Source: Actinoalloteichus hoggarensis
GTDB taxonomy: Bacteria > Actinomycetota > Actinomycetes > Mycobacteriales > Pseudonocardiaceae
Assembly (NCBI RefSeq): GCF_002234535.1
Contig: NZ_CP022521.1
Coordinates: forward strand, 5,502,001-5,566,000
DNA: 64,000 bases
Reading direction: 5' to 3'
In this document: piece by piece, positions 1 to 64,000 of the stretch
Layout of the letters: each line of letters starts with the position of its first letter
Numbering within the stretch: the stretch's first letter is position 1
Program-made: the position numbers and the translations under genes
Notes under the pieces: model-generated
Told to the model about the DNA's origin: nothing
Databases searched by the model: none
Seen by the model: only the letters and a program-made list of their open reading frames with translations

Positions 1-876
1 CGCGAACAGCTGGCCGACTGGTCGAAGGCCACGGGTCTCGACCTGATCAGGCTGGGCACCGAGGCCGACGCGGAGGAGATCAAGGACACGGCGGTCACCC
101 AGCCGTTGGTCGTCGCCCTGACACTGCTGGCGGCCGAAGAACTGCGGCGCCGGATCGACGTCCCCTCGAACGCGATCATCGCGGGCCACTCCGTCGGTGA
201 GCTGGCCGCGGCGGCGTTGGCGGGCGTGTTCGAGCCGGTCGACGCCGTACGACTCGCGGCGGTGCGCGGCCGGGAGATGGCCGACGCCTGTGCGCTGGAG
301 GCCAGCGGGATGTCCGCCGTGCTCGGCGGCGAACCGGACGTGGTGCTCGCCCGGCTGGCCGAACTCGGCCTCGACCCGGCGAACCGCAACGGCGGCGGCC
401 AGATCGTCGCGGCGGGCCCGGTCGACGCGCTCGGCGAGCTGAGCGCGCAGCCGCCCGAGGGCGCCAGGGTGCGGTCGCTGGCCGTCGCAGGCGCCTTCCA
501 CACTCGTTTCATGGCTCCCGCGGAGGAGGCGCTGCGCAGGCACGCCGAAGCCGTCGCGGTCGCCGACCCGGTCCGAACGCTGCTGTCGAACTCCGACGGC
601 GAGCCGCAGCACGACGGCGCCGAGATCCTGCGGCGACTCGTGGCGCAGGTCACCCGCCCGGTGCGCTGGGACGCCTGCATGGAGACGCTCGTCGCGCAGG
701 GCGTCACCGCCGTCGTCGAGCTGCCGCCCGCCGGTGCCCTGGCCGGTCTGGTCAAGCGCGGCATGAAGGGCACGAAGACCGTGCCGTTGAAGACGCCCGC
801 CGACCTCGACAAGGCAGTCGCGGCGATCACCGAACACGCCGCCGACGTCGACACCCCCTCGGAGATCACTCGATGA
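1..876 (+). CDS. fabD: Malonyl-CoA:ACP transacylase (5' end cut by window)
   Basis: Transfers malonyl from malonyl-CoA to acyl carrier protein, supplying the extender unit for cytosolic type II fatty acid synthesis. The frame is open from base 1, so the N-terminus lies outside the window. The visible part includes DTAVTQPL and the nucleophile elbow GHSVGE, with Ser at about visible residue 64. AFHTRFM further on carries the His of the catalytic pair. These are FabD hallmarks. The stop overlaps fabH by four bases (ATGA), so translation is probably coupled. Gene order fabD-fabH-acpP-fabF is the usual actinomycete FAS-II operon. Confidence 0.96.
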   Translation, partial: REQLADWSKATGLDLIRLGTEADAEEIKDTAVTQPLVVALTLLAAEELRRRIDVPSNAIIAGHSVGELAAAALAGVFEPVDAVRLAAVRGREMADACALEASGMSAVLGGEPDVVLARLAELGLDPANRNGGGQIVAAGPVDALGELSAQPPEGARVRSLAVAGAFHTRFMAPAEEALRRHAEAVAVADPVRTLLSNSDGEPQHDGAEILRRLVAQVTRPVRWDACMETLVAQGVTAVVELPPAGALAGLVKRGMKGTKTVPLKTPADLDKAVAAITEHAADVDTPSEITR

Positions 877-1859
877 CCGCCGCACGGCCCCGGATCACCC
901 TGCGTACCGGCCCCGCGAACACGCGAATCCTCGGTCTGGGCAGCGCCCTCGGCAACCGCGTGGTCACCAACCACGATCTCGCCAAGACGATCGACACCTC
1001 CGACGAGTGGATTCGCGAGCGTGTCGGGATCATCAGCAGACGGCTCTCCGACCCGGAGCAGACGCTGGTCGGAATGGGCATCGAGGCCGGTTCCAAGGCG
1101 GTCGCCGACGCCGGGTTAGCCGCCGCCGAGATCGACACCCTCATCTTCGCCACCTGCACGATGCCCGGCCCGATCCCGAACGCCGCGGCGCAGACCGCCG
1201 ACGCGATCGGCATCACGGCGGGCGCCGCCTTCGACCTCAACGCGGCCTGCGCGGGCTTCAGCTACGCGCTGGGCACCGCGTCCGACCTGATCCGAGGCGG
1301 GTCGTCACGTCGAGCACTGGTGATCGGCGCCGAGCGCTTCACCGACTGGGTCGACTGGGAGGACCGGGCGAACGCGATCATCTTCGGCGACGGGGCGGGT
1401 GCCGCGGTCGTCGGACCGGCCGACGAGCCGGGGATCGGCCCGGTGGTCTGGGGCAGTGCGGGCGACCTCGCGCAGACCATCCGGCTGCGCGACGGGCGAT
1501 ACATCTACCAGGAGGGTCAGTCGGTCTTCCGCTGGGCCACCACCAAGATCGCCCCGGTCGCCGAGGACGCGGTGGCGGCCGCGGGACTGACGCTGTCGGA
1601 CATCGACGCGCTCGTGCCGCATCAGGCCAACCTCCGCATCGTCGAGGCGATCGCCAAGCGACTGCGGGCCAAGGGCGCACGGGAGGACCTGGTCGTCGCC
1701 AGGGACATCGTGCACACCGGCAACACCTCGGCCGCCTCCATCCCGATCGCGCTGGACCACATGCGCGCCGCGGGCGAGATCTCCCGAGGTGACGTGGTGC
1801 TGCTGGTCGGCTTCGGCGCGGGGTTGTCCTACGCGGGGCAGGTGGTGGTGTGTCCCTGA
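873..1859 (+). CDS. fabH: 3-oxoacyl-ACP synthase III (KAS III)
   Basis: Starts fatty acid synthesis by condensing an acyl-CoA primer with malonyl-ACP. It has 328 residues, the normal length for FabH. The Cys-His-Asn triad is visible: Cys126 in AACAGFSYAL, His250 in PHQANLRI and Asn284 in HTGNTSAAS. The ATG overlaps the fabD stop. In actinomycetes this enzyme usually prefers branched-chain acyl-CoA primers. That is family knowledge, and substrate choice cannot be read here. Confidence 0.97.
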   Translation: MTAARPRITLRTGPANTRILGLGSALGNRVVTNHDLAKTIDTSDEWIRERVGIISRRLSDPEQTLVGMGIEAGSKAVADAGLAAAEIDTLIFATCTMPGPIPNAAAQTADAIGITAGAAFDLNAACAGFSYALGTASDLIRGGSSRRALVIGAERFTDWVDWEDRANAIIFGDGAGAAVVGPADEPGIGPVVWGSAGDLAQTIRLRDGRYIYQEGQSVFRWATTKIAPVAEDAVAAAGLTLSDIDALVPHQANLRIVEAIAKRLRAKGAREDLVVARDIVHTGNTSAASIPIALDHMRAAGEISRGDVVLLVGFGAGLSYAGQVVVCP

Positions 1860-2030
1860 GGGCGCATGACCCCCGACGTCGCATGACCCGTCGCACCTGC
1901 TCGCCTGATACCGACGAGTAGGCACCGGCGTGCAGGCCATGCCCCCGTGGTGAGCCACACTGCACGCCGTCGTCTTCCGAGTGGGCCTGCCGGGCCGACC
2001 GGATTCAGCAACAGAGGAAAGGGAAAGTCA

Positions 2031-2279
2031 GTGTCGAACGAGGGAACCACCAACATCTCCGACGGCCTCGCCGAGATCGTCGAGGAGGTCGCCGGTGTCG
2101 CCGCCGCCGACGTCACCCCGGAAAAGTCCTTCATCGACGACCTGGACATCGACTCGCTGTCGATGGTGGAGATCGCCGTGCAGGCCGAGGACAAGTTCGG
2201 CGTCAAGATCCCGGATGACAAGCTCGCCGACCTCAAGACCGTGGGCGATGCGGTGAAGTACATCGACGACAACAAGTGA
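2031..2279 (+). CDS. acpP: Acyl carrier protein
   Basis: Acidic 82-residue carrier that holds growing acyl chains on a phosphopantetheine arm. The attachment Ser is Ser42 in DIDSLSMVE. I chose GTG 2031 because a purine-rich Shine-Dalgarno stretch (gaggaaaggga) lies just upstream and it gives a normal ACP N-terminus. The frame remains open further upstream to 1947, but that part does not look like ACP. The 171-bp gap after fabH may hold a separate promoter, as ACP is usually needed in excess. The stop overlaps the fabF GTG. Confidence 0.95.
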   Translation: MSNEGTTNISDGLAEIVEEVAGVAAADVTPEKSFIDDLDIDSLSMVEIAVQAEDKFGVKIPDDKLADLKTVGDAVKYIDDNK

Positions 2280-3511
2280 CCGACAACGACGTAGTCGTCA
2301 CCGGGCTCGGCGCGACGACACCGCTCGGCGGTGACGTCGCGTCCACCTGGGACGCCATGCTCGCCGGGCGTAACGGTGTCCGGCGGATCCCTGCCGAATG
2401 GCCGGAGAAGTACGAGCTTCCGGTCCACATCGCCGCTCCCCTGGCGGTGGAGCCGACCGACGTGCTGCCCCGTGTCCAGGCTCGCAGGCTCGACCGCTGT
2501 GAGCAGGTCGCGGTCATCGCGTCGCGGCAGGCCTGGGCGGACGCCGGGTCTCCCGAGGTCGACCCGGAGCGACTCGCCGTCGTGGTCGGCACCGGTATCG
2601 GCGGTGCCATCACGCTGCTCGACCAGGATGATCTGCTGGAGCAGAAGGGCCTGCGGAAGGTCTCGCCCCTGACCATTCCCATGCTGATGCCCAACGGGCC
2701 CGCGGCCGCCGTCGGTCTGGAGCTGGGCTCGCAAGGCGGCGTGCACGCGCCGGTCTCGGCGTGTGCCTCCGGTGCGGAGGCGCTCGCCTGGGGCTGGCGG
2801 ATGCTCAAGGCAGGCGAGGTCGACGTGGTCGTGGCGGGCGGCGCCGAAGCGGTGATCCACTCGCTGCCGGTCGCGGGCTTCGCCCAGATGCGTGCGCTGA
2901 GCACCCGCAACGACGAGCCGGAGCGTGCCTCGCGGCCGTTCGACGCCGATCGGGACGGCTTCGTCCTCGGTGAGGGCGCGGGGATCATGGTGCTGGAGCG
3001 CGCCGAGTACGCCGCGGCCAGAGGCGCCCGGGTCTACGGGAGGCTGGCGGGCGTGGGCACCAGCGCCGACGCCTACCACATCACCGCGCCCGAGCCGACC
3101 GGCCGAGGGCAGTCCTCGGCCATCCAGAAGGCGCTGCGGACGGCGGACCTGTCCCCGTCCGACATCGATCACGTCAACGCGCATGCGACGTCCACCCCGG
3201 TGGGCGATGTGGCCGAGGCCGTGTCCATCAAGGCCTCGATCGGGGATCACCCGGTGGTGACGGCGCCGAAGTCGGCGATGGGGCACCTGCTCGGAGCCGC
3301 GGGCGCGGTCGAGTCGATCATCGCGCTGCTCTCGCTCTATCACGGCGTGGTGCCTGCCACGCAGAACCTGGAGAACCTCGATCCGGGCGTGGAGCTCGAC
3401 GTCGTGGCGGACGCCCCGCGCAAGGGCACCTTCAGCGCGGCGGTGAACGACGCCTTCGGTTTCGGCGGACACAACGTCGCGCTGGCGTTCACGGGCGGGC
3501 AGCCCGGCTGA
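2276..3511 (+). CDS. fabF: 3-oxoacyl-ACP synthase II (KAS II)
   Basis: Elongating condensing enzyme of FAS-II, 411 residues. The Cys-His-His triad of the KAS I/II family is present: Cys163 in VSACASGAEA, His303 in NAHATSTPVGD and His336 in KSAMGHLLGAAGA. The GTG start overlaps the acpP stop by four bases. It is the last gene of the operon, since about 600 bp without a convincing gene follow. It could be called KasA/KasB-like in mycobacterial terms. Confidence 0.97.
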   Translation: MTDNDVVVTGLGATTPLGGDVASTWDAMLAGRNGVRRIPAEWPEKYELPVHIAAPLAVEPTDVLPRVQARRLDRCEQVAVIASRQAWADAGSPEVDPERLAVVVGTGIGGAITLLDQDDLLEQKGLRKVSPLTIPMLMPNGPAAAVGLELGSQGGVHAPVSACASGAEALAWGWRMLKAGEVDVVVAGGAEAVIHSLPVAGFAQMRALSTRNDEPERASRPFDADRDGFVLGEGAGIMVLERAEYAAARGARVYGRLAGVGTSADAYHITAPEPTGRGQSSAIQKALRTADLSPSDIDHVNAHATSTPVGDVAEAVSIKASIGDHPVVTAPKSAMGHLLGAAGAVESIIALLSLYHGVVPATQNLENLDPGVELDVVADAPRKGTFSAAVNDAFGFGGHNVALAFTGGQPG

Positions 3512-4113
3512 TAGCCGGTCCGGTCGACCGGTGGTGCGGCGTGCAGGTGGTGCGGGCGCCTGCGGGGGTTCCTCGCAGGCCGCCGCGCCTGCGGTCGCGG
3601 ACCCAGTGCGCCGCCGAGGGCCGGGGCGTCGACGTCGCGGCGTGTCGCCGGCGGCGAGACCTCCGTGGCCGACGAAGGAGGCGGCGATGCGGGCGGCCCG
3701 CGCCGTGCGCCTCGAAGCCCTTCTCGGCGGAGAGCTTCAGTGTCGTGTCGATCAGCACGCCTGCTCCGCTCGGCGGCCCTTGTTCCGTCCACGGCGCAGG
3801 GTCGAGCCGAGCCCGTGGTGCGTCGGCAGCCGCGAGAGGCGGGGGCGACACCGGGTCGAGCCCGGTTCGTCGGCCTGGTAGCGCGGTGGCGCGGTTCCGG
3901 CGCCCCCTTGACCCGGCTGGTGACGACGTCACACTCCGGTCCGATGCCGTACCGCCCGACAAGGCCAGGCGATCGACGGGCCAGGCGATCGACGGGCCGG
4001 GTGCCGACGCGCACGGCCGAGTCGAGCGCATCGGGACGGCGTCGATCCGCGATCATGCCGAGCGGGGGCGTCCGGTTCGTCCCTCTCCCGCGTCGTCGGG
4101 CGGCGACCGCGAG
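3512..4113. other. Intergenic, no convincing gene
   Basis: Open frames exist on both strands but are Arg/Pro/Gly-rich, lack a plausible ribosome site and look like high-G+C background. A 16-bp unit (ggccaggcgatcgacg) occurs twice in tandem at 3963-3994. No terminator with a long stem was seen directly after fabF. Confidence 0.5.
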
Positions 4114-4743
4114 TCAGCCCTGGCCCTTGCATGGACTCGGGATCGAGCTGTTCGGCAGGCCGCTGTCGAGCTTGAGCCTGCCGTTCTCGATGGCCAGCGG
4201 ATAGACGACCCGCCAGTACACGCAGTCCGCGGGTACCTCGGCGGGGGCGTCCTGCGGGTCCTGAAGGCTGACGAAGCTCAGCACCATCCGCAGGGAGTCC
4301 TCCGGGCCGGGATCGACGCGGTGGATCAGCACGTTTCCGTCGGTCGTGGATCGGTAGCTGTCCATCCAGACCTGTTCGGGCAGATCACGGACCCGACGCT
4401 CGACGACGGTCGTCGCCCATAACTCGTAGTTGAGTCCGTTGATCGCCTCGAAGTGGGTGTCGACCAGCACGCGGATCTCGTCCTCGTCGGGGTGTCCGAG
4501 CACGTCCGGCGAGAGCACCGGCTCGACGGGTTCACCCTCCTCCGGGCGGTCGTCGGGGGCGCGCACCGGAGCCGTCGGCAGCGCCTCGGCGTCCGAGGGA
4601 CGACGATCGGCGAGGAGCAGGCCCGCGATCACGGCCAGACCGAGGACGCCTGCGACGCCGAGTGCCAGCCAGGCCCTCGGCAGCCACGCGGGCTGGGGAC
4701 GGCCGTCGGTGGCATCCCAGCTCGGGTCACTGTCGGTCAGCAC
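4114..4743 (-). CDS. Membrane-anchored hypothetical protein
   Basis: 209 residues from a GTG start. The cytoplasmic N-terminus of about 20 residues is followed by one hydrophobic segment (about 24-46), an acidic Pro-rich linker and a globular extracytoplasmic domain (about 85-205). Two Cys in the C-terminal part (CVYW and PSPC) could form a disulfide outside the cell. The layout resembles small secreted NTF2-like or Mce-associated proteins, but I cannot name a family. It ends next to the intergenic region after fabF and reads toward it. Confidence 0.7.
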   Translation of the reverse strand: MLTDSDPSWDATDGRPQPAWLPRAWLALGVAGVLGLAVIAGLLLADRRPSDAEALPTAPVRAPDDRPEEGEPVEPVLSPDVLGHPDEDEIRVLVDTHFEAINGLNYELWATTVVERRVRDLPEQVWMDSYRSTTDGNVLIHRVDPGPEDSLRMVLSFVSLQDPQDAPAEVPADCVYWRVVYPLAIENGRLKLDSGLPNSSIPSPCKGQG

Positions 4744-4904
4744 GCATTCAGGGTGTCATATCCGCCGCGTCGACTCCGCCCGATCGGGCAGGGTCCCGCG
4801 GCCCGCTCGCGCTGCGCCGATCACCCACCGGGGGCTGGTGACACCGACGAGGCAGCTCCACCCGATCGGCGGATCAGCGTCGGCGTCGGCCGCGGCGGGA
4901 TCGC

Positions 4905-5408
4905 TCAGCCGACCTGGTGCAGCCAGGTGACCGGAGCGCCGTCGCCCGCGGGGCGGAAGGGTTCGAGCGCGTCATCCCAGGCCGCACCGAGCAGTTCCCC
5001 GACCCGGTGTGCGACGGTCGCCTGATCACCGCCGCAGGCCAGCAGGGCGCGCAGCTGGTCCTCGGTGACGACGATGTCCCCGTTGGCGCTGGTTCTCGCC
5101 CGCCACAGCCCGAGGCCGGGCACATGGCAGAACCGCTCGCCGTCGATGCCGGGACTCGGCTCCTCGGTGACCTCGAATCGGATCATCGGCCAGACCCGCA
5201 GCGCGGACGCCAGCCGCGCGGCGGTACCGGCCGCGCCTGTCCAGTTGCATTCGGCGCGCAGCTGCCCGGCGGCCATCGGCTGCCCGGTCCACTGCAGGCC
5301 GACCCGCGTGCCCACCGTCCCCGAGATCGCCCACTCGACATGCGGACAGACCGCGGAAGGCGACGAGTGGACGTAGACGACGCCACTGGTGTTGCCACAA
5401 GTGCTCAC
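4905..5408 (-). CDS. DUF3145 family protein
   Basis: 167-residue soluble protein. The start GVVYVHSSPSAVCPHVEWAISGTVG is characteristic of DUF3145, a family confined to actinobacteria with no assigned function. It carries further conserved stretches (ECNWTG, RFEVTEEPS and the C-terminal LLGAAWDDALEPFR). It has no signal peptide or membrane segment. It stands as a single gene read leftward. The family name is recognition from sequence; the function is unknown. Confidence 0.88.
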   Translation of the reverse strand: MSTCGNTSGVVYVHSSPSAVCPHVEWAISGTVGTRVGLQWTGQPMAAGQLRAECNWTGAAGTAARLASALRVWPMIRFEVTEEPSPGIDGERFCHVPGLGLWRARTSANGDIVVTEDQLRALLACGGDQATVAHRVGELLGAAWDDALEPFRPAGDGAPVTWLHQVG

Positions 5409-5811
5409 TGCTGACCTCCGCTGCTCGACGAGGGACGTCTTCCCCTACGGCCTGCGCGAGCAGCGTGCGACGCGTCCCGCCGGGCGGTGGATCGGACATC
5501 CGCCTGCGGAGGGCGACGGCGAACCACCACGTCGGACGGACATGACGGACACCTGATCGGATCAATCGATTGCGTCATTCTGCACCGACGGGTCTGATCT
5601 CCGCCAGACGAGCGCGGGTCGGCGACCCCGACACGACGTGCCGCCGACCCCGATCCGGGGTGCACGAATCGGTGTTTACCACTGGGTAGCGTGAGCGCTT
5701 CCGTGACGACGGCTACCGTGAGACTCCGAGCCCGGCAGATGCGATCTCGCGGACGGGTGTGCGCCGCGTTCGAGGTCAGGGCTTCGTCATGTACACCGCG
5801 GGAGGTGGCCA
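5409..5811. other. Divergent intergenic region
   Basis: About 400 bp between the DUF3145 gene (leftward) and the membrane protein at 5812 (rightward). It must hold both promoters. The segment around 5560-5580 and the gtttaccactgggtagcgtg stretch near 5673 are less G+C-rich than the surroundings and are the likeliest promoter places. No clear gene. Confidence 0.4.
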
Positions 5812-7341
5812 GTGCGGCTGATTCGGCTCGGTGAAGGTCCTTCGGTGATCAGTGTCGACATCCGTGCGACGCTCGCCTCGTGGGGGCGCGAGGACGCTCT
5901 GGTCGGCGGGGTCGCCGTCCTCGGTGCCACGCCTGCCGGAGCCGTTCGCCCCGTCGACGCGGTGATCCTGCGCCCTACGGGGCTGACTCTGGTGGTGGGG
6001 CTCGACCTGCCGGACCCGGCGCTGAAGCTCGACGCGCCGCTGGCGGGCCGGTGGCGGGTCGACGGCTGGCTGCTCTCCCGGTCCGGGGAGTCCCCGAATC
6101 CGTCGCACGAGGCCGTCGAACTGACGCGCGTGGTCCGGGACCGCCTCCGCGAGGCCGGAACGCCGGTGCCGTCGACCACCGTGATCGCCATCGGCCCGTA
6201 CGTGGGGGAGGTCCGCCAGCCCCCGGAGGACGTCGCGGCGGGCTTCTGGGTGCTGCATCCCTCGCCGCCGTCGCTGCTCGGCGCGCTGCGTGAGTCCGCG
6301 CACCCGTCGACGTGGCTGCGGGTTCGGGAGGCACGGGAGGTGCTCGCCGCGCTGTTCCCCGACCGCCCCGAACTCGCCGACGACGCCCTGACCGCTGCGC
6401 AGCTGGCCGCCGAGGGCTTCTCGATCTCGGCGGGCGCCGGTGACGCCCGTCGAGGTGAGGCCCTCGCCGATCGGGCCGACGAGGCCACGGTGGCGCTGCA
6501 CCGTCCGACCGGCGGCGGCACGTCGAAATCGGCCGCCCGCTCCGGGATGCCGATCCCCACCGGAGACGCCGGGACTGCGTCTCCGCCGGGAAACGTGCCG
6601 ATCGACTCTCCGGCCGGTCGCCCGGGACCCGGCCGGGGGTCGCCCGGCCCCGGAACTCCGGCCGCCGGAGGCCCCGCGGGACGACCGGCGGTGCCGAGCG
6701 GGCAGCCGGGAACCGTCGTGAACGGGTGGCCGGGCGCGATGCGGCCGGAACCCCGGCGCTCCGCGTTCTCCGGGCGGCTCGTCGCGGCGGCCGTCATCGC
6801 GGTCGTCGTGCTCGGTGTCATGGCGGTGCTCGCCGTGGAGTCGAGCCGGGACGGCGACGGCGCGGCACCGGACGACGGGGCCGCGCCGGAACCAGCCTCC
6901 GTCGTGGTCGCGGAGGGCACCGAGTTCGGCGTCCGGGGACAGGACGATGCCGAGGACTGCGCACGGCACTCCTACGGCGACGTGCAGGCCTGGCTGGCCG
7001 ATCACCCCTGTGTCGCGCTGTCCCGGGGGTTGTTCCACACCGAGGCACCCGCCGAGGCCGCGGTCTCGACGTCGGTGGTCGAGTTCACCGACGAGAGTCA
7101 GGCGCAGGAGTTCGAGGGGCTGGTCACCGACGTCGGTCGAGGCGGGATCAGCGACCTGGTGCGTGACGGCCACGGCTGGCGCGGCGGGCCGGAGTCGTTC
7201 GACGGTGCCGCCTTCGTCGTCGCCAGGAGCGGCACCCTGGTGCGGATCGGTCAGGCGGTGTGGATCGGGAAGCCGTCGACCCCGGACGACGCCGAGCTGA
7301 CGGCGCTCGCCGAGACCGGGCTCACGCTGGCCGCACGGTGA
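5812..7341 (+). CDS. Single-pass membrane protein with possible NERD-like N-terminal domain
   Basis: 509 residues, GTG start behind gggaggtgg. Three parts are visible. Residues 1 to about 200 are a soluble domain in which VRPVDAVILRPTGLTLVVGLDLP resembles the core of nuclease-related (NERD) domains. About 215-320 is a Pro/Gly-rich linker, 323-342 a transmembrane helix, and about 365-509 an extracytoplasmic domain with two Cys (DCARHSYG and HPCVALSR). The NERD comparison is weak inference because I cannot place a full set of catalytic residues. It ends only 6 bp before the convergent reductase gene. Confidence 0.72.
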   Translation: MRLIRLGEGPSVISVDIRATLASWGREDALVGGVAVLGATPAGAVRPVDAVILRPTGLTLVVGLDLPDPALKLDAPLAGRWRVDGWLLSRSGESPNPSHEAVELTRVVRDRLREAGTPVPSTTVIAIGPYVGEVRQPPEDVAAGFWVLHPSPPSLLGALRESAHPSTWLRVREAREVLAALFPDRPELADDALTAAQLAAEGFSISAGAGDARRGEALADRADEATVALHRPTGGGTSKSAARSGMPIPTGDAGTASPPGNVPIDSPAGRPGPGRGSPGPGTPAAGGPAGRPAVPSGQPGTVVNGWPGAMRPEPRRSAFSGRLVAAAVIAVVVLGVMAVLAVESSRDGDGAAPDDGAAPEPASVVVAEGTEFGVRGQDDAEDCARHSYGDVQAWLADHPCVALSRGLFHTEAPAEAAVSTSVVEFTDESQAQEFEGLVTDVGRGGISDLVRDGHGWRGGPESFDGAAFVVARSGTLVRIGQAVWIGKPSTPDDAELTALAETGLTLAAR

Positions 7342-7347
7342 ACCGGG

Positions 7348-8790
7348 TCAGAGTCCGTACTCCTCCAGCAGCCGCAGCCATACCTCGCTGATCGTCGGGT
7401 AGGCGGGCACCGCGTGCCAGAGCCGGTCGATCGGCACCTCGCCGACGATGGCGATGGTGGCGGCGTGCAGCAGCTCGGCCACGTCGTAACCCGCGAACGT
7501 GACGCCCACCAGAACTCGTCGCTCCTCGTCGACGATCATGCGAGCCCGGCCGCGATAGTCCTCGGCGTGCACCGACGATCCGCCCACGGCGATGTCCAGG
7601 TCGGCGACCCGGGTGCGCAGGCCCGCCTGCCGGGCGGCCGCCTCGGTGAATCCGACGGCGGCGACCTCGGGATCGGTGAACACGACCTGCGGGACGGCGG
7701 TGTGATCCGCGGTGGCGGCGAACCGGCTCCACGGCGAGGCGCTGCGGGCCTCGGGCGATCCGGCCGCACGGCCGGCGATCACGTCGCCGACCACCCGGGC
7801 GGCGTACTTGCCCTGGTGGGTCACGGGAGCCCGGCCGGTGACGTCGCCCGCCGCGTACAGCCAGCCGCCCTCGACACCGGTCACCTGCCCGGAGTCGTCG
7901 ACCCGGAGCGGCTCGCCGGGGGTGAGGCCGACCACGTCCAGCCCGATCTCGTGGGTCGCCGGGCTCCGCCCGGTCGCGACGAGCAGCTCATCGGCCTTGA
8001 TCCGCCTGCCTTCCTCGGTTCGCAGGGCGATGCCGCCCGCTTCGGCGCCGACCCGTTCCAGCGAGGTGTCGAGCAGAATCTCGACGCCGTCCTCCCGCAG
8101 CCCGTCGGCGACCAGCTCGCCCGCGAAGTCCTCGAACCGAGGGAGAAGTCGTGCGCCGCCGTTGATCAGGGTCACGTTCGAGCCGAGCCGGGCCCAGGCC
8201 TGCGCCAGTTCGACGCCGACCGGTCCGCCGCCCAGGACGGCGAGACGTCGAGGGACCGAGCGCGCGGAGGTCGCGTCCCTGGAGGTCCAGGTGCGGACCT
8301 CGTCGAGGCCGGGGATCGGCGGGGTACGCGGAGCACTGCCGGTACAGACGACCACGGCCTGGGCCGCGGTGACCTCACGGTCGCCGTCGGCGTCGGTCAC
8401 CCGGACCCGACGCGGGCCGGTGATCCGCGCGGTTCCCTTGATCACGGCGATGCCGCTGCTGCGTGCCCATTCGAGCTGACCGTCGTCCTTCCAGTCGGCG
8501 GCGATGGCATCCCGCTCCTTGAGGACCTCGGCGACGTCCAGCCCGCCGGTCACCGCCTCCCGCGCTCCGGGGACACGGCGGACGGCGGCGAGCGCGCTGC
8601 CCGGCCGCAGCAGCGCCTTGCTCGGCATGCAGGCCCAGTAGGAGCACTCGCCGCCCAACAGCTGCGCCTCGACGATCACGGCGCGCAGCCCGCCCTGCAC
8701 CGCGCGAGCCGCCACGTTCTCGCCGACCGCGCCGCCACCGATGACAATGACGTCGTACTCGGTCCGTTCTTCGATCTTCTTCTGATCCAC
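7348..8790 (-). CDS. FAD-dependent pyridine nucleotide-disulfide oxidoreductase (LPD/MerA superfamily)
   Basis: About 480 residues from GTG 8790, which sits just before the FAD-binding VIVIGGGAVGE. The redox disulfide is in GGECSYWACMPSKAL. The second dinucleotide fold (LAVLGGGPVGVELAQAWARLG), the FAD motif LYAAGDVTGRAP and a C-terminal dimerisation domain follow. In dihydrolipoamide dehydrogenase the C-terminal motif is HPTLSE with a catalytic His; here it reads YPTISE. A true E3 role is therefore doubtful, and an NAD(P)H-quinone or other disulfide/metal reductase fits better. No ribosome site was obvious, so the start is uncertain. No pyruvate or oxoglutarate dehydrogenase genes lie nearby. 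Confidence 0.88.
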   Translation of the reverse strand: MDQKKIEERTEYDVIVIGGGAVGENVAARAVQGGLRAVIVEAQLLGGECSYWACMPSKALLRPGSALAAVRRVPGAREAVTGGLDVAEVLKERDAIAADWKDDGQLEWARSSGIAVIKGTARITGPRRVRVTDADGDREVTAAQAVVVCTGSAPRTPPIPGLDEVRTWTSRDATSARSVPRRLAVLGGGPVGVELAQAWARLGSNVTLINGGARLLPRFEDFAGELVADGLREDGVEILLDTSLERVGAEAGGIALRTEEGRRIKADELLVATGRSPATHEIGLDVVGLTPGEPLRVDDSGQVTGVEGGWLYAAGDVTGRAPVTHQGKYAARVVGDVIAGRAAGSPEARSASPWSRFAATADHTAVPQVVFTDPEVAAVGFTEAAARQAGLRTRVADLDIAVGGSSVHAEDYRGRARMIVDEERRVLVGVTFAGYDVAELLHAATIAIVGEVPIDRLWHAVPAYPTISEVWLRLLEEYGL

Positions 8791-9088
8791 GCCGAACAGC
8801 GCACCGCAGGCCGCGCGCCCCGGCAACTCGACGTCACCGTTCTGTGACCTGTCGTACGCGGACCGACACGCGCCGCCACCGCGTGGGCGGCGGCATCGCC
8901 GGCCGGGCGATCGTCGTCGCGTCCCGCAGCCGCGATGCCCCGCGCCATGGTTCCGCGCCCGTTCGCGGCGCCGGTCCGGCAGTCGCTCCGTGGCGCGCGG
9001 CTCGGCGGGCACCGCAGGCGCTCACCGCCACGGCAGGCGACGGCGGGCGGAGGTGTCGTGCCCGGGGCCGGGACGGGTGGCGGCGCGA

Positions 9089-9385
9089 TCAGCCGGGCTC
9101 GCCGCGTCTCTTGCGGTGTGCGACCCACATCAGGTCGACCACGGCGATGACGGCCAGGATCGTCAGCACGGTGCCGAAGACCGGCAGTTCCGCGAGGAAG
9201 AAGAACACGGCGGCGCCTGCGCAGAACACGAGACCGAACCCCGCCAGCCAGAGCCGGAGGGTCAGGGCACTCCTGGTGGGCGCCGCGCCGCCGATGCCCG
9301 CGGTCGGGTCGTGGTAGTCGTACAGACCGCGCTCGTACTCGGCGCGGCTGCGTCGACGTCGGGGTTCTCGGGCGGACTCGGCCAT
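9089..9385 (-). CDS. Small two-helix membrane protein, DUF6343-like
   Basis: 98 residues from the ATG at 9385. A basic Arg-rich N-terminus (REPRRRRSRAEYERG) is followed by APTRSALTLRLWLAGFGLVF and a second hydrophobic helix ending in a basic tail. The TRSALTLRL stretch before helix 1 recalls DUF6343 of actinomycetes. The function is unknown. It lies about 300 bp upstream of the reductase and on the same strand. Confidence 0.65.
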   Translation of the reverse strand: MAESAREPRRRRSRAEYERGLYDYHDPTAGIGGAAPTRSALTLRLWLAGFGLVFCAGAAVFFFLAELPVFGTVLTILAVIAVVDLMWVAHRKRRGEPG

Positions 9386-9789
9386 GCATCGGTAGTACCC
9401 ACGCACGCGCCGGGACACACGCCCGGCCGGTCCGGTGCCCGCGTCGGTCTCCGGCCCACATCCGTCCGACCCCCGCCCGTCCGACCACACCGGTCCCGGC
9501 GGCGTCGGGCCCAGCAGGCGTCAGCCCGCGGGGGATCGGCCTGGAACGCCTCGGCACCGGCGGGATCGGTCGGGAAGGCGTCGATCCGGAGGGGCGTCGG
9601 CCGGACCGCGTCGCCCCCGACGTCCCCGGCCCCGCTGCCAGCCTGCCGCCGACGACTCGGTCGGGACGAATCAGGCCGGGCGTGGGCGAGCCCGGCGGGC
9701 CGGGCCGGGGTGGCGCCGCCGAGGCCGATCCCGGTCCCCGGCCGCCTGTCTTCCCCCGGGCGGGCCGTGGACGGCTCGTCACCGATCGA
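9386..9789. other. Intergenic, no convincing gene
   Basis: About 400 bp of very G+C-rich sequence between two leftward membrane-protein genes. Overlapping frames are all Arg/Pro/Gly-rich. It presumably holds the promoter of the 9089-9385 gene. No strong hairpin was seen. Confidence 0.4.
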
Positions 9790-10728
9790 TCAGTCGATCT
9801 CCCGGACGGGATCGACCTCGTCGTGCGCCGCGCCCGGCTGGTCCGGGACGGCCGATGTCGTCCCGGACCGGCCGTCGCGTCCGAGACTCTCCGCCGGGCC
9901 GCCCTGCCTCGGGATCACCGCAGGCACGCGGGTCACCGCGAGCCTCGGGGTGGGCGACTCGGGCGGCGGGCTCGGGGCGGGCGAGTCCGACACCGTCTCT
10001 CCGGTCCGCTCGACACTCGGGTGCGCCGGGGAGTCGGCCCGCACCGCAGGCGTCGCGGACTCCGGCCGGATCGGCGAGGGCACCTCCCCGACCAGCGTCG
10101 GCGGCCGAGTGAGATACGGACCGCACACCCGCATCGCCAACATCCCGAGGGCCAGCAGCGGGACGATCCCCGCCAGCGCGCTCGCCGTGGCACCGGCGCT
10201 CAGCACGTCTCGTGGCAGCAGCCGTGCCCGCCGGTCCACGGGAACCCGACGTCGGGGCAGCGAACACAGGTAGAGCAGGACGATGAACCCGACCAGACCG
10301 AGCACCGCCCGATAGACGGCTTCGTGATATCCGAGGCCCTCGGCGGCGAGCATCACCAGGAGCCAGCCTGCCAGGGCGGTGTACTGCGCACGCTCGGTGG
10401 TCGCCGCCCACAACAGGCCCGCGCCCCAGGCGCAGATCAGCAGGAGGGTGTGCCGTTGCGGGTCGGCGAGGAACTCGCCCGCCGACCGCAGCGCGTCGCG
10501 GATGTCGACGCCCACCGTCTCCAGTGCCCGGCCCGGCACGTCCAGCGGCGAGAGTCGGGACGCCGCGGGACCGATCTGGCCGAGTATCCAGGCGCCCGAC
10601 CACAACGAGATGATCACAGCCTGCACCCGCTGCCACCGGGGCCGATTCGCGGCGTGTCGCACGAGCAGCGTGAACTCCTGCCAACGCGGCAGCAACGCCG
10701 CGGCTCTCGACGGCCGAGAAGTGCGCAC
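9790..10728 (-). CDS. Multi-pass membrane protein of unknown function
   Basis: About 312 residues from GTG 10728 (caggggtgcgc context); the frame stays open to 10914, so the start is uncertain. There are five to six hydrophobic helices: VIISLWSGAWILGQIG, LLLICAWGAGLLWAA, ALAGWLLVMLAAEGLG, AVLGLVGFIVLLYLC and ALAGIVPLLALGMLAMRVC. A Pro/Ser-rich hydrophilic C-terminal tail of about 100 residues follows. I do not recognise the family. The tail carries repeated short acidic and Pro motifs, suggesting an unstructured region on one side of the membrane. Confidence 0.62.
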   Translation of the reverse strand: MRTSRPSRAAALLPRWQEFTLLVRHAANRPRWQRVQAVIISLWSGAWILGQIGPAASRLSPLDVPGRALETVGVDIRDALRSAGEFLADPQRHTLLLICAWGAGLLWAATTERAQYTALAGWLLVMLAAEGLGYHEAVYRAVLGLVGFIVLLYLCSLPRRRVPVDRRARLLPRDVLSAGATASALAGIVPLLALGMLAMRVCGPYLTRPPTLVGEVPSPIRPESATPAVRADSPAHPSVERTGETVSDSPAPSPPPESPTPRLAVTRVPAVIPRQGGPAESLGRDGRSGTTSAVPDQPGAAHDEVDPVREID

Positions 10729-11176
10729 CCCTGAGATGGTCCCGGCTTCGTTCCCGCACGGGAAGACCCGCCCCACAGACGGCGCAGGAAGCGCGACCCG
10801 CACCGAGAAATCAACACTCACAGTGATATTTGCCTGATGCGAACGAGTGGTTCGCCGTCCTCGAACGCTCCTGCCACCCAGCCGTGGTCCGGCCGCGACG
10901 CGCCGATTCTCCACGTTCGAGTGAGGGGCGCCGAGCAGCCGACGGGCAGGCGTAGCGTCGAGGACACCGCCGCCGCATTACCCCGTCCGAGCACGCGACC
11001 CTCGCGTTATCACTCGAGGTCTTCGCAGGTGCCGACAGTCTTTACCGTCATGCCCCGTCACCTCGATCACTCGATCGACATCGAGCCCGTCCCGAGCGCG
11101 ATGCGGACCCTCGTCGCGGCATGACGACACGATCCGGGCGACCGGACCCGACAGTCGCACGAGAAGGGAGCCGGTG
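10729..11176. other. Divergent intergenic region with AT-richer patch
   Basis: Between the leftward membrane protein and the rightward small gene at 11177. At 10806-10840 there is an unusually AT-rich stretch for this genome (aaatcaacactcacagtgatatttgcc), a likely promoter or operator zone for the leftward gene. A second AT-richer patch at 11000-11050 precedes the rightward gene. Confidence 0.4.
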
Positions 11177-11557
11177 GTGACTTCACCACTCTTCGTAGTC
11201 AAGGACGAGCTGTCCTCCCCGGTGTGTGTCAGTTACACCACCGGAGGGCGACCTGTGGTGGCGATCCGCCGGGGACAGGTGTTCTCCCCCGAGTTCGCCC
11301 AGACTCTCTCCGACGCGCTGAGTACCACGACGCCGAGCACCCCCACGCTCAGCACCCCTCCATCGAGCGCCGCGGCCGCGAGCACCACGCCGACGGGCAC
11401 GCCGACGCCGAGCACCCCCAGCCCGGCCGCGCGGCAGGTGCCGCCGGTCGTCCCACGCCAGACCGACAAGGAGCGCGCCATCGAGAGCGACATCCCGGCA
11501 CGATGGGCGCCCGTCACGACGCGGGCCGCGCTCCGGTCCACCCCGCTCTCCCGCTGA
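11177..11557 (+). CDS. Small hypothetical protein with Thr/Pro/Ser-rich middle
   Basis: 126 residues from GTG 11177, six bases after gggag; GTG 11174 is also possible. Residues 1 to about 47 form a compact module (VTSPLFVVKDELSSPVCVSY onward). About 48-90 is low-complexity Thr/Pro/Ser/Ala, and the C-terminus is short and basic. No signal peptide or membrane helix. I cannot assign a family. The start codon lies inside a tight palindrome GTGGTGA-CT-TCACCAC (11174-11189), which may be an operator or may limit ribosome access. Confidence 0.55.
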   Translation: MTSPLFVVKDELSSPVCVSYTTGGRPVVAIRRGQVFSPEFAQTLSDALSTTTPSTPTLSTPPSSAAAASTTPTGTPTPSTPSPAARQVPPVVPRQTDKERAIESDIPARWAPVTTRAALRSTPLSR

Positions 11558-11692
11558 TCGGCCATATACCTCAATCCGGCTCGCGCGCACGGCTGGACTC
11601 GCCAGCCGAATACAACCCGTTCGAGTGAACCCTTCGGCGCAGTGGCCCAGCTGGGTACTCCTGGCAGTGGAGTCGTCTGGAGGTGGCGAACA

Positions 11693-12733
11693 ATGACCAG
11701 CGGTATGCAGGACATCAAGAAGCTGCCAGGTCGCACCGTCTACGGTGCCGACGGCAGCAAGATCGGCAAGATCGCGCAGGTATGGCTGGACGGACCGTCC
11801 GGAGAGCCGTCCTGGATCTCCGTGCACACCGGCCTGTTCGGAGTACGCGAGAGCTTCGTCCCGGTCGCGGGCATGCGACACAACGACCAGGGCGACGTGG
11901 AGGTTCGCTACAACCGCGACCAGGTCCGCGAGGCTCCGCAGGTCGCCCCCGACCAGGGCGAACTCCCGATCGAGGAGGAGAGCAGGCTGTACGACTACTA
12001 CGGCCTGCCCAGCCAGCGGCAGAGCACCGAGAGCCTGAGCAGCGGAGGCCGACAGACCGCCGGGCCCGACACCGTACGGCCGAACGCGGCGGGAGCGGCC
12101 GGGATGGCGGGCGCCACGGGCGACGGACGGCAGGAGTCCCGCGATGCGGCGGCCGAGGCGCGAGCAGGCCAGCAGCGTGCCGCGAGCACCTATCCCGAGA
12201 TGCTGGCGGCCGAGGAGCGCGCCGCGGGTCGATCCGGTGCCCCGATGCCCACGCCTCGACGCGGCGCCACCACCGGCCGGGCGGAGTCGTCCACTACCGC
12301 CGGGCAGACCGATCGAGGCGAGGCCGTCACCCGCTGCGAGGAGCAGCTCAGCGTGCACGCGGAACAGGTGGAGGTCGGTCGCGCCTGGCTGCGCAAGTAC
12401 GTCGTCACCGAAGAAGTCGAGATCAAGGTGCCGCTCAAGCGCGAGCGCGTCCGGATGGAGACCGAGCCGATCACCGATGCCGATCGGGAGGCGGCCGCCG
12501 GGTCGGGCCTGCGCATCCACGAGGAGCGGCGCGAGGTCGTCCTCCATGAGGAGCGCCCCGTGATCGAGAGGCGAACGGTCCCGGTCGAACGCGTACGGCT
12601 CACCACCGAGACGACGACTGAGGAGCAGACCATCACCGAACGGGTCCGCAGGGAACGCTTCGAGTTCAACGACGGACGTGACGGGCGAGACGGGTCGGGC
12701 AGCCAGGGTGCCGACTCGGGCCGCCCGACCTGA
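11693..12733 (+). CDS. PRC-barrel and DUF2382 (YsnF/AvaK-like) protein
   Basis: 346 residues, ATG behind ggaggtggc. The N-terminal PRC-barrel domain (about 1-80: LPGRTVYGADGSKIGKIAQV) is followed by a Gln/Ala-rich linker. The C-terminal DUF2382 (about 220-340) has its repeating charged beta-strand pattern, for example EEQLSVHAEQVEVGRAWLRK and HEERPVIERRTVPVERV. Proteins of this architecture are generally linked to envelope or desiccation stress in actinobacteria and deinococci, with the mechanism unknown. It is monocistronic, with a gene-free 500 bp after it. Confidence 0.9.
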   Translation: MTSGMQDIKKLPGRTVYGADGSKIGKIAQVWLDGPSGEPSWISVHTGLFGVRESFVPVAGMRHNDQGDVEVRYNRDQVREAPQVAPDQGELPIEEESRLYDYYGLPSQRQSTESLSSGGRQTAGPDTVRPNAAGAAGMAGATGDGRQESRDAAAEARAGQQRAASTYPEMLAAEERAAGRSGAPMPTPRRGATTGRAESSTTAGQTDRGEAVTRCEEQLSVHAEQVEVGRAWLRKYVVTEEVEIKVPLKRERVRMETEPITDADREAAAGSGLRIHEERREVVLHEERPVIERRTVPVERVRLTTETTTEEQTITERVRRERFEFNDGRDGRDGSGSQGADSGRPT

Positions 12734-13237
12734 CTACCCCGTCGTCGCCGATCCGGACGCTGCCGGGACACGCTTCGCCGCCCGACTGGCCTCACCCCTC
12801 ACCAGGCCACTCGGGCGGCGTCGCACGTCGTCCGGCAGGCATGGCGGAGACCCTCGGGAGAGATCGGTCGCCGAAGAACGATCGACGGTCTCGATCCGCT
12901 GTCGGAACTGAGGACAGCGTGGCAGTCGAGCGGCGACCCGGGAAGCGTGCGAAGACTCAATCGGACTGAGGAGATCTACTCATCTCGGGCGGACTGCCCG
13001 GGGCAGGACCTGGATCGTCGGAAGCGAGCCCAGGGGCCGCGCCGGCGCAGAGGATAGCCGCGTCGGGACCGATCCGCATCGACACCGCCGCACACCGGGC
13101 GCGGACGAGGGCCCCTCCTCATCGGGAGGGGCCCTCGTCACGTCGCTCGCGTCGGCTCGGTCGAGGTCGCCCGCGTCCGGCGGGCGACGGGTTCGGCGGC
13201 AGGGTCGCGCACGAGGCGGGGTCGACCCCACCGAGGG
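12734..13237. other. Convergent intergenic region; no glnD
   Basis: Lies between the DUF2382 gene and the end of glnK. It contains the hairpin at 13104-13139 and no convincing gene. In many actinobacteria glnD, the P-II modifying enzyme, follows glnK directly. It is absent here. Confidence 0.6.
13104..13139. terminator. Strong hairpin terminator after glnK
   Basis: Perfect 15-bp inverted repeat (arms 13104-13118 and 13125-13139) with a 6-nt loop. It sits 99 bp past the glnK stop and at the end of the convergent DUF2382 gene, so it may serve both directions. There is no U-tract, as is common in actinomycetes. Confidence 0.8.
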
Positions 13238-14943
<1,706 letters not shown>

Positions 14944-15023
14944 CTCGCCTCCGTTCGTGCCGACGCTTCGGCCAAGGTTCGAACCGGGGCGTTTCGGCAT
15001 GTGTCCTCCGACGTTGCCCATAC

Positions 15024-15060
15024 GTGAAATACCTTCACGCTTGGTTACGGGAAGGTTTCC
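15024..15060 (-). promoter_or_regulatory. Candidate GlnR-type site and palindrome upstream of amtB
   Basis: On the amtB sense strand the half-sites GAAAC, GTAAC and TGAAG follow each other with 6-nt spacers (plus-strand 15056-15060, 15045-15049 and 15034-15038). This matches the spacing of actinomycete GlnR boxes (GTnAC-n6-GAAAC). It overlaps a perfect inverted repeat CGTGAA-n5-TTCACG at 15024-15040. A further GTTAC lies at 15119. Assignment to GlnR is inference. Confidence 0.5.
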
Positions 15061-15212
15061 GCCGCCTGGCGAACATCGACGTGACGGGGGGCGAGACGGA
15101 GCGAGCGGACCGGGCAAGGTTACGGAATGCTCACGGCTGAACGGGAAGTCCTTCTCTCTCTCGGCCGCGATCCCGCAAGGTCACGGCTCGACGGAGCCTC
15201 GTGCCGCAAGAC

Positions 15213-15246
15213 GAGGCGCGGCGCCCCCGTGGGGACACCGCGCCTC
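15213..15246 (-). terminator. Hairpin terminator after M15 peptidase gene
   Basis: Arms GAGGCGCGG (15213-15221) and CCGCGCCTC (15238-15246), with an additional inner CCCC/GGGG pairing. It lies 17 bp past the stop of the leftward peptidase gene and also isolates the amtB promoter downstream. Confidence 0.65.
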
Positions 15247-15262
15247 CTCATTCCGTGACGGC

Positions 15263-15994
15263 CTAGACGGCCCAGTACCAGGACCGAGAGCCGTAGGAGT
15301 ACTCCGCACGGCTGTCGACATGGGTGAACGTGTTGTAGCGGATGATCCCGGAGAAGCCCGAGCTCTGGCTGTAACCGATGGTCTGGCTCACCGAACGACC
15401 GCTGATGACGATGTCGGCCGCGATGCCGTACATGTGCTGGCTGTTGGACGCGCCGCCGACGGCCGCGTTGTGCGAGACGCTGCGGAAGCCGGAGTTGATC
15501 GTGATCGGCCGGTCACCCGACTTCTTGCGAACAGCCTCCAGCTTGTACATCAGCCTGCGGACGTTCTCTCGTACCGTGGAGGCGCCGACGCGCCCATTGT
15601 TGAATGCCGAACCATCCTTGGAGTGGAATTCCGAGAAGTTGAAGTGCCGGGTCGATCCGTCCGACGCCTCCAACCAGTTGAGTCGGGACTGCGTGGCCGG
15701 GCCGACCACGCCGTCGATGCCCAGTCCGTACGCTGCCTGGAAACGACGAACCGCGCCCTGAGTGGCGGGGCCGAAGTCACCGTCGATGGCCAGCGCGGTA
15801 CGTGAAGCGCTTGCGGCCGCGTACCCGGCCACCCGAATCTGTAGTTCGCGGACGTCGGCGCCGCTGTCGCCCTGTCGAAGAGTCCTCGTCCAGTTGTAGG
15901 CGTGCGCCTCTGGCGCACTCACGACACTCACGGTGCCCATGGTCATCACCAGCGCGGCGAGCAGGACGCTCATTCGTACGAGCAGTCTCAGCAT
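15263..15994 (-). CDS. Secreted peptidoglycan-binding M15-family peptidase
   Basis: 243 residues, ATG behind gaaggaga. The signal peptide occupies residues 1 to about 33 (cleavage near APEAHA). A PG_binding_1 domain follows (about 38-105: LRQGDSGADVRELQIRV, then IDGDFGPATQGAVRRFQ). The C-terminal domain is Peptidase_M15_3/VanY-like, with zinc ligands in NSQHMYGIAADI (HxxGxAxD) and FTHVDSR. It probably cleaves stem peptides or cross-links in the cell wall. Streptomyces albus G zinc D-Ala-D-Ala carboxypeptidase shares this domain order. It is a single gene with a terminator. Confidence 0.92.
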   Translation of the reverse strand: MLRLLVRMSVLLAALVMTMGTVSVVSAPEAHAYNWTRTLRQGDSGADVRELQIRVAGYAAASASRTALAIDGDFGPATQGAVRRFQAAYGLGIDGVVGPATQSRLNWLEASDGSTRHFNFSEFHSKDGSAFNNGRVGASTVRENVRRLMYKLEAVRKKSGDRPITINSGFRSVSHNAAVGGASNSQHMYGIAADIVISGRSVSQTIGYSQSSGFSGIIRYNTFTHVDSRAEYSYGSRSWYWAV

Positions 15995-16722
15995 CGTCGT
16001 TCTCCTTCCACCCAGTATCCGGCGGCGCAGGGGCCGTCCATTGCTCACCGTGCCGATTTCTCGGCGAAATAAACAGAGGGTAAGAGAAGAATTCACGTAC
16101 TCGGCGCCGGACTTCGGCTGGACGGATCAGCGATGCATCGGTGGACGGACCAGCCCACTGCGCCGGGCGGCCGCCGGTTCTACGACCGTTGGCTTCGGGA
16201 CGCACCGCCGAGTGGACGTCCGGACCGGTGCGCCGAGGAACGGCTCCGGGCGTCTCGGGCAGCCGAACGGTTCCCGCACGCTCGGCAGGCGCCGGCCGAA
16301 CGCGCCCACCCGGGGAGCGCGGGCCCCTGTGACGTGGCGGCCGCAGGGGCACGGACGCCGCGCCGTGCCCGCGGGCCTCGGCAGGTGTCGCCGCCCCGCT
16401 GAGAAGCCTACTTGGGACGGACACCCGACCGTCGCCGCAGGCGGCCGATCGACCGACTGAAGCACGGCGGGAGAAGGGGTTCGGCGGGACTGCGGCGCGG
16501 TGGGAATCGAGGCACAGCAGGGCCGGCATCCCGGCGCCGCACGTGAGTCATGCCAGCCCGCGTTCTGCCGTCCCCCGCGTCGACCACGGGCCGCCAGGGC
16601 CGACGAGCCGGCCGGTCGGGCCGCGCGCGACGCCCGGCTCGGCGGCCCGGCCCGGCAGTGCAGCCCGGCGGCCCGGTCGAGGGCACCCGGTCGAGCGCGG
16701 CGACCCAGCCGAGCAGGAGTGC
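15995..16722. other. Long intergenic region, no convincing gene
   Basis: About 730 bp between ftsY and the peptidase promoter. The 16020-16100 part is AT-richer (aataaacagagggtaagagaag) and probably holds the peptidase promoter. The rest is very G+C-rich, with Arg/Ala/Pro-rich frames that I take as chance. Confidence 0.45.
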
Positions 16723-18261
16723 CTAGCCGAGCAGCGCGTCGACGAAGGCGGCGGGCTCGAACGGCGCGAGGTCATCCGGGCCTTCGCCGAGGCCGACGAG
16801 CTTGACCGGAACGCCCAGCTCCCGCTGCACCTGGAAGACGATCCCGCCCTTCGCCGTGCCGTCGAGCTTGGTGAGGACGATGCCGGTCACGTCGACGACC
16901 TCGGCGAAGACCCTCGCCTGGGTGAGCCCGTTCTGTCCGGTCGTCGCGTCCAGGACGAGCAGCACCTCGTCCACCTCGGACTGCTTCTCGACGACCCGCT
17001 TGACCTTGCCCAGCTCGTCCATCAGGCCGGACTTGGTGTGGAGTCTGCCCGCGGTGTCCACCAGGACCGCGTCCGCGCCCGCGGTGGTGCCCTGCCGGAC
17101 CGCGTCGAATGCGACGCTGGCCGGGTCGGCGCCCTCGCGGCCCCGTACCACCTGCGCGCCGACTCTGGTGCCCCAGGTGGCGAGCTGATCGGCGGCGGCG
17201 GCTCGGAAGGTGTCGGCCGCGCCGAGCACCACCTGTCTGCCGTCGGCGACCAGCACCCTGGCGAGCTTGCCGGTGGTGGTGGTCTTGCCGGTGCCGTTGA
17301 CGCCCACCACGAGCAGGACCGCGGGCCTCCCGCTGTGCGGCAGCGCCTGGACGGAACGCTCCATCTCCGGCCGGAGCGATTCGATCAACACCTCGGCCAG
17401 CAGCTCCCTGACCTGCGCGGCCGTCCGCACCCCTCGCGAGGCGATGCGTTCACGGAGCTTGCCGACGATCTCGGTGGTCGTCACGGCGCCGAGGTCGGCG
17501 AGGAGCAGGGTGTCCTCGACCTCGGTCCAGGAGTCCTCGTCGAGGTCGCCCGCACCGAGCAGGCCGAGCAGACCCTGCCCCAGGGCCGAGCGGCTGCGCG
17601 CCAGCCTGCCGCGCAGCCGTTCGAGGCGCCCTTCGGTCGGTGCGATCTCCTCGATCTCGGCGGTGGCAGGCGGTGCCTGCGTGGCCTCCGGGGGCGCGGT
17701 CTGTGCGGGAACGGGAGCCGTCGGCGGCTCGGCGGGCTGCGCGGGCACCGGAGTGGTGGGCGGCTCGGCGGGCTGCGCGGGCACCGGGGTCGTCGGCGGC
17801 TCGACGCGGACGTCGGGATCGGCGGTCTGTGTGTCGGCATCGGACGTACGGCCCGTCTGCTCGACGGCGGGGGCCTCGGGCGCTGCCGCGGTCTCCGTCG
17901 AAGCCCCGGTGTCCGCAGGGGTCGCCGTGTCCGCAGGGGTCGCCGTGTCCGCCGCCGGCGGCAGGGTCACGTCGACGATGCCGCGCCGCCGGGAGTCCCT
18001 CGGCACCGCCGCGTCGTCGCCCACCCCGGGTTGGCCGTCGACCTCGGTGCGCTCGGCCGCGGTGCGCGCGGACAGACTGATCCCGCCGCCCGCCTGATAA
18101 CCGCCGCCCCTCGGGCCTCGGGTCACCTCGTCCGCGGGGGCGCCCGACTCGCTCTCGCTCAGCCGGATGCGTCGGCGGCGGACGAGCGCCACCCCCGTGA
18201 TCAGCGCGGCGGCGAGCACGACGAGAGCGATGACGAGAACCCAGATCAACGTGGTCGGCAC
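16723..18261 (-). CDS. ftsY: Signal recognition particle receptor
   Basis: 512 residues; docks SRP-ribosome complexes to the membrane for co-translational insertion. It has an N-terminal membrane anchor (about 4-27), a long acidic Pro-rich A domain with three tandem copies of a 12-residue PTTPVPAQPAEP-type unit, then the NG domain. GTPase motifs are GVNGTGKTTTTGKLA (about 320), DTAGRLHTK and TKLDGTAKGG. An N-terminal anchor is typical of actinobacterial FtsY. In related genomes smc usually sits directly upstream; here a six-gene block intervenes. Confidence 0.96.
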   Translation of the reverse strand: MPTTLIWVLVIALVVLAAALITGVALVRRRRIRLSESESGAPADEVTRGPRGGGYQAGGGISLSARTAAERTEVDGQPGVGDDAAVPRDSRRRGIVDVTLPPAADTATPADTATPADTGASTETAAAPEAPAVEQTGRTSDADTQTADPDVRVEPPTTPVPAQPAEPPTTPVPAQPAEPPTAPVPAQTAPPEATQAPPATAEIEEIAPTEGRLERLRGRLARSRSALGQGLLGLLGAGDLDEDSWTEVEDTLLLADLGAVTTTEIVGKLRERIASRGVRTAAQVRELLAEVLIESLRPEMERSVQALPHSGRPAVLLVVGVNGTGKTTTTGKLARVLVADGRQVVLGAADTFRAAAADQLATWGTRVGAQVVRGREGADPASVAFDAVRQGTTAGADAVLVDTAGRLHTKSGLMDELGKVKRVVEKQSEVDEVLLVLDATTGQNGLTQARVFAEVVDVTGIVLTKLDGTAKGGIVFQVQRELGVPVKLVGLGEGPDDLAPFEPAAFVDALLG

Positions 18262-18378
18262 GCGGTCATCCTCCCACCCGCCACGGCCTCGGGCGGGAAC
18301 CGGCCTGGGCCGGTGTCGCGCCGCCGAACCGACTCACAGCTCTTGCGCAACACGCCGATGTGCTCTAGACCACAGCAG

Positions 18379-19626
18379 ATGGATCGTTGTCGGGTCGTCG
18401 GTCTCAGTTCGGGCACGTCGATGGACGCCGTCGACGTGGTCGTCGCCGACCTCGCCCTGGAAGGCGAGACGGTGTCGTTGCGTCCGGCGGGCGGTCTGGG
18501 CGTGCCCTATCCGGCCGAGTTGCGCCGCGCCCTGGGGGCCGTGGTCGAGGAGGGCGACTGCTCGGCCCGACTGCTCTGCATGCTCGACACCCGGGTCGGA
18601 CAGGTCTTCGCCGAGGCGGCGCTGCGGGCCATCGACGAGTACGGCGGCGGCCGGGCCGATCTCGTCGCCTCGCTCGGGCAGACGATCTACCACTGGATCG
18701 AGCCGGGATCGGCGGGAGCCGCGGATCGATGCCTGGGAACGCTTCAGCTCGGGTCGCCCGCCTGGATAGCCGAGGCGGTCGGTCTTCCCGTCGTCGCCGA
18801 CCTCCGCACGAGAGACGTCGCCGCGGGAGGCCACGGCGCCCCGCTCGCCGGGCTCTTCGACCGGTACTGGATCGCGGGCCTCGTCGGTGACCGGCTCACC
18901 GATGACACGCCGATCGGTGTGCTGAACCTCGGCGGCATCGCGAATCTGACCGTGGCCGACGGCGCGGCGACCATCGCCTACGACGTCGGTCCGGCCAACG
19001 CCCTGCTCGACGCCGCCTGCGCCGACCTCGATCCGGCGGGTCCCGGCTACGACGTGGACGGCGGGCTCGCCGCGCGAGGACGTCCCGATCCCGGTCTGCT
19101 CGGCGAACTGCTCGCCGACCCCTACTACGCCGCCGCCCCGCCCAAGTCGACGGGCAAGGAGCACTTCAACGGCGCCTACCTGCGCGCCCGACAGTCGGCC
19201 CACCCGGCCGTCACCCCGGCGGACCTGCTGGCCACGCTGGTGGAACTGACCTCGGCGACGATCGGCGACGCCGTCCGAAGGCACGGGCTGTCCCGTGTCG
19301 TCGTCTCCGGCGGCGGTGCGCGGAATCCGACGCTGCTTCGAGCGCTGCGTGCTCGGCTCTCACCCGCCCGGTTGATCCTCAGCGATTCGCTGGGGATGCC
19401 CGGCGATGACAAGGAGGCCTATCTCACCGCGCTGCTCGGCTTCCTGACCTGGCACGGGCTCCCCGGCAACCTGCCGTCGGCCACCGGTGCCGTCGGGCCG
19501 AGGGTGCTCGGCTCGATCACTCCGGGAGCCGGCCCGCCGCGGCTGCCCGCACCCGGCGCCGAGCCCGTTCGCGCTCTGCGCATCGATCACGCCAGACCCG
19601 ACCCCGGCCCGCACGCCGCGTACTGA
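18379..19626 (+). CDS. anmK: Anhydro-N-acetylmuramic acid kinase
   Basis: 415 residues. Phosphorylates and opens 1,6-anhydro-MurNAc released by lytic transglycosylases, feeding it back to MurNAc-6-P. Signature motifs: GLSSGTSMDAVDVV at residue 8, then VADLRTRDVAAGGHGAPL, LNLGGIANLT, YDVGPANALLDA and VVSGGGARNP. The ATG at 18379 has no clear ribosome site. It is followed after 12 bp by a sodium:solute symporter, suggesting shared transcription. No murQ is visible in the window. Confidence 0.94.
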   Translation: MDRCRVVGLSSGTSMDAVDVVVADLALEGETVSLRPAGGLGVPYPAELRRALGAVVEEGDCSARLLCMLDTRVGQVFAEAALRAIDEYGGGRADLVASLGQTIYHWIEPGSAGAADRCLGTLQLGSPAWIAEAVGLPVVADLRTRDVAAGGHGAPLAGLFDRYWIAGLVGDRLTDDTPIGVLNLGGIANLTVADGAATIAYDVGPANALLDAACADLDPAGPGYDVDGGLAARGRPDPGLLGELLADPYYAAAPPKSTGKEHFNGAYLRARQSAHPAVTPADLLATLVELTSATIGDAVRRHGLSRVVVSGGGARNPTLLRALRARLSPARLILSDSLGMPGDDKEAYLTALLGFLTWHGLPGNLPSATGAVGPRVLGSITPGAGPPRLPAPGAEPVRALRIDHARPDPGPHAAY

Positions 19627-19638
19627 CCAGGAGACGTC

Positions 19639-21252
19639 ATGCACACTCTGGACCTCGTCGTCATCGTGGGCTATCTGGTCCTCATGCCGGTGCTCGGCGT
19701 GTTGATCGCGGGCAGACAACGATCCTCGGCGGACTACTTCGTCGGCGGCCGCAACCTGCCGTGGTGGGCGGTCTGCTTCTCGGTCGTGGCCACGGAGACC
19801 TCCACGCTGACCGTGATCAGCGTGCCGACCGTCGCCTACCTGGGCTCGTTCACCTACCTCCAGCTGGCGATCGGCTATCTCATCGGTCGGATCGTGGTGG
19901 CCTTCGTCCTGCTGCCCCGGTACTACGCGGGAAACCTGGTCAGCGCCTATGCGTTCCTCGGGAAGCGCTTCGGACGAGGATTGCAGGGCACCGCGTCGGT
20001 GACCTTCATGGTGACCAGGCTCCTCGCCGACGGCGTGCGACTGTTCGCCACCTCCATCCCGGTGAAGCTGCTGTTGGACGCACTGGGCATGAACATCGCC
20101 TACTGGCAGATCATCCTGGGGCTGTCGCTGTTCACCGTCGTCTACACCTACCTGGGCGGCATCAAGGCGGTCATCTGGGTGGACGTGATCCAGATGACCG
20201 TCTACGTCGGCGGCGGGGTCGCGGCAGTCGGACTGCTGGCGAACGAACTCCCGGGCGACTGGTTCGGCGACGCCATGGAGGCGGGCAGGCTTCAACTGCT
20301 CGACTTCGGCTCGAACATCCTCACCAATCAGTACGCCTTCATCACCGCCGTCGTCGGCGGCGCGATCTTCGCGATGGCCTCGCACGGCGCCGATCAGCTC
20401 ATGGTGCAGCGACTGCTGGCCTGCCGCGACGTGAAGGACAGTCAGAAGGCGTTGATCGCCAGCGGCGTCATCGTCTTCCTCCAGTTCGCGCTGTTCCTGC
20501 TGATCGGCGCGATGCTGTGGAGCTTCTACGGCGGCGCCGACCCGGCGGCGCTGGGGCTGGGCACCAACGACGAGCTGTTCCCGTCCTTCATCATCCAGGA
20601 GTTCCCGCCGGGGCTGGCCGGGCTGATGATCGCAGGGATCCTGGCCGCCGCGATGAGCACGCTGTCGTCCTCGCTGAACTCGCTGTCCACCTCCACCGTC
20701 TCGGATCTGTATCAACGCTTCACCAGGCGGCCGCTCTCCGACGCGACGATGCTGCGGCACGGCAAGGTCTGGACGATCATCTGGGCGCTCGTCTTCGTGG
20801 GCTTCGCCTCGATGTTCACCGCGACCTCGAACCCGGTGGTGGAGCTGGGTCTGAGCATCGCCAGCTACACCTACGGCGCCCTGCTCGGCGCCTTCGCGCT
20901 GGGCCTGCTGGTGCGCCGGGCCCGCCAGTCCGACGCCGTCGTCGCGTTCCTCACGACGATCGTCGTGGTCCTGTTCGTCGTGACCTTCGTACGGCTGCCC
21001 GGCGACGACGGCGAGCCGTCGCCGCTGGCCTTCCCGTGGTTCGCGCCGCTGGGCGTGGCGATCACGCTCCTGGTCGGCTGGCTGATGTCGCTGCGCGGTC
21101 CTCGGCCCGAGGCCGTCTCGCCGGAGCTCCCCCCGCGGCGCACGGGGCCGGGAGCGAGCGGACAGCCGACGGGCACGACGGCCGAGGCCGCCGAGGAGCC
21201 CGCCGAGGAGACGACCGAGAAGCGGAAGGGGGAGCCGGATCCGGTCGGCTGA
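19639..21252 (+). CDS. Sodium:solute symporter (SSS family)
   Basis: 537 residues with about 13 membrane helices and a charged C-terminal tail of about 55 residues. SSS signatures: YFVGGRNLPWWAVCFSVVATETS near the N-terminus and GLMIAGILAAAMSTLSSSLNSLS with the sodium-site Ser/Thr residues. The start ATG lies behind aggag. The substrate cannot be read from sequence. The tight link to anmK suggests a cell-wall sugar such as anhydro-MurNAc or a related amino sugar, which is inference only. Confidence 0.92.
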   Translation: MHTLDLVVIVGYLVLMPVLGVLIAGRQRSSADYFVGGRNLPWWAVCFSVVATETSTLTVISVPTVAYLGSFTYLQLAIGYLIGRIVVAFVLLPRYYAGNLVSAYAFLGKRFGRGLQGTASVTFMVTRLLADGVRLFATSIPVKLLLDALGMNIAYWQIILGLSLFTVVYTYLGGIKAVIWVDVIQMTVYVGGGVAAVGLLANELPGDWFGDAMEAGRLQLLDFGSNILTNQYAFITAVVGGAIFAMASHGADQLMVQRLLACRDVKDSQKALIASGVIVFLQFALFLLIGAMLWSFYGGADPAALGLGTNDELFPSFIIQEFPPGLAGLMIAGILAAAMSTLSSSLNSLSTSTVSDLYQRFTRRPLSDATMLRHGKVWTIIWALVFVGFASMFTATSNPVVELGLSIASYTYGALLGAFALGLLVRRARQSDAVVAFLTTIVVVLFVVTFVRLPGDDGEPSPLAFPWFAPLGVAITLLVGWLMSLRGPRPEAVSPELPPRRTGPGASGQPTGTTAEAAEEPAEETTEKRKGEPDPVG

Positions 21253-21287
21253 GCGGCCGCCGCGCGACGAGCGGTGTGCGCAGGCAC

Positions 21288-21359
21288 GGGGGCCGGTGTG
21301 CGTCCGGGGGCCGGTGTGCGTCCGGGGGGCGGTGTGCGTCCGGGGGGCGGTGTGCGCCT
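21288..21359. repeat. Four tandem 18-bp repeats
   Basis: Four head-to-tail units: 21288-21305, 21306-21323, 21324-21341 and 21342-21359. Each is close to gggggccggtgtgcgtcc; units 3 and 4 have one c-to-g change and unit 4 diverges at the end. It lies between the symporter and the GNAT gene. A minisatellite, possibly variable between strains. Confidence 0.85.
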
Positions 21360-21387
21360 GCGCCGGGCGGCGGGCAGGATGACACGG

Positions 21388-21708
21388 ATGAACAGCCAGG
21401 AGAACGCGGCCGAGCCGGACCTCGTGGTGCGCGACGCACCGGAACACGGTCGTTACGAGGCCTGGCTCGGCGCGGACCTCGCGGGCTTCGTCGACTACGC
21501 CGTAGACGGGACGGTGGTGTCGCTGTTGCACGCCGAGGTGGTCGAGCGGTTCGGCGGTCGGGGCGTCGGCGGCCGGATGGTCCGTCAGACCCTGGACGAC
21601 GTGCGGGGGCGCGGGCTGCGGGTCCGACCGGTCTGCGGCTTCGTGGCGTCCTGGATCGCACGGCATCCCGACTACGCGGGTGTCGTGGCCGCACCGGAGC
21701 AGGAGTAG
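21388..21708 (+). CDS. Small GNAT-fold N-acetyltransferase (YjdJ-like)
   Basis: 106 residues from ATG 21388, with agga eight bases upstream; ATG 21379 is also possible. The acetyl-CoA loop is visible as ERFGGRGVGGRMVRQTLDD, and CGFVASWIARHPDY is typical of the short YjdJ-type GNAT group. The substrate is unknown. The preceding tandem repeat could act on its expression. Confidence 0.85.
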   Translation: MNSQENAAEPDLVVRDAPEHGRYEAWLGADLAGFVDYAVDGTVVSLLHAEVVERFGGRGVGGRMVRQTLDDVRGRGLRVRPVCGFVASWIARHPDYAGVVAAPEQE

Positions 21709-21814
21709 GGCCGGCGGTCGGGCGTGTCGGCGTCGCGGGCGGATTCCGGTGACGCGGCGGGCTCGTGTCGGTTGACTACGGGCACTCCCTTGCGATTCGC
21801 GGCTGTCTCGCCGA

Positions 21815-22228
21815 TCAGGGCCCGCCCCCGCCGCGGGCTCCGACGATCCATTCGTGCCCGCCCGCCAGGTGCCCGATCAGTTCTTCGGTCTGTTCCGCGG
21901 TGAAGGCGATCTGGATGTTCTCCTCCTCGGTGAAGAACAACCCCAGGGACATCCGGCTGCGGTGAGGGGCGATGCGCAGGGCGACCGTGCCTCGCTCGGC
22001 GTGCGGGACGTCGAGGACGCCGGTGTCGCGAGCACGCAGCGCGGCGATCAGCTCCCCGATCGCGGCGGCGTCCAGGAGCACGGCGAAACGCGCGGTCGAG
22101 GCCAGTCGGAGGTACAGCAGTCGGCGATCCTCGGTCAGCTCGACCTGACTCGTGCAGTGTCCGGTCGTCAGGTCCTCACCCGTGACTCGACGGTAATAGG
22201 TGAAGGATCGCCGTGAATGCGCTGACAT
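21815..22228 (-). CDS. Hypothetical soluble protein
   Basis: 137 residues; ATG 22228 and ATG 22234 both lie close to a gtgagg site. It shows mixed alpha/beta character, with a YYRRVTGEDL start, a middle LLDAAAIGELIAALRARD helix and a C-terminal EEHIGHLAGGHEW-like helix (TEELIGHLAGGHEWIVG). No Cys-metal motif, signal or membrane helix. I do not recognise it. It is transcribed away from the HTH/DUF397 pair and shares the AT-rich intergenic region with it. Confidence 0.6.
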   Translation of the reverse strand: MSAHSRRSFTYYRRVTGEDLTTGHCTSQVELTEDRRLLYLRLASTARFAVLLDAAAIGELIAALRARDTGVLDVPHAERGTVALRIAPHRSRMSLGLFFTEEENIQIAFTAEQTEELIGHLAGGHEWIVGARGGGGP

Positions 22229-22394
22229 CGCCATCCTCACTTCTCCGCCGCAAAGCCCGGCGGTCCGATGGTTCGATCTTGTTTCCCGGGTCGAGCCACT
22301 GTGGCCGCCGGCGCTCACGCCGAAGAGCCTACGGGCTGGGCCACCCGTGCCGAAGGTCCGTGCATCGGGGTGAAATCATGTGCGATGGCACCTG

Positions 22395-22465
22395 GTGAGA
22401 CAACCAGCTTGTCCGAAAATTTCAGCCAGACAAGTAGTTGACTGAACTTTTCGTGTGATTCACCC
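22395..22465. promoter_or_regulatory. AT-rich regulatory patch with inverted repeat
   Basis: Between the divergent genes at 22228 and 22725. It is notably AT-rich for this genome. It contains CTTGTC (22408-22413) and GACAAG (22429-22434) as inverted half-sites 15 nt apart, and a TTGACT at 22438. It probably carries promoters and an operator for one of the flanking genes. Confidence 0.4.
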
Positions 22466-22724
22466 GATCGAGTGGCAGCACTCGACCCGGTCCTGTCCGT
22501 AAAGTCTCATCGGCGGCTCGACCGCCGCCCACTGGCGTGGTAGCGCGTCGCATTCGGAGGAAGGCGGTTCCCCGGCCCGGCACTCGCACGAAGTGCGGCG
22601 CCCGTGGCGAGCCCCGGTCTCGGTGATTCGGCATCGACGGAGTCTCCTCCGTCGAGGAGACGCGCCTGCCAGCGGAACGACCCCTCGTTGTTCTGCGTCT
22701 CGCCCAGTCGACAAGGAGGTACGG

Positions 22725-23597
22725 GTGGCAGCACCACCACGCGGCAACCCCACGGCACGACGACGTCAGCTCGCCCGCGAGCTTCGGCGACTGCGCGAGC
22801 AGGCTCAGCTGACCCTGGAGGCGGCGTCCCCGCTGTTGAACTTCTCCCCCGCGAAGCTGTCCAAGCTGGAGCGGGCCCAGCACGCCGCCCATCCCAACGA
22901 CGTCACGGTGATGCTGCAGGCGTACAACGTCAGCGGCGAACGAGCCGACTCGCTCATCGCCCTGGCCAAGGAGGGCAGGCAGAAGGGCTGGTGGGAGATC
23001 TACGGCGATGCCGTGATCGACTGGTTCGAGGCCTATATCGGCCTGGAGTCGGACGCCACCTCCATTCACGCCTACGAGATCGACCTCGTCCCCGGACTGC
23101 TGCAGACCCAGGACTACGCCCGCTCGGTGATCCAGGTCTGGGAGAAGCCCACCGGGGAGGACGACGTCGTCAATCGACGCGCGCGACTGCGCACCGCGCG
23201 GCAGACCCGGCTCACCGAGGAGGAGCCGCTGGAGTTCCACGCGGTCATCGGTCAGGCCGCTCTCCATCAGCTCATCGGCGGCCCCGCGGTGATGCTCGCG
23301 CAGCTGGAGAGCCTCATCGCCAGCGCCGAGCTCGCCAACGTCACGGTCCAGGTGCTGCCCTTCTCCGCGGGCGCCCACAGCTCGCTGGGCACCGCCTACT
23401 CGATCCTGCGTTTCCCCGAGGGTGAGGACGACGTCGTCTACCTGGAGACGCTCTGCCGAGGTCTTTACGTGGAGGCACGCGACGACGTGGCTCGATACAA
23501 CAGCAGCTTCGCGGATCTGCGCAGCACCGCGCTGAGCCCGGCGGATTCCGTCGAGTTGATGAGGAAGCTCGCCGCAGAGCTCACCGCCCACTCCTGA
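22725..23597 (+). CDS. HTH regulator with DUF5753 (WhiJ-like)
   Basis: 290 residues from GTG behind a strong aaggaggt. N-terminal XRE-type helix-turn-helix at about 13-65 (LARELRRLREQAQLTLEAAS, then FSPAKLSKLERAQH). The rest is DUF5753, ending with EFHAVIGQAALHQLIGGPAVM and VQVLPFSAGAHSSLGTAYSI. Actinomycetes carry many such genes next to a DUF397 gene; Streptomyces WhiJ, a developmental regulator, is the reference. The ligand or partner is unknown. About 110 bp separates it from the DUF397 gene. Confidence 0.92.
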   Translation: MAAPPRGNPTARRRQLARELRRLREQAQLTLEAASPLLNFSPAKLSKLERAQHAAHPNDVTVMLQAYNVSGERADSLIALAKEGRQKGWWEIYGDAVIDWFEAYIGLESDATSIHAYEIDLVPGLLQTQDYARSVIQVWEKPTGEDDVVNRRARLRTARQTRLTEEEPLEFHAVIGQAALHQLIGGPAVMLAQLESLIASAELANVTVQVLPFSAGAHSSLGTAYSILRFPEGEDDVVYLETLCRGLYVEARDDVARYNSSFADLRSTALSPADSVELMRKLAAELTAHS

Positions 23598-23705
23598 GAT
23601 CGCCCCCAGCCTGCGACGCGGCAGGTGCGACGACGACATTCGCGACTTGTCGCTTCACACGACCGGGACACCCGTCGCGGATGGCACCACGAGGAGGACC
23701 CGAAA

Positions 23706-23909
23706 ATGGGGCAGCTCTTTACCGCACGGACCTGGCGGAAGAGCAACCGCAGCAACGGCGCGGGAAACTGCGTCGAAGTCACCACGATCCGCGAGACGAT
23801 CGGTGTGCGCGACTCGAAGAATCCCGACGGCCCGGTTCTGTGCTTCCCACTCGCCGAGTGGTCGGCATTCCTGGATCGGGTGGGCGAGAACTCGCGCGGC
23901 CGCGGATAG
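23706..23909 (+). CDS. DUF397 small protein
   Basis: 67 residues, ATG behind gaggaggac. Has the DUF397 pattern: WRKSNRSNGAGNCVEV, then VRDSKNPDGPVLCFPLAEWSAFL. DUF397 proteins accompany WhiJ-type HTH regulators and are thought to counteract or tune them. That role comes from the Streptomyces systems and is inferred here. Confidence 0.92.
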   Translation: MGQLFTARTWRKSNRSNGAGNCVEVTTIRETIGVRDSKNPDGPVLCFPLAEWSAFLDRVGENSRGRG

Positions 23910-24167
23910 CCGAGGCCCGACGAGGCCCGTCCGGCCGGTCGGATCGGGCCGACGGCGGTTGTGCCGGGCGGCCGGGGCCGGGCTGGGCCGCCGGACAACG
24001 GCCGAGACCGGACGTCCCGGACCCGGCCTCGGCGCACGTCCGCGACTTGGGACCGCGGTACGGGACGACCGCCGCGCTGGACGCCGGTCGCTCGAGACGC
24101 ACGGCCAAGGACGGACCGCCCGTGGTGGCGGGGCGAAGGTGTCGCACCGCCCGGTCCGACTGCGCGC

Positions 24168-27100
24168 CTAAGCCGGTTGCGGCCCGGCGCCGGGCGTCTT
24201 CGGCTGCTCGGTCGCCCCCGCCGCGACGGCGCGCCCCGCGTTCGCCGACTCCGCGTCGGCGTCGACGGACGCCCCCTCCGCACGGGGCGATCCGTCGCCG
24301 GAGTCTCCGTTTCCGGCAGACCCTGCGGCGAGGCCGGGTGCTCCGCCCGGCCTCGCACCGTCCGCCGCCCGGTCGTCCGACGCCGCGCCGCCCGCCGGCG
24401 GGTCGTCCGCCACCGCCGCACCGTCCGCCACAGGCGCGGTCCCGCCCGCGTCCGCCCCGATCCGCACCGCGTCGACCGACGCCCCCGTGGGGCGGACACG
24501 GCCCCGCAGCCGCTGCGAGATCACCGTGCTGATGCCGTCGCCCCGCATACTCACGCCGTACAGCGCGTCGGCGATCTCCATCGTGGGCTTCTGGTGGGTG
24601 ATGATGAGCAGCTGCGAGGTCTCGCGAAGCTGTTCGAGGAGCCCGATCAGCCTGCGCAGGTTCGTGTCGTCCAGGGCGGCCTCGACCTCGTCCATCACGT
24701 AGAACGGCGACGGACGGGCCCGGAAGATCGCCACCAGCATCGCCACGGCCGTCAGCGACTTCTCGCCGCCGGAGAGCAGAGAAAGCCGCTTGACCTTCTT
24801 ACCGGGCGGCCGCGCCTCCACGTCGACACCGGTGGTCAGCATGTCGTCGGGCTCGGTCAGCACCAGCCTGCCCTCGCCGCCGGGGAACAGGGTGCCGAAG
24901 ACGATCTCGAACTCCCTGGCCACGTCGACGTAGGCGGTGGAGAAGACCTCGAGGATGCGCTCGTCGACGTCCTTGATCACCGTGAGCAGGTCTCGGCGGG
25001 TGGCCTTGAGATCCTCCAGCTGGGTGGACAGGAAGCGGTAGCGCTCCTCCAGCGCCGCGAACTCCTCCAACGCCAGCGGATTGACCTTGCCCAACAGCGC
25101 GAGATCCCGCTCGGCGCGCTTGGCCCGACGCTCCTGGGTGTCCCGGTCGAAGGGGATCGGCGCCGGGGCGGTCACCTCCTCGCCGCGTTCCCGTGCCGCC
25201 TCGTACTCGGCGGTCTCCGCCGCGCTCGGCGGCACGCCGACATCGGGTCCGTACTCGGCGGCGAGGTCTTCCAGCCCGATGCCGAAGTCCTCGGCGATCT
25301 TGGTCTCGAGCTGCTCCAGCCGCAGCCGTCGCTCGGCGCGCAGGACCTCGTCGCGGTGCACCGCGTCGGTCAGCTTCTCCAGCACGGCGGTCAGCTCGCG
25401 CGCGTGGTTGCGCACCGCCGTCAACGCCTGCTCCCGGTCGGCGCGGGCGGCCTGGGCGGCATCCCGCTCGTGGACGGCACGGCTCAATGAGACGGCGATC
25501 CGCCCGGCGGCCGTCTCGCCCGCGTCGACGACCGCCTTCGCCACGGCGGCACCGCGGCTCCGCGCCGCCCGAGCCGCCGCGAGCCGCGTCCGATTCTCCC
25601 GCTCGATCCGCGCCGCCCTGCGCAGCTGTTCGGCGCGGCCCTGCACGGACCGGGCCCGTTCCTCGGCCGTCCGCTGGACGAGCCGGGCGTCCATCTCGCG
25701 CTGCCGGGCCGTGCCGACGGCCTCGGCCGCCGCCTCCCGCTCGTCGGTGTCCGGCTCATGCTCCAGCGGCTCGGACTCGACCGCGGACAGCCGGTCCTCC
25801 GATTCCGCCAGGCCGCGCAGCGTCTGCTCGTGCGCGGACTCCACCTTGGCGCGGCGGGCCCGCAGCTGCTCCGCCTCGGTGCGTGCGGACTTCGCGACCT
25901 GACCGAGCCTGCTCAGCCGCTCGGTGCTGCGGGCCTTGCGCACCTTGGCCTCGTTGACCGACTCCTGCGCGGCCCGCACCGCCTCCCGGCGGTCCCGCTC
26001 CTCGGCCCGCGCGCCGTCCAACGCCGCCGAGTGGGCCGCCAGCCTGTCCTGCGCCGCCGCCAGCTCCCGGCGGGCGTCGTCCACCGCCGCCTGCACCTCG
26101 ATGACGCTCTGATCCCGGCCGGAGCCGCCCGAGGCGAAGTCCACACCGAGGACGTCACCCTCCGGGGTCACCGCCCGCAGGCCGGGAAGATCGGCGACCA
26201 GCGACTTCGCCGCGGCGAGATCGGCGACGACGACGATCTTGTCCAGTGCCCGCAGCACGGCGGGCCGCAACGTCTGCGGAGCACCGACCAGGTCGGCCGC
26301 CCACCGCGCGCCACGGGGCAGCTCCGGCCGGGCATCAGCCGCGACGGGCGGCGCACCGCCGATGAGCAGCCCCGCCCGACCGGTGTCCTCGGACTTCAGC
26401 AGCTCCAATGCCACCAGCGCGTCGTCGAGCCCGGCCAGCGCGACCGCGTCGGCGACCGGGCCGAGCGCTGCCGCCAGCGCCACCTCGGCGCCGGGCTCCA
26501 CGGTCAGCAGCGCGGCCACCGATCCGAGCAGGCCCGGCAGGCGTTCCCCCGCCGCGAGCAGCGCCCCCGCACCGTCCTTGCGGGACAACCCCAATGACAA
26601 GGCGTCGACCCGCGCGGTCCAGGCGGCGATGTCCCGTTCGGCGCCGCGTTCGGCGGCCACCAGCTCCGCGACCCGCTCCCTGGCCTGCTCCCGCTCGGCG
26701 GCCGCCGACCGGTGCAGCTCGCCGAGGTCCGCGTCATCGGTGTCCTGGCCGTCGTCGACGGCCTGCTGCTCCTCGAACTCCCTGGTGGCCGCGGCCGCCT
26801 TGTCCTCGGCCTCGGCCAGCGCCGTGGAGAGCCGTTCGATCTCCTCCTCGGTGGACGCCGCCTTGCTGCGCAGCACCTCCACCTGCCCGGCGAGCCTGGC
26901 CAGGCCCTCCCGCCGGTCGGCGATGGCACGCGCGGCGGCGACGTGCGCCTGCTCGACGGTCTTGAGCCGCTGTTCGGCCAGGCCCCTGGCCTCCACCGCG
27001 TCGGAGAGGTCGAAGCGAGCCTGTTCGAGCACCTCGGCGAGTTCGACCTCCGTCTCGGCGGCCTCCTCCGCCTCCGCCTCCAGCTCCTCCGGGTCGCGCC

Positions 27101-28070
27101 CGCCGCGCGGGCCCTCCAGCGGCGCGGTGAGGTGTCGGTACCGCTCGGCGGCCAGCCGCACGGTGCCGCGCAGCCGCTCCTCCAGCGAGGAGAGCCGGTA
27201 CCAGGTGTCCTGAGCGGCGTTGAGTCTCGGCGCGTCCTGCGCCAGCTGTTCCTCCAAGGCGGTCTGCTCCGCCTGGGCGACCTGGAGGGAGCGCTCCACC
27301 TCGGTACGGCGGGCGCGGACGGAGGCCTCGTCGGCCTCGTCCCTGGCCAGGTCGACGCGAGCCGTGACGAGGTCGTCGGCGATGAGCCGCAGTCGGGCGT
27401 CCCGCAGATCCGACTGGACCGCCTGCGCGCGCCTGGCGATCTCGGCCTGCTTGCCGAGCGGCTTGAGCTGTCGGCGCAGCTCGGCGGTGAGGTCGGTGAG
27501 TCGCGTCAGGTTGGCCTGCATCGCGTCGAGCTTCCGCAGCGCCTTCTCCTTGCGCTTGCGGTGCTTCAGGACGCCCGCGGCCTCCTCGATGAACGCGCGC
27601 CGCTCCTCCGGCTTGGACTCCAGGATCGAGGCGAGCTGTCCCTGTCCGACGATGACGTGCATCTCGCGGCCGATGCCGGAGTCCGACAGGAGCTCCTGGA
27701 TGTCGAGCAGCCTGCACGAGTCGCCGTTGATCTCGTACTCGGTGGCGCCCTCGCGGAACATCCGCCGCGTGATGGAGACCTCGGTGTACTCGATCGGCAG
27801 GGCTCCGTCGGAGTTGTCGATCGTCAGCGTCACCTCGGCGCGCCCGAGCGGGGCCCGACCGGAGGTTCCCGCGAAGATGACGTCCTCCATCTTCGCGCCG
27901 CGCAGTGCCTTGGCGCCCTTCTCGCCCATCACCCAGGTCAGCGCGTCCAGCACGTTGGACTTGCCGGAGCCGTTGGGACCGACCACGCAGGTGATGCCCG
28001 GTTCGAACCGCAGGGTGGTAGCCGAGGCGAAGGACTTGAAGCCCTTGAGCGTCAGGCTCTTCAGGTGCAC
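24168..28070 (-). CDS. smc: Chromosome segregation SMC ATPase
   Basis: 1300 residues. Walker A GPNGSGKSNVLDAL at 31-44 and a Q-loop in IVGQGQLASILESKPEERRAF. Two long coiled coils flank a hinge (about 500-650, GDVLGVDFASGGSGRDQS near its end). The signature LSGGEKSLTAVAM and Walker B YVMDEVEAALDD are at about 1095-1130. Residues about 1194-1300 are an unusual Ala/Asp/Gly-rich tail beyond the ATPase head. Partners ScpA and ScpB are not in the window. Single leftward gene. Confidence 0.97.
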   Translation of the reverse strand: MHLKSLTLKGFKSFASATTLRFEPGITCVVGPNGSGKSNVLDALTWVMGEKGAKALRGAKMEDVIFAGTSGRAPLGRAEVTLTIDNSDGALPIEYTEVSITRRMFREGATEYEINGDSCRLLDIQELLSDSGIGREMHVIVGQGQLASILESKPEERRAFIEEAAGVLKHRKRKEKALRKLDAMQANLTRLTDLTAELRRQLKPLGKQAEIARRAQAVQSDLRDARLRLIADDLVTARVDLARDEADEASVRARRTEVERSLQVAQAEQTALEEQLAQDAPRLNAAQDTWYRLSSLEERLRGTVRLAAERYRHLTAPLEGPRGGRDPEELEAEAEEAAETEVELAEVLEQARFDLSDAVEARGLAEQRLKTVEQAHVAAARAIADRREGLARLAGQVEVLRSKAASTEEEIERLSTALAEAEDKAAAATREFEEQQAVDDGQDTDDADLGELHRSAAAEREQARERVAELVAAERGAERDIAAWTARVDALSLGLSRKDGAGALLAAGERLPGLLGSVAALLTVEPGAEVALAAALGPVADAVALAGLDDALVALELLKSEDTGRAGLLIGGAPPVAADARPELPRGARWAADLVGAPQTLRPAVLRALDKIVVVADLAAAKSLVADLPGLRAVTPEGDVLGVDFASGGSGRDQSVIEVQAAVDDARRELAAAQDRLAAHSAALDGARAEERDRREAVRAAQESVNEAKVRKARSTERLSRLGQVAKSARTEAEQLRARRAKVESAHEQTLRGLAESEDRLSAVESEPLEHEPDTDEREAAAEAVGTARQREMDARLVQRTAEERARSVQGRAEQLRRAARIERENRTRLAAARAARSRGAAVAKAVVDAGETAAGRIAVSLSRAVHERDAAQAARADREQALTAVRNHARELTAVLEKLTDAVHRDEVLRAERRLRLEQLETKIAEDFGIGLEDLAAEYGPDVGVPPSAAETAEYEAARERGEEVTAPAPIPFDRDTQERRAKRAERDLALLGKVNPLALEEFAALEERYRFLSTQLEDLKATRRDLLTVIKDVDERILEVFSTAYVDVAREFEIVFGTLFPGGEGRLVLTEPDDMLTTGVDVEARPPGKKVKRLSLLSGGEKSLTAVAMLVAIFRARPSPFYVMDEVEAALDDTNLRRLIGLLEQLRETSQLLIITHQKPTMEIADALYGVSMRGDGISTVISQRLRGRVRPTGASVDAVRIGADAGGTAPVADGAAVADDPPAGGAASDDRAADGARPGGAPGLAAGSAGNGDSGDGSPRAEGASVDADAESANAGRAVAAGATEQPKTPGAGPQPA

Positions 28071-28292
28071 GGCTCGGTCATCCCTCCACGGTCCTCGCCC
28101 CGGCAGGACGGCTGCGGGTACGACCGACGAGCGTACTCATCGAGACTGGTCAGCCCCCGCACGCGGCGGCCGGACACGCCCCGACGCCCGATGAGGCGAT
28201 CACCGTGGTGAGATCGTCAGCCGGCCCGTCACTCCTCGGTGTCCGCATGACGGCGGGCGAGGTCACCGTGTGTCAGGGCGGGCGGCCGAGCC

Positions 28293-29087
28293 TCAGCCGA
28301 TCGCGCCCGCGATGATGAGGATGATGCCGAGCGGCACGGCCGCGAAGATGCCGATGCGCATGATCTTGTGCGTAGTGGTACGGGCCGCGCGCAGCTCCTC
28401 CTCACTGCGGGTGGAGATGATGAAGTGCCCCTTCTCCGGCCTGGCGATCGACAGCTCGCCCCGGCGGTCGTTGACCTCGCCGAGCACGTACAGCCGCTGC
28501 CCGGGGCGGACCACCCATTCGGTGTATCGGTGGCCGATCGTTCCGCCGCTGCCCGCCATCCGGCTGCCCACCAGGCGCACGAGGGCCGAGCCGAGTCCGC
28601 CGCCGCCCTCCGCGACGCCGCCTCGGGCGGGCTCGTAGCTCTTGAGGACCTGCTCCGGCTGGTCCGGCTTGAGCCCGTTCGGCTCGACCAGGATCAGCTC
28701 GCCCGCGTCGTCGCGGATCGCGTAGCCCTGCTCCGAGGAGTGGTCGACGAGCTGTTCGGTCCGCTTGGAGACGTGTCGACGGTTGTCCCGGACGGTGACG
28801 TGCTCGTACTCCCGCTCGATGCGGTAGCGGAACCACACGCACTCGGTGCCGGTCAGCTCGGACTTCAGTGAACCGGTCGGCAGCGGCTCCGCCGCGCCCA
28901 CCACCTCGCACTCCTTGCGGAACGAACCCTGTCCGCCGACGTCGTCGGAGGCCTTGCGCAGCATCTTCAGCTCGGACACCGGGAGCGTCTCCGCGGCGAT
29001 CATCGCGTGCAGCTCACTGCGGGCATGCGACATCCCGAAGAAGGCGATCACCGCGACGAGCAGCAGACCGATTCCGATGAAGATCAT
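28293..29087 (-). CDS. GIDE-domain membrane protein (E3-ligase-like, no RING)
   Basis: 264 residues. An N-terminal membrane helix (2-18) is followed by a long soluble region with the GIDE pattern (SFRKECEVVGAAEPLPTGSL, then TGTECVWFRYRIEREYEHV, then VNDRRGELSIARPEKGHFII) and a C-terminal helix (about 240-262). The GIDE domain is known from eukaryotic mitochondrial MULAN/MAPL, where it sits between two helices ahead of a RING. No RING Cys/His set exists here, so ligase activity is not expected. The function in bacteria is unknown. Single gene upstream of smc in reading order. Confidence 0.85.
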   Translation of the reverse strand: MIFIGIGLLLVAVIAFFGMSHARSELHAMIAAETLPVSELKMLRKASDDVGGQGSFRKECEVVGAAEPLPTGSLKSELTGTECVWFRYRIEREYEHVTVRDNRRHVSKRTEQLVDHSSEQGYAIRDDAGELILVEPNGLKPDQPEQVLKSYEPARGGVAEGGGGLGSALVRLVGSRMAGSGGTIGHRYTEWVVRPGQRLYVLGEVNDRRGELSIARPEKGHFIISTRSEEELRAARTTTHKIMRIGIFAAVPLGIILIIAGAIG

Positions 29088-29631
29088 TCTCGACCCTTCG
29101 CTTCCTGTCGGAGATCGCCGGCCCGCTGATCGGCGGGCCGAGCGGCTTCACCCTAGGGGTTCGGCCCCGGTGACGTCGCCGGCTTGGCGGAAGGCGACGA
29201 CGCTTCGATATCCGACGGTGACGGACGTGTGGTCATCGCAACCCGTCATGCCGATCGGCCTCTCGGCCGCACCGGCGGCCCAGGGCGGACGGCTCTGCAC
29301 CGACCGGTCGGTGATCGAGCACACCGCGGCGCGCTCCGGGCACCTGTTCCGCGCTGCCCTCTGCCTCCGCCCTCTGCCCCGCCTCGCGCCGCGAGCATGG
29401 TCCTGCTCGCGCGTCGCCGCGCCGGTCCTCGCAGGTCGCCGCGCAGGCCACCGGAGACGGGAGGCGGGAGGGCCCGCCGCGCTCGACGCCAAGGCGGGAC
29501 GGCGCAGGCGGCCTGCTCCGTTCGGCAGCGGCCCGCGCCGCGGCGAGCCGACGGGAGCTCGACGTCGGCACGGCGTCGACGCCCGCGAAGGGGCGACGGC
29601 GGATCTGATCCGGCCCGGCGCGCGGTCGCCG
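29088..29631. other. Intergenic, no convincing gene
   Basis: About 540 bp upstream of the GIDE gene. An 8-bp hairpin (CGGCCCGC and GCGGGCCG, 29119-29126 and 29133-29140) lies just before its start. The region 29180-29260 is a plausible promoter zone. The remaining frames look like background. Confidence 0.45.
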
Positions 29632-29976
29632 TCAGCGTTCCTCGAAGCCCGGCCCGACGCCCTCGACCACGGTCCAGAGCGGGACGACGGTGTCGACGAC
29701 GCCCGGCGACTCCCCGGAGCGCAGCAGGTCGAGCAGGCGGCGGCCCGAAGCGCGCGGACCCTCGGCGACGACGGCGACCCGGCCGTCGGCGAGGTTCTCC
29801 GCGTAACCGGACAGACCGAGTTCCAGGGCACGGCAGCGCGTCCACCAGCGGAAGCCCACCCCCTGCACCCGGCCCGCCACCCAGGCCGTCAGCCTGGCCT
29901 CGTCCCTCTCGTCGTCGGCGGCGGCCGAGCCCGCCGACGAGTCGGCCGCCGCGTCCGTCCCGGAGTCAGTGGTCAT
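29632..29976 (-). CDS. acyP: Acylphosphatase
   Basis: 114 residues from ATG 29976. A short Ala/Asp/Ser-rich N-terminal extension precedes the acylphosphatase fold. The active-site loop GRVQGVGFRWW contains the phosphate-binding Arg43, and GYAENLADGRV gives the catalytic Asn61. Hydrolyses carboxyl-phosphate bonds such as acetyl phosphate. In many actinobacteria acyP sits between mutM and smc, as here apart from the intervening kdp and surface-protein genes. Confidence 0.94.
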   Translation of the reverse strand: MTTDSGTDAAADSSAGSAAADDERDEARLTAWVAGRVQGVGFRWWTRCRALELGLSGYAENLADGRVAVVAEGPRASGRRLLDLLRSGESPGVVDTVVPLWTVVEGVGPGFEER

Positions 29977-30372
29977 CCGGCCATCGTCGCGTATCCGGGT
30001 CCGCGCCGCGACGACCGAGGGCGGACGTCCCGGCCGAGACCGCCGCGGTCGACTCGGACGGTCCGCCCTCGGCGGCACCGCGGACGTTGTAAGGCCAGGC
30101 CGCGTCGGTCGACGCCGACGGCGGTCCGGGGGCGGCGGCCCGGGGGCGGCGCCGGGTGCGGGGGACGCTCGTGTCTCGACGTCACCCCCTGCGGCGGCGC
30201 ACTGGCCGTGGCGACGAAGGGACGTCGACTGTGTCGTCGATCATGGTGCCCGCCGCCCCGGCGATCACCACACCTCACGAGCGTCCGAGGTCCGAGACCG
30301 GCACACGCCGACCGCGCCGGGCGACGCCGAAGCACTGTTCGCCATCTCGGCCTCCTGGTACCGTCTCCGCCC
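29977..30372. promoter_or_regulatory. Divergent acyP / CAP-protein intergenic region
   Basis: About 400 bp between acyP (leftward) and the CAP gene (rightward), with no convincing gene. TACCGT at 30359-30364 ends eight bases before the GTG at 30373. It could be a minus-10 element for a leaderless CAP mRNA, since no Shine-Dalgarno is present. Confidence 0.4.
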
Positions 30373-31122
30373 GTGGTCCACCCCCGGAGCAGACGCCTCG
30401 GCACGGTCGTCGGCCTACTGTCCATGGTGGCCGGAGCAGTCGCGGCCGGGACGCTGTCCATGACCACGGCGACACCCTCGGTCGTCGCCGGTGCCGACTC
30501 GGCCGCCGGAGTCCCGCACTCCCCGACTCCGCCGTACTTACCCAGCGGTGCCGCGGCCCCGTCGTGGGAGTCCGAGCCGCCCGCACCGAGCACGACCGAA
30601 CCCACCTCTCCCACCCCGAGCACCACCACGGAGCCCCCGGCCCCCACGACGACGGACGACGTCGAACCGGAACCCGTCACCGAGGAGACGCCCGCACCGC
30701 CGTCGCCGACGACGCCGCCCCCTCCGGAGCCGACACAGCCCCTCGCGGGGCAGTCTCCCGAGGCCGCGGAGGTCGTGACGCTGGCCAATGAGGCCCGCGC
30801 GGCGGAGGGCTGCGGTGCACTACGGTTCGACGACCGGCTGTTCACCGCCGCGCAACGGCACAGCAGTGACATGGCAAGCCGGGACTACTTCTCTCATGAG
30901 TCGCCCGAGGGCACGAGTTTCGTGGATCGCGCGATCGCGGCCGGTCATCCCAGCCCCGCCGCGGAGAACATCGCGATGGGCGCCCGCAGCGCCGACCAGG
31001 TGATGCGGATGTGGCTCGACTCCCCCGGCCACCGGGGGAACATCCTCAACTGCGATCTGACCACGATCGGAGTGGGGTTGGACACTGACGGCTGGTACTG
31101 GACACAAGTATTCGGACGGTGA
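30373..31122 (+). CDS. Secreted CAP/SCP-domain protein
   Basis: 249 residues from GTG 30373. Signal peptide about 1-40 (TVVGLLSMVAGAVAAGTLSM), then a Thr/Pro/Glu-rich stalk (about 55-125) and a C-terminal CAP domain. CAP motifs: VVTLANEARAAEGCGALRFD, AQRHSSDMASRDYFSHESPEG, and SPGHRGNILNCDLTTIGVG. The four-residue cavity (two His, two Glu) of CAP proteins appears partly present. The two Cys (GCG and NCD) may form a disulfide. The role in bacteria is not settled. Its stop overlaps the next gene (GTGA). Confidence 0.92.
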   Translation: MVHPRSRRLGTVVGLLSMVAGAVAAGTLSMTTATPSVVAGADSAAGVPHSPTPPYLPSGAAAPSWESEPPAPSTTEPTSPTPSTTTEPPAPTTTDDVEPEPVTEETPAPPSPTTPPPPEPTQPLAGQSPEAAEVVTLANEARAAEGCGALRFDDRLFTAAQRHSSDMASRDYFSHESPEGTSFVDRAIAAGHPSPAAENIAMGARSADQVMRMWLDSPGHRGNILNCDLTTIGVGLDTDGWYWTQVFGR

Positions 31123-31805
31123 AAGACGTGCGGGAAGACCGCCGGGACGACATCGAACGCAAGAAGGCCCCACCGACCGTGCTGCTCGCCGCCGCGGGCG
31201 TGGTGACCGCCACCGCGTTCGCGACCATCGCGTCGCTGGGCATCGGCACGCCGGACGCCCAGGACGGCGAGCCGATCATCCGTGAGGACGTCGTCTCCCG
31301 CGATGACGCGACCATCCCCGGCAGCTCGTCGGGCACCCCCACCGAGTCGGGCACCGCGACCACCGACGCCGCCTCCGACGACGTCGACGACATCGACGCC
31401 GACCAGGTCGACGGCGACGCCGGGGACCAGCCCGCGGACGGCGAGACCGAGGACGGGGTCACCAGGCCGACCCGCCCGACGGGCGAGGGCGACGGCGGCA
31501 ACGGCGGCGGCACCAGCGACCCCGGTGGCACCACCAACCCTGGCGGGAACGACGACGGCGGCGGGGGTCCGACCGAGCCGACCACGCCGCCCACGTCGCC
31601 GCCGAAGACCACGACGCCTCCCCCCACCACGACTCCGGATCCGCCGGAGCCGCCGGAGCAGCCCGGTCCCCCGGAGCAGCCCGATCCGCCGGAGGACACC
31701 TCGCCCCCGCCGATCTCCTCCGGTGTCCCCTCCACCGAGCCCTCGGACCCGAGTGCCGGTCCGACGTCGACCTCGGGCGACCCGCTGTACGGGCCTTCGG
31801 CCTGA
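31119..31805 (+). CDS. Membrane-anchored, low-complexity Pro/Asp-rich protein
   Basis: 228 residues, GTG overlapping the CAP stop by four bases. A charged 20-residue N-terminus and one membrane helix (about 20-42) are followed by a long acidic Asp/Gly/Thr region and a Pro/Glu-rich region with EQPGPPEQPDPPED-type repeats. No globular domain is visible. It is probably a surface or wall-spanning tether made together with the CAP protein. It reads into a strong hairpin terminator. Confidence 0.75.
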   Translation: MKDVREDRRDDIERKKAPPTVLLAAAGVVTATAFATIASLGIGTPDAQDGEPIIREDVVSRDDATIPGSSSGTPTESGTATTDAASDDVDDIDADQVDGDAGDQPADGETEDGVTRPTRPTGEGDGGNGGGTSDPGGTTNPGGNDDGGGGPTEPTTPPTSPPKTTTPPPTTTPDPPEPPEQPGPPEQPDPPEDTSPPPISSGVPSTEPSDPSAGPTSTSGDPLYGPSA

Positions 31806-31830
31806 CCATCGCCTGATCGTTCTGCTGCGC

Positions 31831-31862
31831 GGCCGGTCGTCCCCTGCCCGGGACGACCGGCC
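31831..31862 (+). terminator. Hairpin terminator of the CAP operon
   Basis: Perfect 13-bp stem (GGCCGGTCGTCCC at 31831-31843 with its complement at 31850-31862) and a 6-nt loop, 25 bp past the stop at 31805. Confidence 0.8.
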
Positions 31863-32035
31863 TCGTCGTCGCGGGCACCAGGCGGCGACCAGGGCCGCTC
31901 GCTCGGAGAATCCGTCGGGGCGTCTTCCTCCGCAGCGTGACCGGCTTCGGCGTCACGGACCGGTCGACTCAGCACGGTCGCCGATCCTGACGGTCGGCGG
32001 CCCGAGCCGCGAACACGACCGGCACCCGAGTCGAA

Positions 32036-32713
32036 TCACAGCTCGAACCGGTAGCCCATCCCGGCCTCCGTACGCAGATGACGCGGACTGCCCGGGTCCG
32101 GTTCCAGCTTGCGCCGCAGCTGTGCAAGGTAGACGCGCAGGTAGTGGTTCTCGGCGGGATAACCGGGCCCCCATACCTCGTGGAGCAGCTGCTGCCTGCT
32201 CACCAGTCGTCCCCGATTCCGTACCAGCACCTCCAACACGCCCCATTCGGTCGGCGTGAGGTGGACGGGGCTGCCGTCCCGGTAGACCTGTCTGGCGGCC
32301 AGGTCGACGGTGAACGACGCGGTGCGGACCACCGGTTCGTCCGCCTCGCCCGCTCCCGCTCGGCGGACCGCCGCGCGCAGCCTGGCAAGCAGCTCGTCCA
32401 TGCCGAAGGGTTTGGTGACGTAGTCGTCGGCGCCCACGTCCAAGGCCCGCACCTTGTCACCGGACTCGGTCCGAGCGGACAGCACGATGATCGGCACCCG
32501 GCTCCAGCCACGCAGGCCCTCGATGACGGTCGTGCCGTCGAGATCGGGCAGACCGAGGTCCAGCAGGACCACGTCCGGTCTGCCGGAGGCGGCCGTCCGC
32601 AATGCGCTCGTCCCGTCGTGAGCGGTCAGCACGGCATAGCCGTGCGCGATGAGATTGATCCGCAGTGCCCGGACCAACGCCTTCTCATCATCGACCACGA
32701 GCACCGTCGTCAT
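32036..32713 (-). CDS. kdpE: Potassium response regulator KdpE
   Basis: 225 residues, OmpR/PhoB type. The receiver domain has the acidic pocket VVDDE, phospho-acceptor Asp52 (LLDLGLPDLDG), and Lys in DYVTKPFG. The C-terminal winged helix (about 130-225) has LTPTEWGVLEVLVRNRGRLVSRQQLL. The ATG overlaps the kdpD stop. It switches on kdpFABC when potassium is low or osmolarity high. Direct repeats that could be its target lie at 40310-40348. It is the last gene of the kdp operon. Confidence 0.95.
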   Translation of the reverse strand: MTTVLVVDDEKALVRALRINLIAHGYAVLTAHDGTSALRTAASGRPDVVLLDLGLPDLDGTTVIEGLRGWSRVPIIVLSARTESGDKVRALDVGADDYVTKPFGMDELLARLRAAVRRAGAGEADEPVVRTASFTVDLAARQVYRDGSPVHLTPTEWGVLEVLVRNRGRLVSRQQLLHEVWGPGYPAENHYLRVYLAQLRRKLEPDPGSPRHLRTEAGMGYRFEL

Positions 32714-35547
32714 CGGTCCGTCCGCTCCGTCGCCATGGGCAGGGAGATGACCACGGTGAAACCGCCGCCGGGAGTGTCCTCCGCGCGGATCGTGCCGCCC
32801 ATGGCCGACAGGAACCCTCGGGCCACGCTGAGCCCCAGACCCAGTCCTGGCCGTGAGTCCCGATCTCCCAGCCGTTGGAACGGGGCGAAGACCTCCTCGG
32901 CGGAGCCGCCGGGAACGCCGGGGCCCGTGTCGACCACCCACAGCTCGGCACGGTCGCCGTACACGCTGGCGCGCACCGCCACCTCCGGCGAACGGCCGCC
33001 CCGGCCGTACCGGAGTGCGTTGTCGATGACATTGGCCACCGCCCGCTCCAACAGGCCGATGTCCGCGGCGACGTCGGGCAGGCTCTCCTCGATCTCGACA
33101 CGCACCGTCTCTCGTTCCTCCATCCCCGCCAGCGCGGCGAAGACCACCTCGTCGTAGCCGATCCGCTCGATGCGGGGTGCGACGGCACCGGTGGCCAGGC
33201 GGGAGGAGTCCAGCAGATTGGCGACGAGTGCGGCGAGCCGATCGGTCGCACCGTCGATCACGGCGAGCAGCTCCGCGGTGTCGACGTCGGAGAGGTTCAG
33301 CGAGGGATCACGCAGGCCGGCCAGCGAGGTCTTCACTGTGGTCAGGGGCGTTCTCAGGTCATGACCGAGAGCAGACAGCAGGGCGGTGCGCAGCCCGGTG
33401 GCGTCCGCCCTTCGCTGCGCCGCCGATGTCTCGGCAGCCATCCGCTGCTGGCGCAGGGCCACGAGCGCCTGCCGTGCGGCGGCCTCCAACACGAGCTGAT
33501 CCTCGGCGGGCAGTATCCGGCCGCGAAGCACGAGACGGATCTCCGGTGTCACCACGACCTCGCTCGTCACCTCATCGCCGACGTCTCCTCTTCCGTCGCC
33601 GCTTGTGAGCCCGCCGAGAGGGGGGCCGTCGGAACGGTCCGATCGACCGACCCGGCCGGAACCACTCTCGTGTGCGGCCTCCACGCCTCGGGAGCTCTCG
33701 GGCCCGCTCGAGCCGACCTCGACCCATTCGGCGCCGCGATGCTCCAGCATCGCCACCGAACTCATGCCGAAGTTCTCCCTGATCTCCTCCAGGAGCCGTA
33801 CCGCGGGCTCGGGGTGGGTGAGCACCGTGCGTGCGTACGAGGCGAGCAGTACCGACTCGGCGCGAGAACGGCCTGCCTGGGCCGCCAGCCGCGCGGCCCG
33901 GTCGACGACGAGCGCGACCATCACCGCGACGGCCACCATCACCACCAGTGTGATCCCCTGCTCGCGGGGCGAGACCGTCAACGAGAACTGTGGTGCGGTC
34001 AGGAAGTAGGTGAACAGCAGGCCCGACACACCCGCCGCGCACAGGGCGGGTCCGAGGCCGCCCACCAAGGCGACGATCACGATCACGAGCAGGAAGCCCA
34101 CCACGTCGGTGGAGAGGTCGACGGCGGGCCTCAGCAGCAGGCCGAGGCAGGTGATCAGGCCCGGCAGCAGTACCGCGAGCGCCCAACTCAGCGCGCGGCG
34201 CCTGCCGGTGATCGGTGTCATCCGACCCCGTCCGCCCTCGCCTGCGTGGGGGTGGGTGACGATGTGGACGTCGATCGAGCCGGATTCGCGCACCAGCGCG
34301 GCGCCGATGCCCTCGTCCCACAGCCGGGCGGCACGCGAGCGGCGGGAACTGCCCAGGACGAGCTGCATCGCGTCCACGCCTCTGGCGAAGTCGAGGAGTG
34401 CCGAGGCCACGTCGTCGCCCACCACGACGTGGAAGGTGGCCCCGAGGTCGACGGCGAGCTGCCGGTATCGTGCCAGCGCGCCGGGCTTGGTGGCGCTGAG
34501 GCCGTCGCCGCGCAGTGCGTGCACGACGAGCAGCTCCGCACCCGCCCGGTTGGCGATTCGTCGGGCGCGCCGGATCAGGGTCTCGCTCTCCTGTCCTCCG
34601 GTGATCGACACCACGACCCGTTCCCTCGTCTCCCAGGTCTCGGTGATGTGCTGGTCCGCGCGGTATCGGCGCAGGGCGACCTCGACCTGGTCCGCGACCC
34701 ACAGCAGCGCCAGCTCACGCAGGGCGCCCAGGTTGCCCGGCCGGAAGAAGTTCGCCAGCGCCGCGTCGACGCGGTCCGCCGCGTAGACGTTGCCGTGTGC
34801 CATCCGGCGCCGAAGTGCCTCTGGAGTGATGTCGACCAGTTCGACCTGTTCGGCGGCCCGCACCACCTCGTCGGGCACGGTCTCCCGCTGGCGGGTCTTG
34901 GTGATCGTCTCGACGACGTCGTTGAGGCTTTCCAGATGCTGGATGTTGACGGTGGTGAGGACGTCGATGCCCGCCGCGAGCAGCTCCTCGACGTCCTCCC
35001 AGCGCCGCGCGTTGCGTGAGCCGGGCACGTTGGTGTGTGCCAGCTCGTCCACCAGCACGATCTCGGGGGCCCTGGCGAGCACGGCGTCCACGTCGAGTTC
35101 GGTCAGCTCGCATCCCTGGTAGGTGATCCTGCGCCGGGGCACCTGCTCGATGCCCTCGGTGCGAGCCTCGGTGAGGGCTCGGCCGTGGCTCTCCACGAAA
35201 CCGATCACCACGTCCGCGCCCCGCTCCCGCCTGCGGGCCGCCTCGCCCAGCATGGCGTAGGTCTTGCCGACGCCTGCCGCCGCACCGAGGTAGACACGCA
35301 GTTCCCCTCGGCGCGGCGCCCCGGAGCGTCGCCCCGCCTGCTGGGCATCGCGTCCCGACACCGACCTGCCCGCTGCGACGAGGTTCGCACCGGGGGCTGC
35401 CGGGCCGGCGATCCCGACGTCCCCGTACGACCGAGACTCCCGCCCGCGATCGTCGGTCGGCGGATTCGACGCGATGTCCACCAGGCGAGTCTGCCCCGGC
35501 TCCCCTGCGGTCACCGAACGCACCGCTGGACCACGGCGCGGAGGCAT
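32710..35547 (-). CDS. kdpD: Potassium sensor histidine kinase KdpD
   Basis: About 945 residues. Domains in order: KdpD N-terminal domain with Walker A GAAAGVGKTYAML (about 88-100) and VDELAHTNVPGSRNARRWEDV; Usp domain (about 295-420); four close membrane helices (DUF4118, about 430-530); a GAF-like region; HisKA (ALGHDLRTPLTTVKTSL); and HATPase (NVIDNALRYGRGG, DTGPGVPGG, GLGLGLSVARGFL). A Ser/Gly-rich insert of about 50 residues lies in the GAF-like part. The start is unresolved: ATG 35607 (overlapping kdpC), ATG 35547, GTG 35514 or GTG 35481. Confidence 0.94.
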   Translation of the reverse strand: MPPRRGPAVRSVTAGEPGQTRLVDIASNPPTDDRGRESRSYGDVGIAGPAAPGANLVAAGRSVSGRDAQQAGRRSGAPRRGELRVYLGAAAGVGKTYAMLGEAARRRERGADVVIGFVESHGRALTEARTEGIEQVPRRRITYQGCELTELDVDAVLARAPEIVLVDELAHTNVPGSRNARRWEDVEELLAAGIDVLTTVNIQHLESLNDVVETITKTRQRETVPDEVVRAAEQVELVDITPEALRRRMAHGNVYAADRVDAALANFFRPGNLGALRELALLWVADQVEVALRRYRADQHITETWETRERVVVSITGGQESETLIRRARRIANRAGAELLVVHALRGDGLSATKPGALARYRQLAVDLGATFHVVVGDDVASALLDFARGVDAMQLVLGSSRRSRAARLWDEGIGAALVRESGSIDVHIVTHPHAGEGGRGRMTPITGRRRALSWALAVLLPGLITCLGLLLRPAVDLSTDVVGFLLVIVIVALVGGLGPALCAAGVSGLLFTYFLTAPQFSLTVSPREQGITLVVMVAVAVMVALVVDRAARLAAQAGRSRAESVLLASYARTVLTHPEPAVRLLEEIRENFGMSSVAMLEHRGAEWVEVGSSGPESSRGVEAAHESGSGRVGRSDRSDGPPLGGLTSGDGRGDVGDEVTSEVVVTPEIRLVLRGRILPAEDQLVLEAAARQALVALRQQRMAAETSAAQRRADATGLRTALLSALGHDLRTPLTTVKTSLAGLRDPSLNLSDVDTAELLAVIDGATDRLAALVANLLDSSRLATGAVAPRIERIGYDEVVFAALAGMEERETVRVEIEESLPDVAADIGLLERAVANVIDNALRYGRGGRSPEVAVRASVYGDRAELWVVDTGPGVPGGSAEEVFAPFQRLGDRDSRPGLGLGLSVARGFLSAMGGTIRAEDTPGGGFTVVISLPMATERTDR

Positions 35548-35578
35548 GCCGTGCACGCAGGCTCCACGGGCCGCCGAG

Positions 35579-36244
35579 TCACCCGGGACCATGAGCCGGC
35601 TCTCCACTCGTCAGCCCGGCGATCGCGAGATTCAGCGCGAGCACGTTCACCGTCTGGCCGCCGAGGAAACCCAGTTCGCGCCCCTGGGTGTGCTCGGCGA
35701 CGAGATCACGCACCCGTTGCTCGGGCAGGCCGGTCACCCGCGCGACGCGGGCGGCCTGGAGTTCGGCATAGGCAGGCGAGATGTCCGGGTCCAGCCCGGA
35801 GGCGGAGGCGGTGACCGCGTCAGGGGGCACGGACTCCACCGGCACGCCTTCCCTGGCGGCGATCGCCGCCGCCCGCGCGTGCACCAGCTCGGTCGACGCG
35901 GGGCTGTCCCCGGCCAGGTTGGAGCCGCCGGACGCATACGGGTCACCGGGCCCGAGCCCTTCGGCTGCCGAGGCAGCCGCCGAGGGCCGGTGATGGAAGT
36001 ACCGGTCGGCGGTCGGATCGTCGCCTGCAGCGGGATCGACGAGATCGAGCCCGAGATTCTCCAGGCCCACCGCACGGCCGTCGTGGTAGACGACCGAGCC
36101 TTCGGCGGAGGAGGACAGGCCTGGCAGCCGGGACACCGAATAGACGGCGAGCGGGTACATGATCCCGGTCAGCACGGTCATGACCAGCAGCAGACGAAGC
36201 GCCGCCATGGTCTGTCGCAGCAAGGTGATGGACAACGTGATCAC
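35579..36244 (-). CDS. kdpC: Potassium-transporting ATPase subunit C
   Basis: 221 residues, GTG overlapping the kdpB stop. One N-terminal membrane helix ([22 protein letters not shown]), then the periplasm-side domain with YFHHRPSAA and [11 protein letters not shown], the KdpC signatures. The C-terminus has [28 protein letters not shown]. Longer than E. coli KdpC by about 30 residues, mostly in the middle. KdpC stabilises the KdpA-KdpB complex and raises ATP affinity. Confidence 0.95.
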
Positions 36245-38379
36245 CCGATTCCCGGGAGGTGACGAACGAACAGGTCGATGAACCAGATGCCGATGAACGG
36301 CGTGATCAGGCCGCCGAGTCCGTAGACGAGCAGATTGCGCCGCAACAGCGTCGATGCGCCCGCGGCCCGGTGGCGGACTCCCCGGAGCGCGAGCGGGATC
36401 AGGGCGACGATGATCAGAGCGTTGAAGATCACCGCCGACAGGATCGCCGAGGACGGCGTGGCCAGTCCCATCAGGTTCAGAGCCTCGAGCTGCGGAAGGA
36501 TCGAGGCGAACATGGCAGGCAGGATGGCGAAGTACTTCGCGAGGTCGTTCGCGATGCTGAAGGTCGTCAACGCGCCCCTGGTGATGAGCAGTTGTCTGCC
36601 CACCTCGACGATCTCGATGAGCTTGGTCGGGTTCGAGTCGAGATCGACCATGTTGCCTGCCTCTTTCGCAGCCGAGGTGCCGCTGTTCATCGCGACCCCG
36701 ACGTCGGCCTGGGCGAGCGCAGGGGCGTCGTTGGTCCCGTCCCCGGTCATCGCGACAAGCCTGCCGCCCGCCTGTTCCTCCTTGATCAGCGCGATCTTGT
36801 CTTCAGGGCGAGCCTGCGCGAGATGGTCGTCCACCCCGGCGTCCTCGGCGATGGCCCGTGCGGTCAACGGGTTGTCACCGGTCACCATGACGGTGCGGAT
36901 CCCCATCGACCTGAGTCTGGCGAACCGCTCTCGCATTCCGGGTTTCACCACGTCCGCGAGCTTGATGACGCCCAGGACCCTGGCACCCGATGCATCGTTC
37001 TCTCCACAGACGAGCGGGGTGCCGCCGCGCAGGCTGATCTCGTCGACGATGCTCGTCAGGTCGGCGGGCACGGTGCCGCCGCGCTCACGCACCCAGGCGG
37101 CGACCTCGGCGGCGGCGCCCTTGCGAACCGAGCGCAGGCCGTCGCCGTCGGGCAGGTCGACCCCGCTCATCCTGGTCTGTGCGGTGAAGGGGACGAAGTC
37201 GGCGTTCCGTTCGCCCGAGTCGAACTCCGTCGGCAGGCCGTGCTCCCTGGTGCACAGATCGATGACGCTGCGTCCTTCCGGCGTCTCGTCGGCCAGGCTT
37301 GCGAGCCTCGCTGCCACCGCCAACCGGGTCAGGTCGACGTCCGCCACCGGCACCAGTTCGACCGCATGCCGGTTGCCGAAGGTGATGGTGCCCGTCTTGT
37401 CGAGAAGCAACGTGTCGACATCGCCCGCGGCCTCCACCGCACGACCCGAGGTGGCGAGCACGTTGCGCTGCACCAGCCGATCCATTCCTGCGATGCCGAT
37501 CGCCGAGAGCAGCGCGCCGATCGTGGTGGGGATGAGGCACACCAGCAGGGCGGTCAGGACGATCAACGACTGCCTGCCGCCCGAGTACTCCGCGATGGGT
37601 TGCAGGGCGACGACAGCCAGCAGAAAAGTGATCGTCAGCGTCGACAGCAGGATGGTCAGAGCGATCTCGTTCGGCGTCTTCTGCCGTCGGGCGCCCTCGA
37701 CGAGGTCGATCATCCGATCGACGAAGGACTCGCCAGAGCGAGCGGTGATCCGCACGATGACGCGATCGGAGAGGACGGTGGTGCCGCCGGTGACCGACGA
37801 GCGGTCACCGCCCGCCTCACGGATGACCGGCGCGGACTCGCCCGTGACAGCGGACTCGTCCACGGTCGCCAGGCCTTCGACGACGTCACCGTCTCCTGGC
37901 ACGACATCCCCCGCGGTGAGCACGACGTGGTCTCCCACTCGCAGCGCGGAGGCGGGGACCTCGTCCGTCGCCAGTTCCGATGCGGCGAGCAGCGTGCCGA
38001 CGTGCTCCGCGGCGTCCGGCCGGCTCAGTCTGCAGGCGACGCTGGAGACACGCGAGCGACGCAGGGTCTCGGCCTGAGCGCGTCCCCGTCCCTCGGCGAC
38101 GGCCTCGGCGAGATTGGCGAAGAGGACGGTGAACCACAGCCAGCCCGCCACCGCGAAGGAGAACGGGTCCGGGTCGAGGACGGCCAGCACGGTGACCAGC
38201 ACCGAGCCCACGGCGACGACGAACATCACCGGATTGCGCGCCTGGTGCCGTGGTGACAGCTTGCGCAGTGCCGCAGGCAGGGAGGTCAGCAACAGCCTCG
38301 GTGAGAAGGCCCCCGCACGAAGCGGCCGATCGGTCGAGTCGGCCACCGGGGCCCGGGGCGTCTCGTCAGTGGTGGTCAT
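36241..38379 (-). CDS. kdpB: Potassium-transporting ATPase catalytic subunit B
   Basis: 712 residues, P1-type ATPase. ATG 38379 has cggagg upstream and overlaps the kdpA stop. Phosphorylated Asp327 in DKTGT, the actuator loop TGES at 179-182, and [21 protein letters not shown] with the KdpB-specific membrane motif. [19 protein letters not shown] and [44 protein letters not shown]-type stretches follow (hinge region). Hydrolyses ATP to drive potassium through KdpA. Confidence 0.97.
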
Positions 38380-40037
38380 GCCAGTGCCTCCGCGATGGGG
38401 CCGAGGGCGAGTACGGGGAGGAAGGTCAATGCGGCGAGGAATACGGCCGTGCCGGCGAGCAGCCCGGCGAACAGGACACCGCCGGTGGGCAGGGTGCCCT
38501 CGCCCTGCGGAACGGTGCGCTGCCTCGCGAGCGCGCCTGCCAGGGCCAGCACCGCGATGATCGGGAGAAACCTGCCGAACAGCATCGCGACGCCCAGGGT
38601 CGACTGGAAGAAGTCGTCTGTGACGGTCAGACCCGCGAAGGCGCTGCCGTTGTTGTTCGCCGCCGACGCATAGGCGTAGAGCACCTCCGACAACCCGTGC
38701 GGACCCTCGTTGCCAAGCGCTTCCAGCGTCTCGGAACGGGTCAGCGCCCATCCGGTGCCGAGCAGCACGAGGGCGGGCATCGTCAACAAGGAGATCGCCG
38801 CGCAGGTCACCTCGGTACGGCCGAGTCGCTTACCCAGGTACTCCGGGCTGCGACCCACCATCAGGCCCGCGAGGAAGACCGCGATCACCGCGATCACGAG
38901 CAGGCCGTACAGACCGGCTCCCACCCCGCCCGGGGCGATCTCGCCGAGGAGCATGTTCAGTAGTAGCGCGCCGCCGCCCAGGCCGGTGAAGCTGTCGTGC
39001 ATCGCGTTGACCGCGCCGGTGGAGGTGCCGGTGGTGCTCACCGCGAAGAGCACCGATGAGGCGATGTCGAACCGGACCTCTTTGCCCTCCATGGCCGCGC
39101 CCGCCGCCAGTGTCGCGGGCCCGTTCGGATGGGTCTCGGCCCACCAGGTGACCGCCGACAGCGCGGTCCAGAACAGCGTGATGACGGCGATCAACACGGT
39201 GCCCTGCCTGCGGTCGCCGACCATGATGCCGAAGGTCCTGGTCAGACAGACCGGGATCACCAGGAGAAGGAAGACCTGAAGGATGCTGGTCCACGCCGCC
39301 GGGTTCTCGAAGGGGTGCGCCGAGTTGGCGTTGTAGACGCCACCACCGTTGGTTCCGAGGATCTTGATCGCCTCCTGACTCGCGACAGGCGCGAGCGGGA
39401 CGTCATGGGTGATGCCGTCGAGGCCGGTGACTCGCACGCTCTCCGCGAGGCTCATGACGACACCTGCCGAGACGAAGAGCACCGCCGCCACGAAGGCGAC
39501 CGGAAGCAGCACTCGGACGACCCCCCGGGTGATGTCCACCCAGACGTTGCCGAGCCGGTCCGTACCCGACCGGACGAAGCCCCGGATCAGGGCGACCGCG
39601 ACGGCCAGACCGACCGCCGCGGACAGGAAGTTCTGCACCGTCAGCCCGGCGGCCTGCACGAAGCTGCCGAGCGTGTTCTCCGGGACATAGGACTGCCAGT
39701 TCGTATTGGTCGCGAAACTGACGGCGGTGTTGAACGCCGTCCCCTCGTCGACCGGGCCTCGGTCGAAGCTCAACGGCAGCAGCGCCTGGAGTCGCTGAAT
39801 CAGATACAGCGACAGCACCGAGACCAGTGAGAAGCCGAGAACTCCGATCGCATAGCCGCTCCACCGCTGGTCGGAATCGGGATCGACCCCGACCAGCCGG
39901 TAGAGGAACCGTTCCAGACGAAGGTGCTTCCGACTGGTGTACACCGACGCCAGATAGGCGCCTGCCGGTCGGTAGATCAGGGCGAGGGCGAAGACGAGCA
40001 CTCCCGCCTGGATCAACCCCGCGGTGATCGGGCTCAT
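38376..40037 (-). CDS. kdpA: Potassium-transporting ATPase channel subunit A
   Basis: 553 residues with ten predicted membrane helices, related to potassium channels. ATG 40037 has ggagagg upstream and overlaps the kdpF stop (TGATG). The selectivity-filter regions are visible: [43 protein letters not shown] and [10 protein letters not shown]. High-affinity potassium uptake. Confidence 0.97.
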
Positions 40038-40144
40038 CAGAACCTCTCCGGGCGAATCAGGGCATACACGAGGTATCCGATCGACAGCAGCGCGAGCGCA
40101 CCCGCGACCAGGTCGGCGCCGACGCTCGTCGCGGCGCCCGTCAC
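40037..40144 (-). CDS. kdpF: Potassium-transporting ATPase subunit F
   Basis: 35-residue single-helix peptide, too short for most gene callers. Read from GTG 40144: a short N-terminus, then ADLVAGALALLSIGYLVYAL and the ending IRPERF, the family signature (usually PEKF or PERF). The stop shares bases with the kdpA ATG. KdpF stabilises the KdpABC complex. The start overlaps the stop of another small peptide by four bases (GTGA). Confidence 0.9.
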   Translation of the reverse strand: MTGAATSVGADLVAGALALLSIGYLVYALIRPERF

Positions 40145-40224
40145 AACCGCTCCAGCCCACGGACGACCAGCATGAGCAGGCCGAACACCGTGACTGTCAG
40201 CGCGAGATAGGCGAGATCAGCCAT
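40141..40224 (-). CDS. 27-residue membrane peptide leading the kdp operon
   Basis: Reads MADLAYLALTVTVFGLLMLV followed by VRGLERL. The ATG at 40224 lies 6-13 bases after a strong ggaggag. Its stop overlaps the kdpF GTG (GTGA), so it is translationally coupled to the kdp genes. It is one hydrophobic helix with an Arg-rich cytoplasmic end. I believe similar unnamed peptides ending in R-x-C/L-E-R-L precede kdpF in other bacteria, but this is memory, not a search. It could be an extra Kdp subunit or a small regulator of the complex. Confidence 0.8.
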   Translation of the reverse strand: MADLAYLALTVTVFGLLMLVVRGLERL

Positions 40225-40246
40225 CCCAGACGTCTCCTCCATGGTT

Positions 40247-40267
40247 TGTCACCCCGATCGGGTGACA
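40247..40267. promoter_or_regulatory. Inverted repeat in kdp leader
   Basis: TGTCACCC (40247-40254) and GGGTGACA (40260-40267) with a 5-nt spacer, 7 bases upstream of the Shine-Dalgarno of the first kdp peptide. It could be an operator or an mRNA hairpin affecting translation of the leader peptide. Confidence 0.55.
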
Positions 40268-40309
40268 CCGCCGGAGCATCCGTCCGCCGCGCGTCCGGGA
40301 GCGAGAGCC

Positions 40310-40348
40310 TTGACGGCTTCTTGACGGTCGGCGGCCCGATGTTGACGG
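40310..40348 (-). promoter_or_regulatory. Candidate KdpE-binding direct repeats
   Basis: TTGACGG occurs three times in the same orientation: 40310-40316, 40321-40327 and 40342-40348. The steps are 11 and 21 bp, one and two helical turns. Tandem direct repeats on one DNA face are the normal target of OmpR-type regulators. They lie 86-124 bp upstream of the first kdp peptide. KdpE is the obvious candidate, by position. Confidence 0.5.
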
Positions 40349-40880
40349 CGTCCTGACCAGGAGGACCGGCTGTCCGTTCGCGCAGTACCCCTCGGGCACG
40401 CGGAAGCCGGCGACACGGCGGTGCTGATCACGGCCAGGTGAGAGCGGGGTGGACGGCGGTTCGCCCGCCCCGGGATCGGAGCCGACGGCGGGCGACACGT
40501 GATCGCGCCGCCGGTGATGAACGCGCCACCGCCCTCGGTGGCGAGGGCAGCGGCGATCTCGCGTCTCCGCGCGATGTGCCGTCGACTCACGGTCTCAGCC
40601 GCCGTGGAGAATGTGTGTCTCCCTGCCGTTCGCTGCGCCCTCCCGCCGCACGCGGTCGACGGCCTGGTGATCTGGCGTGTTCGACAGCGGAAGGACCTGG
40701 CTGCCGGCAGGGGTGCACCGAGCAGGCCGACGACTCCGACGATCACACGGGCAGGCCGGCCGTGGGGACTACCGCAGACCTCGGCGGCGGCGAACCGCGG
40801 TCACGAGCATCGATCGCTGACGTCCCGAGCCCGACCAGCGGGAACAGCCGATCGGACGAGAACCGCCAGACTCTCCCGGC
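40349..40880. other. Intergenic between kdp and mutM, no convincing gene
   Basis: About 530 bp downstream of mutM. Several overlapping frames exist but none has a ribosome site with believable composition. No long hairpin was noticed after the mutM stop. Confidence 0.45.
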
Positions 40881-41825
40881 TCAGTGATGCGCGTCGGCGG
40901 GCTCGGGCTGGCAGCCGGGGCAGGAGAAGGCCGATCGGTTCATGAACGGATCACGGCGTATCGGGCTCGCGCAGCGTGGACAGGGCAGGCCTTCCTGGCC
41001 GTACACCGCGAGGGAACGATCGAAGTAGCCGGACTGGCCGTTGACGTTGACGTAGAGCGCGTCGAAGGACGTGCCGCCCTCGCCCAGTGCCTCGCGCATG
41101 ACGTCGGCGGCGGCGGCCAGCAGTTCGGCGGCCTTCGCCTCGGGCAGGCTCGCCGTGGGGGACGCCCAGTGCAGGCGCGTCCGCCAGAGCGCCTCGTCGG
41201 CGTAGATGTTGCCGACGCCGGACACCAGCGACTGGTCCAGCAGGGCACGCTTGACCCCGGTGCGCCGTCTGCGCATCGCCGCGATCACCGCCGGCGCGTC
41301 GAAGCTCGGGTCCAGCGGGTCCCGGCCGATGTGGGCGACGGGCAGCGGAAGCGTCGTCCCGTCGACGTCCAGCAGATCGGCCAGCGCCAGTCCGCCGAAG
41401 GTGCGCTGATCCACGAAGCGCAGTTCACCGCCGCCCACGAAACGGAAGCGGACCCGCAGGTGCTTCTCGTCGGGCGCGGCGACGTCCTTGACCAGCAGTT
41501 GCCCGCTCATCCCCAGGTGCACGAGCAGTGCGGCGTCCTCCACCGCCGACGACGCGACCGCGCTCGACCGTTCGGCCGCCACCACCGCGCCGACGAACTC
41601 CGAGCCCGCCCGCACGTCACCCGCCAGCTCGAGCCACAGGTACTTGCCGCGTCGACGGGCGGCGGTCAGCCGCGCCCCGCGCAGCCGGGCGACGAAGTCG
41701 GCCGGACCGGGCTCGTGGCGGCGCACCGCGCGCGGGTGCAGTACCTCGACGTCGGCGATGGTGCGGCCGACGGCGTGGTCGAGCAGCCCGAGGCGGACGA
41801 CCTCGACCTCCGGGAGTTCTGGCAC
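40881..41825 (-). CDS. mutM: Formamidopyrimidine-DNA glycosylase
   Basis: 314 residues. Removes 8-oxoguanine and ring-opened purines and nicks the strand. After the initiator Met comes [13 protein letters not shown] with the catalytic Pro and Glu. HLGMSGQL follows, then the helix-two-turn-helix region [20 protein letters not shown]. The C-terminal zinc finger is CPRCASPI and FSCPGC. About 25 residues longer than E. coli Fpg because of a middle insert around [13 protein letters not shown]. It is 121 bp downstream of rnc, in the conserved rnc-mutM order. Confidence 0.96.
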
Positions 41826-41946
41826 GGCTGATCTCCGTCTTCGCCTGCGCGCAGGCGCCGGTCATCGTCGGCCCGCGGGCTGCCTCGTCCTGTCTGATGT
41901 GGTTCGGCGACGGCAGGTCGTCGGCCGTGGGCGGTCCGTCCGCCGC

Positions 41947-42753
41947 TCAGCCTGCCTCGGAGGCGCTGTTCCCCACGTTTCCCGCCGGCGTCGACTCGGC
42001 GTCCTGGCTCTCGCCGATCTCCTCGGCGGCGACACGGAGCTGCTCGGACAGCAGCCGCCACGCCGTCTCGGCCGAGCGCTGCTCGGCCTCCTTCTTGGTG
42101 CGACCCACGCCGGTGCCCATGCCCTGACCGCCGATGACCACCGTCGCGGTGAACTCCTTGCGGTGGTCGGGTCCTTCCTCCGCGACCCGATACTCCGGGA
42201 CGCCGAGACCGGCGGCGGCGGTCAGCTCCTGCAGGCTGGTCTTCCAGTCCAGACCCGCGCCGCGCAGCGGGGCCTCCGCCAGCAGGCCGTCGAACATGCG
42301 GTGCACCGTCTCGCGGGCCGTCTCGACGCCGTGCTGGAGGTAGACGGCACCGATCACGGCTTCCAGTCCGTCGGCGAGGATGCTCGCCTTGTCCCGTCCG
42401 CCGGTCAGCTCCTCGCCCTTGCCGAGCAGCAGGTGCGCGCCGAGCCCGCCTTCGCCGAGTTCACGGGCGACCCCCGCGAGGGCGTGCATGTTCACGACGC
42501 TGGCCCGCAGCTTCGCGAGCTGTCCCTCCGGCAGGTCGGGGTGTCGTCGATACAGGTGATCGGTGATCACCAGACCGAGGACGGCGTCCCCGAGGAACTC
42601 CAGACGTTCGTTCGGCGGCAGGCCGCCGTTCTCGTATGCGTAGGACCGATGCGTCAGAGCAAGGTCCAGCAGCTCGGCGCCGAGTTCGACGCCGAGCGCG
42701 GTCAGCAGTGCGGAATGATCTCGGGATCGTCCCCTGGAACCGTGTGCTCCCAC
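41947..42753 (-). CDS. rnc: Ribonuclease III
   Basis: 268 residues from GTG 42753, 19 bases after rpmF. Cleaves double-stranded RNA in rRNA and mRNA processing. The catalytic signature [15 protein letters not shown] is at about 48-62. [12 protein letters not shown] supplies the second acidic pair, and a dsRNA-binding domain (about 165-240) ends with [19 protein letters not shown] 25-residue acidic tail follows. The frame is open further upstream through rpmF, so the GTG was chosen on gene spacing. Confidence 0.94.
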
Positions 42754-42772
42754 GAAGCCGTGCGCTTCGAGA

Positions 42773-42955
42773 TCAGGCCGGTCGCGCGATCTGGCGGCCG
42801 TCGTAGGTGCCACAGCTCGGGCAGATCGTGTGGGGCAGCTTCTGCTCACGGCAGTTGCGGTTCGAGCAGACGACCAGGGTGGGTGCCGTGGTCTTCCACT
42901 GGGAGCGGCGGGAGCGCGTGTTGGAGCGCGACATCTTGCGCTTCGGGACGGCCAC
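42773..42955 (-). CDS. rpmF: Ribosomal protein L32, zinc-ribbon form
   Basis: 60 residues, beginning [20 protein letters not shown] as in all L32. The four Cys of the zinc ribbon are present with C-x4-C (CSNRNC) and C-x2-C (CPSC) spacing, so this is the zinc-binding (C+) paralogue. A zinc-independent copy, if any, lies elsewhere. Two bases separate it from the yceD stop. The yceD-rpmF-rnc order is conserved in bacteria. Confidence 0.97.
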
Positions 42956-42957
42956 GA

Positions 42958-43569
42958 CTAGTTCTCCTCTGACTTGTCAAAAGTGGTGCCTGCAGTGCTG
43001 GTGTCGCCGAACCGCTGTCGCAGGGCGGCCCACCGGGGGTCCATGGTCTCATGGCGATGGTCGGGGCCGAGTTCGGCCCACTTCCCGCCGCAGTCGACGC
43101 AGAGGCCTGCGCAGGCGGGCGAGCACAGCGGCGAGGATGGTAGCGCGAGCAGGATCGCGTCACGCACCACCGGTTCCAGGTCGATCAGCTCGTCGACCAC
43201 CCGAGGGAGCTCGTCCTCGTCGGTCGTCTCGTCCGTGGTGCTCTCCGGGTAGGCGAACAACTCGGTCACCTCGACCTCGACCTCGTCGAGGATCGGGTCG
43301 AGACACCGGGAGCACTCGCCCTCCAACGGCGCGGTGGCGGTGCCCGCCACGAGCACGCCCTCGACGACGGAGTCGAGCCGAAGGTCCAGGACGACCTCGC
43401 CCTGGTCGGGGACCGCGATGATATCCAGTCCCAGGCGCGTGGTGGGCGCGAGGCTGCGGTGATGACGACGGCTGGCGCCCGCACGGCGGCCGAGCTCACG
43501 GGTGTCGAGGACCCACGGCCCGGACGGAGCGGGGCTCGCGTCGGACGAAGTTCTGGAGTGCATAGACAT
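42958..43569 (-). CDS. yceD: YceD/DUF177 family protein (23S rRNA accumulation)
   Basis: About 203 residues; ATG 43569 and ATG 43563 are both possible. The DUF177 core has [26 protein letters not shown], followed by an acidic stretch and the C-terminal CxxxC...CxxC region ([17 protein letters not shown]). Family members, including plant DUF177A, are needed for normal 23S rRNA accumulation. It is placed directly before rpmF, the usual position. Confidence 0.93.
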
Positions 43570-43849
43570 CAACGATCTGGAGTGTGTGAGCGGTACGGGA
43601 CCAACCGAGACAGGCTACGCGAGAAGAGCGCGCCGGGTGAAATCCGTCGTGATCGGCCATGGTCGAGGCCTTCGAGGTATCGCGTCGCCGAAGGCCGTCG
43701 CGCGCCGCGGTCGTCGCCCCGCGACGCCGGACCGGGCACTCGACGAACGGCGCGTCGAACCCGATCCCCGGCTTGTTGCCGCGGCGTTCACCCCGAGCGG
43801 CACGCCTGGGAGGGGCGCGCCCGTGGCCGCGACACGGGCGTCACGGCGG

Positions 43850-44581
43850 TCAGCCGGGCATGCTGGAACGCTGCTCCCACTCGCTGTAGTCGAACGCGGT
43901 CCTGGAGGGCGCCCGCAGCTGTTGGCGGCCTTTGCCGACCGTCCGCAGCGTGCGGTCGAGCAGTTCCTCGAAGTCGGCCAGCTTGGCGTCGACGTAGGCG
44001 TCGCACTCGGAGCGCAGCCGTTCCGCCTCCACGCCCGCCGCCTCCACGATCCGTGCGGACTCGCCGTGCGCGGCCTGCACCACCTCGGTCTGGGAGACCA
44101 GCATCGCCTGCTCGGCGCGCCCCTCCTCCACGGACTGCTCGTAGGAGGCACGGCCCGCCTGCACCATCCGCTCGGCCTCGGCCCTGGCCCTGGCCACGAA
44201 CTCCTCGTACTCGTGATTGCCGGTGGCCACGGCGCGGTCGGCCTCGGAGTGCGCCTCGGCGAGCATCCGATCGGCGTGCATCCTGGCCTCGGCGACCATC
44301 CGCTCCGCCTCGGCTCTGGCCTGCGCCATCAGCTGCTCGGCCTCGGCCTGGGCCTGGCCGACGGTCTGCTCCGCCTGCTCCGCGGCCTTGCCGACGACCT
44401 CGTCCCGGTGGTCCAGCACGTCCTGGGCGTCGTCGAGTTCGTTGGGCAGCGCATCGCGGATGTCGTCCAGCAGTTCGAGCACGTCGCCGCGAGGGACGAC
44501 GCATCCGGAGGTCATCGGGACTCCCCGTGCGTCCTCGACGATCGTCACCAACTCGTCGAGCGACTCGAACACCCGGTACAC
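43850..44581 (-). CDS. sepIVA: SepIVA-type DivIVA-domain septation protein
   Basis: 243 residues from GTG 44581. The N-terminus YRVFESLDELVTIVEDARGVP and GCVVPRGDVLELLDDIRDAL closely resemble mycobacterial SepIVA (Rv2927c). Long Ala/Glu/Arg coiled coil from about 55 to 215. SepIVA is an essential septum and polar factor in mycobacteria. The link to coaD and yceD-rnc is the same as in mycobacteria. The symbol is by homology. Confidence 0.88.
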   Translation of the reverse strand: MYRVFESLDELVTIVEDARGVPMTSGCVVPRGDVLELLDDIRDALPNELDDAQDVLDHRDEVVGKAAEQAEQTVGQAQAEAEQLMAQARAEAERMVAEARMHADRMLAEAHSEADRAVATGNHEYEEFVARARAEAERMVQAGRASYEQSVEEGRAEQAMLVSQTEVVQAAHGESARIVEAAGVEAERLRSECDAYVDAKLADFEELLDRTLRTVGKGRQQLRAPSRTAFDYSEWEQRSSMPG

Positions 44582-44699
44582 GATTTCGACTCCTCGCAGC
44601 AGCACGCCGTTCGGCTACGGCGTCAAGTCTGCCCTGCCCGCCGGACGCCGTCAGGGATGCGGTCGCCGTGCGCGTGTCCCACGCCCAGAGTCCGCACGA

Positions 44700-45131
44700 T
44701 CAGGATGGCACGTCCACCAACACGAAACTCGCGTAGTGGTCGTCGGTGTAGAAGTACTCGTCATCGTCGCCGGTGACAAGGCGCCGTGCGCCGCGATGCG
44801 GCACTCCCGGCGTCTCCACCGTGTACTCGTGGTAGTAGCCGTTCTCGCAGTCGGGCAGCAGGCGCTCCCGGTTGCCGAAGACGGTGCCGTCCTGCGGATG
44901 GGGGAAGGGCCCGCCCTCCTGGATCAGCGTGGCCGTCTCCGCGGTCTCCGGCGGCAGCGAGGCGAGGTCGACCTGGGTGAATCCCGTGGTGTCGCCACAG
45001 TCCGGCTGTTGGACGACGGAGATCAGCGAGCCGGTCGACGGGGCCGCGGCCAGGCCCGTCCCGCCGAAGGGCAGGAATGCCAGGAGCGCGAAGAGCAGCG
45101 CGGCGACGGCGCGGCGGGTGATGGTCGTCAT
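44700..45131 (-). CDS. Secreted guanyl-specific ribonuclease (RNase Sa/N1 family)
   Basis: 143 residues from ATG 45131. Signal peptide about 1-30 (VAALLFALLAFLPFGG then GLAAAPS). The mature part follows Streptomyces RNase Sa throughout: SLPPETAETATLI, GPFPHPQDGTVFGNRE, GYYHEYTVETPG, RGARRLVTGDDDEYFYTDDHY. Catalytic Glu102, Arg117 and His132 are all in place, as are two Cys for the disulfide (CGD and DCEN). No barstar-type inhibitor gene is next to it. Degrades single-stranded RNA outside the cell. Confidence 0.93.
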   Translation of the reverse strand: MTTITRRAVAALLFALLAFLPFGGTGLAAAPSTGSLISVVQQPDCGDTTGFTQVDLASLPPETAETATLIQEGGPFPHPQDGTVFGNRERLLPDCENGYYHEYTVETPGVPHRGARRLVTGDDDEYFYTDDHYASFVLVDVPS

Positions 45132-45239
45132 GATCTCGACGTTAATCCGACATCGACATGGAGTCACCTCATCGTCACCGAACGTGTCTCGATGTGATTC
45201 GTCTCGCCTTCTTATCCGCCCTGGCGGATTCGTCTCGGT

Positions 45240-45722
45240 TCAGCCGCGTTCGGTCGCCCGCTCGACGACGCGCCGTTCGACGACGGCGGGCACCAGGGCG
45301 GACACGTCGCCGCCGTAGGTGGCTATCTCCTTGACCAGCGAGCTGGCCAGGAAGCTGTAGACCGGATTGGCGGCCATGAAGAGGGTCTCGACTCCGGAGA
45401 GCCGCTGATTCATCTGGGCCATCTGCAACTCGTAGTCGAAGTCGCTGACGGCGCGCAGGCCCTTGACGATCGCCTGGATGTCGTGGGTGCGGCAGTAGTC
45501 GACGAGCAGCCCGTGCCAGGAGTCCACGCGGACGTTCGGCCACTCGACCGAGACGTCCCGAAGCATGTCCAACCGCTCGTCCACGGTGAACAGGCTCTTC
45601 TTGCTCTTGTTGATCATGACGGCGACGACGACCTCGTCGAACTGCCCGGCCGCGCGCTCGATGATGTCGACATGGCCGTTCGTGACCGGGTCGTACGAGC
45701 CTGGATAGATGGCGCGTCTCAT
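45240..45722 (-). CDS. coaD: Phosphopantetheine adenylyltransferase
   Basis: 160 residues from ATG 45722. Penultimate step of coenzyme A synthesis: phosphopantetheine plus ATP to dephospho-CoA. The nucleotidyltransferase motif GSYDPVTNGH is at 8-17 and the C-terminal PVYSFLASSLVKEIATYGGDVS contains the ISSS-like motif. KSKKSLFTVDER is the substrate-loop region. In actinobacteria it usually follows rsmD, as here, separated by a gene-free 370 bp. Confidence 0.96.
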   Translation of the reverse strand: MRRAIYPGSYDPVTNGHVDIIERAAGQFDEVVVAVMINKSKKSLFTVDERLDMLRDVSVEWPNVRVDSWHGLLVDYCRTHDIQAIVKGLRAVSDFDYELQMAQMNQRLSGVETLFMAANPVYSFLASSLVKEIATYGGDVSALVPAVVERRVVERATERG

Positions 45723-46095
45723 GGGGCGGGACGCTAGCAGCGGGTTCACGGGCCACCTGCGAGGACGAGTCGAGCCGTGATCGGAAACACCTCGATCGGA
45801 TCACGGCGGGCCGTCCCGGCGTCGTCCGCCGCACCCGGGCGCACCGCCACGCCCTCCCGGCATGCCCGCCGCCGAGGCGGCCGGGTCGGCGCCCGACTCG
45901 CGGAGCGGCCGTGACGGGGACCAGGACCGGCGGCGCGTCGACTACCGCGATCGGTCTTCTCGGGCCTGCCACACCCTGACCGAGGGACTCCACGCCCTTC
46001 GGCGGCGCGGGCGACGCCCGGCAGGCGCCGTCGGACGACTGCGGGCAGGCCCGACGGCCCGTCCCGACGACACGTCGGCCGCACCGCGCCCCACC
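45723..46095. other. Intergenic, no convincing gene
   Basis: 373 bp between rsmD and coaD, unusual because these genes are often adjacent or overlapping. Very G+C-rich. I see no clear gene, hairpin or promoter. Confidence 0.45.
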
Positions 46096-46710
46096 TCAGC
46101 CGCCGGCGTGCGCGTCTCCCGGCGTCTCGCCCGAAGGCTTCGCGCCGTTCGCGTCCTCGTCGTGGTCGCCCCAGTACAGGATCGTGTCGCCGTAGCGCTT
46201 CTCTCGCAGGGCGCGGAGCGGAGCGGGCCAGCGCGGGGGCCGATCGCGAACCGCCCGCTCCACCACGACGAGGCTGCCGGGGCTTGTCCAGCCGTGGTGC
46301 GCGAGGAGGGCGAGCACCGCGTCGAGCCCGTCGGTCGGCACGTCGTACGGCGGATCGGCCAGCACGAGATCGAAGGGTCGGTCGGCGGGGCTGTCGAGCA
46401 CCGATGCCACCGTGCCTGGCCGGACCACGGCCCCCTGCGGGCGCAGGGTGTCGATGTTGCGCCGCAGGACGAGCGTCGCGCGCCGGTCGGATTCGACGAA
46501 CACCGCCTCCGCCGCGCCCCGCGACAACGCCTCCAGTCCCAGCGCCCCGGAGCCCGCGTACAGGTCGAGGACCCGGCGGCCTCGGAGGTCCACCAGCGAC
46601 TCGACCGCGTTGAACAACGCCTCCCGCACCCGTTCCGAGGTCGGCCGCGTACCGCGCGGAGGCACCGTGATCCGCCTGCCGCCCATGCTGCCCGCCACGA
46701 TCCGCGTCAC
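46096..46710 (-). CDS. rsmD: 16S rRNA (guanine966-N2)-methyltransferase
   Basis: 204 residues from GTG 46710 (ATG 46728 also possible). RIVAGSMGGRRITVPPRGTRPT is the RsmD N-terminus. SAM motif VLDLYAGSGALGLEAL; catalytic DPPY at 119-122. Ends with a 20-residue polar tail. Methylates G966 in small-subunit rRNA. Confidence 0.95.
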   Translation of the reverse strand: MTRIVAGSMGGRRITVPPRGTRPTSERVREALFNAVESLVDLRGRRVLDLYAGSGALGLEALSRGAAEAVFVESDRRATLVLRRNIDTLRPQGAVVRPGTVASVLDSPADRPFDLVLADPPYDVPTDGLDAVLALLAHHGWTSPGSLVVVERAVRDRPPRWPAPLRALREKRYGDTILYWGDHDEDANGAKPSGETPGDAHAGG

Positions 46711-46786
46711 CGGGCCATCCTCGCCCATCCTCGACCGCCGGCGGCGCGCAGGCCGCCCGCACCGCGGGCGGGCGGCCGTCGGAGCC

Positions 46787-47518
46787 TCAGCCGCCGAGGT
46801 AGGCGCCGCCGTTGACGTGCAGCACCTGTCCGGTGACGTGTCCGGAGCGCGGCGAGGCCAGGAAGCCGATCACGGCCGCGATGTCGGCGGCGAGGCCCAC
46901 CCGCTTGGTGGCGGTCTTCTCGAGGAGCGTGGTGCGACGTGCGTCGGTCATCCGACCCCGGAAGAACTCGGTGTCCTCGGTGTATCCCGGCGCGACGACG
47001 TTCGCGGTGATCCCGCGCCCGCCGAGACCGAAGGCCAGTTCCTTGGTCCAGGTCTCCACGGCGGCCTTGGCGGCGCCGTAGCCCGCCGCGCCGTAGCGCG
47101 ACGCGATGGAGCCGAGGTTGATCACCCGACCGTTCTCGGCGAGCCGGGGCCGCAGGAGTTCGGTGACCAGCACCGCGCTGAGCAGGTTGGCGTTCAGATT
47201 GGCCTGCCAGGAGTCGCGCAGGGCGACGAGGTCGCCCTCGGCGGGGGCGGGCTGCCCGATGTCGGTGTTGCCGCCCGCGTTGTTCACCAGCACGTCCACG
47301 CAGGCGGGCAGCCTCGGCGCGGACTCGGCCAGGGCGGCGGGGTCCGCGACGTCCAGGGACAGCGGCGTGACCGTCGGCCCGAGTTCGGCGACGACGGCCG
47401 CCAGCGGCTCCGGCCGCCTGCCGATGACGACCACCTCGAATCCGGCGTCCGTCAGCTCCCGGGCCGCGGCCCGCCCGATACCGGTTCCTCCACCCGTCAC
47501 GACGGCGGTGCGCCGCAT
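46787..47518 (-). CDS. SDR-family oxidoreductase
   Basis: 243 residues; ATG 47518 is six bases after aagggag. Classical short-chain dehydrogenase: TGGGTGIGRAAA for NAD(P), VLVNNAGG, catalytic Ser and Tyr-x3-Lys in NLGSIASRYGAAGYGAAKAA. The C-terminal HVNGGAYLGG is typical of FabG-like members. The substrate is unknown. It diverges from a MarR gene over a perfect palindrome, so MarR repression with a ligand related to the SDR substrate is likely. Confidence 0.92.
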   Translation of the reverse strand: MRRTAVVTGGGTGIGRAAARELTDAGFEVVVIGRRPEPLAAVVAELGPTVTPLSLDVADPAALAESAPRLPACVDVLVNNAGGNTDIGQPAPAEGDLVALRDSWQANLNANLLSAVLVTELLRPRLAENGRVINLGSIASRYGAAGYGAAKAAVETWTKELAFGLGGRGITANVVAPGYTEDTEFFRGRMTDARRTTLLEKTATKRVGLAADIAAVIGFLASPRSGHVTGQVLHVNGGAYLGG

Positions 47519-47530
47519 GAGCATCTCCCT

Positions 47531-47546
47531 TGTTTAGGCCTAAACA
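47531..47546. promoter_or_regulatory. Perfect 16-bp palindrome, probable MarR operator
   Basis: TGTTTAGGCCTAAACA, a fully symmetric site of MarR-operator size between divergent SDR and MarR genes. On the marR side a minus-10 TAGGCT (47556-47561) leaves six bases to the ATG, so that mRNA appears leaderless. The palindrome then covers its minus-35 position. On the SDR side it abuts the Shine-Dalgarno. Confidence 0.85.
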
Positions 47547-47567
47547 TCTCCCCGATAGGCTAACACC

Positions 47568-48107
47568 ATGACCGGCTCCGATTCGACGGATCGCATACAG
47601 CTCGCCTGGGCAAGGGAACGGCCGGGCACACCCGTGGCCTCCATCGGCGTGATCACGCGGCTCTGGCGGCTGGGCAAGCTGCTCGGCGACGAACGACGTC
47701 GCGTCCTCACCGCGCTCGACATCGATCGCGCGACGCTCGATCTGCTCAGCACCCTGCGGCGAGCCGGCCCGCCCTACCGGCTGCCACCCCGCGATCTCGC
47801 CCGCCGCAGCCTGATCAGCGCGGGCGCCATCACCCAGCGGGTGGCCAGGGCCGAGGCGGAGGGTCTCGTCCTGGTGCACCGGACCGAGTCCGGCAGACGC
47901 ACGATCGGCGTCGAGCTGACCGAAGAGGGGCACGCGGAGGTCGAACGCAGCGTCGACGACCTGCTCCGGCACGAGGAGTCGCTGATCGACCACCTCGATC
48001 CGGCCCAGCGTGACCAGCTCACCGAACTGCTCCGCGTACTGCTCGCCGGGCTCCACGACAAGCTCGGCGTCACCGACGAGGACGCCGTCGAACGCGACGC
48101 GAACTGA
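47568..48107 (+). CDS. MarR-family transcriptional regulator
   Basis: 179 residues. Winged helix at about 60-120 (LPPRDLARRSLISAGAITQRVARAEAEGLV, then RRTIGVELTEEGHAEVERS), flanked by dimerisation helices. No Shine-Dalgarno before the ATG; a TAGGCT minus-10 lies six bases upstream, fitting leaderless translation. Probably represses itself and the divergent SDR through the palindrome at 47531. Confidence 0.93.
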   Translation: MTGSDSTDRIQLAWARERPGTPVASIGVITRLWRLGKLLGDERRRVLTALDIDRATLDLLSTLRRAGPPYRLPPRDLARRSLISAGAITQRVARAEAEGLVLVHRTESGRRTIGVELTEEGHAEVERSVDDLLRHEESLIDHLDPAQRDQLTELLRVLLAGLHDKLGVTDEDAVERDAN

Positions 48108-48505
48108 TCTCGGGTACGAACGAGACACACGCCGCGCAGGCCGGCGCGGCCGAGCCCCTCCTCGCCCTGCTCACCGGTGTGATCCGCTGCGTTCCTCGGA
48201 TCGTCGGATCAGCACCCCGAGGGCACCCGGCCGCGGGCACGCCGACCGCGGACGATCGCCGCGCCCGGGTGTTCCCCGGCGGCGCCTGCCCACCACGAGC
48301 CCGCCGCACCACGCCGGTGGCCTGTTGGTCCGGGCCTGGCCGGGACCGGCATCACCTGCCACTGGAGTCCCGGACGACACGGGCGCCGCCGGCCCTCGTG
48401 GCCGCCTGGCCTCGTCGTTGCGACGAGGCACACCCCGCGACACCGTCTCGCGGACGCCCGCCGACGCCGGGTCGAAGGCCGAGCGGCCCCGACCCGGCTC
48501 GAACG
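48108..48505. other. Convergent intergenic region
   Basis: About 400 bp between the MarR gene and the end of pyc. It contains the pyc terminator hairpin (48466-48498). The remaining frames are background. Confidence 0.45.
48466..48498 (-). terminator. Hairpin terminator of pyc
   Basis: GCCGGGTCG (48466-48474) pairs with CGACCCGGC (48490-48498), with an inner GGCC/GGCC pairing, 7 bases past the pyc stop. Confidence 0.65.
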
Positions 48506-51500
48506 TCAGTTCAGCTCGATCAGCAGGTCACCGCCCTCCACCTGCGCGACGGAGCCGATCGCGAGCCGCCGGACGGTGCCGCCCTTCGGCGCCGTGATGC
48601 CCGCCTCCATCTTCATCGCCTCGATGGTGGCGACGGTCTGCCCCGGCTCCACCGTGTCGCCCTCGGCCACCGACACCGTCACCACACCGGCGAAGGGCGC
48701 CGCGATGTGGCCGGGGTTGCCGCGATCGGCCTTCTCCGCCGCGGGCACGGCCGACGCGATCGAGCGGTCCCGCACCTGAATGGGCCGGAGCTGGCCGTTC
48801 AACGTGGCCATCACGGTGCGCATCCCGCGCTCGTCCGCCTCGCCGATGGCCTCCACCGTGATGTACAGCCGCACACCCCGCTCCAGGTCGACCGAGTACT
48901 CCTCGCCGGGCCGCAGCCCGTAGAAGAAGTCCTTGCTGCGCAGCAGGCTCGTGTCGCCGTACTCCTCGTGGTGCGCGGTGTACTCCTTGGCCGGGCCGGG
49001 GAAGAGCAGCCGGTTCAACGTCGCGCGACGGTCCTCGGCGAGCCCCCGACGATCCTCCTCGGTGAGCGGCACGACCTGGCGTGCGCCGGAACGGCCCGCC
49101 AACGCCTTCGCGCGAAACGGCTCGGGCCAGCCGCCGGGCGGGTCGCCCAGCTCGCCGTGCAGGAAGCCGATCACGGAGTCCGGGATGTCGAAGCGCCCCG
49201 GGTCCGACTCGAACTCCGCGGGGTCCGCGCCCGCGCCCACCAGGTGGAGGGCCAGGTCGCCGACCACCTTGGACGACGGCGTGACCTTCACCAGCCTGCC
49301 CAGGATGCCGTCGGCCGCGGCATAGGTGGACTCGATCTCCTCGAACCGATCTCCCAGCCCGAGGGCGATGGCCTGCTGACGCAGGTTGGAGAGCTGACCG
49401 CCGGGGATCTCGTGGCGGTACACCCGGCCGGTCGGCGACGGCAGCGCCGACTCGAACGGCCGGTAGATCCGACGCACCGCCTCCCAGTAGGGCTCCAGGT
49501 CGCAGACCGACGACAGCCGGAGACCGGTGGCCCGAGGCGTGTGGTCGGTGGCGGCCACCACCGCGGACAGCGGCGGCTGCGAGGTGGTGCCCGCCATCGA
49601 CGCCGAGGCCCCGTCGACCGCGTCGACGCCCGCCTGCACGGCGGCCAGATAGGTGGCGAGCTGCCCGCCCGGCGTGTCATGGGTGTGCAGGTGGACGGGC
49701 AGGTCGAATTCGCGGCGCAACGCGCTGATCAGCGTCGCCGCGGCGGGCGGCCGGAGCAGACCGGCCATGTCCTTGACGCCGATGACGTGCGCGCCCGCCG
49801 CCACGATCTGCTCGGCGAGCCGCAGGTAGTAGTCCAGGGTGTAGAGCTTCTCGCCGGGGTCGGAGAGGTCGGCGGTGTAGCAGAGGGCGACCTCGGCGAC
49901 GGCCTGACCGGTCTCGCGGACGGCCTCGATCGCGGGTCGCATCTGCTCGACGTCGTTGAGGGCGTCGAAGATGCGGAAGACGTCGATGCCGGTCCTGGTC
50001 GCCTCGGCGACGAAGGCGCTGGTCACCTCCTCCGGGTACGGCGTGTACCCGACGGTGTTGCGCCCGCGCAGCAGCATCTGAAGACAGATGTTGGGCACCG
50101 CCTCGCGCAGCGCCGCGAGCCGCTCCCACGGGTCCTCGGCGAGGAACCGCAGCGCGACGTCGTAGGTGGCGCCGCCCCAGCATTCCAACGACAGCAGCTC
50201 GGGGGTCAGCCGCGCCACGTGCGGCGCGACGGCCAGCAGGTCCTTGGTGCGTACCCGGGTGGCCAGCAACGACTGGTGGGCGTCGCGGAAGGTCGTGTCG
50301 GTGACCCCCACCGCCTCGGAGGCACGCAGCCAGGACGCAAAGCCGGCGGGACCCAGCTCCAGCAGTCGCTGCCGGGAGCCTGCGGGCGGCACGGCCTCCA
50401 GATCGAGTTCGGGCAGCTTGTACATCGGGTCGAGCGTGCTCGGGCGGTCGCCGTGCGGGCGGTTCACCGTGACGTCGGCCAGGTAGGTGAGCAGCCGGGT
50501 GCCCCGGTCGGCGGACTGCCGCGCGGTGAGCAGCCTCGGGCGCTGCTCGATGAACGACGTGGTCACCCGGCCCGCCTGGAAGTCCGGGTCGTCCAGCACC
50601 GCCTGGAGGAAGGGGATGTTCGTGGCGACGCCTCGGATGCGGAACTCGGCCAGCGCCCGCCGGGCCCGCGCGGTGGCGGTGGCGAAGTCCCGGCCCCGGC
50701 AGGACAGCTTCACCAGCATCGAGTCGAAGTGCGCGCTGATCCCGGTGCCCGCGAAGGTGGTCCCGCCGTCGAGCCGGATGCCCGCACCGCCGGGCGAGCG
50801 GTAGGCACTGATGGTGCCGGTGTCCGGGCGGAAGCCGTTGCCGGGGTCCTCGGTGGTGATCCGGCACTGCAGGGCCGCCCCCCGCAGGGTGATGCGCTCC
50901 TGCGCCAACCCCAGGTCGGCGAGCGTCTCACCGGCGGCGATGCGCAGCTGAGACTGCACGAGGTCGACGTCGGTGACCTCCTCGGTGACCGTGTGCTCCA
51001 CCTGGATGCGCGGATTCATCTCGATGAACACGTGGTTGCCGCGCTCGTCGACGAGGAACTCCACGGTGCCCGCGTTGACATAGCCGATCTGGCGCGCGAA
51101 GGCGACGGCGTCGGCGCAGATCCGCTCGCGCAGCTCGGGATCGAGGTTGGGAGCGGGGGCGATCTCGATGACCTTCTGGTGTCGCCGCTGCACCGAACAG
51201 TCGCGTTCGAAGAGGTGGATGGCGTGGCCCACGCCGTCGGCGAGGATCTGCACCTCGATGTGCCGGGGATTGACGACGGCCTGTTCCAGGAACACGGTCG
51301 CGTCGCCGAAGGCGGACTCGGCCTCACGCATCGCCGCCTCGGCCGCCTCGCGCAGGTCGGCCGCGTTCTCCACGCGACGCATCCCCCGACCGCCGCCGCC
51401 CGCGACGGCCTTCACGAACACCGGGAACGTCATGTCCTGGGCGGCGGCGACGAGTTCGTCGATGTCGGCGGTCGGCGGGACGGAGGCGAGCACGGGCAGT

Positions 51501-51883
51501 CCGGCGGCCCTGGCCGCGTCCACCGCGCGCGCCTTGTTGCCCGCGAGTTCCAGGATCTCGTGCGAGGGGCCGACGAAGGTGATGCCCGCCTCGGCGCAGG
51601 CCTTGGCGAGTCCGGGGTTCTCGGAGAGGAAGCCGTAACCGGGGTAGACGGCGTCGGCGCCCGCGCGGCGGGCGGCGGCGACGATCTCGGCCACCGACAG
51701 GTAGGCGCGAACGGGATGCCCGGGCTCGCCGATCTCGTAGGCCTCGTCGGCCTTGAGCCGATGCACCGAGTTCCGGTCCTCATGCGGAAAGACGGCGACT
51801 GTTCCCGCCCCGAGCTCGTAAGCGGCGCGAAACGCCCGAATCGCGATCTCGCCTCGATTGGCGACCAGGACCTTCCGGAACAT
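48506..51883 (-). CDS. pyc: Pyruvate carboxylase
   Basis: 1125 residues from ATG 51883 behind ggaaggg. Makes oxaloacetate from pyruvate, bicarbonate and ATP. Biotin carboxylase domain (about 1-450: KVLVANRGEIAIRAFRAA, GGGGRGMR, EMNPRIQVEHTVTEEVTDVD). Carboxyltransferase (about 520-800: VTDTTFRDAHQSLLATRVRT, ECWGGATYDVALRFL, VHLHTHDTPGG). PYC/OADA domain, then biotinyl domain with Lys at about 1088 in EAMKMEAG. All parts are intact, in the usual order for the single-chain enzyme. Anaplerotic; single gene. Confidence 0.97.
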   Translation of the reverse strand: MFRKVLVANRGEIAIRAFRAAYELGAGTVAVFPHEDRNSVHRLKADEAYEIGEPGHPVRAYLSVAEIVAAARRAGADAVYPGYGFLSENPGLAKACAEAGITFVGPSHEILELAGNKARAVDAARAAGLPVLASVPPTADIDELVAAAQDMTFPVFVKAVAGGGGRGMRRVENAADLREAAEAAMREAESAFGDATVFLEQAVVNPRHIEVQILADGVGHAIHLFERDCSVQRRHQKVIEIAPAPNLDPELRERICADAVAFARQIGYVNAGTVEFLVDERGNHVFIEMNPRIQVEHTVTEEVTDVDLVQSQLRIAAGETLADLGLAQERITLRGAALQCRITTEDPGNGFRPDTGTISAYRSPGGAGIRLDGGTTFAGTGISAHFDSMLVKLSCRGRDFATATARARRALAEFRIRGVATNIPFLQAVLDDPDFQAGRVTTSFIEQRPRLLTARQSADRGTRLLTYLADVTVNRPHGDRPSTLDPMYKLPELDLEAVPPAGSRQRLLELGPAGFASWLRASEAVGVTDTTFRDAHQSLLATRVRTKDLLAVAPHVARLTPELLSLECWGGATYDVALRFLAEDPWERLAALREAVPNICLQMLLRGRNTVGYTPYPEEVTSAFVAEATRTGIDVFRIFDALNDVEQMRPAIEAVRETGQAVAEVALCYTADLSDPGEKLYTLDYYLRLAEQIVAAGAHVIGVKDMAGLLRPPAAATLISALRREFDLPVHLHTHDTPGGQLATYLAAVQAGVDAVDGASASMAGTTSQPPLSAVVAATDHTPRATGLRLSSVCDLEPYWEAVRRIYRPFESALPSPTGRVYRHEIPGGQLSNLRQQAIALGLGDRFEEIESTYAAADGILGRLVKVTPSSKVVGDLALHLVGAGADPAEFESDPGRFDIPDSVIGFLHGELGDPPGGWPEPFRAKALAGRSGARQVVPLTEEDRRGLAEDRRATLNRLLFPGPAKEYTAHHEEYGDTSLLRSKDFFYGLRPGEEYSVDLERGVRLYITVEAIGEADERGMRTVMATLNGQLRPIQVRDRSIASAVPAAEKADRGNPGHIAAPFAGVVTVSVAEGDTVEPGQTVATIEAMKMEAGITAPKGGTVRRLAIGSVAQVEGGDLLIELN

Positions 51884-52146
51884 ACGGGCTCCCTTCCGAT
51901 CAGCGAATTCTCGCTGCCGGCGACCGTACCGGCTTCCTCCCGCCCGCTGGGAGGACTCTCCCAACGGTCGAACGCACCACTTTTCTCTCAGGAGAAGAAG
52001 GCACGGTCTTCTGCTCCCGACGATGTGATCGGCATCTCGAATCGGTGGATACTGCGCGGCCTTCGCCGTCACCCCGTCGGGGAATGCCCGCTCGGCGGCA
52101 TCCGCCGCCTCCGGCCTGCCGGAGATCTCCGCGGGGTTCGGCCGCC

Positions 52147-52406
52147 GTCGCGATCCTCACCGGCTCCGCAGAGCCGGTGCCACCCCGGCAGGCCACGAGG
52201 GCTGTTGCGTCGTCCCGGACGATTGCGATCCTCACCGGCTCCGCAGAGCCGGTGCCACTCTTGCTGTCGCGGGCGGCTGACTTCGCGGCGACACCGTTGC
52301 GATCCTCACCGGCTCCGCAGAGTCGGTGCCACGAGCCGCGATCTCCTCGATCTCCTCGTCCTCGAAGTCGTTGCGATCCTCACCGGCTCCGCAGAGTCGG
52401 TGCCAC
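52147..52406. CRISPR. Short orphan CRISPR array, four 37-bp repeats
   Basis: Repeats at 52147-52183, 52222-52258, 52296-52332 and 52370-52406; spacers of 38, 37 and 37 bp, all different. The repeat begins GTTGCGATCCTCACC on the plus strand and ends GGTGCCAC. It contains a 9-bp hairpin: CACCGGCTC, CGCA, GAGCCGGTG. Repeats 1 and 2 vary at the first bases; repeats 3 and 4 carry GAGTCGGTG. Read on the minus strand the repeat ends in ATCGCAAC, like a crRNA 5' handle, and terminal repeat decay at 52147 agrees. The C-to-T change keeps pairing (G-U) only in plus-strand RNA, so direction is open. No cas gene in the window. Confidence 0.8.
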
Positions 52407-52620
52407 CCTGGCCTGCCAGGGGTGTCGTCTGTTCGAACGGGCTCAGGTTATCGGCTTGTGACCGACACGCCCGCAGATCGCTTGGGACCGACCCGGCGTG
52501 TCGGCCGACGCCTCCGGTCCCGAAGCACCCGGCCCGCCAGGAACCCCCGGCACGTCCGATTCAGCTGAGCTTCGATCTCGCGCCGGGGACGCGGCGGGCC
52601 GAGGCGACACCCTCTCGATC

Positions 52621-53289
52621 TCAGCGGACGACGTCCCGCAGACGCAGCGGAGCGGCGGGCGGCAGGGGCGCGGCGGGCTCGCCTCGGTCGGCGCGAAACC
52701 CCTCGATCAGGTAGGCGACCAACCTGCGGGACGCGGCCTCCCGGATCTCGGCGGAGTCCGCGACGATGCCGCCGTTGGCCATGAGCACCAGCGTCAGGTC
52801 CGCGGGCGTGAAGTCGGCCCGCAGCCGTCCGCTCGCCTGTGCTCGCCGTGTCAGCTCGGCGAACCCTCGGATCGCCTCCCCGCGTTCCCGTTCCACGTCG
52901 ATCGTGTCGCGCAGCGCCGCCGCCAAGGCGGCGCCGAAGCCTCGATCGCGGGCCTGCGTCAGACAGACGTACTCGATGACCGTGCGGAAGCCGCGCCACG
53001 GGTCCGGATCGTCCAATGCCGTGTCGACCACCGCGACGCACGCCGCGAACTGGCCGGCGAACACCGCGACCACCAACGACTCCTTGGTCGGGAAACGGCG
53101 GTAGAGGGTCGCCACTCCCACGCCTGCCCGCCGGGCGATCGCGGCCGTCGGCACGTCGAGCCCCCGAGCGGCGAAGAGCTCACCGGCCGCGTCCAGGATG
53201 CGCTCACGGTTGCGGCGGGCGTCCCCGCGCAGCGTGACCGGGGCGTCGGCGCCGGACGCGGCCGGCATCCGAGACGACTGCTCGCTCAT
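52621..53289 (-). CDS. TetR-family transcriptional regulator
   Basis: 222 residues from ATG 53289. N-terminal HTH (about 22-68): RERILDAAGELFAARGLDVP, TAAIARRAGVGVATLYRRFP. The C-terminal ligand domain includes a SBP/TetR_C-like region ending in an Arg-rich tail. The target is unknown; the divergent gene at 53450 is the nearest candidate. Confidence 0.93.
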   Translation of the reverse strand: MSEQSSRMPAASGADAPVTLRGDARRNRERILDAAGELFAARGLDVPTAAIARRAGVGVATLYRRFPTKESLVVAVFAGQFAACVAVVDTALDDPDPWRGFRTVIEYVCLTQARDRGFGAALAAALRDTIDVERERGEAIRGFAELTRRAQASGRLRADFTPADLTLVLMANGGIVADSAEIREAASRRLVAYLIEGFRADRGEPAAPLPPAAPLRLRDVVR

Positions 53290-53329
53290 CTTTCTCACTT
53301 CGCCGTCGAGATCGGGATCGCCTCCGCCA

Positions 53330-53376
53330 CGCTGTTAGCGTCGGCAGAGAAGTGGAGATGCTAGTCCGCTTAGCGG
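53330..53376. promoter_or_regulatory. Paired palindromes, candidate TetR operators
   Basis: CGCTGTTAGCG (53330-53340) and CCGCTTAGCGG (53366-53376), both with CGCT and AGCG arms but different centres (3 and 1 nt). They lie between the divergent TetR gene and the gene at 53450. Confidence 0.4.
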
Positions 53377-53449
53377 CGATCACGGCGTACGACGTCGCGC
53401 GTCGCCGATCAGGCGCCGTCGACGGACCGCCGCCGCACCGCAGTCAGCG

Positions 53450-53860
53450 ATGGAGGTCGCGTTGCCCTACCGAGGTCCGCTCCCGCACCGACTCGTCACG
53501 CGCATCAACGCCGGGGTGAACGCCCTGCGCGCCTCCCCCCGCTGGGGCGAGCGGGTGGGCAGACATCTCACCGAGATCACCTATGTGGGGCGGCGGTCCG
53601 GCCGCACCATCAGCACGCCGATCGGCTACCGGCGTGCCGGGGACGTCGTCACGATCAGGGTCATGCTTCCCGAGGCCAAGACATGGTGGCGCAACTTCCT
53701 CGGCGAGGGGTGGCCGATGTCGCTGCGGCTGGACGGCATGGACCGCAGCGGACATGCCGTGGCGCGCCGGGACGCGCGCGGCCGAGTCTCCCTCACGGCA
53801 CGCCTCGACCCCGTCGGGAGTCCGAGGGCCGAGGACGAGACCGCCGACACCGAGCGCTGA
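53450..53860 (+). CDS. Deazaflavin-dependent nitroreductase-like protein
   Basis: 136 residues; ATG 53450, or TTG 53462 with ggagg upstream. The core LTEITYVGRRSGRTISTPIGYRRAGDVVTIRVMLPEAKTWWRNFL follows the split-barrel pattern of the F420-dependent Ddn/nitroreductase group (G-R-x-S-G near the cofactor phosphate, WWRN). Short for the family. Substrate unknown; possibly controlled by the divergent TetR. Confidence 0.75.
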   Translation: MEVALPYRGPLPHRLVTRINAGVNALRASPRWGERVGRHLTEITYVGRRSGRTISTPIGYRRAGDVVTIRVMLPEAKTWWRNFLGEGWPMSLRLDGMDRSGHAVARRDARGRVSLTARLDPVGSPRAEDETADTER

Positions 53861-54060
53861 CACGGGACGGGCGAGCGGGCATCACGCCTCGACATCCCCC
53901 GCTCGCCGCCGTCCCCGAGCGAGCCGCCCGGTGCGGTTCCCCGCCGCCGGAGCCCGAATCGTCCATCGGCCGTGCGGCCCGTGTCCCGCTCGCCGCACGT
54001 CGGAGCGGTGACCCGCCGGTGTTAGGTTGTCCGACTGCCCGGCGGAAGGAAACCAGCATC

Positions 54061-55329
54061 GTGTCGGAACGTGACCGTCTCCCCTACTCCGACGAGGACG
54101 TCCGCTCAGCCTGGGTCGACGAGCCGCCGACGCTGAACGCCACGGTCACCCTCGCCGACTACGACCCGGAGTGGCCCCGGCTCTACGAACGGGAGGCCGA
54201 GCGGATCCGGCTGCTGCTCGGCGAGCGGGTCGTCGCGCTGGACCACATCGGATCGACCTCGGTCCCCGGCCTCTGTGCCAAGCCGATCATCGACGTCCTG
54301 CTGGTCGTCCCCGACTCCGCCGACGAGCCCGCCTACGTCCCGGCGTTGACGGACGCCGGCTACCGCCTGGTCATCCGGGAGCCCGACCGCGACGAGCATC
54401 GCGCGTTCAAGGGGCCGGACACCGACGTCAACCTGCACGTCTACTCGCCCGGCTCCGCCGAGATCGAACGGTACCGGCTCTTCCGCGACCGCCTGCGCGA
54501 CCATGACGAGGAGCGGGACCGCTACGCCGCCGTCAAACGCGAACTGGCGGGCCGGACATGGAAGTACATCCAGAACTACGCCGACGCCAAGACCGAGGTC
54601 GTCGAGGAGATCGTCCGGCGGGCGCGGGAGGCCGCCGCGGCCCCCTATGACGAGTTCAGCCGCGCCTATGCGGAGCACTCGGCCGTCAATCCGTTCAACG
54701 TCTACTACGACCGGCCCGCGATCCTCGCGCTGGCGGGTGAGGTCGCGGGACTGCGGGTGCTCGACGTCGGCAGTGCCGCGGGCCTGCTGGCGGGTGAACT
54801 CGCCGATCGGGGGGCCCGGGTCACCGGCATCGACCGCAGCCAGGGCATGGTGGATCTCGCCAAGGAGGCCTTCGGCGATCGGGTCGACTTCCGCCGCGCC
54901 GATGTGGCCCGTCCGCTGGACTTCCTGGCGGCGGACTCGGTGGACCTGGTGACGGCCTCCCTGGTCCTGCACTACCTGCGGGACTGGGGCCCCGCCCTGG
55001 CCGAGTTCCGTCGCGTGCTTCGGCCGGGCGGCGCGGTCGTCGCCTCCGTGCACCATCCGGAGGATTGGCACTGGTTCGAGGGCACCCGGTACTTCGAGAC
55101 CGAGCTGCTCACGGACGAGTGGACGTTGGCCGGGCAGCGGCAGAGGGTGCGGTTCTACCGCAGACCGTTGAGCGCGATCTTCGGCGCGCTGCGCGAGGCC
55201 GGGTTCGTGGTGGACCGGCTCGACGAGCCCGCGCCGCTGCCCGAGTGCGAGTCCGCCGATCCCGGCGCCTGGCGGCTGCTCACCGGCGGACCGCGGTTCC
55301 TCTACCTGCGGTCGGTCAATCCGGGCTGA
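54061..55329 (+). CDS. GrpB-domain / SAM methyltransferase fusion
   Basis: 422 residues from GTG behind ggaaggaaa. Residues about 20-190 are a GrpB (UPF0157) nucleotidyltransferase-fold domain: LADYDPEWPRLYEREAERIR, HIGSTSVPGLCAKPIIDVLL, FKGPDTDVNLHVYS. Residues about 200-422 are a class I methyltransferase: VLDVGSAAGLLAGELADRGARVTGIDRSQGM and VASVHHPEDW. The joint is seamless, with no stop or frameshift. Separately the two families are common; the fusion suggests nucleotidylation and methylation of one substrate, which is inference. Confidence 0.9.
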   Translation: MSERDRLPYSDEDVRSAWVDEPPTLNATVTLADYDPEWPRLYEREAERIRLLLGERVVALDHIGSTSVPGLCAKPIIDVLLVVPDSADEPAYVPALTDAGYRLVIREPDRDEHRAFKGPDTDVNLHVYSPGSAEIERYRLFRDRLRDHDEERDRYAAVKRELAGRTWKYIQNYADAKTEVVEEIVRRAREAAAAPYDEFSRAYAEHSAVNPFNVYYDRPAILALAGEVAGLRVLDVGSAAGLLAGELADRGARVTGIDRSQGMVDLAKEAFGDRVDFRRADVARPLDFLAADSVDLVTASLVLHYLRDWGPALAEFRRVLRPGGAVVASVHHPEDWHWFEGTRYFETELLTDEWTLAGQRQRVRFYRRPLSAIFGALREAGFVVDRLDEPAPLPECESADPGAWRLLTGGPRFLYLRSVNPG

Positions 55330-55388
55330 GGTGGCGACGGCCCCGGCCGGACTCGGCGTGGGCGGCGTCGGTCGGGTGTCGCGCTGGA

Positions 55389-55394
55389 TAGGGT
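55389..55394 (+). promoter_or_regulatory. Minus-10 element of a leaderless vanZ mRNA
   Basis: TAGGGT ends six bases before the GTG at 55401. No Shine-Dalgarno is present, so transcription probably starts at the GTG. Confidence 0.5.
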
Positions 55395-55400
55395 CGCGCC

Positions 55401-55892
55401 GTGATCAGCACTTTCCTCGTCACGTATCCGTGGTTGACGACGACGGCCCTGATGCTGCTGATCGTCGTGGGCCCGCTCGCGGGCGCGTGGCTCGCGGACA
55501 GGCCGCGCGCCACGCGCGTGCTGCTGGGACTGTCGATCGCGGCGGTGCTGGTGCTCACCTTCGCTCCGGCGAGCCGCGAACTGGAGATCGGCTGCTCCGT
55601 CGAGTGGGACCTCCCCCGGCTCGGCGCGGTAGAGCTGATGGCGAACGTCATCCTGTTCGTCCCCGTGGTCCTGCTCGCCGGTGTGCTGACTCGTCGACCG
55701 ATCCTGATGGTCGCCGTCGCCAGCGGAGCCTCCGTGCTGATCGAACTGGTCCAGGCCTTCGCCACGGTCTTCGGCCGCAGCTGCTCGACGAACGACTGGC
55801 TCGCCAACACCCTCGGCGCCCTGCTCGGGGCCGTCCTGGCCGTCGCCGCGCTGTGGCTGGCTCGTTCGTTCCAGGCACGCATCCGGCGCTAG
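55401..55892 (+). CDS. VanZ-family membrane protein
   Basis: 163 residues, about four to five membrane helices. VanZ signature: ELMANVILFVPVVLLAG and LIELVQAFATVFGRSCSTNDWLANTLGALLG. VanZ proteins include one giving low-level teicoplanin resistance, but most members have no known function and no van cluster is here. GTG start, apparently leaderless. Confidence 0.9.
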   Translation: MISTFLVTYPWLTTTALMLLIVVGPLAGAWLADRPRATRVLLGLSIAAVLVLTFAPASRELEIGCSVEWDLPRLGAVELMANVILFVPVVLLAGVLTRRPILMVAVASGASVLIELVQAFATVFGRSCSTNDWLANTLGALLGAVLAVAALWLARSFQARIRR

Positions 55893-55995
55893 GAGTCGCC
55901 GGGGCAGGGCGAGGATGGAGACTCCGGAGCACCCGTGCCTCGCCGAGAGCGGCCTCCGCCGCCGAGGCCGTCGATTCGGCCGGGCGGGGCCTCGG

Positions 55996-56033
55996 CCCGG
56001 GCCGTGACGGCGACTGCTGCCGTGTCGCCCGGG
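55996..56033. terminator. Hairpin between vanZ-like gene and recG
   Basis: CCCGGGC (55996-56002) pairs with GCCCGGG (56027-56033), with an inner ACGGC/GCCGT. It lies between two convergent genes and may end both. Confidence 0.45.
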
Positions 56034-56081
56034 CACACCGGACGACCAAGAAGTCGCAGGCCCCGCCGAGGACAGCCGGCC

Positions 56082-58328
56082 TCACGTCTTCTGCAGGTAC
56101 TCCGCCCGGTCCTCGTCCACCAGGTCCGCCACCATCCCCGCCAGACCCGGATGCTCCCGCAACGCGGGGTCGTCGTGGACGATGGCCTCGGCACGGTCCC
56201 TGGCCTGGGCGATGACGTCCTCGTCGTCGAGGAGCGACAGCAGCCGCAGCCCCGAGCGCCTGCCGGATTGAGCCGCGCCGAGGATGTCGCCCTCCCGACG
56301 CAGTTCGAGGTCGAGCCGGGCCAGCTCGAAGCCGTCGGTGGTGCTCGCGACCGCGTCCAGACGCTGCATGGTGGTGGTTCCGGGCACGGCATCGGTGACC
56401 AGCAGACAGAGCCCTGCCGCGCTGCCCCGCCCGACCCGGCCGCGGAGCTGATGGAGTTGACTGACCCCGAAACGGTCGGCGTCCATGATGACCATGGCGG
56501 TGGCGTTGGGCACGTTGACACCGACCTCCACGACCGTCGTCGCCACCAGGACGTCGATCTCGCCCGCGGCGAAGGCCCGCATGACGGTGTCCTTCTCGTC
56601 GGCGGGCAGCCTGCCGTGCAGCATCCCGATCCGCAGGCCGCGGAGCGGGCCCTCCGCGAGTTCCGGGGCCACGTCGGCCACGGCCAGCGGGGGCCTGCGC
56701 TCGGAGTTCTCGCCCTCGGCGGGCGGCGGCGTGTCGACGTCCTCCCCGGCGGCGGCCTGATCACCGATCCGGGGACAGACCACATAGGCCTGATGCCCGG
56801 CGGCGACCTCCTCGCGGAGTCGCTGCCAGACCCGGTCCAGCCAGGCGGGCTTCTCCGCCACCGGCACCACGGTGCTCTTGATCGGCGACCGCCCCTTCGG
56901 CAGCTCCCGCAAGGCCGAGACCTCCAGGTCCCCGTACACCGTCATCGCCACCGTGCGGGGGATCGGCGTCGCCGTCATCACCAGCACGTGCGGGCTGACG
57001 CGTGATCCGGCCCGCGACCGCAGCGCGTCGCGCTGCTCGACGCCGAAGCGGTGCTGCTCGTCGACCACCACCAGCCCGAGGTCGGCGAACTCCACCCGGT
57101 CCTGAATGAGCGCATGCGTGCCGACGACGATCCCCGCCGCGCCGGAGACCTCCAGCATGGCCTTCCTGCGCTGGGCGGCGCCCATCGAGCCGGTGAGCAG
57201 CGTGACCCGGGTGGCGTGCTCGGGTGCGCCGAACTCGCCCGCGGTCGCGAGATCGCCGAGGAGGTCCGTGAGGGAGCGTGCGTGCTGGGCGGCCAGCACC
57301 TCCGTCGGCGCCAGCATCGCCGCCTGCCTGCCCGCGTCGACGACCTGGAGCATCGCGCGCAGCGCCACCACCGTCTTGCCGGAGCCGACCTCGCCCTGGA
57401 CCAGCCGGTTCATCGGATGCTCGCGGGAGACCTCCGCCCGGATCACCTCGCCGATCGACCGCTGGCCCTCGGTCAGCTCGAAGGGGATTCGCGCGTCGAA
57501 GCCGTCCAGCACGCCCGCCGGTCTCGGTGGACAGGCGGGGGCGGGCCGGGCGTCGTCCGCCTGTCTGCGTTGAGCGAGGGCGAGCTGGACCGACAGGGCC
57601 TCGTCCCATTTGAGCCGTTCCCTGGCGACCTGCACGGCGGCCCGGTCCGAGGGCAGGTGCACGTCACGCAGCGCCGTGGTCAGATCCGCGACACCGAGGT
57701 CGGCACGCAGCCCGGCGGGCAGCGGGTCCGCGACGCCGTCCCAGGTGTCGAGCACCTGCCGCACACAACGCGCGATCGACCAGGACGGCAGGCCCTGCGC
57801 CGCCGGGTACACCGGGATCAAGGCGGCGGTGAACTCCGCGACCACCGAGCCGCCGCCGTCCCCCGACGCCTCCGCCGCGGGCTCGATGAGCTGGTACTCG
57901 GGATTGGCGAGCTGGAGCTGACCGCGATAGGCGGTGATCTTGCCCGCGAAGAGGCCCTTCTTCCCCGGCAGCAGTTCCCGCTCCCGCCAGGCCTGGTTGA
58001 AGAAGGTGCAGTTCAACGCGCGGCGGCCGTCGGTGATGCGCAGTTCGAGGAGGCTGCCGCGCCGGGAGCGCATGCTGCGCTTGGTCACGCGCTGCACCTC
58101 GGCCAGCACGGTGGCGTGCTCGCCGATCTCCAGTCCGGCGATCTCGGTCAACTCGCCGCGCTCGGCGTACCGACGCGGATAGTGCCGCAGCAGCTCGCCC
58201 ACGGTGTGCAGGTTCAACGACTTCGCCAGCGCGTCGGCCGTCTTGGCCCCGAGGACGGGGGTCAGCTGATCCGCCCAGTCGGTCATCGCGCGCAGTCCTG
58301 GCGGCCGGTTCGGATCGGTGTCATTCAC
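56082..58328 (-). CDS. recG: ATP-dependent DNA helicase RecG
   Basis: 748 residues. Remodels stalled forks and branched DNA. N-terminal wedge/OB domain (about 1-180: TLPAL-type start, YPRRYAERGELTEI), helicase motif I GEVGSGKTVVAL at about 311, DEQH box in VVVDEQHRFGVEQR at about 418, motif VI LRGRVGRGSAAGLCLL. The ATG overlaps the stop of the DAK gene by four bases, the usual DAK-recG link. ATG 58286 is an alternative start. A 25-residue insert (about 520-545, PPPAEGENSERR) interrupts the second helicase lobe. Confidence 0.96.
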   Translation of the reverse strand: MNDTDPNRPPGLRAMTDWADQLTPVLGAKTADALAKSLNLHTVGELLRHYPRRYAERGELTEIAGLEIGEHATVLAEVQRVTKRSMRSRRGSLLELRITDGRRALNCTFFNQAWRERELLPGKKGLFAGKITAYRGQLQLANPEYQLIEPAAEASGDGGGSVVAEFTAALIPVYPAAQGLPSWSIARCVRQVLDTWDGVADPLPAGLRADLGVADLTTALRDVHLPSDRAAVQVARERLKWDEALSVQLALAQRRQADDARPAPACPPRPAGVLDGFDARIPFELTEGQRSIGEVIRAEVSREHPMNRLVQGEVGSGKTVVALRAMLQVVDAGRQAAMLAPTEVLAAQHARSLTDLLGDLATAGEFGAPEHATRVTLLTGSMGAAQRRKAMLEVSGAAGIVVGTHALIQDRVEFADLGLVVVDEQHRFGVEQRDALRSRAGSRVSPHVLVMTATPIPRTVAMTVYGDLEVSALRELPKGRSPIKSTVVPVAEKPAWLDRVWQRLREEVAAGHQAYVVCPRIGDQAAAGEDVDTPPPAEGENSERRPPLAVADVAPELAEGPLRGLRIGMLHGRLPADEKDTVMRAFAAGEIDVLVATTVVEVGVNVPNATAMVIMDADRFGVSQLHQLRGRVGRGSAAGLCLLVTDAVPGTTTMQRLDAVASTTDGFELARLDLELRREGDILGAAQSGRRSGLRLLSLLDDEDVIAQARDRAEAIVHDDPALREHPGLAGMVADLVDEDRAEYLQKT

Positions 58329-60205
58329 TCCACTCCCAGCAGCAGCACGGTGTCGGGCAGATCGCCGTCGAAGCAGGTCAGGTCCACCTCGGGGTGGACG
58401 CGGCGGAGATGCTCGGACAAGGCGGCGAGCAGGCCCTCCGGGGCGTGCGCGCCGGTCAGCACCGTGACCAGCTCCCCGCCGGTGGACAACATCCGATCAA
58501 GAAGCACCGACGCCGTCTCGATCGGGTCCCGACCGATGATCATCACCTCGTCGTCGACGAGCCCGAGCACGTCGCCGGGTTCACAGCGTCCGGCCCAGGT
58601 CAGCGCCGCGCTCTCCGCGATCACCACCTCACCTCGGCGGGTCGCCGCCGCGGCCTCGGCCATCGCGACCGAGTCCTCCGCAGGCCGTCGACGCGGGTCG
58701 TGCACGGCCAGTGCGGCCAGGCCCTGCACCGGTGACACCGTGGGCACCACCACCACATCCTGACCCACCGACATCGCCTCGGCAGCGGCACGATCGGCCA
58801 CCTCGATCGACACGGCGCCGTTGGGCAGCACCGACACGTGCCGCGCTCCGGTGTCTCGGACGGCGCCCACGAGCTCGACGACGGCGGCGGCGCCACTGCG
58901 AGCGGAAGGCCGAAGAACTCGGGCGCCCTCCTCCGCGAACAGCGTGGGCAGGCGCTCGCCCGCGGCCAGCGTCACGACGGCACGGTTCCGGTCGAAGCGA
59001 ATCCGAGGCCCGCGCGCCGGGGGTGACGCGGCGGCAGGCGAGGGCTCGCCGGAGTCGTCCGCCGCGGCCTGTTCGGCGAAGCGGACCACCCGGATCCGAT
59101 GCGGCCTGCCCCGCTCCACACCGGCCTCGATCGCGGCTCCCACGTCGTCGCAGTGCACGTGTACCGACCACAGGCCTGCCCCGTCGCCCGCCACCGAGAC
59201 GGAGTCGCCGAGATCGTCGAGCACGGTCCGCAGTTCGGCGGCCCGTGTCTGGTCGGAGTCGCCCAGCAGGTACATGACCTCGTAGGCGGGAGCGGGTGTG
59301 TCGGGACGTCCGCCACCCGCGAGGTCCGCGGCGCCTGCTTCGGCGTCCCGGTCCACGCGGGGCGGCGCGGCGTCGACGGCCCGGCAGGAGGAATCGGCCG
59401 AGCCCGCGATCTCGGCGGTGTCCGGCCGCGCCTCGGATCGTCGCCGCCCCGGCTCGGACCGGTCCGCCCGCCCGCTCTGCCGCAGGCCGGTGTCGGCGGG
59501 GTCCGAGGCGGTCTTCGTCCGCTCCGAGGCGGTTCCCGGCCGATCCGAGCCGGACGCCCGCCCGTGCCGCGGACGGCCGCCCCGCCTGCCGCTGCCCACC
59601 ACCGAGGACAACGCCTCCAGCAGCACCACCAGGCCGCGGCCGCCCGCGTCGACCACGCCCGCCCTGGCGAGCACGGCGAGCTGGTCCGGCGTCCGTTCCA
59701 GCGCGTCGTCGGCGGCGGCCAGCGCGGCGGCGGCGACCGACGGCAGCGCGTCGGAATCGGTCGCCGCGGCGGCCTGCGCGGCCGCGTGCAGTACGGAGAG
59801 CACGGTGCCGGGGACGGGGCGGGCGACGGCGGCGGTGGCGAGTTCGTCGGCGCGGGACAGGGCGGTGCGCAGTGCTCCACCGGTGAAGACGGACGTGCCC
59901 TGCACGGCCTCGGCCAGTCCGCGCAGCACCTGGGACAGGATCACGCCGGAATTGCCTCGGGCACCGGTCAACGCCCCCTTGGCCAGCGCGCTGATCGCTC
60001 CGCCGACCGCCGAGCTGACCTCGGCGGGCGCATGCCGCAGCGAGTCCAGGGCGGCACGCATGGTGTACAGCAGATTGCTGCCGGTGTCGGCGTCGGCGAC
60101 CGGGTAGACGTTGATTCGGTCGATCTCCTCGCGATTGGCCTCCAGGTCGGCCACGCAGGCGTCGGCCCACCGGCTGACCGCCTCGGCGTCCAAGGCCTGC
60201 AACAT
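58325..60205 (-). CDS. DAK2-domain protein, FakA/YloV type
   Basis: 626 residues from ATG 60205 behind ggaggag. N-terminal DhaL/DAK2 kinase domain (about 8-205) with the nucleotide-metal motif NVYPVADADTGSN at 32-44 and GARGNSGVILSQVLRG. Then a long Arg/Asp/Ser-rich insert (about 207-305) and a C-terminal half like FakA (VLPNGAVSIEVADRAA, ALTWAGRCEPGDVLGLVDDEV, GAHAPEGL). FakA phosphorylates fatty acids bound to FakB in Firmicutes; the actinobacterial role is unproven. It reads into recG. Confidence 0.9.
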   Translation of the reverse strand: MLQALDAEAVSRWADACVADLEANREEIDRINVYPVADADTGSNLLYTMRAALDSLRHAPAEVSSAVGGAISALAKGALTGARGNSGVILSQVLRGLAEAVQGTSVFTGGALRTALSRADELATAAVARPVPGTVLSVLHAAAQAAAATDSDALPSVAAAALAAADDALERTPDQLAVLARAGVVDAGGRGLVVLLEALSSVVGSGRRGGRPRHGRASGSDRPGTASERTKTASDPADTGLRQSGRADRSEPGRRRSEARPDTAEIAGSADSSCRAVDAAPPRVDRDAEAGAADLAGGGRPDTPAPAYEVMYLLGDSDQTRAAELRTVLDDLGDSVSVAGDGAGLWSVHVHCDDVGAAIEAGVERGRPHRIRVVRFAEQAAADDSGEPSPAAASPPARGPRIRFDRNRAVVTLAAGERLPTLFAEEGARVLRPSARSGAAAVVELVGAVRDTGARHVSVLPNGAVSIEVADRAAAEAMSVGQDVVVVPTVSPVQGLAALAVHDPRRRPAEDSVAMAEAAAATRRGEVVIAESAALTWAGRCEPGDVLGLVDDEVMIIGRDPIETASVLLDRMLSTGGELVTVLTGAHAPEGLLAALSEHLRRVHPEVDLTCFDGDLPDTVLLLGVE

Positions 60206-60493
60206 CAGCCGTCTCCTCCGCCCGTGTCGTGAGTACGTCTGCCGTCCCGGCGCCGACCCGACGGACGCGCCGCCCGGTGCCGTGGGGGGCGGGCCGTCCC
60301 CGCGGCCCGGCCTTCTCAGGTGCCCGCCTCGTCTGGACGGCCGAGGCGGACCACTCGGGGCGTGTCCTGCGACTCCGGTTGGGCGGTCGACGCCGTTCGG
60401 GCCGCTCGTGGACCGCGCAGCAGGGGCCCGAGGGTCCGCGGATCGTTCGTCGCGAGCCGACCGCCGGGGCAAGACTACCTTCGGCCCCCGGTT

Positions 60494-60522
60494 TTGAGGC
60501 GGCACCCGCGAGCGGCTACCCT
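60494..60522 (+). promoter_or_regulatory. Probable housekeeping promoter of rpmB
   Basis: TTGAGG (60494-60499), a 17-bp spacer, TACCCT (60517-60522). Predicted start near 60529, giving a leader of about 100 nt. The leader contains a GTCTTCC/GGAAGAC hairpin at 60564-60585. The rest of 60206-60625 shows no gene. Confidence 0.6.
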
Positions 60523-60625
60523 GTCCAGGTCGCCCGGCCGGCCCGGGCTCTCATGTCGGCGTCGTCTTCCTCGTCTGTGGAAGACAGACGCTCGTGATTG
60601 ATCACCAACGTAAGGAGTGACTGAC

Positions 60626-60817
60626 GTGGCTGCCGTCTGCGACGTCTGCGCAAAGGGGCCGGGCTTCGGCAAGTCTGTCTCGCACTCTCACCGCCGCACC
60701 AACCGGCGGTGGAACCCGAACATCCAGACCGTGCACGCCAAGATCGGTCTGTCCCAGCGCAAGCGGATGAACGTGTGCACCTCCTGCCTGAAGGCGGGCA
60801 AGGTCGTCCGCGGCTGA
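60626..60817 (+). CDS. rpmB: Ribosomal protein L28, zinc-ribbon form
   Basis: 63 residues from GTG behind taaggagtga. [22 protein letters not shown] is the L28 N-terminus. The CDVC and CTSC pairs form the zinc site, so this is the C+ paralogue. Divergent from the DAK gene, as in many actinobacteria. Followed by a strong terminator. Confidence 0.97.
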
Positions 60818-60843
60818 CCACTGCGCCGCAGGCACCGCCTGAT

Positions 60844-60896
60844 CCGCACGACAGAAGACCCGGGGACCATGCGTCCTCGGGTCTTCTGTCGTGCGG
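60844..60896 (+). terminator. Very strong hairpin terminator of rpmB
   Basis: 24-bp stem with a single G-T pair (arms 60844-60867 and 60873-60896) and a 5-nt loop, 27 bp after the rpmB stop. The remaining sequence to 61177 shows no gene. Confidence 0.88.
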
Positions 60897-61177
60897 CGGA
60901 TCTCCCGGCGTCCGCCTGCCCGTGCCGTTGACGCGGCGGCAACGGCACGGGCCGCCGTGCTCGGGGGTGCGTGCCGAGGTGTGGGCGCCGTCCTCCCGTC
61001 GGGTGACCGTGCCCGCCGACGCCGGCCGCGGAGGAAGGGTCGGCACCCGCCGACCCCATAGGAGGCGACGCGCCGCCTACCGGTGTGACGTCCGCGTCGG
61101 ATGCGGACGTGATCGGCGAGGGCACCGGGCGCCGTCGCCGCGACGGAGCGCGGCGGCGACTCGGCGGGGCGCTCGCG

Positions 61178-61855
61178 TCAGGGCAGTTTCCAATCGATCG
61201 GCAGGCCGCCCTGCTGTTCCAGCAGTGCGTTGGCTCGGCTGAAGGGCCGCGAACCGAAGAAGCCGCCGCGCGCGGCCATCGGACTCGGGTGCGCGGACTC
61301 GATACAGGGCACTCCCGGCATCATCGGCGCCAGATTGCGAGCGTTGCGGCCCCACAGGATCGACACCAGCGGGCCGCCGCGCGCGGCCAGGGCCTTGATG
61401 GCCTGTTCCGTGACGGCCTCCCAGCCCTTGCCCTTGTGGGAGTCCGACTTGCCGGTCTGCAGTGTGAGGACCCGGTTCAGCAGCAGCACGCCGTTGTCCG
61501 CCCACGGGGTCAGGTCGCCGGTGGCGGGCTTGGGATGGCCGAGGTCGTCGGAGTACTCGGTGAAGATGTTGACCAGGCTCGGCGGCAGCGGCCGCACGTC
61601 CGGAGCCACCGAGAAGCTGAAGCCGACCGCATGACCCGGCCTCGGATACGGGTCCTGCCCCACGATCAGCACTCGAACGTCGTCGAAGGGCTGGGTGAAG
61701 GCTCGGAGGACGTGTTCGCCCGCGGGAAGGTAGGTACGGCCCGCCGCGATCTCGGCGCGGAGGAAGTCCCCCATCCGGGCGATCTGCTCGGCCACCGGCT
61801 CCATCGCCTTGGCCCAGCCGGGCTCCATGATTTCCGTCAAAGGACGTGCGGTCAC
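61178..61855 (-). CDS. ung: Uracil-DNA glycosylase (family 1)
   Basis: 225 residues; GTG 61855 gives the N-terminus TARPLTEIM, which matches mycobacterial Ung. Catalytic [13 protein letters not shown] with Asp68, and the DNA-intercalation motif [14 protein letters not shown] with His189. Removes uracil from DNA. No inhibitor gene seen. Terminates toward the rpmB terminator region. Confidence 0.96.
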
Positions 61856-62134
61856 GGAAAGCGACAATAGCGAGCCCTGCCGACACGTGATCGAGTAGCC
61901 CCGTCGGCATCAGTCCCGCCTCGATGGTGGCGCTTCGTGCTCGCCGCCGAGCGCGGAGAGCGTCGGCACGCCACGGGTGCGCCGGAACCGCAGGCGGCCG
62001 GGTCTCGCGTCCGCCGGGGGCGGTGCCGCCCCCGGCCGGGGCACATCGAGGCGGGGATGTCGAGACAGGGGTAGCGGGCAAGAGGCATCGCGGCGGGGAG
62101 GCCGGGCACCACCCCGCGCCGAGCCGCCCCGCGA

Positions 62135-62542
62135 TCAGTCGAGGACGGCGACGGCCTCGACCTCCACCAGCAGATCCGGCTCGGCCAACGCGGCGACGCC
62201 CACCAGGGTGCCCGGCGGGACCGGCGTGCCGCCCAGTCGTGCGGCGACCCGCTGGATGCCCTCCACCAGCAGAGGCATCTTGTCGGGCGTCCAGTCGACG
62301 GCGTAGATGGTCACCTTCGCGACGTCGTCGAACGAGCCGCCGACCGCTGCCAACGCGGTGGCCACGTTGAGATGGCACTGTTCGAGCTGGGCGGCGAAGT
62401 CTCCCTCGCCGACGCGCCCGCCGTCGGCATCGCGGGCGACCTGCCCCGCGATGAACACCATTCTCGATCCCGTCGCGACCGACACCTGCCGGTAGACGTC
62501 GACCTTCGGCAGCCCGTCGGGGTTCACCAGGGTGATGGCCAT
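62135..62542 (-). CDS. RidA-family protein lacking the catalytic Arg
   Basis: 135 residues, ATG start behind gaaggag. Rid fold: VATGSRMVFIAGQVARDADG, LNVATALAAVGGSFDDVAKVTIYAVD, and C-terminal LVEVEAVAVL. In canonical RidA the segment before the last strand contains the Arg needed for 2-aminoacrylate deamination (PARS-like). Here it reads PPGTLVG. It therefore belongs to a Rid subfamily of unknown activity. Divergent from a TetR gene across a palindromic site. Confidence 0.9.
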   Translation of the reverse strand: MAITLVNPDGLPKVDVYRQVSVATGSRMVFIAGQVARDADGGRVGEGDFAAQLEQCHLNVATALAAVGGSFDDVAKVTIYAVDWTPDKMPLLVEGIQRVAARLGGTPVPPGTLVGVAALAEPDLLVEVEAVAVLD

Positions 62543-62591
62543 GCTGACTCCTTCTTCACCTGAGCGGCGTGGATTGCTCGGAATCGAAACT

Positions 62592-62616
62592 ATAGCAATG
62601 CAATGCTATGTAATCT
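62592..62616. promoter_or_regulatory. TetR operator and leaderless promoter
   Basis: ATAGCAATGCAATGCTAT (62592-62609) is symmetric except for two A:A positions. TAATCT (62611-62616) is a minus-10 that ends six bases before the TetR ATG at 62623, so the mRNA looks leaderless. The operator fills the minus-35 to minus-10 gap. Confidence 0.7.
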
Positions 62617-62622
62617 TCCCGC

Positions 62623-63282
62623 ATGGCCAGGACGAAGGATCCGGCGGTGCGCACTCTGCTGATCGAACGCGCCGCGCACCTGCTTCGCGTCCGCGAGCCC
62701 GTCACCCTGCGATCCCTGGTGGCCGGGACGGGCGTGTCGACGATGGCCGTCTACACCCACTTCGGCGGCATGGACGGCATGTGGGCCGCGCTCCGACAGG
62801 AGGGCTTCACCCGGCTGGCCCGCCGGTTCGCCGCGGTACCCGCGTCGGAGGACCCGGTCGCGGACCTGACTGTCCTGATCACCGCCTATCTCGGCAATGC
62901 GCTGGACCACCCCGACCTGTACCGGGTCATGTTCGACGCGAACTTCGAGCTCGAAGACCTCGCGGCGGCGGACGCCACGCTGGAGTACCTCGTCCAGGCG
63001 GTGCATCGATCCCGGCGGGCGGGCCGGTTCGACGCCGACACCGGCGGACTGGAGCTGGCCACCCAGAGCTGGGCCGTCGCCCACGGCCTGGTCTCCCTCG
63101 TCGCCAACGGGCCGCTGCCGACCACGACGCTCGCCGGGGGCGTTCCCCTGTTGACCGCCCTGTTCGTCAGCAGGGGGGACGACCCCGAGAGGTGTGAACG
63201 CTCCGTGCGGGGCGCCTGGCTGCGGTCGCCGCTGCCCGTCGAACCCGTCGGCGACCAGGCCGGCCGCCCCGACAGCGTGTGA
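62623..63282 (+). CDS. TetR-family transcriptional regulator
   Basis: 219 residues. N-terminal HTH (about 10-55): LIERAAHLLRVREPVTLRS, LVAGTGVSTMAVYTHFGGM. The C-terminal domain is of the TetR_C-33/WHG type (DHPDLYRVMFDANFE, ATQSWAVAHGLVSL). No Shine-Dalgarno; see the promoter at 62611. Likely represses itself and the divergent RidA-like gene. Its last codons and stop lie within a terminator hairpin. Confidence 0.93.
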   Translation: MARTKDPAVRTLLIERAAHLLRVREPVTLRSLVAGTGVSTMAVYTHFGGMDGMWAALRQEGFTRLARRFAAVPASEDPVADLTVLITAYLGNALDHPDLYRVMFDANFELEDLAAADATLEYLVQAVHRSRRAGRFDADTGGLELATQSWAVAHGLVSLVANGPLPTTTLAGGVPLLTALFVSRGDDPERCERSVRGAWLRSPLPVEPVGDQAGRPDSV

Positions 63283-63307
63283 GGACGGCCGCCCCCGTCC
63301 TCACACG
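63276..63307. terminator. Bidirectional terminator holding two stop codons
   Basis: 13-bp perfect stem (63276-63288 and 63295-63307), 6-nt loop. The left arm contains the TGA of the TetR gene (63280-63282) and the right arm the TGA of the convergent DUF2306 gene (63301-63303). Both proteins end in Val from the shared GTG-TGA. Confidence 0.8.
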
Positions 63308-64000
63308 GGTTGCTCGGCGACCGGCGCGCGCGCCGCGGAGCCGTGCTCCTGCGAGCCGTGCTCCGCCGGACGGCGCGCGCCGACCTCCGATGCGCCGTCC
63401 CTACCCCGGCCACGCCCGACGAGCGGTCGCAACGCCCGCTGCACGATGAAGTACTCGACCACCAGCACGTTGCCCACGAACGAGGCCCAGGCGCTCGCGG
63501 TGTAGACGGCCTCGAAGGTCAGCGTCGGGTCGACCGTCTGCGCCATCACGCCGAGTCCGAGGTAGAGCCGCAGCGTCACGGCGGCGAAGGTGAGCGCGTA
63601 GTTCCGGATCATCCAGATGCGATGCAACGCCACCTCGCCCCGGCGAATGGTCCGGTACGCCTGAGCGAGGGTGTACAGCCAGGCGGCGACCAGGAGGTAG
63701 AAGGCGGCCTGAGCCGCGAGACCGCTGGTCGAGATCATCGTCGCGAACACGGCGGCGGCCGAGGCGGCCACGACGCAGATCAGGTAGACCCGGCCGAGGA
63801 CTCGGTGCACCTTCGGAGCGCGGCGGCGCAGTCCGCCGACGAACTGGAACGGCCCGATGAGCAGGGCCAGACCGCCCGGCGCCGCGTGCAGGACGATGGT
63901 GAGGAAGTGGGCGGGTGCGTCGGGGTTCAGCGGCATCGTGCTGTTCTCGGGGTCTCCGATCAGGTACGGCGACACCGCGCCGAAGGCGACGGCGACCGCG
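63301..64000 (-). CDS. DUF2306 membrane protein (5' end cut by window)
   Basis: The frame is open to the right edge, so the N-terminus is missing; an internal GTG at 63975 is not needed as start. DUF2306 pattern: HFLTIVLHAAPGGLALLIGPFQF, VHRVLGRVYLICVV, GEVALHRIWMIRNYALTFAAVTLRLYLG. At least six membrane helices and a 40-residue polar tail. Conserved His residues in the helices resemble haem-binding membrane proteins, but the function is unknown. Confidence 0.88.
   Translation of the reverse strand, partial: AVAVAFGAVSPYLIGDPENSTMPLNPDAPAHFLTIVLHAAPGGLALLIGPFQFVGGLRRRAPKVHRVLGRVYLICVVAASAAAVFATMISTSGLAAQAAFYLLVAAWLYTLAQAYRTIRRGEVALHRIWMIRNYALTFAAVTLRLYLGLGVMAQTVDPTLTFEAVYTASAWASFVGNVLVVEYFIVQRALRPLVGRGRGRDGASEVGARRPAEHGSQEHGSAARAPVAEQPV

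Follow-up and report, generated by a model that had tools for sequence, protein, structure and literature searches.

A short CRISPR array lies between a pyruvate carboxylase gene (pyc) and a gene for a TetR-family regulator in the window, the whole 64,000-nt stretch of DNA that was analysed from the soil actinomycete Actinoalloteichus hoggarensis. It is very probably an orphaned, leader-bearing satellite array of a type I-C system, one that probably no longer takes part in interference, and one of at least nine such loci in slow decay. It most likely survives as a record of earlier phage infections. In the literature consulted, we found no earlier description of the window array or of a dispersed, leader-bearing type I-C family.

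The source genome (G000; 6,606,717 bases in one contig) was compared with those of A. hymeniacidonis (G001), Actinoalloteichus fjordicus DSM 46855 (G002), Kutzneria viridogrisea (G021), A. caeruleus (G100) and A. spitiensis (G101), the names of G001 and G021 being inferred. Positions outside the window carry these labels. One Actinoalloteichus species has up to 37 CRISPR systems according to the available text of PMC8047081.

Organization of the array

CRISPR arrays are defined by direct repeats of ~23-50 nt, regular spacing, and unique spacers of similar length. This is the arrangement found at 52147-52406, where the starts of four near-identical 37-nt repeats are spaced 75, 74, and 74 nt apart and the unique spacers measure 37, 37, and 38 nt; the repeat number, the lengths, and the coordinates given in an earlier sequence-only reading are all confirmed. 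The array and its neighbors are made up as follows, in the direction of reading.

52621..53298, minus strand: TetR-family regulator gene (Pfam), upstream of the leader
52407..52526, minus strand: conserved CRISPR leader, ~120 nt
52147..52406, minus strand, read right to left: type I-C-family CRISPR array, four repeats and three spacers
52370..52406, minus strand: repeat R1, leader-proximal; stem-A variant common to R2
52333..52369, minus strand: spacer A, 37 nt, leader-proximal; without convincing match
52296..52332, minus strand: repeat R2, exactly as R1
52259..52295, minus strand: spacer B, 37 nt; without convincing match
52222..52258, minus strand: repeat R3, final base altered (ends AAT)
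52184..52221, minus strand: spacer C, 38 nt, leader-distal; encodes VRDDATALVACR, a phage terminase large subunit motif
52147..52183, minus strand: repeat R4, leader-distal terminal repeat; third-last base altered (ends GCGAC)
48506..51883, minus strand: pyruvate carboxylase gene, pyc (Pfam), downstream of the array

The minus-strand form of the repeat is GTGGCACCGRCTCTGCGGAGCCGGTGAGGATCGCAAC, and the four 34-nt repeat cores, at near-constant spacing, fall into two forms that differ by one base. Folding of the minus-strand form gives a 9-bp stem with a 4-nt loop, in agreement with the hairpin noted earlier. The repeat pattern occurs in 10 places in the source genome, and the reversed pattern in none. 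The spacers are indeed unique, as no 20-mer of any of the three was found elsewhere in the 176 records compared. The likely ATG of pyc is at 51883-51881 (start codon chosen by eye), 263 nt from R4.

The window had also been described as lacking cas genes, and none was seen in it when its 56 called proteins were searched with PADLOC (among the 25 of 53 matched families listed), nor among the matches listed when 18 of the 56 proteins were rescanned singly. Elsewhere in the window, at 24168-28070, a 1300-aa protein matches models of defence ATPases (mad3, LmuB, and others) and may, as a guess, be an SMC/SbcC-like ATPase. About 9 kb past the right end of the window begins a type I-E cas locus (G000:5575192-5592800) that has four arrays with short repeats.

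A conserved leader

A conserved leader at one end, with growth of the array at that end, is a common feature of CRISPR loci, and the window array has such a leader. It lies ahead of the first repeat, is ~120 nt long and nearly free of indels, and is conserved in the genus. Its elements are a spaced inverted repeat (CGACACGCC...GGCGTGTCG), a TAACCT box that is exact in 16 of 23 leaders, and the motif CCCTG-N6-CAGG before R1. Of 13 other leaders, 10 align with the window leader at E<=0.01; those without a match are two from Kutzneria and that at the A. hymeniacidonis effector operon. As a control, the far flank of the window array was compared with the same leaders, and none matched.

Additional evidence for the structure of the leader came from an alignment of 23 leaders across 161 columns. 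Pairing holds in 97.1% of cells for the repeat stem, in 93.7% for the spaced inverted repeat, and in 99.1% for CCCTG-N6-CAGG together with its outer pair; three, two, and none of their pairs, respectively, show changes on both sides. Taken together, the three pairings have 13 doubly changed cells, compared with an average of 2.8 in shuffles (none of 500 as high) and at most 3 in slid controls. The pairs with such changes number five, compared with an average of 2.4 in shuffles, and 18 of 500 shuffles reached five. The covariation thus backs the leader and repeat pairings as support rather than proof, because related sequences can exceed shuffles. The CCCTG-N6-CAGG motif abuts the first repeat (window 52406-52421; alignment columns 108-125) and is nearly invariant in the 23 leaders.

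Direction of the array

The direction of the array is settled as the minus strand, from the leader towards pyc, by four lines of sequence evidence: the position of the leader; the orientation of the relatives' cas operons, since in A. fjordicus and K. viridogrisea both operons and arrays follow the orientation in which the repeat is GTGG...CGCAAC; the degenerate repeats found opposite the leader in several arrays of the repeat family; and a variant base shared by R1 and R2. The verdict of the sequence-only reading that direction could not be resolved no longer stands.

The variant base is an A in the stem that is present in R1 and R2 and absent from R3 and R4. It forms an A.C mismatch in minus-strand RNA and a G.U pair in plus-strand RNA, so the earlier observation that it keeps pairing only in the plus strand is correct. 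The mismatch accompanies a folding energy of -14.2 kcal/mol for R1 versus -21.4 kcal/mol for R4, and the window's R1 is the only one of 23 leader-proximal repeats in which this pair is broken. We infer that the shared A marks the last repeat duplication, with the leader-proximal copy made in the latest acquisition, which points to polar growth at the leader end. A strand call from G.U pairs was also tried and rejected as too even: across 54 distinct repeats (four weak loci omitted), G.U pairing confined to minus RNA was seen at 19 pairs and that confined to plus RNA at 12, with 28 unpaired in both, in counts inflated by misaligned degenerate copies.

Assignment to type I-C

The repeat family is type I-C, an assignment made from sequence comparison because complete type I-C operons adjoin arrays of this family in two relatives. 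In K. viridogrisea, two arrays flank Cas3c, Cas5c, Cas8c, Cas4c, Cas1c, and Cas2c, with Cas7c in between. In A. fjordicus, two arrays flank Cas3c, Cas8c, Cas7c, Cas4c, and Cas1c, and tblastn added Cas5c and Cas2c. Both relatives thus have the repeat beside the full type I-C set of cas3, cas5c, cas8c, cas7c, cas4, cas1, and cas2. The window repeat belongs to the same family as these cas-adjoining repeats, with 3-5 differences in most copies. Ten proteins near the A. fjordicus arrays that lie away from its cas operon had no match in PADLOC. The earlier identification of an orphan CRISPR array therefore holds, given the relatives' cas operons, the conserved leader, and a spacer with a protein-level match to a phage gene.

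With up to 3 mismatches, the repeat was found in four of 100 genomes including the source (G000, G001, G002, and G021), and an exact-pattern scan of GTDB returned eight stretches from five organisms: A. caeruleus, A. spitiensis, Kutzneria, an Allokutzneria, and a Thermomonosporaceae bin.

Several other CRISPR systems are seen in the source genome, namely three type I-E Cas1 loci, one type I-B locus, a type I-C remnant, and one Cas10 locus. A satellite of type I-E, I-B, or III would share its repeat with that system, and the repeats differ: those examined from ten I-E and I-B arrays and from three arrays at the Cas10 locus are shorter and plainly unlike that of the window array. Use of the window array by the type III locus was considered and rejected, the Cas10 locus having its own arrays. 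That locus and its three short arrays of another repeat lie within G000:4638001-4658000.

An incomplete type I-C machinery

A complete type I-C cas operon was not found in the A. hoggarensis genome. What is left is an effector operon at G000:2961905-2967375, ~2.6 Mb from the window array, with cas5c, a broken cas8c, cas7c, and cas3. The Cas5c, Cas7c, and Cas3c frames are open, and cas8c (G000:2962663-2964170) is in two fragments in different frames, with ~427 bp missing relative to the A. hymeniacidonis gene. The operon sits where A. fjordicus has its complete type I-C locus, as judged by the flanks on both sides. It represents a diverged branch, with a Cas7c 57% identical to that of A. fjordicus, and no array of the window's repeat family lies beside it; because of this divergence and the lack of an adjoining family array, the operon may not have served these arrays. 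Beside the effector-only type I-C operon of A. hymeniacidonis are two degenerate family repeats and the 3' part of a leader.

The adaptation genes appear to be absent from the source genome by these searches. Type I-C Cas4 had no match in G000 or G001 and one match each in G002, G021, G100, and G101. No type I-C cas1 was found among the four Cas1 loci of G000, three of which are Cas1e (I-E) and one Cas1b (I-B), and no type I-C cas2 was found in the stretches around the effector operon, around three other arrays of this genome, or in the window. Type I-C interference has probably been lost as well, or would at least be badly impaired, since an internal segment and the reading frame are missing from the only Cas8c found.

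Origin of the spacers

CRISPR spacers typically come from phages or plasmids, and spacer C of the window array fits this pattern. Of 25 weak matches to phage records, the best 10 listed have E values of 0.04-0.1; nine of these 10 records are annotated as terminase large subunit and one as lysin B, and the same phage's other entry gives terminase at that place. A codon-degenerate pattern of the spacer matched 16 viral contigs in a collection of 2.9 million, some of which come from one genome and are not independent. All 16 matches occur in an LG[FL]DG[SA] context that resembles two annotated terminase genes, and the best is identical at 33 of 38 nt. These matches suggest that the source of spacer C was a phage or prophage whose terminase large subunit gene is of a type seen in actinophages. 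The spacer had no match in plasmids, its only match with up to 3 mismatches in 390 genomes of the family was the array itself, and Pfam returned nothing for the 50-aa TerL piece. Eighteen sites related to spacer C, none of them a true protospacer, have xTC in 17 cases and TTC in none, and xTC is found there because a conserved serine codon forces it. TTC is the PAM of a B. breve type I-C system, according to the accessible part of PMC12231136.

The other two spacers gave less. The sequence-only reading, counting spacers from the left, had taken the open frames of spacers 2 and 3 (here B and A) as a sign of phage or plasmid origin. Such frames do not show where the spacers came from: their peptide patterns, searched in one frame each, matched no viral contig in IMG/VR, and their DNA matches are weak and in mixed genes. 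Among phage records, spacer A matched weakly in unrelated genes (best 10 of 39 records), as did spacer B in two records, and spacer B had weak matches in six plasmid records. The phage-like spacer is instead the first from the left, spacer C. When 18 type I-C spacers of A. hoggarensis were compared with the DNA examined (E<=0.05), only short matches were found, none in the type I-C cas stretches; this search is blind to full-length identical matches, which were checked for the three window spacers only and occur nowhere else in that DNA.

Dispersed loci in the genus

The window array is one of a set. A sequence model of the leader plus first repeat, trained on loci that included four of the nine from A. 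hoggarensis, was searched in five genomes, and the inventory is a lower bound in that 150 of 9512 candidates were scored. At E<1e-20, at least nine loci were found in A. hoggarensis: G000:2357905 (1 repeat copy), 2893562 (2), 3718878 (3), 3720403 (6), 3744469 (2), 3864064 (5), 5321054 (4), 5425981 (1), and the window locus (4), with copies counted at up to 9 mismatches. Weaker loci are at 2867773, 3128026, and 4070719. Nine loci in A. fjordicus have 6, 11, 14, 8, 3, 5, 13, 2, and 2 copies (14 being the sum of two adjoining stretches), and five leadered loci in A. hymeniacidonis have 7, 11, 10, 1, and 11. Scattered single copies of the repeat had been named beforehand as evidence against a CRISPR array. 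One single copy does occur, at G000:5425981, but the leader comes along with it, and because of this we regard the locus as a CRISPR locus rather than a scattered repeat element.

Some sites are shared between species. G000:2357905 corresponds to the A. fjordicus site near 2479 kb, flanks and leader aligning through; A. fjordicus has six repeats there, and A. hoggarensis has one recognizable repeat plus decayed ones in a badly decayed array. The A. hoggarensis site near 3719 kb and the A. fjordicus site near 4171 kb have a common left flank up to the array, and those near 3744 and 4206 kb lie in the same interval between conserved blocks, possibly at different points in it. Near G000:4070719 and G002:4503971, where the flanks are ~93% identical, there is leader-like sequence without recognizable CRISPR repeats, which may have another role. 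The 5' parts of leaders without repeats occur near G002:5231797 and G002:3717006, the latter running into the apparent (by eye) end of a UvrD-type helicase gene.

Two sites are occupied only in A. hoggarensis among the species compared. The pyc-TetR site of A. fjordicus is collinear and has neither leader nor array, and neither was found in the ~1.4-1.5 kb upstream of pyc in A. hymeniacidonis, A. caeruleus, and A. spitiensis. The site of G000:5425981 has conserved flanks in A. fjordicus and A. hymeniacidonis, with no leader among the matches listed between them. Because the pyc site is without an array in four congeners, the one found there probably arose, by parsimony, in the A. hoggarensis lineage, and parsimony suggests the same for the 5425981 locus; loss of both loci in the congeners is a possible alternative to gain. 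The empty sites are not clean, and because the DNA around them has diverged, exact insertion could not be shown. No target-site duplication at the array ends was seen by eye in the flanks.

Interpretation and alternatives

If the array is transcribed at all, transcription would leave the leader (52407-52526) and run towards pyc on the minus strand. A type I-C Cas4-Cas1-Cas2 complex, not found in A. hoggarensis now, would have added spacers at the leader end. At present, type I-C adaptation would be off and DNA interference off or badly impaired. Cas5c cuts precursor RNA in type I-C systems, and the Cas5c of A. hoggarensis, whose frame is open, could still make crRNAs. Two observations weigh against this reading. 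The repeats of the window array are barely decayed, which means that loss of use was recent or that selection persists; and A. hymeniacidonis, also without a type I-C Cas4 match, has arrays of up to 11 repeats, so the loss of adaptation alone does not predict short arrays.

The good preservation of repeats and leader also suits an array that remains in use: the leader would drive its transcription, and the transcript would serve in trans the type I-C effector operon, with a functional split Cas8c, or a type I-E, I-B, or type III effector. The open Cas5c, Cas7c, and Cas3c frames are consistent with this, and one cas locus often serves several arrays, going by the text of PMC12814883 that was available. 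Such service is nevertheless improbable given the frameshifted Cas8c and its missing internal segment, and given that the repeats of the I-E, I-B, and Cas10-adjoining arrays are of another, shorter kind. The array could alternatively have taken on a regulatory role in cis for pyc, with a promoter in the leader and a transcript running towards the gene. Array and gene are on the same strand and close together, and the leader has the TAACCT box and a spaced palindrome. However, all four congeners have pyc without a leader or array upstream of it (within ~1.4-1.5 kb for three), sister loci lie elsewhere in the chromosome, and scans for promoters and terminators returned none of either, with no sigma-70 consensus promoter found; a role in pyc regulation is therefore very improbable. 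Lastly, a palindromic unit at many chromosomal sites might be a REP-like element or a structured RNA family rather than CRISPR. This can hardly be entertained: there was no Rfam match in the window, the regular spacing, the unique spacers, and the leader all tell against it, and the cas operons beside the same repeat in relatives are decisive.

An orphaned type I-C satellite array thus remains the preferred reading, and a further proposal concerns how such arrays come to be where they are. In this genus, the leader plus repeat may be a dispersing cassette, by which array starts are set down at new sites, such as those at pyc and 5425981, and then grown or decayed. The starts would consist of a leader of nearly fixed length with as few as one repeat, and a mechanism that may be akin to Cas1-Cas2 integration would create arrays anew instead of only lengthening existing ones. 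We consider this proposal quite doubtful.

As a single object, the window array is of an ordinary, known kind. The value lies in the set, since one genus holds many leader-bearing loci of one type I-C family. Its members differ in the state of the type I-C operon, which can be complete, reduced to effector genes that include an open cas8c frame (A. hymeniacidonis), or reduced to effector genes that include a broken cas8c (A. hoggarensis). The sites of these loci can be compared as shared, empty, or decayed, which makes the birth and decay of satellite arrays testable and raises the question of how leader-bearing loci reach new sites. Moreover, an array catalogued as orphan can be part of a distant, broken system, which comes to light only by comparison with relatives.

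Comparison with known systems

The closest parallels are the type I-C arrays of A. fjordicus and K. viridogrisea, whose 37-nt repeats belong to the same family and whose spacers, where compared, measure 33-40 nt; several of these arrays also have degenerate repeats at the end away from the leader. The A. fjordicus arrays share the window's leader, and the Kutzneria arrays have short leader matches. The difference is that two of the arrays in these relatives flank complete cas operons, whereas the window has no cas gene that was found and the type I-C machinery of A. hoggarensis is incomplete.

There are also parallels with systems in which several arrays depend on one cas locus, as described in the available portion of PMC12814883, where dispersed arrays likewise belong to one repeat family. 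In contrast to those systems, most A. hoggarensis loci have their own repeat variant, no common spacer was found among those compared, and the only type I-C effector operon found is broken. The orphan arrays described in the available portion of PMC8616872 resemble the window array in having no adjacent cas genes, in a genome seemingly stripped of much of the cognate system. Unlike the E. coli type I-F orphan arrays treated there, the 18 type I-C spacers of A. hoggarensis have no match to the type I-C cas loci examined. A further difference from the arrays of that source is that at least nine loci in A. hoggarensis belong to one family, and all of these have a conserved leader.
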